Source of the DNA: Nitrosomonas sp.
GTDB taxonomy: Bacteria > Pseudomonadota > Gammaproteobacteria > Burkholderiales > Nitrosomonadaceae
Reading direction: 5' to 3'
DNA: 32,718 bases
Assembly: GCA_030682075.1 (NCBI GenBank)
Contig: JAUXRH010000339.1
Coordinates: 1 to 32,718 of the forward strand
A program made the translations under genes and the position numbers. The notes under the pieces were generated by a model, which saw only the letters and a program-made list of their open reading frames with translations, was not told the DNA's origin and did not search any database. Shown here in pieces: positions 1-32,718 of this stretch. Each line of letters opens with the position of its first letter. Within the stretch, counting starts at the first letter, position 1.

Positions 1-1
1 A

Positions 2-172
2 GAAGGCGCGACCTGTATTGACTGCCACCAGAATCTGGTACACGAAGAAGCCCCGATGACAGATCTTAATGCAAGTCTTGCCACAGGCAAGCTGGTATTG
101 AAGGAAGACGAGGATGGCGACGACGAAGATGATGAGGATGATGAGGATGACGAAGATGATGAGGATTTTTAG
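2..172 (+). CDS. C-terminal fragment of NapC/NirT-family multihaem cytochrome c with acidic tail (5' end outside window)
   Basis: Only the last 56 codons are in the window. They hold one haem-attachment motif, CIDCH (codons 5-9), followed by a segment NLVHEEAP that matches the usual end of NapC/NirT/NrfH quinol-oxidising tetrahaem cytochromes, where the last haem motif is followed a few residues later by a ligand His. Proteins of this family are anchored in the inner membrane and pass electrons from quinol to periplasmic acceptors. In ammonia oxidisers the family includes cytochrome c_M552 (CycB), and this could be that protein, but the fragment is too short to be sure. The last 23 residues are almost only Asp and Glu (about 20 acidic), encoded by repeated GAT/GAG/GAC triplets, an unusual extension for the family. 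A hairpin terminator follows 32 bases after the stop. Confidence 0.72.
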   Translation, partial: EGATCIDCHQNLVHEEAPMTDLNASLATGKLVLKEDEDGDDEDDEDDEDDEDDEDF

Positions 173-204
173 TGTCTTGTAGATAATCTCGTGTGATTGA
201 ATCA

Positions 205-240
205 AAAAGTTCGAAGATGTCCATGTACCTTCGAACTTTT
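205..240 (+). terminator. Rho-independent terminator after the cytochrome gene
   Basis: A perfect 12-bp inverted repeat (arms 205-216 and 229-240) encloses a 12-base loop. The arms begin with AAAA and end with TTTT, so the structure gives an A-tract/U-tract on both strands and could stop transcription in either direction. It separates the cytochrome gene from the pst genes. Confidence 0.75.
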
Positions 241-375
241 AAATACAAACAAAGCGCGTTGATGAGAATGGTATTAAGTAGTTACTGCCTGTCGCTTAAA
301 TGAATTGTCAAGTAGATCGAGGTAAATTAGTTTTAGCTATTTGCCAGCGATCAATATAATAAACGTCTTTAATGT

Positions 376-380
376 GAAGG
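376..380 (+). promoter_or_regulatory. Ribosome binding site deciding the pstC start
   Basis: GAAGG lies 8 bases before GTG 389. No comparable site precedes the earlier in-frame TTG at 341 or GTG at 374, so GTG 389 is preferred as the pstC start. Confidence 0.55.
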
Positions 381-388
381 TATCTTCT

Positions 389-1321
389 GTGGCAGTAAGG
401 TCACACAGTAATTCAAAGAAAGCCGGAAAGCTAGGATATAGCTTTAGACGTCATTTACATGAGCGTTTCATCGAGATGCTTTTATTTGTGTCAGCGCTTG
501 TGTCAGTTGTAATCATGATTGCAATTGTTGCAATGCTTGTGAAAGAATCTTATGTGTTTTTTCAACATGTATCCATTCTGGATTTTCTGACTGATAAGCA
601 ATGGACGCCATTATTTGATGACGCACATTACGGCATACTTCCACTAGTTTCGGGAACCTTGGTTAGCTCTTTGATTGCCTTGGTGGTTGCCCTTCCATTA
701 GGGACTATCATTGCAATCTATCTTTCCGAGTTTGCGCCATTTACAGTACGTGAGATCGCCAAACCCTTTCTTGAATTACTTGGAGGTATACCAACTATAG
801 TTTATGGTTACTTCGCACTGTTATTTGTAACGCCGTTGTTACAGATAATATTCCCCGAATTGCCTGGATTTAACTTACTTTCTGCTGGACTGGTGATGGG
901 AATAATGATTATCCCATATGTTAGTTCGATGACAGAAGATGCAATGCGCGCAGTTCCTATGAATATACGTGAAGGGTCATACGCGATGGGTGCTACACGT
1001 TTTCAGACTGCAATTCGAGTAGTAATGCCTGCGGCTTTTTCTGGAATAGCTGCGGCGTACATACTGGGCATATCACGCGCAGTAGGAGAAACTATGGTGG
1101 TTGCGATAGCCGCAGGCATGCAGCCAAACCTTACATGGAACCCAATGGAGCCGGCCGCGACGATAACTGCCTATATTGTGCAAGTAAGCCTAGGTGATTT
1201 GCCGCATGGAAGCATCGGCTATCAAACAATATTTGCAGCAGGATTGACATTGCTATTGATAACTCTAGCTTTTAACATCATCGGTCATATACTGCGTAAA
1301 CGCTATCGTGAAATATACTAA
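389..1321 (+). CDS. pstC: Phosphate ABC transporter permease PstC
   Basis: One of the two inner-membrane permeases of the high-affinity phosphate importer; it pairs with PstA and is driven by PstB. The protein (310 aa from GTG 389) has six predicted hydrophobic helices. Its cytoplasmic loop, around REGSYAMGATRFQT, is the EAA-type coupling motif that docks on the ATPase, and ISRAVGETM is the typical Pst signature. The helix starting LLFVSALVSVVIM is the first membrane segment. The frame is open back to TTG 341, but the best ribosome site supports 389. The pstA gene follows after 63 bases and pstB after that, so the three are probably co-transcribed. No phosphate-binding protein gene (pstS) precedes it; the upstream neighbour is an unrelated cytochrome gene. 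No convincing Pho box was found in 241-388. Confidence 0.93.
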   Translation: MAVRSHSNSKKAGKLGYSFRRHLHERFIEMLLFVSALVSVVIMIAIVAMLVKESYVFFQHVSILDFLTDKQWTPLFDDAHYGILPLVSGTLVSSLIALVVALPLGTIIAIYLSEFAPFTVREIAKPFLELLGGIPTIVYGYFALLFVTPLLQIIFPELPGFNLLSAGLVMGIMIIPYVSSMTEDAMRAVPMNIREGSYAMGATRFQTAIRVVMPAAFSGIAAAYILGISRAVGETMVVAIAAGMQPNLTWNPMEPAATITAYIVQVSLGDLPHGSIGYQTIFAAGLTLLLITLAFNIIGHILRKRYREIY

Positions 1322-1384
1322 CGTACCTCTATATTATTATAAAGTGATGTTAACCCACAAACAGAGAGACAAGTAAGGTAGTGA

Positions 1385-2323
1385 TTGATCCTCTTCATGA
1401 AAACTGATAAGAAACTTGAAGAAATCCGTGCCATTATTGCGCATCATAAACGCTGGGATCTGATATTTTTAGTGACCGGAATTTTGGCGTTGATGATTGC
1501 AGTGCTGACATTTGTCGCGTTATTTTCTCACATGCTAGTTGATGGAGCTCCCCGGTTGACATGGAGCTTTTTTACCTCTTTTCCTTCCCGGCACGCCGAA
1601 TCAGCTGGTATATTGTCTGCTTGGGTGGGAACCACGTTAGTAATGATAGTGACGGCGCTATCCGCTGTTCCATTGGGTATTGGAGCTGGTGTTTACTTGG
1701 AAGAATATGCGCCAAAGAATTTATTTACAGAGATAATAGAAATTAATGTCACTAATCTTGCCGGCGTTCCGTCCATAATTTATGGATTGCTGGCATTAGG
1801 GTTATTTGTCCATCAGTTGAGCCTTGGTCATAGTATTCTGGCGGCAGGATTAGCGCTGGCTTTGTTAATATTGCCCATTGTAATTTTAGCGACACGAGAG
1901 GCCATTCGATCAATCCCAATATCTATTCGTGAAGGGTCATATGCGCTGGGTGCGACAAAGTGGCAAACAGTATCAGATCATATTTTGCCTTACTCCGCGC
2001 CTGGAATTTTAACGGGCGTGATTATAGGGCTTGCGCGTGCTATTGGCGAAACAGCGCCAATCATAACGATTGGCGCCTTGACGTTTATTGCTTTCTTACC
2101 GCCATCTCCAGTCCAGGAAGAGTTTCCCTATTTATCATTTGAATGGTTAATGGCACCATTTACTGTTATGCCGATACAAATGTTTAATTGGGTGTCTCGA
2201 CCTGAAGAAGAGTTTCAGTTTAATGCGGCAGCTGCCGGACTGGTATTAGTTGTGATGACACTTGCAATGAATGGATTAGCTATCTATTTGCGATATCGAA
2301 TGCGAAAAAAAATAAAGTGGTAG
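1385..2323 (+). CDS. pstA: Phosphate ABC transporter permease PstA
   Basis: Second permease of the phosphate importer, forming the membrane channel with PstC. It is 312 aa with the TTG start at 1385, which has AAGG 6 bases upstream (1375-1378). ATG 1397 would give 308 aa but has no clear ribosome site, so the start is not certain. Six hydrophobic segments are visible. The coupling loop [15 protein letters not shown] and the following [12 protein letters not shown] are characteristic of PstA, and [11 protein letters not shown] matches the conserved segment shared with PstC (GGIPTIVYG). The C-terminus is basic (YRMRKKIKW), fitting a cytoplasmic end. The gene sits 7 bases before pstB. Confidence 0.92.
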
Positions 2324-2330
2324 AAGAATC

Positions 2331-3125
2331 ATGAAAAATAAATCAATGTCAAATTCTGAGCTAATACAGTATAAGTCAGAAGTAAAAGATTTAAGTTTCT
2401 ACTATGGAGAATTTAATGCACTCAGAAATATTGATATGGTGCTCCATGATAAGCAGATAACGGCACTGATTGGCCCATCTGGCTGTGGAAAATCTACTTT
2501 TCTTCGTTGCTTTAACCGAATGCATGATCTCTATCCTGGCAATCGCTATCAAGGAGAAATCATCCTGCATCCTGATGATGTTAATATTTTATCGGAGAAT
2601 GTTGATCCTATCGAAGTACGTATGCGCATAAGCATGGTTTTTCAAAAACCAAATCCATTTCCCAAATCGATTTACGAGAATGTTGCATATGGATTGCGTG
2701 TAAGAGGGATAAAACAAAGAGCAATTTTGGATGAAAAGGTGGAGGCTGCGTTACGAAATGCAGCTTTATGGGATGAGGTTAAAGATCGTATACATGAACT
2801 TGCGTTTAATCTATCGGGAGGCCAGCAGCAACGAATGTGCATCGCTCGCGCGTTGGCAACAGATCCTGAGATATTGTTATTTGATGAGCCAACTTCTGCA
2901 CTTGATCCAATTGCAACAGCCAGTATAGAAGAATTAATCACTGATTTAAAAAATAAAGTTACGATACTGATAGTGACTCATAATATGCAGCAGGCGGCGC
3001 GTGTTTCAGACTATACTGCCTATATGTATCTAGGTGAATTGATCGAGTTTGATGTCACGGATACGATATTCATAAAACCAAAAAATAAACAAACTGAGGA
3101 TTATATTACTGGGCGTTTTGGTTAA
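2331..3125 (+). CDS. pstB: Phosphate ABC transporter ATP-binding protein PstB
   Basis: ATPase subunit that powers phosphate import through PstC/PstA on the cytoplasmic face. The 264-aa protein shows every ABC element: Walker [10 protein letters not shown] (48-56), Q-loop Gln105 in VFQKPNPFP, signature LSGGQQQR (161-168), Walker B ILLFDEP (181-187), D-loop SALD (189-192) and switch His217 in TH-NMQQA. The stretch [17 protein letters not shown] is typical of PstB. AGAAG precedes ATG 2331; a second ATG at 2346 is possible but less well placed. The usual next gene, phoU, is missing: a 196-base spacer and then tpiA follow. No hairpin terminator was recognised in that spacer. Confidence 0.95.
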
Positions 3126-3321
3126 ATAAAGTTGTCAGATTGATAATTGATAAAAGAAATATATCAAAGTGGTTAATTTTGCTAGAAATTTTATGATTAT
3201 GATAACTGACTGCTTGTAAAAGAAAAATACTGGAATAGCATAATATTACAAGGTTCTTTAGATTGACTGCAAGCATGATCGCGGGTAGCATCAAGCCCTT
3301 TAACAGACAGGCGGGCTGGAA

Positions 3322-4077
3322 ATGCGCAAGAAGTTGGTTGCTGGTAACTGGAAAATGCATGGTAATAAAGAGCAGAATCAGGAATTACTTAATGCAATAA
3401 TTGCTGGTATGCCCAGGATGCGCAGTGGGGAATGTGTTGTTTGCGTACCTTACCCATATTTATCACAAGTGCAGTTGCTCCTACAAAACACGTTCATTAA
3501 ATTAGGAGCACAGAACGTTAATCAATTTGCTAAGGGTGCTTATACCGGCGAAGTTTCGGCAGAAATGTTGAACGATTTTGGCTGTCATTATGTGATTGTA
3601 GGTCATTCAGAAAGAAGAGCGGTGTACGGTGAGAATGACCAAACAGTCGCATTAAAATATGCAGCAGCGCAAAAAAGCAATATGGTGCCGATTTTGTGTG
3701 TTGGTGAAACCTCGGAGCAACGCGAGGCTGATGTAACAGAGCAAGTCATTTTCAAACAACTGAATGCGGTTATCGAGAACTCAGGTGTTAGTTCATTAGT
3801 TAATGCAGTAATTGCGTATGAGCCGGTTTGGGCAATTGGTACAGGCAAAACAGCTACACCCCAACAAGCTCAGGATGTTCATTCATATATAAGAAAAAGT
3901 ATAGCCATGCTTGATCCCGAAGTGGCGTCAGCGCTAACCATACTTTATGGGGGTAGTGTCAAAGCAGATAATGCATCGCAGCTTTTTGCAATGCCGGATA
4001 TTGATGGTGGACTGATTGGTGGTGCTTCCTTAATTGCAACTGACTTTATTTCTATCTGTCAGTCTGTGCAGAATTAA
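3322..4077 (+). CDS. tpiA: Triosephosphate isomerase
   Basis: Interconverts dihydroxyacetone phosphate and glyceraldehyde 3-phosphate in glycolysis, gluconeogenesis and, in autotrophs, regeneration within the Calvin cycle. The 251-aa protein has the normal family length. Catalytic residues are all present: Lys11 in GNWKM, His95 in VGHSERR, and Glu167 in AYEPVWAIGTGK, with flexible loop 6 directly after it. The phosphate-binding motif LYGGSVKADN lies near residue 210. The start ATG 3322 is preceded by GGAA. The order tpiA-secG is widely conserved in proteobacteria; secG begins 19 bases after the tpiA stop, so the two are probably co-transcribed. Confidence 0.97.
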   Translation: MRKKLVAGNWKMHGNKEQNQELLNAIIAGMPRMRSGECVVCVPYPYLSQVQLLLQNTFIKLGAQNVNQFAKGAYTGEVSAEMLNDFGCHYVIVGHSERRAVYGENDQTVALKYAAAQKSNMVPILCVGETSEQREADVTEQVIFKQLNAVIENSGVSSLVNAVIAYEPVWAIGTGKTATPQQAQDVHSYIRKSIAMLDPEVASALTILYGGSVKADNASQLFAMPDIDGGLIGGASLIATDFISICQSVQN

Positions 4078-4085
4078 CTAATATT

Positions 4086-4089
4086 GGAG
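4086..4089 (+). promoter_or_regulatory. Ribosome binding site for the TTG-started secG
   Basis: GGAG at 4086-4089, 7 bases before TTG 4097. It supports translation of secG from a TTG codon, which also gives the family-typical N-terminus. Confidence 0.55.
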
Positions 4090-4096
4090 TGTTAAG

Positions 4097-4489
4097 TTGG
4101 AAACCATAGTTTGGACGGTGCATGTTATAGCAGCAGCAGCAATAATCATACTTGTGCTAATGCAGCAAGGAAAGGGTGCTGATATGGGTGCCGCATTTGG
4201 TGGTGGATCGTCGGGAAGTTTGTTTGGTGCAAGTGGATCAGGAAATTTTTTGAGTCGGACAACAGGGGTAATTGCGACCATCTTTTTTATTACTAGCTTG
4301 AGTCTTACATATATGGCGCGTGATAGAACAGAGGATGCTGGCCTAATGAGCGTGATGGGTGATAGGATAGAATCAAGTACTAATACTAATGCCTTGATGG
4401 ACGGAGCAAGTTCTGAAGAAGAACAGAAACAGGAGTCAAAAATTTCTGATATCAATGAAAGTTCTAAAGTGAGACAGATTCCAGATTAG
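4097..4489 (+). CDS. secG: Protein-export membrane protein SecG
   Basis: Small subunit of the SecYEG translocon, which moves unfolded proteins across the inner membrane and stimulates SecA cycling. At 130 aa it has two membrane helices (about residues 3-20 and 53-72) joined by the hallmark segment QQGKGADMGAAFGGG and a Gly/Ser-rich loop. The C-terminal third (after about residue 75) is hydrophilic, with Glu/Ser/Asn-rich low-complexity sequence, as is common in betaproteobacterial SecG. The start is TTG 4097, supported by GGAG upstream. A tRNA-Leu gene follows after 71 bases and the nuo operon after that, the usual betaproteobacterial order. Confidence 0.93.
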   Translation: METIVWTVHVIAAAAIIILVLMQQGKGADMGAAFGGGSSGSLFGASGSGNFLSRTTGVIATIFFITSLSLTYMARDRTEDAGLMSVMGDRIESSTNTNALMDGASSEEEQKQESKISDINESSKVRQIPD

Positions 4490-4560
4490 AGCAAAGTAAA
4501 AAATATTGGATAAAATTAATATACGTATTATTAAAATAAAAAGAACGCATGGGTTTAGCA

Positions 4561-4645
4561 GCCGACGTGGTGGAATTGGTAGACACGCCGTCTTGAGGGG
4601 GCGGTGGCGAAAGCTGTGCGAGTTCGAGTCTCGCCGTCGGCACCA
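4561..4645 (+). tRNA. tRNA-Leu (anticodon GAG)
   Basis: An 85-base gene that folds into a full cloverleaf. The acceptor stem pairs 4561-4567 with 4635-4641, followed by discriminator A and an encoded CCA (4643-4645). The anticodon stem CCGTC/GGCGG holds the loop TTGAGGG, with anticodon GAG at 4595-4597, reading CUC and CUU. A long variable arm marks it as class II (Leu/Ser type), and the T arm is GCGAG-TTCGAGT-CTCGC. The sequence resembles E. coli leuU in the D-loop and anticodon region. The upstream 70 bases are very AT-rich and may hold its promoter, but no well-spaced -35/-10 pair was clear. Confidence 0.96.
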
Positions 4646-4714
4646 TGTCTTATGATATTTTGTTAAATGAATAATATTTTAATTGCAATTAATTTAGTTT
4701 AATTACACAGCAAA

Positions 4715-5071
4715 ATGCTTGAAAATTATTTCTCAATTCTACTGTTTCTAATAATTGGCCTTTCTGTAGGCGTGGTGCCAATATTATGTGGCTGGTTGTT
4801 AGCGCCAAATCGACCGGATAGTGAAAAACTCTCACCATATGAGTGTGGTTTTGAGGCGTTTGAAGATGCACGCATGAAATTTGATGTGCGTTATTATTTG
4901 GTCGCGATTTTATTTATTTTATTTGATTTAGAAATTGCTTTCCTTTTTCCTTGGGCGATAGTGCTGAATGAAATTGGATTATTTGGTTTCATTTCCATGA
5001 TAGTTTTTCTTGGAATCTTAATTGTTGGTTTTATCTATGAATGGAAGAAAGGTGCTTTAGAGTGGGATTAA
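4715..5071 (+). CDS. nuoA: NADH-quinone oxidoreductase subunit A
   Basis: Membrane subunit of complex I, next to the quinone entry site. The 118-aa protein has three membrane helices. The family loop [18 protein letters not shown] (30-47) carries the conserved Cys and Glu, and [13 protein letters not shown] (69-81) begins the second conserved segment. The C-terminal [10 protein letters not shown] is typical. No strong ribosome site is seen before ATG 4715. It is the first gene of the 14-gene nuo operon, 69 bases after the tRNA. No terminator separates the tRNA from it, so read-through from the secG-tRNA unit is possible. Confidence 0.96.
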
Positions 5072-5075
5072 GGCG

Positions 5076-5552
5076 ATGAGTATTGAGGGAGCTTTAGAAA
5101 AAGGATTTGTTACAACGAGTCTTGACTCAGTCATAAACTGGGGTCGTACGGGTTCCATGTGGCCGATGACCTTTGGTCTTGCTTGTTGTGCAGTCGAGAT
5201 GATGCAGACAGGTGCTTCTCGCTACGATCTTGACCGTTTTGGTATTGTGTTTCGTCCAAGTCCACGCCAATCGGATGTCATGATTGTGGCAGGCACTTTA
5301 TGTAATAAAATGGCTCCTGCACTGCGTAAAGTATATGATCAGATGGCAGAGCCACGTTGGGTTATATCAATGGGTTCGTGTGCGAATGGGGGTGGATACT
5401 ATCATTATTCATATTCTGTTGTGCGTGGTTGTGATCGAATTGTACCGGTAGATATTTATGTGCCAGGTTGTCCTCCTACAGCTGAGGCGCTACTTTATGG
5501 CATTATTCAATTGCAAAATAAAATAAAACGCACGAATACAATTGCCCGGTGA
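5076..5552 (+). CDS. nuoB: NADH-quinone oxidoreductase subunit B
   Basis: Peripheral-arm subunit that carries cluster N2, the last [4Fe-4S] centre before quinone. The 158-aa protein holds the four N2 ligands: the adjacent pair Cys37-Cys38 in [10 protein letters not shown], Cys102 in [11 protein letters not shown], and Cys132 in [18 protein letters not shown], overlapping the nuoA stop, serves as ribosome site 2 bases upstream of ATG 5076's leader CG, so translation is probably coupled. The nuoC start lies 4 bases after its stop. Confidence 0.97.
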
Positions 5553-5556
5553 ATTA

Positions 5557-6177
5557 ATGATGACAACTGCTCGCTTTGAAATTTTATTATCTTCATTGCA
5601 AAATATACTTGCTGAGAATGTTGTCAGTATAGATGAGCAATTAGGGGAAGTAACCGTCATTGTGCACGCTGAAGCTATTTCAAGTGTAGCAAAGACACTA
5701 CGAGATGATCCTGCATTGGATTTTGATACGCTCATTGATTTATGCGGAGTAGATTATTACTTCTATGGCGGTGAGACAGCGGCTGATGCTAAATGGGAAG
5801 GACGACGATTTGCAGCTGTTTATCATTTATTGTCTATTAAATATAATTGCAGGTTACGTGTTAAGGCTTTTGCAGAGGATGATGAGTTCCCCGTAATCGA
5901 TTCCGTAATTGATGTCTGGCCTGTCGCTAATTGGTTTGAGCGTGAAGCATTCGATTTGTTTGGCATTGTTTTTAGTGGTCATCCTGATTTGCGCCGCATC
6001 CTTACAGATTATGGTTTTATTGGTAATCCTTTCCGTAAAGATTTTCCCATTACCGGTAATGTCGAGATGCGATATGACACCGATCAGAAACGAGTGATAT
6101 ATCAGCCTGTTAGTATTGAGCCGCGTGAAGTTACGCCGCACGTAATACGTGAAGATCGCTATGGTGAGAGTTTGTGA
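5557..6177 (+). CDS. nuoC: NADH-quinone oxidoreductase subunit C
   Basis: The 30-kDa hydrophilic subunit in the connecting part of complex I; it carries no redox centre and packs against NuoD. The protein has 206 aa from ATG 5557. ATG 5560 is an equally good alternative given GGTGA at 5548-5552. The open frame extends back to TTG 5542, inside nuoB, but that lacks a ribosome site. The subunit signature is clear in the second half: [20 protein letters not shown], then RRILTDYGF and NPFRKDFP. It is a separate gene, not fused to nuoD as in enterobacteria. Confidence 0.95.
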
Positions 6178-6226
6178 GAAAGCTACGCTCGAACTACTTT
6201 ATTGAAAGATACCTTTGAATTAATGT

Positions 6227-7480
6227 ATGGCTGAAATACGAAATTACACAATGAACTTTGGCCCACAGCATCCTGCTGCGCATGGAGTTTTACGTTTGGT
6301 GCTGGAGTTGGATGGAGAAGTAATTCGTCGTGCAGATCCACATATTGGATTGTTGCATCGAGCGACAGAAAAACTGGCAGAGAGTAAAACATATATTCAA
6401 TCTGTACCCTATATGGATCGGTTGGATTATGTATCTATGATGTCAAATGAACATGCTTACGTCATGGCCATAGAGAAGCTGCTGCAAATTGAAGTGCCTT
6501 TGCGTGCACAATACATACGTGTAATGTTTGATGAAATTACGCGAATACTTAACCATTTATTGTGGATTGGTGCGCACGGGCTTGATGTCGGTGCTATGAC
6601 AATATTTCTCTATGCTTTCCGTGAGCGCGAAGATTTGATGGACTGTTATGAAGCGGTGTCGGGCGCTAGATTGCATGCAGCTTATTATCGTCCAGGTGGC
6701 GTTTATCGAGATCTTCCTGATACGATGCCGCAATATCAGTCATCTAAAATACATAGCGAAAAAGAAACCAGAGTGCGTAATGAAAATCGACAAGGATCTT
6801 TATTAGACTTTATCGATGATTTTACCAATCGTTTTCCTGCTTTAGTCGACGAGTACGAGACCTTGCTTACTGATAATCGCATTTGGAAGCAAAGATTGGT
6901 TGATATAGGCATAGTTTCTCCTGAGCGTGCTAAGGCGCTTGGTTTTACAGGGCCAATGTTACGTGGATCCGGAGTTGAATGGGATTTGCGTAAGAAGCAA
7001 CCCTATGAGGTTTATGATCGAGTCGATTTTGATATTCCTGTAGGTGTGAATGGTGATTGCTATGATCGTTACCTTGTTCGTATGGAAGAATTTCGACAGT
7101 CTAATCGAATCATCAAGCAATGTGTTGAGTGGTTGCGCCATAATCCAGGGCCTGTCATTACTAATAATCATAAGATTGCACCGCCCTCTCGAGCTAACAT
7201 GAAGCAGAATATGGAAGAAATGATCCATCACTTTAAGTTATTTACCGAGGGATTTCATGTGCCTGAAGGTGAGGCCTATGTGGCAGTTGAACATCCTAAG
7301 GGCGAGTTCGGCATCTATTTAGTATCTGATGGAGCCAACAAACCCTATCGACTAAAAATACGCGCGCCGGGTTTTGCTCATTTGGCTGCGTTAGATGAGA
7401 TGACGCGTGGACACATGATAGCGGATCTTGTCGCCGTGATTGGAACTCAAGATATCGTTTTTGGTGAGATTGATAGATAA
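6227..7480 (+). CDS. nuoD: NADH-quinone oxidoreductase subunit D
   Basis: The 49-kDa subunit that forms the quinone-binding pocket with NuoB. The 417-aa protein begins with the conserved loop [10 protein letters not shown] (11-20), whose His residues contact quinone. Later family segments include [41 protein letters not shown] and the C-terminal VFGEIDR ending. ATG 6227 lies 49 bases after the nuoC stop, with only a weak ribosome site. nuoE follows 8 bases after the stop. Confidence 0.97.
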
Positions 7481-7488
7481 ATAATCAG

Positions 7489-7965
7489 ATGTTAAGTCCT
7501 GAATCCCTAAAAAAAATTGATCACGAGATCGCTAAATACCCGATTGATAAAAAGCAATCTGCGGTAATGTCGGCGCTTGCTATAGCGCAAGATGAAAAAG
7601 GCTGGTTGGCCAATGAGACAATGAATTTTGTCGCAAAATATCTCGGTATGCCACCGATCGCAGTCTATGAGGTTGCGACATTTTATAATATGTACAATCT
7701 GGAGCCGCTGGGTGAATATAAAATCACTGTTTGCACCAATCTGCCTTGTGCATTGTCAGGTGGGAATGATGTCGCAAACTACGTAAAGAAAAAATTAAGC
7801 ATTGGATTTAATCAAACCACGGCTGACGGTAAATTCACCCTTAAAGAAGGTGAGTGCATGGGAGCATGTGGAGATGCCCCAGTATTATTAGTTAATAATA
7901 AGCGTATGTGCAGTTTTATGACTAATGACATGATTGACCAACTTTTGGAGGAACTGAGTAAATGA
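7489..7965 (+). CDS. nuoE: NADH-quinone oxidoreductase subunit E
   Basis: The 24-kDa subunit of the NADH-oxidising module. It has a thioredoxin-like fold and holds [2Fe-2S] cluster N1a. Ligands Cys82 and Cys87 lie in [12 protein letters not shown], and Cys123 and Cys127 in [11 protein letters not shown]. The N-terminal helical part (residues 1-70) includes the typical [10 protein letters not shown]. At 158 aa it has the normal family length. Its stop overlaps the nuoF start in ATGA, so the two are translationally coupled. Confidence 0.96.
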
Positions 7966-9239
7966 CCCAGTTCACTCAGACACTACTCGCAGGTGTCGAT
8001 TCATCTGATGCAGAGAACTGGCAGCTAAAGAATTATGCGCGGCGTAGTGGCTATTCTGCCATCAGAAAGATACTGTCAAATAAGATTTCGCCCGATAGCG
8101 TCATTGAAGAAGTGAAGAAATCAGCATTGCGTGGTCGTGGTGGCGCAGGATTTCCTACTGGGTTGAAATGGAGTTTTATGCCTAAGCAGTATGAAGGCGA
8201 CAAATATATTGTTTGTAACTCAGATGAGGGCGAGCCAGGTACTTTCAAAGATCGCGATATCATGCGCCACAATCCACATATCCTGATCGAAGGTATGATC
8301 ATTGCAGCCTACGCAATGGGTGTTAAAGTCGGCTACAATTACATACATGGCGAAATCTGGGATACTTATGAACGAATGGAAGAGGCAGTAGAGGAAGCGC
8401 GTGCCGCAGGTTACCTTGGTAATAATATACTGGGATCTAACTTTTCTTTTAATTTATATAACCACCATGGTTATGGTGCCTATATATGTGGTGAAGAAAC
8501 CGCATTATTGGAATCAATTGAGGGAAAGAAGGGTCAGCCTCGTTTCAAGCCGCCTTTTCCTGCGAACTATGGCCTTTATGGAAAACCGACTACAATAAAT
8601 AATACTGAGACGTTTGCTTCGGTTCCATGGATCATACTTAATGGTGGCGAGCAATATCTGAAACTGGGTAAGCCAAATAACGGCGGTACCAAATTATTTT
8701 CTGTATCTGGTCATGTCAACAAACCAGGGAACTACGAGATTCCGATGGGCACACCATTTGCAACTTTACTTGAAATGGCGGGTGGTATGCGTGGCGGGAA
8801 AAAACTAAAAGCATGTATACCTGGCGGTTCTTCGATGCCTGTATTGCCAGGGGAAATTATGATGCAAACCGATATGGATTACGATTCGATTGCTAAGGCG
8901 GGGTCCATGTTGGGTTCTGGGGCAGTGATCATTATGGATGAAACAACCTGTATGGTGAAAGCGCTAGAACGATTGTCTTATTTCTATTTTGAAGAATCAT
9001 GTGGTCAATGCACACCTTGCCGTGAGGGTACTGGTTGGCTTTATCGTATTGTCAATCGCATAGAGCACGGTAAAGGTCTGATGGAAGATCTCGATCTGCT
9101 TGATAATATCGCCGATAATATCCAGGGGCGTACCATATGTGCTTTAGGCGATGCTGCAGCAATGCCAGTACGTGCAATGATTCAGCATTTTCGTAATGAA
9201 TTTATTTACCATATTGAACATAAAAAATGTATGGTTTAA
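7962..9239 (+). CDS. nuoF: NADH-quinone oxidoreductase subunit F (NADH/FMN-binding)
   Basis: The 51-kDa subunit where NADH meets complex I; it binds FMN and [4Fe-4S] cluster N3. Glycine-rich [14 protein letters not shown] (57-70) is the nucleotide-binding loop and [13 protein letters not shown] is the second signature. [15 protein letters not shown] binds FMN. The N3 ligands are Cys347, Cys350 and Cys353 in [13 protein letters not shown], with Cys393 in [11 protein letters not shown]. At 425 aa it is a normal length, starting at the ATGA overlap with nuoE. A 73-base gap to nuoG holds no clear feature. Confidence 0.97.
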
Positions 9240-9312
9240 TCATGCATTTAAGTAATTCACATTAAATAAAATCTACGTAACTCTTCGTGATTAATCCGAG
9301 AATCTTCAGCTG

Positions 9313-11688
9313 ATGATCAATATAGAAATCGACGGTCAACAAGTTTCAGTACCCAAAGGGGGTACGGTAATGGATGGCGCAAAAGAGTTGGGAATATATA
9401 TTCCCCATTTCTGCTATCACAAGAAACTGTCTATCGCGGCAAATTGTCGTATGTGTTTAGTGCAGGTAGAAAAAGCGCCTAAACCATTACCTGCCTGTGC
9501 CACGCCGGTTATGGAAGGTATGAAGGTGTTTACCCGCAGTGATCAGGCGATTACAGCACAAAAAGGCGTAATGGAATTTTTGTTAATCAATCATCCATTA
9601 GATTGTCCAATTTGCGATCAAGGCGGTGAATGCCAATTACAAGATTTAGCGGTAGGCTATGGCGCAGGTCAATCACGGTATACAGAAGCTAAGCGTGTCG
9701 TGGTTAATAAGAATTTCGGGCCGTTAATTTCAACCGATATGACGCGATGCATTCATTGCACTCGCTGTGTCCGTTTTGGCCAGGAAATAGCAGGAATTAT
9801 GGAACTCGGAATGGCGGGGCGCGGAGAGCATGCCGAGATATTGTCATTTGTTGGCAATTCGGTAGATTCTGAGTTATCTGGCAATATGATCGATCTATGC
9901 CCAGTCGGTGCATTGGTAAGTAAACCATTTCGTTATTCTGCTAGAACATGGGAACTATCGAGAAGAAAATCAATTAGCCCACATTGTGGCTTGGGATCAA
10001 ACTTGGTTGTCCAAGTCAAACATAACCGGGTTATGCGTGTTTTGCCACGTGAGAATGAAGCTATTAATGAATGTTGGTTATCCGATAAAGATCGCTTTTC
10101 ATATGAAGGTCTCAACTCTGAGGATAGACTAACCAAGCCTATGATCAAGCGTGATAGTCAGTGGCAGGAATGTGATTGGCAGGATGCATTAGAGTTTGCT
10201 GTTCATGGCATAAAGACAGTAAAAGAGAAATATGGCGCAGGAAAGATTGGCGCATTAACTTCGCCACATAGCACCATAGAAGAGCTTTATCTATTACAAA
10301 AATTAATCAGAGCTTTGGGTAGTGAAAATATAGATCATCGCTTACGTCAATCAGATTTTCGATTAGATAGCCAATTACAAGGAATTCCTTGGTTAGGCAC
10401 CAGTATCGCCGCGATTTCTGAATTAAAGTCGGTATTGATTGTTGGAAGTACGTTACGAAAAGATCATCCTCTTATTGCTCAGCGTATTAGACAAGCAGTA
10501 AAAAGAGGGTTACAGCTTAATATTGTTAATCCAATAGGGGATGATTTACTAACCGACGTTACTAACGAAGTAATCGTTGCGCCCAATGCATTAGTAACGA
10601 CAATGGCAGAGATTTTAAAGGCAGTTACTGTAATAAAAAACCTACAGGTTGCTGATGAACTAAAAGAAGTAATCAGTGCGGTCAAAGTGACAGATATAGC
10701 ACATAAGATTGCAACCAGCCTGTTACAGGAAAATCCAGCGGCGATTTATCTTGGTAATATGGCTCAGCATCATCCAGACTATACGGACATACTTGTACTG
10801 GTGCAGCATATTGCTGAAGCTGCCGAAGCACAATTTGGTATGCTTGGCGAGGCTGCAAATAGTTTGGGTGCTTACCTTGCAGGTGCCGTTCCTGGGCAAG
10901 TCGAGTCAGCAGGACTTAATGCAGCTCAAATGCTAGGTAATGATTTAAAACGCACGTCAGCGCCATGCCAAGGCTATATTTTGATGAATATGGAACCTGA
11001 GTATGATAGTCATAATTCTCAGCAGGCACTTAAAGTGCTTAAGGACGCAGAGTTTGTTATATCAATGAGTTCGTATAAAGGTACTGCATCGACTTATGCA
11101 GATGTAATATTGCCAATCGCACCTTTTACAGAAACTTCGGGCACCTATATTAATACTGAAGGTCGTGTTCAAAGCTTCAATGGCGTCGTGTCACCGCTAG
11201 GTGAAACTCGCCCGGCTTGGAAAGTTTTACGTGTACTAGGCAATTTGCTTGAGTTTAATGGATTCGACTATGAAGCATCCGAACAAGTACGTGCAGAAAT
11301 AATTCCTGAAGAAAAAGATATAAACGGACGGTTAAATAATAAACTGAAGTCTTTTGTTATTAGTGTTACAGACCAAAGCAATACTAATCTTCAGCGGATT
11401 GGAGAGGTGCCGATTTATCAGTCGGACCCTATCGTACGAAGGGCTGAGTCTCTGCAAGTTACAAGCGATGCGGCAACACCGCGAGCATGGATGTGCTCTG
11501 CGCTTTTGGATAAACTGAATATCAGTGCTGGTGATAAGGTAAAGGTTAAGCAAGATCAAGGCGAGGCACGATTGTATGCCGCCTGTGATGATAGATTGCC
11601 TCCGGATTGCGTACGTGTCGTCAGTGCACATTCAGACACGATAGCGTTAGGTGCTATGTTTGGCGAAATTTTGGTAGAAAAATTGTGA
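9313..11688 (+). CDS. nuoG: NADH-quinone oxidoreductase subunit G
   Basis: The 75-kDa iron-sulphur subunit that wires electrons from NuoF towards NuoI. The 791-aa protein has an N-terminal ferredoxin-like domain with [2Fe-2S] N1b ligands Cys34, Cys45, Cys48 and Cys62. N5 follows with His94, Cys98, Cys101 and Cys107, and N4 with Cys146, Cys149, Cys152 and Cys196. A molybdopterin-oxidoreductase-like domain fills the rest. The extra N7 cluster of E. coli needs a C-x2-C-x3-C motif just after N4. Here the matching place (near SPHCGLGSN) keeps only one Cys, so N7 is absent, as in most relatives. The C-terminal domain varies in the family and looks intact here. Confidence 0.96.
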
Positions 11689-11710
11689 CGGCAAGAATTG
11701 GAATTTATTA

Positions 11711-12808
11711 ATGGAGCATATTCAACAACTGTTTGAGCAATTATTTGGAACTGATTGGGGTTCAATGTTGTTCGTTGTCGTGAAGACTTTGGCGCTAATC
11801 TTAGCTATTGTGATTCCATTATTACTTGGCGTTGCCTATCTTACCTTTGCAGAGCGCAAAGTTATTGCCTCAATGCAGATTCGTGTTGGTCCGAACCGGG
11901 TTACTTTTTTTGGCATACCGTGGTTGCGAGGTTGGGGGCAGCCTATTGCCGATGCTGTCAAAGCGATCATGAAAGAAATTGTCATCCCGACAGGGGCAAA
12001 TAAATTTCTGTTTATACTTGCGCCGATCATAACAATAGCACCGGCACTTGCAGCCTGGGCCGTTGTACCTTTTTCACCGGAGATGGTCCTGGCAGATATT
12101 AATGCAGGTTTGCTTTATATTCTTGCGATGACATCATTAGGTGTTTATGGCGTTATATTGGCCGGTTGGGCATCTAATTCCAAATATGCGTTTTTAGGTG
12201 CTATGCGCTCTGCAGCACAGGTTGTTTCTTATGAATTAGCCATGGGGTTCGCTTTGGTTTGCGTTTTGATGATGTCGCAAAGTTTGAATCTTGGCGATAT
12301 TGTTAATGGACAACAAGGTGACAGTTTTATTAACTGGTATCTGATTCCATTATTCCCAATGTTTTTGGTTTATATGATTTCAGGTGTTGCTGAAACAAAT
12401 AGAGCGCCATTTGACGTTGCTGAAGGTGAGTCTGAAATTGTGGCTGGTTTTCATGTTGATTATTCCGGCATGGCATTTACCGTATTTTTCTTAGCGGAAT
12501 ACGCTAATATGATACTGGTTGCTACGCTTACAAGTATCATGTTCCTGGGTGGTTGGCTACCGCCTTTTAATATCGAACCATTCACAATGGTTCCGGGCTT
12601 TATCTGGTTACTGTTAAAAATAGCATTTGTGTTATTCTTGTTTCTTTGGTTTCGCGCTACATTTCCGCGCTACCGCTATGACCAGATTATGCGGCTGGGC
12701 TGGAAAGTATTTATCCCGATCACCTTGCTTTGGATTTTCGTACTAGGCACAGTAATGCAACTCCCTGTGTCAGTTCAGGAATCTTTTCCGCTTAACCTTT
12801 GGTTCTGA
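11711..12808 (+). CDS. nuoH: NADH-quinone oxidoreductase subunit H
   Basis: Membrane subunit (eight helices) joining the peripheral arm to the proton-pumping arm and forming part of the quinone tunnel. The 365-aa protein carries the conserved [17 protein letters not shown] loop, the [20 protein letters not shown] loop, which is the family hallmark with its charged residues along the quinone channel, and the final helix block [22 protein letters not shown] 11711 begins 22 bases after the nuoG stop. Confidence 0.97.
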
Positions 12809-12824
12809 CCAGAGAAAAGACACT

Positions 12825-13313
12825 ATGAATCGTATCAAAAGTTTTTTTAGAACTTTTTTATTAGTTGAGCTTGTCAAAGGGCTGATGGTTACCGGTCGTT
12901 ATTTGTTCAAGCCAAAAATTACGGTGCATTACCCTGAGGAGAAAACACCGCAATCACCTCGCTTTAGAGGGCTGCATGCACTGCGGCGTTATCCTAATGG
13001 TGAAGAGAGATGCATTGCATGTAAATTGTGCGAAGCGGTATGCCCTGCGATGGCGATTACCATAGATTCTGAAATGCGTGAGGACGGAACGCGTCGTACG
13101 ACACGTTATGATGTTGATCTATACAAATGTATATTCTGTGGATTCTGTGAAGAAGCCTGCCCGGTAGATGCGATTGTCGAAACACGCATACTGGAGTATC
13201 ACGGTGAGAAACGTGGAGATCTCATGTATACCAAAGAAATGCTACTTGCTGTAGGTGATAAATATGAAGAGCAAATCGCAAAAGATAGGCAAGCAGATGC
13301 TAAATATCGATAA
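12825..13313 (+). CDS. nuoI: NADH-quinone oxidoreductase subunit I
   Basis: The 23-kDa (TYKY) subunit with [4Fe-4S] clusters N6a and N6b, handing electrons to NuoB. Two ferredoxin motifs are seen: Cys63, Cys66, Cys69 and Cys73 in [12 protein letters not shown], and Cys102, Cys105, Cys108 and Cys112 in [12 protein letters not shown]. The N-terminal amphipathic segment (residues 1-30) would lie on the membrane surface. At 162 aa it has the normal betaproteobacterial length. ATG 12825 follows AGAAAAGA. Confidence 0.97.
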
Positions 13314-13332
13314 ATATTTTTACTACATATAA

Positions 13333-13938
13333 ATGACTTTTCAGGACATAGTATTTTATTTTTTTGCAATCATTCTAATCTTATCAGCGCTTGGCGTTAT
13401 TACATCCCGTAATCCCGTCTACTCAGCGTTGTTACTGGTTCTTTCGTTTGTTACCTGTGCAGGATTATGGCTACTTCTTGAAGCAGAGTTTTTGGCGATA
13501 ACCCTGGTTTTGGTTTATGTGGGCGCAGTGATGGTGCTTTTCCTGTTTGTTGTGATGATGCTTGATATTAATCTTGATCGCCTACGTGAAGGATTCTGGA
13601 AATGGTTTCCATTTGGTGCACTGATAGCCATAGTTTTAGTTGCTGAAATGGCTATGGTGTTAATGGGTGGTAATTTTGGCTTGGATCAGATGCCAGCTCC
13701 ATCGCCACAAGCTGCTGATTATAGTAATACAAAGGAACTGGGGCGTTTGATTTATACAGAATATGTTTATGCTTTTGAGCTTGCTGCTGTGATTTTACTT
13801 GTTGCAATGGTTGCTGCAATTGCATTAACGTTGCGTAAGCGTATGGATAAACGATCACCTGATCCATCAAAACAGGTGGCGGTAAAAAGTGAAGATAGAC
13901 TTCGCATTGTTAAAATGGCATCTGAAAGAAAAGAATAA
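13333..13938 (+). CDS. nuoJ: NADH-quinone oxidoreductase subunit J
   Basis: Membrane subunit (homologue of ND6) with five helices; its third helix is central to coupling. The 201-aa protein includes the conserved helix LAITLVLVYVGAVMVLFLFV, carrying the family Tyr-Val-Gly-Ala core near residue 60. Its C-terminal tail (after about residue 175) is polar and Lys/Arg-rich and would be cytoplasmic. The start ATG 13333 lies 19 bases after the nuoI stop. Confidence 0.95.
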   Translation: MTFQDIVFYFFAIILILSALGVITSRNPVYSALLLVLSFVTCAGLWLLLEAEFLAITLVLVYVGAVMVLFLFVVMMLDINLDRLREGFWKWFPFGALIAIVLVAEMAMVLMGGNFGLDQMPAPSPQAADYSNTKELGRLIYTEYVYAFELAAVILLVAMVAAIALTLRKRMDKRSPDPSKQVAVKSEDRLRIVKMASERKE

Positions 13939-13974
13939 GTTTTATTTTTAATTAACTTGTAATTTGTTCTAAAT

Positions 13975-13980
13975 GGGGGG
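13975..13980 (+). promoter_or_regulatory. G-run ribosome binding site for nuoK
   Basis: A GGGGGG run 8 bases before TTG 13989. It is the only plausible ribosome site here and supports the TTG start of nuoK. The homopolymer could vary in length by slippage, which would change translation strength; that consequence is inferred. Confidence 0.45.
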
Positions 13981-13988
13981 TAGTTAAT

Positions 13989-14294
13989 TTGGTATCGTTA
14001 TCCCATTACCTGGTTCTCGGTGCGATCCTATTTGCTATAGGGGTAGTTGGTATCTTTCTGAATAGAAAGAACGTAATTATTTTATTAATGGCAATTGAAT
14101 TGATGTTGTTAGCTGTGAATATGAATTTTGTCGCGTTCTCACATTACTTGCAGGATATTCACGGACAAATTTTTGTATTCTTCATCTTAACGGTAGCTGC
14201 TGCTGAGTCCGCAATAGGTTTGGCGATCCTCGTAGTGCTATTTCGCAATTTACGAACTATCAATGTAGATGATTTAGATAAACTGAAGGGTTGA
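13989..14294 (+). CDS. nuoK: NADH-quinone oxidoreductase subunit K
   Basis: Small membrane subunit (ND4L homologue) with three helices that pass protons in the coupling chain. The 101-aa protein reads [20 protein letters not shown] in helix 1. Helix 2 ([20 protein letters not shown]) carries the essential Glu in AIELML, and helix 3 carries the second Glu in [12 protein letters not shown]. It starts at TTG 13989, giving the usual N-terminus for betaproteobacterial NuoK; no ATG in frame fits. It ends with a short polar tail. Confidence 0.95.
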
Positions 14295-14357
14295 TACATT
14301 GTAATCGTAGTTCTAAAGTAGAGCAGCGCTAAACTGATATATAACTATAATACCGAA

Positions 14358-16304
14358 ATGCAAAAACTTTATTTACTTGTTCCTCTTGCGCCACTTATAG
14401 GAGCGTTCATCGCGGGTTTGTTTGGCTGTTATATCGGTCGAGCATGGAGTCATCGCATTACGATATCTTTGGTATTTATATCATTGGTTGCATCCATTGC
14501 CATCTTTATGGATGTATTGGAAGGGAACGTTTTTAACGGTAGTGTCTATACTTGGTTAGTAACGGGTGATACTCGCTTTGAAATAGGTTTTCTGATCGAT
14601 CAACTGTCGGCCACGATGATGGTGGTAGTAAGTTTTGTGTCATTAATGGTGCATATCTATACCATTGGTTATATGCGTGATGATCCGGGCTACCAACGAT
14701 TTTTTAGTTATATTTCACTATTCACCTTCTCGATGATGATGTTGGTGATGTCGAATAATTTTCTCCAACTGTTCTTTGGTTGGGAAGCCGTTGGTTTGGT
14801 CTCTTATTTACTGATCGGATTTTGGTATACCCGTCCTACGGCTATCTATGCCAATATGAAAGCGTTTCTTGTGAATCGAGTTGGGGATTTTGGTTTTTTG
14901 CTTGGGATTGCAATGGTGCTGATGCATTTCGGCTCGCTTGATTATGCTACCGTGTTTTCCCAGGCGCCGCAGCTTGCAAATGAAACAGTTGAATTAATAC
15001 CCGGCATGCATTGGTTTCTATTAACAGTGATTTGCATTTTGCTTTTTATTGGCGCAATGGGTAAATCTGCGCAATTCCCATTACATGTATGGCTACCGGA
15101 TTCCATGGAAGGGCCAACACCAATCTCGGCTCTGATTCATGCGGCAACGATGGTGACGGCAGGAATATTTATGGTGGCTCGCATGTCACCGTTGTTTGAA
15201 TTATCAGAGACTGCTTTATCAATGATCTTAGTGGTCGGTGGAATTACTACATTGTTTATGGCGCTGGTTGCGGTCGTCCAAACGGATATTAAACGTGTCG
15301 TTGCTTATTCTACGTTGTCACAGCTTGGATACATGACGGTTGCACTGGGTGCCTCCGCCTATTCCGCAGCAATGTTCCACCTGATGACCCATGCATTCTT
15401 TAAAGCTGTACTTTTCCTGGGCGCTGGTTCAGTAATTATTGCCATGCACCACGAACAGAATATGCAAAAAATGGGTGGGTTGAAGAAATATATGCCACTA
15501 ACCTATTGGACTATGTTTATCGCTGCACTAGCCAGCGCGGGTGTGCCTGGATTTTCAGGATTTTTCTCTAAAGATGCAATTATAGAAGCAGTTGGTTTCT
15601 CTAATATTCCAGGTGTCGCATTTGCCTACTTCTGCGTATTAGTAACCGTTTTTGTTACTGCACTCTATACATTTAGACTGATATTCATGACGTTTCATGG
15701 TACGCCGCGAATGGATACGCACACGAAGGAACATTTGCATGAATCCCCATGGGTAGTAACTTTTCCACTCATTGTATTGGCGATACCCACGATTGCTGCC
15801 GGTTGGTTTATCGCGCCGATCGTATTCGGGTCCTATTTTGATAATGCTATTCATGTGCTTCCACAGCATGATGCCATAGAGAAACTCGGCGCTGAATTTA
15901 CAGGAATCTTTGGCATGATTCTGCATTCGTTTTCAACCGCACCATTCTGGTTTTCTGTTGGTGGGATTTTTACTGCCTGGTACTTGTACATTGTCCGAAC
16001 GGATCTGCCAGACAAAATTAAGATGCGTGCAGGGCCACTCTATACATTGTTAGATCGGAAATACTACATTGATGAATTTTATTCATGGATTTTTGCAGGT
16101 GGTACACGCGCATTAAGTAATACGCTATGGAAAATTGGTGATGTAAAAATTATTGATGGATTTTTTGTAAATGGGACTGCACGCGTAATTACGTGGACAG
16201 CCATGCTTGTTCGTCGCCTTCAGACGGGTTATATCTATCATTATGCATTCACCATGATTGTCGGTGTTTTTGTCTTGTTAACATTATGGTTGTATAAATT
16301 CTAA
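14358..16304 (+). CDS. nuoL: NADH-quinone oxidoreductase subunit L
   Basis: Distal antiporter-like, proton-pumping subunit whose long C-terminal lateral helix lies along the membrane arm. The 648-aa protein shows the key residues: Glu143 in FFGWEAVGLVSY (helix 5) and Lys236 in MGKSAQFPLHVW (helix 7), followed by LPDSMEGPTPISALIHAATMV. The C-terminal 150 residues include the lateral helix region and a final hydrophobic anchor. It starts at ATG 14358, 63 bases after nuoK. The 96-base gap to nuoM has no recognised site. Confidence 0.97.
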   Translation: MQKLYLLVPLAPLIGAFIAGLFGCYIGRAWSHRITISLVFISLVASIAIFMDVLEGNVFNGSVYTWLVTGDTRFEIGFLIDQLSATMMVVVSFVSLMVHIYTIGYMRDDPGYQRFFSYISLFTFSMMMLVMSNNFLQLFFGWEAVGLVSYLLIGFWYTRPTAIYANMKAFLVNRVGDFGFLLGIAMVLMHFGSLDYATVFSQAPQLANETVELIPGMHWFLLTVICILLFIGAMGKSAQFPLHVWLPDSMEGPTPISALIHAATMVTAGIFMVARMSPLFELSETALSMILVVGGITTLFMALVAVVQTDIKRVVAYSTLSQLGYMTVALGASAYSAAMFHLMTHAFFKAVLFLGAGSVIIAMHHEQNMQKMGGLKKYMPLTYWTMFIAALASAGVPGFSGFFSKDAIIEAVGFSNIPGVAFAYFCVLVTVFVTALYTFRLIFMTFHGTPRMDTHTKEHLHESPWVVTFPLIVLAIPTIAAGWFIAPIVFGSYFDNAIHVLPQHDAIEKLGAEFTGIFGMILHSFSTAPFWFSVGGIFTAWYLYIVRTDLPDKIKMRAGPLYTLLDRKYYIDEFYSWIFAGGTRALSNTLWKIGDVKIIDGFFVNGTARVITWTAMLVRRLQTGYIYHYAFTMIVGVFVLLTLWLYKF

Positions 16305-16400
16305 CAACTATAATTCTCAAGAGTTAAATCGCATCTAACGGCGTTATCCGTGGTCCTTTTATAAGAACAGATACGCACTAACGAATAAAACGGAATAGAT

Positions 16401-17885
16401 ATGCTGTTTGGTTTACCACTATTAAGTTTGATTATATGGCTACCCATTGTTGTTGGCCTGGTTGTATTTGCTACTGGTAATGATCGTAATGCACAATTAG
16501 CACGTTTAATTGCGATCATGGGATCAGTATTAGGTTTTATGGTAGCAATTCCTTTGTACCTGCAATTTGATTCATCCCTTAGTTCCATGCAATTTGTAGA
16601 GAATCATCCTTGGGTTGAACGTTTTAATATTTACTATTATCTGGGTGTCGATGGGATTTCAATGCCATTGATATTGCTAAATTGCTTTACTACACCATTA
16701 GTGGTGATGGCTGGATGGGCAGTGATTCGTGAACGTGTTTCGCAGTATATGGGCGCGTTTCTAATCATGTCAGGTATCGTCAATGGTGTTTTTGCATCAC
16801 TTGACGCAATGCTGTTTTACGTCTTCTGGGAAGCATCCTTAATACCGATGTTTTTAATTATTGGTATTTGGGGTGGTCCGAATCGGGTCTATGCGGCAAT
16901 AAAGTTTTTTCTTTATACGTTGCTTGGTTCGCTTCTAATGCTGGTTGCTTTTATTTATCTATATCAGATTTCAGGCGGCAGTTTCTCAATAATTGATTAT
17001 CACAAGTTACCGATACCACTTGAGCCGCAGATCTTGATATTTCTAGCCATGCTGCTGGCGTTTGCGGTGAAGGTGCCAATGTGGCCAGTCCATACCTGGC
17101 TGCCTGATGCGCATGTCGAGGCACCGACTGGCGGCTCGATCATACTTGCCGCGATATTGTTGAAAATGGGGGGTTATGGGTTCCTGAGATTTTCATTGCC
17201 GATCGCGCCAGATGCCAGTCAATACCTGGCGGGCATGATGATAGCATTATCCTTAATTGCCATTGTATACATTGGTATTGTTGCGTTGATGCAGGTAGAT
17301 ATGAAAAAACTCATTGCTTACTCTTCGGTTGCCCATATGGGGTTTGTGACTTTAGGATTCTTCTTGTTCAATGCCTATGGAATAGAAGGTGCCATGGTTC
17401 AAATGGTGTCTCATGGGTTTGTCTCTGGCGCCATGTTCCTGTGCGTCGGCGTGCTATACGATAGATTGCACTCACGACAAATCGCAGATTATGGTGGTGT
17501 CGTTAATAAAATGCCTATCTTCGCGACTTTTTTTATGTTGTTTGCGATGGCTAATGCAGGATTGCCGGGTACGAGTGGTTTTGTTGGTGAGTTCATGGTT
17601 ATCATGGGCGCAATGAAAGTTAATTTCTGGTACGCTTTTCTTGCTGCAACGACACTGATATTTGGAGCTGCCTATACGCTCTGGATGTACAAACGCGTCA
17701 TCTTCGGGAGCATCGCTAGTCCTGCTGTTGAGGGGCTGAATGATGTTTCTAAACGGGAATTTGCGATCCTGGCTATTTTGGCAGCAGCTGTATTGTGGCT
17801 TGGTGTTTATCCATTTCCATTGACTGACGTCATGCATGCAACAGTGGATGACTTGCTGGCACATATCACGCAGAGCAAACTCTAA
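16401..17885 (+). CDS. nuoM: NADH-quinone oxidoreductase subunit M
   Basis: Central antiporter-like, proton-pumping subunit. The 494-aa protein has Glu144 in YVFWEASLIPMF, the same position as the essential Glu of E. coli NuoM, and Lys224 in FAVKVPMWPVHTW, followed by LPDAHVEAPTGGS. About 14 hydrophobic helices are visible. ATG 16401 follows a GGAATAG ribosome site. The stop lies 49 bases before nuoN. Confidence 0.97.
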   Translation: MLFGLPLLSLIIWLPIVVGLVVFATGNDRNAQLARLIAIMGSVLGFMVAIPLYLQFDSSLSSMQFVENHPWVERFNIYYYLGVDGISMPLILLNCFTTPLVVMAGWAVIRERVSQYMGAFLIMSGIVNGVFASLDAMLFYVFWEASLIPMFLIIGIWGGPNRVYAAIKFFLYTLLGSLLMLVAFIYLYQISGGSFSIIDYHKLPIPLEPQILIFLAMLLAFAVKVPMWPVHTWLPDAHVEAPTGGSIILAAILLKMGGYGFLRFSLPIAPDASQYLAGMMIALSLIAIVYIGIVALMQVDMKKLIAYSSVAHMGFVTLGFFLFNAYGIEGAMVQMVSHGFVSGAMFLCVGVLYDRLHSRQIADYGGVVNKMPIFATFFMLFAMANAGLPGTSGFVGEFMVIMGAMKVNFWYAFLAATTLIFGAAYTLWMYKRVIFGSIASPAVEGLNDVSKREFAILAILAAAVLWLGVYPFPLTDVMHATVDDLLAHITQSKL

Positions 17886-17934
17886 TTTTATTACAGAATA
17901 AAAATATTTATGGCTGCATGAGGAATATTGATTA

Positions 17935-19380
17935 ATGAATACTGTGCCACCTGATTTAACTTCCGCTTATCCCGAGATATTTCTTCTTGCGATGGTGTGT
18001 GTGGTGATGCTTGCAGATCTTGTCGCTGGTGAAAAGAGACGCTATGTCGCATATTATCTTGCACAATTGGCCCTGCTGGGCTGCGCATTGCTGACATTTA
18101 CTTCACTTTCAACTGAAACCAGCTATACCTTTTCTGGTATGTTTGTAGACGATCCCATGTCAGACATACTGAAGTTGCTGGTATATGGGACTGTTGTTTC
18201 TGTACTTGTTTATTCTCGAGAATATATCAGTAGTCGTGGAATGTATACTGGCGAATTTTTCAGTCTGATTTTATTTGCTACGTTGGGAATGATGGTGATG
18301 ATTTCAGCCAGTCATTTCCTCACGCTTTATTTAGGACTTGAACTATTATCGCTTTCACTCTACGCCTTGGTAGCACTGCGTCGCGATACAGTGATAGCAA
18401 CAGAAGCCGCGATGAAGTTCTTTGTGCTAGGCGCATTGGCTTCTGGTTTTCTGCTCTATGGCATGTCCATGGTGTATGGCGCAACGGGATCGCTTCATGT
18501 CGCGGTCGTATCTGAAGCCATAAAGAGTGGAGTGCTCAGCCATGAAGTGCTGGTTGTTGGTTTAGTGTTCATTGTCGCGGGTATCAGCTTTAAACTGAGT
18601 GCAGCGCCTTTCCATATGTGGGCGCCGGATGTCTATCAAGGTGCACCAACGGCTGTGACGTTATTCATTAGTTCCGCGCCTAAACTGGCTGCTTTTGGTT
18701 TCGTTATGCGTCTACTGGTGGAAGGCTTGGGTGAAATGGTCGCTGATTGGCAGGGCATGCTGATTATACTTGCGGTTATGTCGATGGCCGTGGGTAATCT
18801 TGCTGCAATTGCGCAGACAAATGTAAAACGCATGCTGGCTTATTCAACAATCTCCCATATGGGCTTTTTGATCTTAGGTTTGATCAGTGCTGATTGGAAT
18901 GGTTATAGTTCGGCCATGTTTTATACCATGGCTTACGTGCTGATGACGCTAGGAACATTTGCAATCATCATGATATTATCGCGCGATGGTTTTGAGGCTG
19001 AGAATATCAACGACTTCAAAGGGCTGAATAAACGGAACCCTTGGTACGCATTTATTACTATGTTGTTAATGCTATCAATGGCGGGCATTCCACCGATGAT
19101 TGGATTTTATGCTAAATTGTCCGTGTTACAGGCGGTATTGAACGCTGGATTTGTTTGGTTAGCGGTGGTGGCCGTATTACTATCAGTTATTGGCGCATTC
19201 TATTACCTGCGTATCATCAAGTTAATGTATTTTGATGAGCCTGAAAGTTTTGATCCCATTTCTCCACAGACTGATGTTAAGGTACTTATTACGATAAATG
19301 GGGTGGCTGTTTTAGCCTTTGGTTTATTCCCACAGACGCTTATGGCATTGAGCCTTTATGCTATAGAGCGCTCGATGTAA
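17935..19380 (+). CDS. nuoN: NADH-quinone oxidoreductase subunit N
   Basis: Third antiporter-like, proton-pumping subunit, and the last gene of the operon. The 481-aa protein carries the helix-5 Glu136 in [15 protein letters not shown] and helix-7 Lys220 in [13 protein letters not shown], followed by [18 protein letters not shown] lies 10 bases before ATG 17935. The operon order A-N is complete, and no gene shows a frameshift. No DUF2818 gene, often found next in betaproteobacteria, follows. Confidence 0.97.
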
Positions 19381-19710
19381 ATTTAGTTTGTTTTTGTGGA
19401 CTAGTCGAAAGGTCAATTGAATTCAGGACTGGTTTGGATGATGTGTACGGATGAGCGCGTGAATGTCTTATACTCAATAGCTTATTCCTTATAGTCGGAC
19501 TGTTTAGTATATCCGACCTTGCCATCAACATCGCGCTTATTGGCTTTCCTCAAGCTTCCCTTTTTCGAAGTTGACGCTCTGATAGTTTGAGATGATTAAC
19601 TCGACGCATTTAAAAAAATGGCTAATAAATTTGATTGCGCTAATGCAGTTCATTTCTTAGTGGGACGAATATAAAGTCTAAAATAACTTCGAAGAGTAGT
19701 GGGTCACTGG
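19381..19710. other. Spacer after the nuo operon, no gene recognised
   Basis: 330 bases between nuoN and the htpG promoter. A weak 6-bp inverted repeat (19494-19499 and 19512-19517) could be a minor hairpin but lacks a T-run. A minus-strand stretch near 19480-19600 reads about 36 codons of hydrophilic, Lys-rich sequence ending DVDGKVGYTKQSDYKE but has no start codon, so it is not called as a gene. Confidence 0.4.
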
Positions 19711-19738
19711 CTTGAATTTCCATTCATTGACCCCAATA
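19711..19738 (+). promoter_or_regulatory. Sigma-32 heat-shock promoter of htpG
   Basis: CTTGAAT (19711-19717), a 13-base spacer, then CCCCAATA (19731-19738). This matches the RpoH consensus CTTGAAA - N11-16 - CCCCATNT almost perfectly. It sits 28 bases before the htpG start codon, leaving a leader of about 20 bases with GGGAG. The gene behind it is a classic heat-shock gene, which supports the call. Confidence 0.85.
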
Positions 19739-19766
19739 CTTAGCTGTTTAATTCCGGGAGAAAACT

Positions 19767-21677
19767 GTGCAAGCTGATACAAATAAAGAACATCTGAACT
19801 TCCAGACAGAAGCTAAACAACTTCTGAAATTGATGATCCATTCCTTGTATAGCAACAAGGAAATATTTTTACGTGAGCTGATTTCTAATGCGTCTGACGC
19901 CTCAGATAAACTGAGGTTTGAGGGATTAACCGATGCTGCTTTGTATGAATTGGATACAGAGCTTAAAATTCATGTGAGTTATGATGTTAGTGAACATACG
20001 ATAACTATTTCTGATAATGGTATCGGAATGTCTAGACAAGAAGTTATTGACCATATTGGCACAATAGCTAAGTCGGGAACGCGAGAATTCTTTGATTCTT
20101 TAACCGGTGATCAAGTTAGAGATGCAAACTTAATCGGCCAGTTTGGTGTTGGTTTTTATTCTGCTTTTATCGTTGCTGACAAAGTGACATTGAAGACGCG
20201 GCGTGCTGGCTTGACGGCAGAACATGGGGTTTGCTGGGAGTCTGCGGGTGAAGGTGATTACACCATAGAGATTATAAATAAAGAAGCACGAGGTACTGAG
20301 ATTAAACTTCATCTTCGAGATGATGAGCATGAATTACTTAATGGCATGCGTCTACGCGGTATTATTCGTAGATACTCCGATCACATCACACTGCCAATTG
20401 TGATGAAAAAAGAAAAATGGTCTCAAGAAGAAAATAAAAACCTCATTTCGGATGAGGATGAAGTGATTAATCAGGCGAGCGCTTTATGGGCACGTCCGAA
20501 GAGTGACGTGACGATTGAGCAATACCATGAGTTTTATAAGCATGTGGCACATGATTTTGAACCGCCGCTGGCCTATGTTCATGCTAAGGTTGAAGGTAAG
20601 CAAGAATACGCACAATTACTTTACATTCCATCACGTGCGCCTTTTGACTTGTTTGACCGTGAGCATCGTCATGGTATCAAGCTTTATGTGCAGCGGGTAT
20701 TCATTATGGATGATGCGGAAAAACTGTTACCAAATTATCTTCGATTTATCCGTGGCGTGATTGACGCCAACAACTTGCCTTTGAATGTTTCACGCGAGAT
20801 ATTGCAGGAATCAAAAGATATTGACACGATTAAAGCAGGTACCGTAAAGAGAATACTGGGCCTAATCGAAGATTTGTCAAAAAATGAAACCGATGAAGGA
20901 AAAGAAAAATACAAAACATTCTGGCAGGAATTTGGGTCAGTTCTGAAGGAAGGGGTTGGAGAAGATTTTTCTAACCGTGGACGCATTGCTAAGTTGTTAC
21001 GATTTGTGTCTACATATGATGAAACTGACGAGCAATCGGTATCATTGAGTGACTATGTTGGACGAATGAAAGAAGGGCAACAAAAGATTTATTATATAAC
21101 CGCTGATAGTCTTAATGCAGCTAAAAGCAGTCCGCACCTGGAAGTATTTCGAAAGAAAGACATTGAAGTGCTGCTGCTTTCTGAGCGTGTCGATGAATGG
21201 TTGGCAACGAATCTTACTGAATTTGATGGCAAGCCACTGCAATCCGTAGCGAAAGGAAGTCTTGACCTGGGTGAATTGGAGGATGAGACCGAGAAAGCTT
21301 CGCGCGAGAAAGAAACGGGAGAATATCAAGTACTCACCGAGAAAATGAAAGAAGTATTAGGTGAGCAAGTGAAAGATGTACGCATTACCTTGCGTTTAAC
21401 TGAATCACCCGCTTGTCTGGTGGCAGATGCCCATGATATGGGAGGTAATTTGGAGCGCTTACTTAAATCAGCTGGGCAAAAGGTAAATCATGCGAAACCG
21501 ATACTTGAAATTAACCCTCATCACCCGATGGTAAAACGTTTAAAAACAGAAGAGGCGAATTTTGCAGATTGGAGCCTGATATTATTTGACCAGGCATTAC
21601 TGGCTGAAGGTGGGCAGCTTGATGACCCGGCTACTTTTGTTAAAAGACTTAATGCCTTATTATTATCTGTTTCATAA
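19767..21677 (+). CDS. htpG: Chaperone protein HtpG (Hsp90)
   Basis: ATP-dependent dimeric chaperone of the cytosol that remodels client proteins, with DnaK upstream. The 636-aa protein has the GHKL ATPase motifs at its N-terminus: [14 protein letters not shown] (ATP-binding Glu/Asn), [20 protein letters not shown] and [15 protein letters not shown]. The middle domain carries [19 protein letters not shown] with the catalytic-loop Arg. The C-terminal dimerisation domain ends without the eukaryotic MEEVD tail. It starts at GTG 19767 with GGGAG 6 bases upstream. It is monocistronic in appearance and under the sigma-32 promoter just upstream. Confidence 0.97.
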
Positions 21678-21747
21678 CGCGAGAAATAATTCGGATAGTC
21701 GTTCTTTTTGTATCTATACTGATTATAAATAATTTTCTGGGGTAATA

Positions 21748-21770
21748 AGCTTTACCGCAGAGTTAAAGCT
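21748..21770 (+). terminator. Possible weak terminator after htpG
   Basis: A 7-bp perfect inverted repeat AGCTTTA/TAAAGCT (21748-21754 and 21764-21770) encloses a 9-base loop. No T-run follows, so function as a terminator is doubtful. Confidence 0.3.
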
Positions 21771-21826
21771 GGTTTATATGATACTTATATTAAATGTCAT
21801 GCTCCGTTAGTCATTGAATAACAGAA

Positions 21827-22005
21827 GGGCACCTCTAAAAATCCAATTTTGCGAGCAGCCGCTTTGCGGCTTGCCTGCTTACCCCGTTTCGTCGCAATAC
21901 GGCGTTGCTCATAAAAAATCTTCTCTTACCTATCAACCATATGCTACGCTCAAATTTTTTCTCGCGCCTTGTCTTGCCGGGAAACTTGAATTTTTAGAGA
22001 TGCCC
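21827..22005. mobile_element. 179-bp MITE-like element with terminal inverted repeats
   Basis: Both ends carry a 24-base inverted repeat beginning GGGCAYCTCTAAAAAT (21827-21850 and 21982-22005) with 3 mismatches. The element is flanked by a 4-bp direct repeat AGAA (21823-21826 and 22006-22009), the expected target duplication. It has no transposase gene, so it would need a full-length relative elsewhere to move. An internal hairpin AGCCGC-TTT-GCGGCT lies at 21857-21871. A 66-codon open frame through it (ending LAGKLEFLEMPRK) is most likely chance or a leftover of the parent element. It sits 32 bases before ogt and could separate ogt-xerD from an older promoter. Confidence 0.8.
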
Positions 22006-22027
22006 AGAAAATGAATTTAAGTTGACC

Positions 22028-22032
22028 AAGGA
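22028..22032 (+). promoter_or_regulatory. Ribosome binding site for the TTG-started ogt
   Basis: AAGGA 5 bases before TTG 22038, outside and just downstream of the MITE. No in-frame ATG fits the N-terminus. Confidence 0.5.
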
Positions 22033-22037
22033 TAATT

Positions 22038-22547
22038 TTGAAGAAATCCAAGGGCATTTCAACAACTGAATCGATAAATAACTTTCAGGCAAAGCTTGCT
22101 ACCCCATTTGCAATTCTCGGTATTCGTACTGAAGAAGATTGGCTTATCGATATTGAATATCTACCACTCGATACCCCTGAACTCACACCACAGAATCTAC
22201 TTGCAAAACAAATCTGTGATCAATTATTAGCCTACTTAGCTGAACCAGATTTCGTATTTGATCTGTCGTTACATTTGGGGGGCACTTTATATCAGCGTCG
22301 AGTATGGGAGGTTATACAGACAATTCCCTGCGGTAAAACTTTTAGTTATGCAGAGATTGCGACAAAGCTAAACTCTTCCCCACGAGCGGTAGGTCGGGCA
22401 TGTGGCGCCAACCAGATTCCTATCATAATACCTTGTCATCGCGTGATCACTAAAAATGGGGGGTTAGGGGGCTTTATGAACGCAAGTGATGGACATCCCT
22501 TAGTCATCAAGCGTTGGTTATTAGATCACGAGGGTGTTTGTGCCTAA
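22038..22547 (+). CDS. ogt: Methylated-DNA--protein-cysteine S-methyltransferase
   Basis: Suicide repair protein that takes the methyl group from O6-methylguanine onto its own Cys. The 169-aa protein has the short N-terminal alpha/beta domain (to about residue 80) and the DNA-binding/catalytic C-terminal domain. That domain runs FSYAEIA (helix-turn-helix start), the Arg-finger segment PRAVGRACGANQIP, and the active site IPCHRV with Cys133, then GGLGGFM. It has no AraC-type Ada part. It starts at TTG 22038, judged from AAGGA and the lack of a better ATG. Its stop overlaps xerD by 8 bases, so the pair is translated together. The MITE upstream may affect its promoter. Confidence 0.9.
   Translation: MKKSKGISTTESINNFQAKLATPFAILGIRTEEDWLIDIEYLPLDTPELTPQNLLAKQICDQLLAYLAEPDFVFDLSLHLGGTLYQRRVWEVIQTIPCGKTFSYAEIATKLNSSPRAVGRACGANQIPIIIPCHRVITKNGGLGGFMNASDGHPLVIKRWLLDHEGVCA
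22530..22534 (+). promoter_or_regulatory. Ribosome binding site deciding the xerD start
   Basis: GAGGG lies 5 bases before GTG 22540. The other candidate, GTG 22534, begins inside this site, so 22540 is preferred and gives a 299-aa protein, close to the usual XerD length. Confidence 0.5.
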
Positions 22548-23439
22548 TACAGATCTGCTCGATGAATTTTCTGATACATTGTGGTTAGAAGATGGTTTGT
22601 CACGTAATACGCTGGAAAATTATCGTGCAGATCTGCGGCAATTCGGTGAGTGGTTAAGAGAACATAGTCAGAGTAGCCGGGTATTAATTGATGCAACTCA
22701 TGCAGACTTGCTTGCGTTTCTTGCTTTTAGAGTCTCGGTGAAAATCAAGGCCAGTACAACCAGCCGCGAGTTATCGAGTTTAAAACGATTCTACCGTTTT
22801 TTATTACGGCAAAGAAAAATCCAGATTGATCCCAGTCTTAATATCGAAACACCGAAACGTTCTCGCCATCTTCCAGAAAGTCTGGCCGAAGCTGATGTGG
22901 AAGCACTGCTTGGCGCACCAGATATTAATCAATTATTAGGGATACGTGACCGCGCGATGTTGGAAGTGCTTTATGCCAGCGGATTACGTGTATCTGAACT
23001 GGTTAGCTTAAAAAATTCACAAGTAAGTCAGGATATGGGGGTGCTGCGTATAAGGGGCAAAGGTAGTAAAGAACGCATAGTGCCATTAGGTGAAGATGCG
23101 CTGGAATGGCTGGATTGTTACACTAAGCAGGTTCGATCAATACTGCTGGATGGAAAAGTTACGGATACCGTATTTGTTACAACACGTGGTGCGGGTATGA
23201 CGCGACAGGCCTTCTGGTACCTTATTAAACGTCATGCACAGCAGGCGGGCATTAACAATTCCTTGTCACCCCATACGTTACGCCATGCTTTTGCAACGCA
23301 TTTACTGAACCATGGTGCTGATTTACGTGTGGTTCAGCTATTGTTGGGCCATGCAGATATTTCTACTACCCAAATTTATACGCATATTGCCCGGGAAAGA
23401 TTAAAGCAACTTCATGCCAAACATCATCCAAGAGGATGA
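22540..23439 (+). CDS. xerD: Site-specific tyrosine recombinase XerD
   Basis: Together with XerC it resolves chromosome dimers at dif near the replication terminus, under FtsK control. The 299-aa protein has an N-terminal SAM-like core-binding domain (to about 105) and a catalytic domain with all tyrosine-recombinase residues: Arg150 in ASGLRVSEL, Lys174 in RGKGSKER, His245 and Arg248 in HTLRHAFATHLL, His271 in LGHADIST, and the nucleophile Tyr280 in QIYTH. The start GTG 22540 is chosen for its ribosome site. It overlaps ogt by 8 bases. XerD is preferred over XerC from overall resemblance and length; the pair is similar, so some doubt remains. Confidence 0.87.
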   Translation: MPNTDLLDEFSDTLWLEDGLSRNTLENYRADLRQFGEWLREHSQSSRVLIDATHADLLAFLAFRVSVKIKASTTSRELSSLKRFYRFLLRQRKIQIDPSLNIETPKRSRHLPESLAEADVEALLGAPDINQLLGIRDRAMLEVLYASGLRVSELVSLKNSQVSQDMGVLRIRGKGSKERIVPLGEDALEWLDCYTKQVRSILLDGKVTDTVFVTTRGAGMTRQAFWYLIKRHAQQAGINNSLSPHTLRHAFATHLLNHGADLRVVQLLLGHADISTTQIYTHIARERLKQLHAKHHPRG

Positions 23440-23458
23440 TCCAGAGTTGCTCTGGGTC
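23438..23458 (+). terminator. Hairpin terminator of ogt-xerD
   Basis: A 9-bp stem with a 3-base loop (arms 23438-23446 and 23450-23458, one G-T pair) overlaps the xerD stop codon and is followed by GTTTGGTT. It is a compact hairpin with a weak T-tract, and it separates the + strand genes from the convergent dsbB. Confidence 0.6.
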
Positions 23459-23505
23459 GTTTGGTTAATTAAAGGGAAAGCAGCAGGGCTAGGTTGTGAT
23501 GGCAG

Positions 23506-23991
23506 TCAATCTGTGCGACATCTTTTGGCAAATAACGTATGAGCAGCTAACAGACCAAGTGCGATAAAAGCAATAAATGACCAATCGGGTATCGTGAGTG
23601 ACAAAAATTCCCAGTCTATGCTGGTACAGTCACCATTCGCTTCAAACATGCCCGGCCACCATTGCGCGATTGACAGGGCATTCAGCAATGCTTCTTCTGG
23701 ACTAATGCCGCATTCCAATGTTTCAGGGTAGCGTATTAACCAGGCGTGACGCAATGAGACGATAGCGCCGACGAGTGCAAGCATTGTCATTAGGCCCCCA
23801 TATAGTCGGCGACCTATTTTTCCAGGGTTATGGAAAAATGCCAATAATGCCGTTAGACCAAGCAACGAAAAAGCAATACGTTGAACAATACAAAGAGGAC
23901 AGGGCAGTAATTCCTTTTCAAACTGAAGGTGCATTGCATAGCTGATAAGACTCAGGCAGCTTAGAAAAATGAACAAGAAAACCGGTCTCAT
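23506..23991 (-). CDS. dsbB: Disulphide bond formation protein B
   Basis: Inner-membrane protein that re-oxidises DsbA by passing electrons to quinone. The 161-aa protein has four membrane helices. The first periplasmic loop holds the redox pair Cys31-Pro-Leu-Cys34 just before IVQR, whose Arg aids quinone binding. The second loop holds Cys94 and Cys122. It converges with xerD, with the hairpin at 23438-23458 between them. The 48-base gap to the upstream methyltransferase gene suggests possible co-transcription on the minus strand. Confidence 0.93.
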   Translation of the reverse strand: MRPVFLFIFLSCLSLISYAMHLQFEKELLPCPLCIVQRIAFSLLGLTALLAFFHNPGKIGRRLYGGLMTMLALVGAIVSLRHAWLIRYPETLECGISPEEALLNALSIAQWWPGMFEANGDCTSIDWEFLSLTIPDWSFIAFIALGLLAAHTLFAKRCRTD

Positions 23992-24039
23992 TTTTATATC
24001 ACTATTCGTTTGTTTGACGTAAAGAACCTGTACTTATTG

Positions 24040-25212
24040 TTACGATATCGCTTCTTTCTTATCTTTTCGCATTCCCCCAGGCACCATTCTATATTCAAAC
24101 AAACGACATTCCAGCGCACCGTTGAATAAGGGTATGCGGCGTGAGGGGCTTAGATGTATTAATTTTGGTAACATTGGGTCGCCGGTGAAAATATAGGCGA
24201 TCCAGTTACTGAATTTCTTCTTCAGCACATTACCTATTTTAGGATAGAGCTCCGTCAGCACTTCTTGTTCACCCATTCGCACACCATAGGGTGGATTAGT
24301 AATAAGTATTCCATTTGGTGTGGGGGCGGAAATTTCAAGAATATTGGCCTGTTTTAACTGCACGACATCGTCTAATCGTGCGGCAGTAAGGTTCGCGCGC
24401 GCGTCAGTTAGGGCGTCGCCATATAAGTCACTGCCAAAAATCGGTTGCGGTGTATGTGGTTGTTGTTCGGCTACTGCCGTTTCTTTTAATTGGTTCCAAA
24501 GTGCCTGGTCAAATTGCTTGAATTTCTCGAAGGCAAAGTTACGTTCGATACCTGGCGCGATATTAAGCGCCATTTGAGCCGCCTCCAGTAAAAATGTACC
24601 GCTGCCACACATTGGATCAAACAACGGGATACCCGGTTGCCAGCCGGCTAAATGTAAAATTCCGGCAGCCAGATTTTCCCGTAGCGGTGCTTCTCCGGCA
24701 GTTTTTCTCAGGCCACGCTTAAATAATGCTTCGCCCGAAGTATCTAAATAGAGGGTGAACGTATTTGCGTCCAAAAAGCCATGAATGCGAATATCGGGCT
24801 GAGCTGTATCAACACTGGGGCGCATCCCGGCAATTTGACGGAATTTATCGCAGACCGCATCTTTGATTTTAAGTGTTGCGTAGTCCAGACTGCGTAGTGG
24901 GCATTTAATGGCGGCCAGATTAACTCGGATGGTATATGTCGGTGCGAACCATTCATGCCAGAGGAGTGCTTTGGTCGTATTGTAAATGTCATCTTCATTG
25001 ATATAAGGCCGACTCGCAATTTGCCATAGAATACGGCTCGCGATGCGGCTTTTCAGGTTTGCGTTATAACAGGTATGCCAGCCACCTTGAAATTGTACGC
25101 CGCCATTACTGGTTTTTACGGCGGCAGCGCCAATTTGTTCCAGTTCGGTAGCGAGTGTTGATTCAAGACCACGTGGACAAGGCGCAAAAAAATGAAGAAA
25201 TTTTGGTTTCAT
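24040..25212 (-). CDS. rlmL: 23S rRNA (guanine-N2)-methyltransferase, RlmL N-terminal type (THUMP)
   Basis: SAM-dependent RNA methyltransferase related to the first half of E. coli RlmL (YcbY), which makes m2G2445 in 23S rRNA. The 390-aa protein begins with FAPCPRGLESTLATEL and a THUMP RNA-binding domain (about 55-160). The Rossmann-like domain follows, with motif I DPMCGSGTFLLEAA (from about residue 199) and catalytic motif IV TNPPYG (305-310). E. coli RlmL is a 702-aa fusion with the RlmK part. This is the stand-alone form, the usual one outside gammaproteobacteria, so it is not truncated. Exact base specificity is inferred from the family. No strong ribosome site precedes ATG 25212. Confidence 0.83.
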   Translation of the reverse strand: MKPKFLHFFAPCPRGLESTLATELEQIGAAAVKTSNGGVQFQGGWHTCYNANLKSRIASRILWQIASRPYINEDDIYNTTKALLWHEWFAPTYTIRVNLAAIKCPLRSLDYATLKIKDAVCDKFRQIAGMRPSVDTAQPDIRIHGFLDANTFTLYLDTSGEALFKRGLRKTAGEAPLRENLAAGILHLAGWQPGIPLFDPMCGSGTFLLEAAQMALNIAPGIERNFAFEKFKQFDQALWNQLKETAVAEQQPHTPQPIFGSDLYGDALTDARANLTAARLDDVVQLKQANILEISAPTPNGILITNPPYGVRMGEQEVLTELYPKIGNVLKKKFSNWIAYIFTGDPMLPKLIHLSPSRRIPLFNGALECRLFEYRMVPGGMRKDKKEAIS

Positions 25213-25276
25213 AATAGAAAGTCGCTAACTAGGGTGTTCAGCATCATCCTTATCACTATTCAGATCGCTGTTTTAT

Positions 25277-25305
25277 TAAGAAAATATACGCAGTTTGTGC
25301 GTGTA
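25277..25305 (-). terminator. Rho-independent terminator after the DUF423 gene (minus strand)
   Basis: Arms 25285-25292 and 25298-25305 form an 8-bp stem with one G-T pair and a 5-base loop. Read on the minus strand it is followed by TTTTCTTAAT, a proper U-tract. It ends the DUF423 transcript before rlmL. Confidence 0.65.
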
Positions 25306-25312
25306 AACAGGT

Positions 25313-25341
25313 CTGTTTGATACCGCGATAAAATCAAACAG
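25313..25341. repeat. 9-bp perfect inverted repeat next to the terminator
   Basis: CTGTTTGAT (25313-25321) and its exact complement (25333-25341) flank an 11-base loop. On the minus strand it comes 8 bases before the terminator hairpin, so the DUF423 transcript would end in two hairpins in a row. Confidence 0.55.
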
Positions 25342-25363
25342 CGATGGTATGATTTTCTCCCGT

Positions 25364-25738
25364 TTAATTTTCTTTCCATACGCCATAGGCAAGTAATACC
25401 CATGCGCTTAGAAATGCGACGCCGCCGAATGGTGCAATCATGCCAAGCCCGCGCATTTCTGTCAGACTTAATACATAGAGACTGGCGCAAAATAGAATAA
25501 TGCCGACAAGCATCAACCACCCGGACAGTGTGATTAAGCGAGATTTTTGAAAGTGAAATAAAACCAAACCAACGATAAGAAGCCCGATGGCATGATAGAA
25601 ATGATATTGCACACCGGTTTGATAGATGGTGAGCATGTCAGCAGATAATGTCTGTTTAAGACCATGTGCGCCGAAAGCACCGAAAGCGACACACAGAAAA
25701 GCATTGATCGCACCAAGCGATAAAAAGGTTTTGGGCAT
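25364..25738 (-). CDS. DUF423 family inner-membrane protein
   Basis: A 124-aa protein with four hydrophobic helices, of the DUF423 (YgdD-like) family. The N-terminal LGAINAFLCVAFGAFGAHGL and the middle GVQYHFYHAIGLLIVG are the family hallmarks. The biochemical role is not known. AAGGA lies 7 bases before ATG 25738 on the minus strand. It lies between xseA and rlmL, has its own hairpin terminators downstream, and a hairpin lies in the 126-base gap upstream, so it may be a single-gene unit. Confidence 0.85.
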   Translation of the reverse strand: MPKTFLSLGAINAFLCVAFGAFGAHGLKQTLSADMLTIYQTGVQYHFYHAIGLLIVGLVLFHFQKSRLITLSGWLMLVGIILFCASLYVLSLTEMRGLGMIAPFGGVAFLSAWVLLAYGVWKEN

Positions 25739-25772
25739 GAGTGAATCCTTGATGGGATGTGATTGATCATTT

Positions 25773-25791
25773 TACCCTGCAAAGCAGGGTA
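25773..25791. repeat. Strong hairpin between xseA and the DUF423 gene
   Basis: A perfect 8-bp inverted repeat TACCCTGC/GCAGGGTA with an AAA loop. It follows xseA on the minus strand and may end its transcript or protect its 3' end. There is no U-tract on the minus side. A second, longer-range repeat (AGGCGC 25825-25830 with GCGCCT 25861-25866) overlaps the xseA stop. Confidence 0.5.
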
Positions 25792-25864
25792 TAGGTAATG
25801 TGTCGGCGTAACTTTTTGAAATGGAGGCGCTGTTTCTGCCAGGTTTTATTCGGGAATCTGGCGC

Positions 25865-27208
25865 CTATTTATTTTTCTTTGATACGCTTGCCTTACACCA
25901 TCCTTTCGCGAATTGTACTTTGATGTTATCACCCACATCAATTTGGTCGCTGCTGCGTAATATGGCGCCTTCCGCAGTATAACTAATACTATACCCGCGA
26001 GCCAGTACAGCCTGTGGATTAAGATGGAGAAGATAAGATTGTTGGTGCTGCAAATTGATTTCGAGCGTTTTAGTATAGTGCGTCATCGCGCGGTGCATGC
26101 GCTTAGCTATTTCGCGCTGCTGTTGTTTTAATTGCGAAGCATTCGGGCTGGTGGCTGCAAGACGTTGGCTTGTTTCACATAATCGCCAATAGTTCGACTC
26201 AATATAATGTGACCAGCGGTTGATTAGCCGTTCTCGTAAATGCTGAAGTTGTATGAGTTGATTATGGATACGTTCGCCCGGATGTAGCAGTCGATGCGTC
26301 AATATATCCGTATCCTGCATCCATCGCTCAAGGCGATGTAACATAGACTGCTGCATCCTGTTACCCAGAGCATTGATCTGATGTAGTGCTGTCCGAGCGT
26401 CTTGACAGGCGAGCTGTGCTGCACCCGTTGGTGTTGGAGCGCGGACATCAGCGATGAAATCGGCAATAGTGAAATCAGTTTCATGACCAATGCCGCTGAT
26501 AATTGGAATAGGGGAGGCTGCAATTGCCTGCGCCACGATCTCTTCATTAAACGCCCATAAATCTTCTATGCCGCCACCGCCACGGCATAGAATCAGGACA
26601 TCACACTCTGCACGTTCGGTGGCTAGCCGAATGGCCTCGGCTATTTTTACTGCGGCACCCTCTCCTTGAACGGGTGTTGGGTAAATGATGACAGGTAAAG
26701 CGGGCATGCGGTATTTTAATGTGGATAGCACATCACGCAGTGCTGCGGCTGATGGAGAGGTGATAATGCCAATCTGTTTTGGGTAGATTGGTAATGTTTT
26801 TTTATGCGCTGGATCAAATAGACCGGCTTTATCAAGCTTGGCTTTAAGTTGCTCGAATGCTTCAAACAAGGTGCCTAAACCAGCGCGACGGATGATTTCG
26901 ATGCTTAACTGGAAGTCGCCGCGTGGTTCATAAAGTGTTGCCAGTGCATTAACTTCTACTTGCATGCCATCTTCAGGTTGCCAGTCGACATACCTGTTTT
27001 TGTGACGGAACATGACACAACGAACCTGAGCATTTGCATCTTTAAGGGAGAAATACCAGTGACCAGAGTTGTAACATTTGAGATTGGATATTTCACCACT
27101 CACCCAGAGCAATGGCATCGCCTGTTCCAGTAACAGCTTGGTGCTATAATTCAATTCGCTGACACTTAAAATGGGACGGGAGGTATTGGATATTGGAAGT
27201 AAAAGCAT
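25865..27208 (-). CDS. xseA: Exodeoxyribonuclease VII large subunit
   Basis: Catalytic subunit of exonuclease VII, which with XseB degrades single-stranded DNA from both ends during repair. The 447-aa protein has an N-terminal OB-fold (about 13-110, with VSGEISNLKCYNSGHWYFSLKD). The catalytic domain includes IGIITSPSAAALRDVLSTL, RGGGGIEDLWAFN (209-221) and GHETDFTIADFIADVRAP (241-258). A long coiled-coil region follows (about 265-400) and then a short C-terminal segment with the motif LARGYSI. No xseB is next to it. An 8-bp inverted repeat lies just upstream of the start codon. Confidence 0.95.
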   Translation of the reverse strand: MLLLPISNTSRPILSVSELNYSTKLLLEQAMPLLWVSGEISNLKCYNSGHWYFSLKDANAQVRCVMFRHKNRYVDWQPEDGMQVEVNALATLYEPRGDFQLSIEIIRRAGLGTLFEAFEQLKAKLDKAGLFDPAHKKTLPIYPKQIGIITSPSAAALRDVLSTLKYRMPALPVIIYPTPVQGEGAAVKIAEAIRLATERAECDVLILCRGGGGIEDLWAFNEEIVAQAIAASPIPIISGIGHETDFTIADFIADVRAPTPTGAAQLACQDARTALHQINALGNRMQQSMLHRLERWMQDTDILTHRLLHPGERIHNQLIQLQHLRERLINRWSHYIESNYWRLCETSQRLAATSPNASQLKQQQREIAKRMHRAMTHYTKTLEINLQHQQSYLLHLNPQAVLARGYSISYTAEGAILRSSDQIDVGDNIKVQFAKGWCKASVSKKNK

Positions 27209-27218
27209 CTTGACATTT

Positions 27219-27241
27219 TACAATAATCCACACTTATTGTA
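27219..27241. promoter_or_regulatory. Inverted repeat just upstream of xseA
   Basis: TACAATAA (27219-27226) and TTATTGTA (27234-27241) form a perfect 8-bp inverted repeat with a 7-base centre, 10 bases from the xseA start codon. It could be an operator, or a hairpin in the xseA leader close to the ribosome site. The centre contains a DnaA-box-like TAATCCACA (27224-27232). Confidence 0.45.
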
Positions 27242-27388
27242 GATATTTCGCGATTGACCTGACGAAACCCGCATGAATCTTTGCTTGTAATTTAACTGTT
27301 TGTTTATTATCGTTAATTAATAGCCTAAGAAATAATCAGATTAGAAAATATCGTTATGAAAGGGTCACTTAATAGTTGAGTTTGTTAT

Positions 27389-27423
27389 TTACCCACAAAC
27401 TTATCCACAGTAATTGTGGACAA
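27389..27423. promoter_or_regulatory. Cluster of three DnaA-box-like sites
   Basis: TTACCCACA (27389-27397, one mismatch), TTATCCACA (27401-27409, perfect DnaA box) and, on the opposite strand, TTGTCCACA (27415-27423, one mismatch). The first two are direct repeats 3 bases apart; the last two face each other with 5 bases between. Such density is unlikely by chance in AT-rich spacer and suggests DnaA binding, either for regulation or titration. Confidence 0.55.
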
Positions 27424-27764
27424 TAAGATGTGTAGATTTTCTTACGGAAACGTGTTTGTACGCTACGTTGAAGTATAAAAATACGATTTGATTGCTATGA
27501 TCGCTTAGGGAACGGCTGATTAATGAAGGAACTGTTAATATCTGATGGCTGGAACCGTTTTGGTCATAGCTCATCTGGTTCATAATTGATCCGTGGATTT
27601 TTAGCGTAAAATTAATCGAATAAGCCTGTAAAATAGCAAAAATAGCAGTCTGGATTTGTAGGCAATAAATAACGAGTTGATTATTTGTCTGTTGTAAAAA
27701 ATGCAAATGAGAGGATAAATCAATTAATGGAATATTCGGATCAGGTTACTGAGGAGATTGTCGC

Positions 27765-28373
27765 GTGTTTTCTTTAATTCAAGCTGCTGGCTGGCCAATC
27801 TGGCCAATTATTATTGCTTCCATTATAGCCGTTGGTATTATAGGCGAGCGTATGTGGACATTACGTCTGAGTATTGTTTCTCCCAAAGAATTATTGCCCA
27901 GAGTATTAAACGAGTATAAAAGAAATGGCGTAAGTTCTGAAATGATTGCGCGACTACAGGAGAACTCACCCCTAGGGCATATTTTTGCAGCGGGTTTAAA
28001 GAATGCCGAAGCTTCGCGCGAAGTCATGAAGGAATCCATTGAAGAAGCGGGGCGCGAGGTTGCACATAACCTTGATCGTAACCTTACGACGTTGGGAACA
28101 ATTGCTTCATTGAGTCCACTCATGGGTTTATTTGGAACGTTGGTCGGCATGATTGAAATTTTTGGCTCTAACTCTCCGACGGGTGGTAATCCGGCACAAC
28201 TTGCTTACGGTATTTCTGTGGCATTGTATAATGCTGCTTTTGGCATTTTAGTGGCAATTCCCAGTATGATTTTTTACCGGCATTTTCGCGCGAAAGTTGA
28301 TGCATTAGTGATGGAAATGGAATTGCAAGCATTAAAATTAGTGGAAATAGTGCATGGTGATCGACAGAGTTAA
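27765..28373 (+). CDS. exbB: ExbB/TolQ family proton-channel protein
   Basis: Inner-membrane protein (202 aa) of the MotA/TolQ/ExbB family, which with an ExbD/TolR partner uses proton flow to energise TonB- or Tol-linked transport at the outer membrane. Three membrane helices are visible (about 10-30, 108-130, 146-168). The conserved core is LGTIASLSPLMGLFGTLVGMIEIF, with the channel-lining Thr, and ISVALYNAAFGILVAIPSMIFY. GAGGAGA lies 7 bases before GTG 27765. Usually exbD follows immediately; here a decayed, unrelated gene follows, so the partner must be encoded elsewhere. Confidence 0.88.
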   Translation: MFSLIQAAGWPIWPIIIASIIAVGIIGERMWTLRLSIVSPKELLPRVLNEYKRNGVSSEMIARLQENSPLGHIFAAGLKNAEASREVMKESIEEAGREVAHNLDRNLTTLGTIASLSPLMGLFGTLVGMIEIFGSNSPTGGNPAQLAYGISVALYNAAFGILVAIPSMIFYRHFRAKVDALVMEMELQALKLVEIVHGDRQS

Positions 28374-28399
28374 TCTTTCGGTAAAGTTATCCAACTCAA

Positions 28400-28882
28400 T
28401 CTGTGATGCCAGATCAGTGCAGCGTGCTTTATAAAAAGTGCGGCATATCGATCACTTGGCTGTAACCCAGATAGATCTGCGAGCGCATGATAAAATTTCT
28501 CGCTGAGCAAGGAGTTTTCAGGCTGTACACGACAGCTTGCTGGTTATTGTGGTAGTGCCAACATTACTCATCGGTTTCGGGCATTGTTTGACTACACCGC
28601 CGATTCATTTGATTCAGGATTTGCTTAATATTAAGACACCCACTTGCTTGACAACGACCGGGATTCAATTTGCTGGATGTTTGTGATGTTGTCAAGGGAC
28701 ATGCTGGAAAACTATTGCAATTAATGAAAAGAATAATAGGTCTTTCCATGCCGAGGAAATTTGCTCCTTACTGGGTTGCCTTAACCGCACGTGTATTATC
28801 GGAGCTTATGGCAGATCATATTTTTTGCTGCCTAGATTTACTCAAAATAAATAGTGTACTGGCTGATGAACAGAATAGATAA
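28400..28882 (+). pseudogene. Decayed NAD-dependent epimerase, probably HpnA-type
   Basis: Three pieces in different frames line up in order with the middle and end of hopanoid-associated/NAD-dependent sugar epimerases. Piece 1 (28487-28552) reads KFLAEQGVFRL, like the family's YxRSKxLAEQ. Piece 2 (28531-28683) reads LVIVVVPTLLIGFGH then TTPPIHLIQDLLNIKTP, like PVVIVNPTxxIGPGDxxPTPT...ILDFLNGKMP. Piece 3 (about 28658-28882) reads GFNLLDVCDVVKGHAGKLLQ, like GLNxVDVxDVAxGHLLA, then RKFAPYWVALTARVLSELMADHI. At least two frameshifts, a missing stretch after KGHA, and no recognisable N-terminal NAD-binding GxxGxxG segment show that it is not functional. The start is approximate. It lies just before the mlaA-shc-hpnG genes. 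Assignment to HpnA rather than another epimerase is inference from context. Confidence 0.65.
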
Positions 28883-29648
28883 AAGACTGGGAAATGCTGG
28901 CTCAAGAATCAGGTGTAATTACCTGACTGCCATAATGTTGTTTCTTTTTTTGATCGTTTCTTCAGGTTGTGCTTCGGTTCCCACAAACGGCCATGAAGTG
29001 GATGAAATTGATCCATATGAAGATATTAATCGTATATCTTATGATATTACGGATACTGTTGACCGGATGATTCTGGAGCCGATTGTTGATGTCTATGTGG
29101 AATATGTGCCCAATGGAACGCAACGCTCAGTGGGCAATTTTTATGATAATTTGTCTTACCCAAATGTTGCTTTAAATGCTTTATTGCAGGGTAAAGCGCG
29201 CCAGGGATTTCGAGATAGCCTTCGTTTTGTCGTTAACTCAACTGTGGGCCTTTTGGGATTGTTTGATATGGCGACACACATGGGGCTAGAAAAAAATAAT
29301 GAAGATTTTGGACAGACATTAGGTGTTTGGGGGGTTGACGCCAGTACCTATGGGTTTATTCCATTCTACGGTCCTACGAGTAATCGTGATGTAGCAGATA
29401 TTCCAGTGAGTGTTGTGACCAATATTTTGTTTTATGCGAGTTATATGGTCAGCGCAACCGTCTTTGCGCCACTCACTGTGCTGAGTGCCATCGACAAGCG
29501 GGCGCGTATGTCAGGGCCAATGCAAATTCGTGACCAAGCGGCACTTGATCCTTATTTATTTGTACGCGAGGCTTATTTGCAGAACCGTGAGTATCTCGTC
29601 CACGATGGTAATGTGCCCCCTGTGATTTATGATGATCCAATGCATTAG
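28866..29648 (+). CDS. mlaA: MlaA/VacJ family outer-membrane lipoprotein
   Basis: Outer-membrane lipoprotein that removes misplaced phospholipids from the outer leaflet and passes them to the Mla pathway. The 260-aa protein has a lipoprotein signal with a hydrophobic stretch (20-33) and lipidation Cys35 in VSSGCAS. The family core follows: DPYEDINRISYDITDTVDR, PNVALNALLQGKARQGFRDS and NSTVGLLGLFDMATHMGL, then EDFGQTLGVWGV and PFYGPTSNRDVAD. GTG 28854 is an alternative start; neither start has a clear ribosome site. The first codons overlap the end of the decayed epimerase. shc begins 35 bases after the stop, suggesting one operon with hopanoid genes. Confidence 0.9.
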   Translation: MNRIDKRLGNAGSRIRCNYLTAIMLFLFLIVSSGCASVPTNGHEVDEIDPYEDINRISYDITDTVDRMILEPIVDVYVEYVPNGTQRSVGNFYDNLSYPNVALNALLQGKARQGFRDSLRFVVNSTVGLLGLFDMATHMGLEKNNEDFGQTLGVWGVDASTYGFIPFYGPTSNRDVADIPVSVVTNILFYASYMVSATVFAPLTVLSAIDKRARMSGPMQIRDQAALDPYLFVREAYLQNREYLVHDGNVPPVIYDDPMH

Positions 29649-29683
29649 TAATTATTACAATAGAATATGTTGGATGGAAAGGA

Positions 29684-31678
29684 ATGAACGGATTGAATAG
29701 AATATCAAGTGTGTTACAGCGCGTAGTTAACTTCACGCGAATAGATGAAACAGCTTTTTTTCAACATTTGTCAAGCCCAGCGAATCAGGATGCAGTAGAT
29801 CGCACGGTGCTGGAAGAGAAATTTAAATCAGCTCGCAAGGCATTGTTGTCTTTACAACAGGCTGATGGACACTGGTGTTTTCCATTACAAGCGGATTGCA
29901 CGATCCCTGCAGAATACATTCTGATGATGCACTTTATGGATGAAGTGAACGTGGGGCTGGAAAACAGACTGGCGCGTTATATCCGTGATCAACAGGACTT
30001 TAAGCACGGCGGCTGGCCATTGTATTACGGCGGACATTTCGACATCAGTTGTACAATTAAAGCCTACTATGCGCTGAAGCTGGTCGGTGATTCTCCTGAT
30101 GCAGAACATATGGTGAGTGCGCGTCGTGCGGTTTTGGCAGCAGGAGGGGCCGCACGTGCCAATGTCTTTACGCGCATACTGTTGGCTATGTTTGACCAGA
30201 TACCCTGGCGAGGCGCGCCGGTGGTTCCGGTGGAACTTATTTTGTTGCCACGATGGTCTCCCTTCCACCTGAGTAAAATTTCGTACTGGTCGCGGACGGT
30301 GGTAGTTCCATTGTCTGTATTGTGTTCACTGAAAGCGCGTGCGGCCAATCCACGTAACATTCATATTCGTGAATTGTTCACTGTGGCACCAGAGGATGAG
30401 CGCAACTACTTTCCGCCCGCGCGTACGCGCCTCAATCGGCTGTTCCTGTCGATTGAACATATTTACTCACTGCTTGAACCCTATATTCCCAAAGCTTTGC
30501 GTCGTTTAGCAATACGTCGAGCAGAAAGCTGGATAATTGAGCGGCTCAACGGTGAGTGCGGTCTGGGTGCCATTTTTCCGGCCATGGTTAATGCTTATGA
30601 GGCCCTGACATTATTAGGCTATGCTGCCGATAATCCCTCGCGCGAGCAATGCCGTAAAGCATTACTGGGATTGTTGGTTGAAGAAGGCGATCGAGCCTGG
30701 TGCCAGCCCTGCACATCACCGGTATGGGATACGGTTCTGACAAGTCTTGCGCTGCAGGAAGATCAAGAGACAGACCAGGAACCTGTCCGCAAAGCGCTTG
30801 ATTGGCTGATACCGCTGCAGATACGGGAGGCGCCCGGAGATTGGCGGGATAATTGTCCAGAATTGGCCGGTGGTGGCTGGGCTTTTCAGTACGCTAATCC
30901 GCATTACCCGGATCTCGATGATACTGCAGCAGTGGCCTGGGCCATGAGCCAATCGGATTCTCAGGCTTATCATGAGAGTATTGAGCGAGCCGCGAACTGG
31001 TTGGCGGGTATGCAGTCCCGTGACGGAGGGTTTGCAGCGTTTAATATCGATAATACTTATCATTATCTCAACGAAATTCCTTTTGCTGATCATGGCGCCT
31101 TGATTGATCCGCCGACGAGTGACGTTACGGCTCGCTGTGTCGGGTTTCTGGCTAAATATGGTAAACCACGCCATCAGGATGCAGTGCAACGCGGCATGGA
31201 TTTTCTGTTGCGCGAACAAGAACCAGGCGGTGCCTGGTTTGGACGCTGGGGTAGTAATTACATTTACGGCACCTGGTCGGTACTGGAGGCCTTCCGCCTG
31301 GCAAACGTCAGTGTTAATCATGGTGCGATTGTTCGCGCAGCAAACTGGTTGAAGTCAGTGCAACGTGAGGATGGCGGGTGGGGAGAAGGTAATGATACTT
31401 ATTTTGCTCCTCAGCAAGCGGGCCAGTTTGAAACCAGCACTTATTTTCAGACCGCGTGGGCATTACTCGGTCTCATGGCGGCTGGACAAGTCCATAGCCA
31501 ACAAGTCAATGACGGTATTAACTTCCTGTTACGTCATCAAGCCAGTGATGGCCTGTGGCAAGAGCCGTGGTTTACTGCCCCAGGTTTTCCTCGCGTCTTC
31601 TATTTAAATTATCACGGTTATTCAAAGTATTTTCCGTTATGGGCATTGGCAAGATATCGCGCATTGACTCGAAGGTAA
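29684..31678 (+). CDS. shc: Squalene-hopene cyclase
   Basis: Membrane-associated cyclase that folds squalene into hopene and hopanol, the core of hopanoid membrane lipids. The 664-aa protein has the catalytic acid motif DLDDTA (Asp410 to Ala415, the DXDDTA motif) and several QW repeats, such as QQADGHW, QSRDGGF, QEPGGAWFGRWG, QREDGGWGEG and QASDGLWQEPWF, arranged around two alpha/alpha barrels. The C-terminus YLNYHGYSKYFPLWALARY is typical. GGATGGA precedes ATG 29684. The gene is visibly richer in GC than the nuo genes. hpnG follows after 5 bases. Confidence 0.97.
   Translation: MNGLNRISSVLQRVVNFTRIDETAFFQHLSSPANQDAVDRTVLEEKFKSARKALLSLQQADGHWCFPLQADCTIPAEYILMMHFMDEVNVGLENRLARYIRDQQDFKHGGWPLYYGGHFDISCTIKAYYALKLVGDSPDAEHMVSARRAVLAAGGAARANVFTRILLAMFDQIPWRGAPVVPVELILLPRWSPFHLSKISYWSRTVVVPLSVLCSLKARAANPRNIHIRELFTVAPEDERNYFPPARTRLNRLFLSIEHIYSLLEPYIPKALRRLAIRRAESWIIERLNGECGLGAIFPAMVNAYEALTLLGYAADNPSREQCRKALLGLLVEEGDRAWCQPCTSPVWDTVLTSLALQEDQETDQEPVRKALDWLIPLQIREAPGDWRDNCPELAGGGWAFQYANPHYPDLDDTAAVAWAMSQSDSQAYHESIERAANWLAGMQSRDGGFAAFNIDNTYHYLNEIPFADHGALIDPPTSDVTARCVGFLAKYGKPRHQDAVQRGMDFLLREQEPGGAWFGRWGSNYIYGTWSVLEAFRLANVSVNHGAIVRAANWLKSVQREDGGWGEGNDTYFAPQQAGQFETSTYFQTAWALLGLMAAGQVHSQQVNDGINFLLRHQASDGLWQEPWFTAPGFPRVFYLNYHGYSKYFPLWALARYRALTRR
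31672..31675 (+). promoter_or_regulatory. Ribosome binding site deciding the hpnG start
   Basis: AAGG at the very end of shc, 8 bases before GTG 31684. The open frame continues 43 codons upstream inside shc, but that part has no family resemblance. Confidence 0.55.
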
Positions 31679-31683
31679 GCAAC

Positions 31684-32418
31684 GTGGAAATAGTCGGCGT
31701 GATTACCGCAATCCGCGCTGAGGCAAGTTGTATCATTTCAAAAACCTTACCCTTTAACCAAATGGCAGGTCTGGGAAATGATTCCGTCATCTGGCTTTGT
31801 GGAATGGGGCATAGTGCCGCGCGGGAAGCTGCGACCGGAATGCAGGCCGGAGGCGTCACTGCATTGGTAAGTTTTGGTGTTGCGGGCGCTTTGGATTCAA
31901 GTCTGCGCCCAGGCGATCTGGTATTGCCGCAATGGATACATACTGATGGGCAAGTTCAATCGGTTGATCTGGATTGGCGTGACCGGTTAAAGCAACGGCT
32001 GCCATCCGATTTATCTGTGGTCGGGGGTACCTTGGTGACCAGCCGGGAAGTACTGACGACGCAGGCGGCGAAGCGTGAACTGGCAGAAACTACGGGTGCT
32101 TGTGCGGTAGATATGGAAAGTGGTGCAATTGCTGAAGTGGCCGCCAGTGCGGGAATTCCATTTCTTGCTATTCGTGCAATTACCGACCCGTTTGAGTTTT
32201 CTCCCCCTGCCGCATTGTTAAATGCGGTGCGTCCAGATGGTACGGTCTATGGCCTGCGTTTGCTCAAATTATTATTGTGGCAGTCAGTTTCTGTCAGCAC
32301 GCTGCTACGTCTGGGAAAGGGTATGCGCGCGGCATGCGGCACACTGTCAACGGTGGCTCGACATGCGGATAAGGAATTGGGCGGCATATCCCGGAAATCT
32401 ACTTCGGCTGTTCGTTAA
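31684..32418 (+). CDS. hpnG: Hopanoid-associated phosphorylase/nucleosidase HpnG
   Basis: Purine-nucleosidase-like enzyme that removes adenine from adenosylhopane, giving ribosylhopane on the way to extended hopanoids. The 244-aa protein (from GTG 31684) has the nucleosidase fold: SFGVAGALDSSLRPGDLVLP (63-82) and the ribose-binding segment DMESGAIAEVA (143-153), with Glu145 in the Met-Glu-Ser signature, then IPFLAIRAITDP. The start is chosen because of AAGG 8 bases upstream and its position 5 bases after shc. hpnH, which makes adenosylhopane, is not in the window. Confidence 0.9.
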   Translation: MEIVGVITAIRAEASCIISKTLPFNQMAGLGNDSVIWLCGMGHSAAREAATGMQAGGVTALVSFGVAGALDSSLRPGDLVLPQWIHTDGQVQSVDLDWRDRLKQRLPSDLSVVGGTLVTSREVLTTQAAKRELAETTGACAVDMESGAIAEVAASAGIPFLAIRAITDPFEFSPPAALLNAVRPDGTVYGLRLLKLLLWQSVSVSTLLRLGKGMRAACGTLSTVARHADKELGGISRKSTSAVR

Positions 32419-32435
32419 TTGGCAGTTGAGGAAAC

Positions 32436-32473
32436 ATTCAATTTAACGGCAACGACAAAGTTGCCAGTTGAAT
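32436..32473 (+). terminator. Terminator-like hairpin after hpnG
   Basis: Inner stem GGCAAC/GTTGCC (32448-32453 and 32460-32465) with a 6-base loop, extended by outer stem ATTCAA/TTGAAT (32436-32441 and 32468-32473). Only a short T-run follows. It probably ends the mlaA-shc-hpnG transcript. Confidence 0.45.
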
Positions 32474-32580
32474 TTGGTGGGTTATATAAGATTCGCCCCT
32501 ATTGCAAGAGAGAATTCGTTGTTGGCGACCTGAGCATCCAACTTGTCTTTTAATTTGTTGGTGATTCTGGAATTCGTGGC

Positions 32581-32718
32581 TAGGAGTCTGTCGGACTTAA
32601 GGTTGATCTACTGCGCAAATGGGACAAGCGGTTCATATTACCCTGATTTTTCGTTGCATAGAATGACTATGCGCCTCAAAATCCGGCCAATCTGTCCTCG
32701 CTTTCCCACTTTGCTCGC
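32581..32718. mobile_element. Possible edge of an insertion element or repeat, cut by the window end
   Basis: From about 32581 the sequence changes character: GGAGTCTGTCGGACTTAAGG looks like a transposon end next to a CTAG tetranucleotide (32579-32582). A two-part hairpin follows, with arms GATTTT/AAAATC (32645-32650, 32678-32683) and GCATAG/CTATGC (32656-32661, 32667-32672). It has no coding frame with recognisable motifs. The other end is outside the window, so this rests on resemblance to repeats of such genomes and could be wrong. Confidence 0.35.

Follow-up and report, generated by a model that had tools for sequence, protein, structure and literature searches.

Genes and features at the locus

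The window, that is, the whole stretch of 32,718 nucleotides of Nitrosomonas DNA that was analysed, carries a gene for a proton channel of the MotA/TolQ/ExbB type, followed by a spacer and then by mlaA, shc and hpnG (Table 1). In sister species the genes stand in the order motA/exbB-like gene, HpnA-like gene (here termed copy A), mlaA, shc and hpnG. The match to TIGR03468 covers residues 59–267 of the listed hpnG ORF and, because this ORF overlaps shc, the true start of hpnG probably lies further in. An orthologue of the MotA/ExbB-like gene (E 1e-10) is present at 80 of the 81 loci read in the genus, the exception being G097, where a 69-base match far upstream is all that was seen. By eye, an ExbD-like gene follows the MotA/ExbB-like gene in other genomes of the order (L027, L028, L029 and L030), and none was seen after it at the Nitrosomonas loci read.

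The gap between the MotA-like gene and mlaA contains no ORF of at least 90 codons on either strand. An RNA gene in the spacer was discarded as a candidate, since Rfam at gathering scores returned no RNA in the gap and gave a single match in the window, a tRNA at 4561–4642 (tRNA-Leu). The region 28300–29000 has a single promoter-like site, where 1.5 are expected, and two terminator-like ones, for which shuffles give an expectation of 0.3; both of the latter fall at 28499–28539, within the remnant described below, and are probably incidental.

Table 1. Genes and remnant pieces between the proton channel gene and hpnG; residue numbers follow the open frame of L010.
Feature	Position	Strand	Remarks
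MotA/TolQ/ExbB-type proton channel gene, upstream neighbour	27765–28373	+	PF01618, E 3.7e-31
Remnant piece 1, residues about 51–85	28387–28494	+	internal TAA at 28432–28434
Remnant piece 2, KFLAEQ	28493–28510	+	frame 2; crossed by the DNA alignment to G074
Remnant piece 3, VPTLL...DLLN, VVVPTLLIGFGHCLTTPPIHLIQDLLN, residues about 155–201	28510–28653	+	frame 1
Remnant piece 4, FNLLD...ADHI, GFNLLDVCDVVKGH...YWVALTARVLSELMADHI, residues about 204–278	28661–28822	+	frame 2
mlaA, lipoprotein gene, downstream neighbour	28854–29648	+	PF04333, E 5e-63
shc, squalene-hopene cyclase	29684–31678	+	TIGR01507, 803 bits, cut-off 431
hpnG, hopanoid-associated phosphorylase (listed ORF)	31555–32418	+	TIGR03468, 221 bits, cut-off 187

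The spacer holds a gene remnant

The remnant of an HpnA-like gene occupies 28387–28822. A DNA search with the spacer against 40 relatives and the window's own genome (G000) was nearly empty, yielding besides the spacer itself 58 bases at 76% in G004, so that comparison at the protein level was needed. Nine distinct intact proteins from the same genus served as tblastn queries against the whole 32.7-kb window (that of L008 was run again under the identifier L032). All nine matched the last piece, and eight matched the final two in order, with joint E values from 1e-12 down to 1.6e-18; L022 matched the last piece only (7e-8), and other matches within the window had E values of 0.1 or worse. Piece 3 reaches 45.1 bits with L010, 48.9 with G077 and 53.1 with G044, and piece 4, from which 21 residues are missing internally, 57.0 bits with L008 and 62.4 with G044. 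The translated comparison with epimerases was thus significant: the best scores in the spacer were 57.4, 45.1 and 29.3 bits, and 1000 dinucleotide-shuffled versions of the spacer (480 bases) gave at most 25.4 bits. Intact genes of G074, G075 and G077 were also compared as DNA; the best alignment, that with G074, runs from KFLAEQ through KGH and covers 212 bases at 66% (E 2e-8).

Piece 1 is more weakly supported than the others. It is matched by six of the nine proteins, with E values against the window from 0.005 (L010) to 0.34 (L012); its best score there, 29.3 bits, exceeds the shuffle maximum of 25.4, some proteins give just 23.5–24.6 bits, and with G044 it reaches 32.0 bits in an alignment that continues past 28494. 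The lysine of KFLAEQ aligns with that of the YxxxK segment (GPYCxxK) in intact copies, the tyrosine lying in the deleted part. We take GPYCxxK to be the YxxxK motif of the active site, and TGxxGxxG to be the nucleotide-binding motif.

The original prediction had described three pieces in the order of conserved epimerase blocks, and all three (KFLAEQ, VPTLL... and FNLLD...) were located as described. It had placed them in different frames between 28400 and 28882. The frame changes are real, but only two frames are involved, between which the pieces alternate; likewise the core of the extent stands, but a piece upstream had been missed, and 28823–28882 has no homology to intact copies. A decayed ExbD gene had been considered first, because the spacer comes after a MotA/ExbB-like gene and is of about the length that we presume for ExbD; this candidate was dropped, as relatives hold an intact HpnA-like ORF here and the pieces of the spacer match that ORF.

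Lesions

The decay by frameshifts and internal deletion that had been predicted was found, together with further damage. In the numbering of the L010 open frame, roughly the first 45–50 codons are gone at the N-terminal end and about 64 at the C-terminal end. Internally, about 63 codons are deleted at 28494, just before KFLAEQ, and 21 at about 28705, a total of about 84; the frame changes around 28493–28510 and around 28653–28661, and there is one stop codon (Table 1). The N-terminal TGxxGxxG and the tyrosine of YxxxK are lost, and only the KFLAEQ lysine is left. With a stop, frame changes and deletions both inside and at the two ends, a complete enzyme is impossible. A family search of the window's own genome with TIGR03466 (E up to 0.001) gave nine places, and C39, which is the window, was not among them. 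The lesions disable the gene in the window, and close relatives carry its syntenic orthologue intact, as is expected of a pseudogene.

What the lost gene was

The intact frames first read at the locus, in several genomes of the genus, have 342–373 codons with an N-terminal TGGGGFIG and the GPYCxxK motif. The four intact orthologues tested first all pass the HpnA model TIGR03466 (377–415 bits, cut-off 367.65), and the two tested against Pfam, L008 and L019, match PF01370 and PF01073, which upholds the predicted HpnA or NAD-dependent epimerase type. Across the genus there are 38 genes of copy A, 37 at the locus and one relocated in G051. The TIGR03466 cut-off is passed by 25 of them, and the other 13 lie slightly below it (352–367 bits), those of the nearest relatives included (G075, 362.8; G077, 361.6). 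At each of the 37 intact loci copy A stands directly before mlaA and shc. At 35 of these hpnG is visible as well; in the other two, G004 and G074, the stretch ends early.

Where copy A is intact, dN/dS is 0.054–0.197 (14 pairs), indicating that it was a real gene. In 10 of these pairs copy A has a higher value than each of its three neighbours, in three it does not, and in the remaining pair two neighbour values were saturated. Genomes that retain copy A keep it under constraint, although it is frequently lost.

Two further kinds of HpnA-type gene occur. In a FastTree tree of 56 sequences that sorts the HpnA-type genes of the family into groups, a clade of copy A comprises the 37 at the locus and one from another genus (support 0.91), a clade of copy B comprises 11 sequences (0.995), and six sequences of copy C lie outside A+B, which has a support of 0.988; copy C is not a single clade, as that of G051 joins the A+B side. 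In 69 of the 85 genomes copy C scores 465–505 bits on TIGR03466. An intact copy A and a copy B are both absent from the window's own genome, which has an intact copy C at C265:10666–11646 (503.8 bits, cut-off 368), adjoining a squalene-synthase-like gene. On account of these scores and this neighbour, copy C is taken as the canonical HpnA; the intact copy A of L008 is 37% identical to it. Judged by these comparisons, the lost gene is a diverged HpnA-like paralogue that straddles the cut-off of the HpnA model, and not the main HpnA.

Copy B was seen after a PanE/ApbA-like gene at L113, L114, L115 and L117 (Nitrosomonas; by eye) and at L214 and L215 (another genus), and no such gene was found beside it at L212, L213 and L222 (a third genus). 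The PanE/ApbA-like gene of L113 fell below the cut-off in a family search, and two copy B genes tested fell below that of HpnA.

An intact copy A away from mlaA-shc-hpnG was observed twice, at L224, 8159–9175 (G051; C7:115167–116162), and at L211, 7132–8127 (G106, another genus). The 14-kb stretch around the latter, in one genome of that genus, contains no motA, mlaA, shc or hpnG; in G051 no hopanoid gene was recognised by eye beside the relocated copy, and the neighbourhoods of L211 and L224 gave no functional hint by eye. In G078 a broken copy A lies elsewhere, at L122, about 8190–9180 (C1:2099193–2100180), with nothing detected at the usual locus.

Distribution and recurrence of the loss

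The 85 genomes of the genus were searched with MlaA, and the locus was readable in 81, the window included (G005, G014, G057 and G069 were left out, having no readable locus). Copy A is intact at 37 of these loci, a remnant at 15 and undetected at 29. An intact copy is an open frame of 338–380 codons exactly between the MotA/ExbB-like gene and mlaA, which confirms the predicted position before mlaA-shc-hpnG as that of a gene. ‘Intact’ denotes one open frame of at least 338 codons with the motif present and wide coverage (G048, with 351 codons, was counted here despite one TGA in the aligned stretch), and ‘undetected’ denotes no tblastn match at 1e-3, a class in which faint remnants may hide and which includes G097, where the MotA-like gene is poorly seen. 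The loss is not peculiar to one strain, as had been supposed, for 44 of the 81 loci have no intact gene.

A maximum-likelihood tree of the proteins of three genes at this locus (MotA-like, MlaA and Shc) was rooted at its midpoint; 57 of its 78 nodes have UFboot values of at least 95. Assuming ancestral presence and no regain, 18 losses are counted on it, and 18 again when nodes under 95 are collapsed. As copy A of G051 is intact elsewhere, this case was subtracted; the same gene thus appears to have decayed or vanished repeatedly in the genus, about 17 times. The window is sister to G075 and G077 (UFboot 100), and since both have an intact copy A, the loss is specific to the window's lineage. 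Elsewhere decay is recent, as indicated by G094 (intact) and G062 (broken), whose loci align at 94–96% in three long segments. Among the literature matches listed for HpnA, hopanoids and Nitrosomonas, nothing on this locus was noticed.

HpnA complement of the genomes

The genome of the window retains intact shc, hpnG and hpnH genes, and its HpnH scores 552 bits. A full copy C is present in 36 of the 43 genomes with the locus in which no intact copy A was found anywhere; of the rest, G008 combines a partial copy C with a copy B, and G015 has copy B only. No HpnA-family match of any of the three kinds was obtained at E 1e-60 in G001 (L110), G012 (L111), G046 (L107), G047 (L108) and G097 (L112). 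At a looser cut, G001 and G046 gave weak matches only (best 1.8e-7 and 3.5e-7), and G012, G047, which is 80% complete, and G097 gave none at 1e-5. All five keep HpnH. G001, G046 and G097 also have a readable mlaA-shc-hpnG block; the shc of G047 runs off the end of its contig, and the stretch of G012 showed no shc. HpnA matches are likewise absent from a sixth genome, G014, which is 83% complete and whose locus could not be read. Seven genomes show the opposite pattern and keep copy A without a copy C match: G009, G017, G021, G023, G045, G048 and G074.

Interpretation and alternatives

The sequence at 28387–28822 is very probably an in-place remnant of copy A, an HpnA-like gene of the SDR fold that was probably dispensable beside the remaining canonical HpnA and was lost about 17 times in the genus. 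Copy A, a putative NAD-dependent epimerase/dehydratase, would originally have stood intact between the motA/exbB-like gene and mlaA; in the window's lineage it acquired the stop and the frame changes, and deletions took away both ends and about 84 internal codons. It would have been dispensable with copy C covering for it: the genes are present, and their functional redundancy is our reading of that presence. Dispensability is probable because the canonical copy C remains and because shc, hpnG and hpnH are intact, and ordinary decay of a dispensable paralogue is the most likely explanation. Some observations fit it less well. Copies A and C share about 37% identity and may do different jobs, which counts against redundancy; purifying selection on the intact copy A argues against uselessness; the 76 codons still open at 28655–28882 may be expressed; the intact genes of G075 and G077, the nearest relatives, lie a little under the HpnA cut-off; and a model of pure redundancy does not explain the five genomes without HpnA or the seven with copy A and no copy C match.

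The decay could instead have removed a distinct hopanoid-modifying step, so that the hopanoid side chain would differ from that of relatives with copy A; we regard this as possible though unlikely. Copy A adjoins mlaA-shc wherever it is intact at the locus and is under purifying selection, and its clade is separate from copy C, such that it may have a substrate of its own. Against this stands the recurrence of the loss, and the placements in L211 and G051, where no hopanoid neighbours are recognised, leave the hopanoid link of copy A resting on position and family name. This is the loss of a hopanoid-linked step that the original prediction had proposed; it is not supported, a higher-scoring HpnA (504 bits), shc, hpnG and hpnH all being intact.

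Replacement of copy A by copy B (45–49% identical and often beside a PanE/ApbA-like gene), with copy A lost mainly where copy B is present, is a distinctly unlikely alternative. An intact copy A is lacking at the locus in 16 of 18 carriers of copy B versus 28 of 63 non-carriers (Fisher p 0.001, G051 counting as without copy A), and an association as strong arose in 47 of 3000 simulations of copy B on the tree, which were kept if they gave 12–24 carriers. The association test was, however, chosen after the data had been seen; moreover, 28 of the 44 genomes without copy A also have no copy B, and the window's own genome is one with neither.

A more specific and improbable reading is that HpnA-type enzymes act in the reduction of ribosylhopane to bacteriohopanetetrol, Nitrosomonas being a natural knock-out series (copies A and C; C only, as in the window; C and B; no HpnA). 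The lineages without HpnA would then be expected to retain HpnH and HpnG while making aminobacteriohopanetriol instead of bacteriohopanetetrol. The literature on HpnA and on Nitrosomonas hopanoids motivates this reading and does not establish it. In PMC12583986, both the function of HpnA and the enzyme that turns ribosylhopane into bacteriohopanetetrol are described as not yet established. PMC5462960 mentions the suggestion that HpnA carries out that step and also gives some evidence against it, namely that HpnA was not essential in Burkholderia cenocepacia and that some producers, Rhodopseudomonas among them, lack it. For Nitrosomonas, a review (PMC5516240) gives aminobacteriohopanetriol and diploptene, and PMC8537080 reports N-acyl aminotriols from N. 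europaea.

It is very improbable that the 76 codons left open at 28655–28882 encode a small epimerase-derived protein that has a function, as could be predicted from the open frame and its still recognisable residues; the nucleotide-binding end and the YxxxK segment are missing from it, it bears the 21-codon deletion, and other genomes keep other parts of the gene (residues 222–334 in G006, 245–334 in G065 and 1–198 in G096), so that no single piece is kept throughout. That the gene is in truth intact and only looks broken through errors of sequencing or assembly has a negligible chance, even in a genome of 340 contigs: the spacer has 484 bases versus 1196 in G075, with about 700 missing in several separate places, the main pieces are 40–50% identical to the G077 protein whereas MlaA is 76% identical to its counterpart there, and large deletions at both ends and inside, with in-place decay in other genomes, make such an error unlikely.

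Comparison with known systems

A single pseudogene is ordinary, and its recurrent loss within the genus is the more useful result. The roughly 17 natural losses beside a near-constant mlaA-shc-hpnG, together with the genomes that have no HpnA, would allow the hopanoids of related species to be compared without mutants. The remnant resembles an ordinary bacterial pseudogene formed by in-place decay in its frame changes, stop, deletions and intact syntenic relatives, and stands out from it only by the repeated loss within one genus. As for the families concerned, the orthologues of copy A match the HpnA model (TIGR03466) over nearly its full length, with 352–431 bits as against 465–505 for the canonical HpnA of the same genus, whereas PF01370 (NAD-dependent epimerase/dehydratase) and PF01073 (3-beta-HSD), matched by L008 and L019, place copy A within a broad superfamily that implies no specific substrate.
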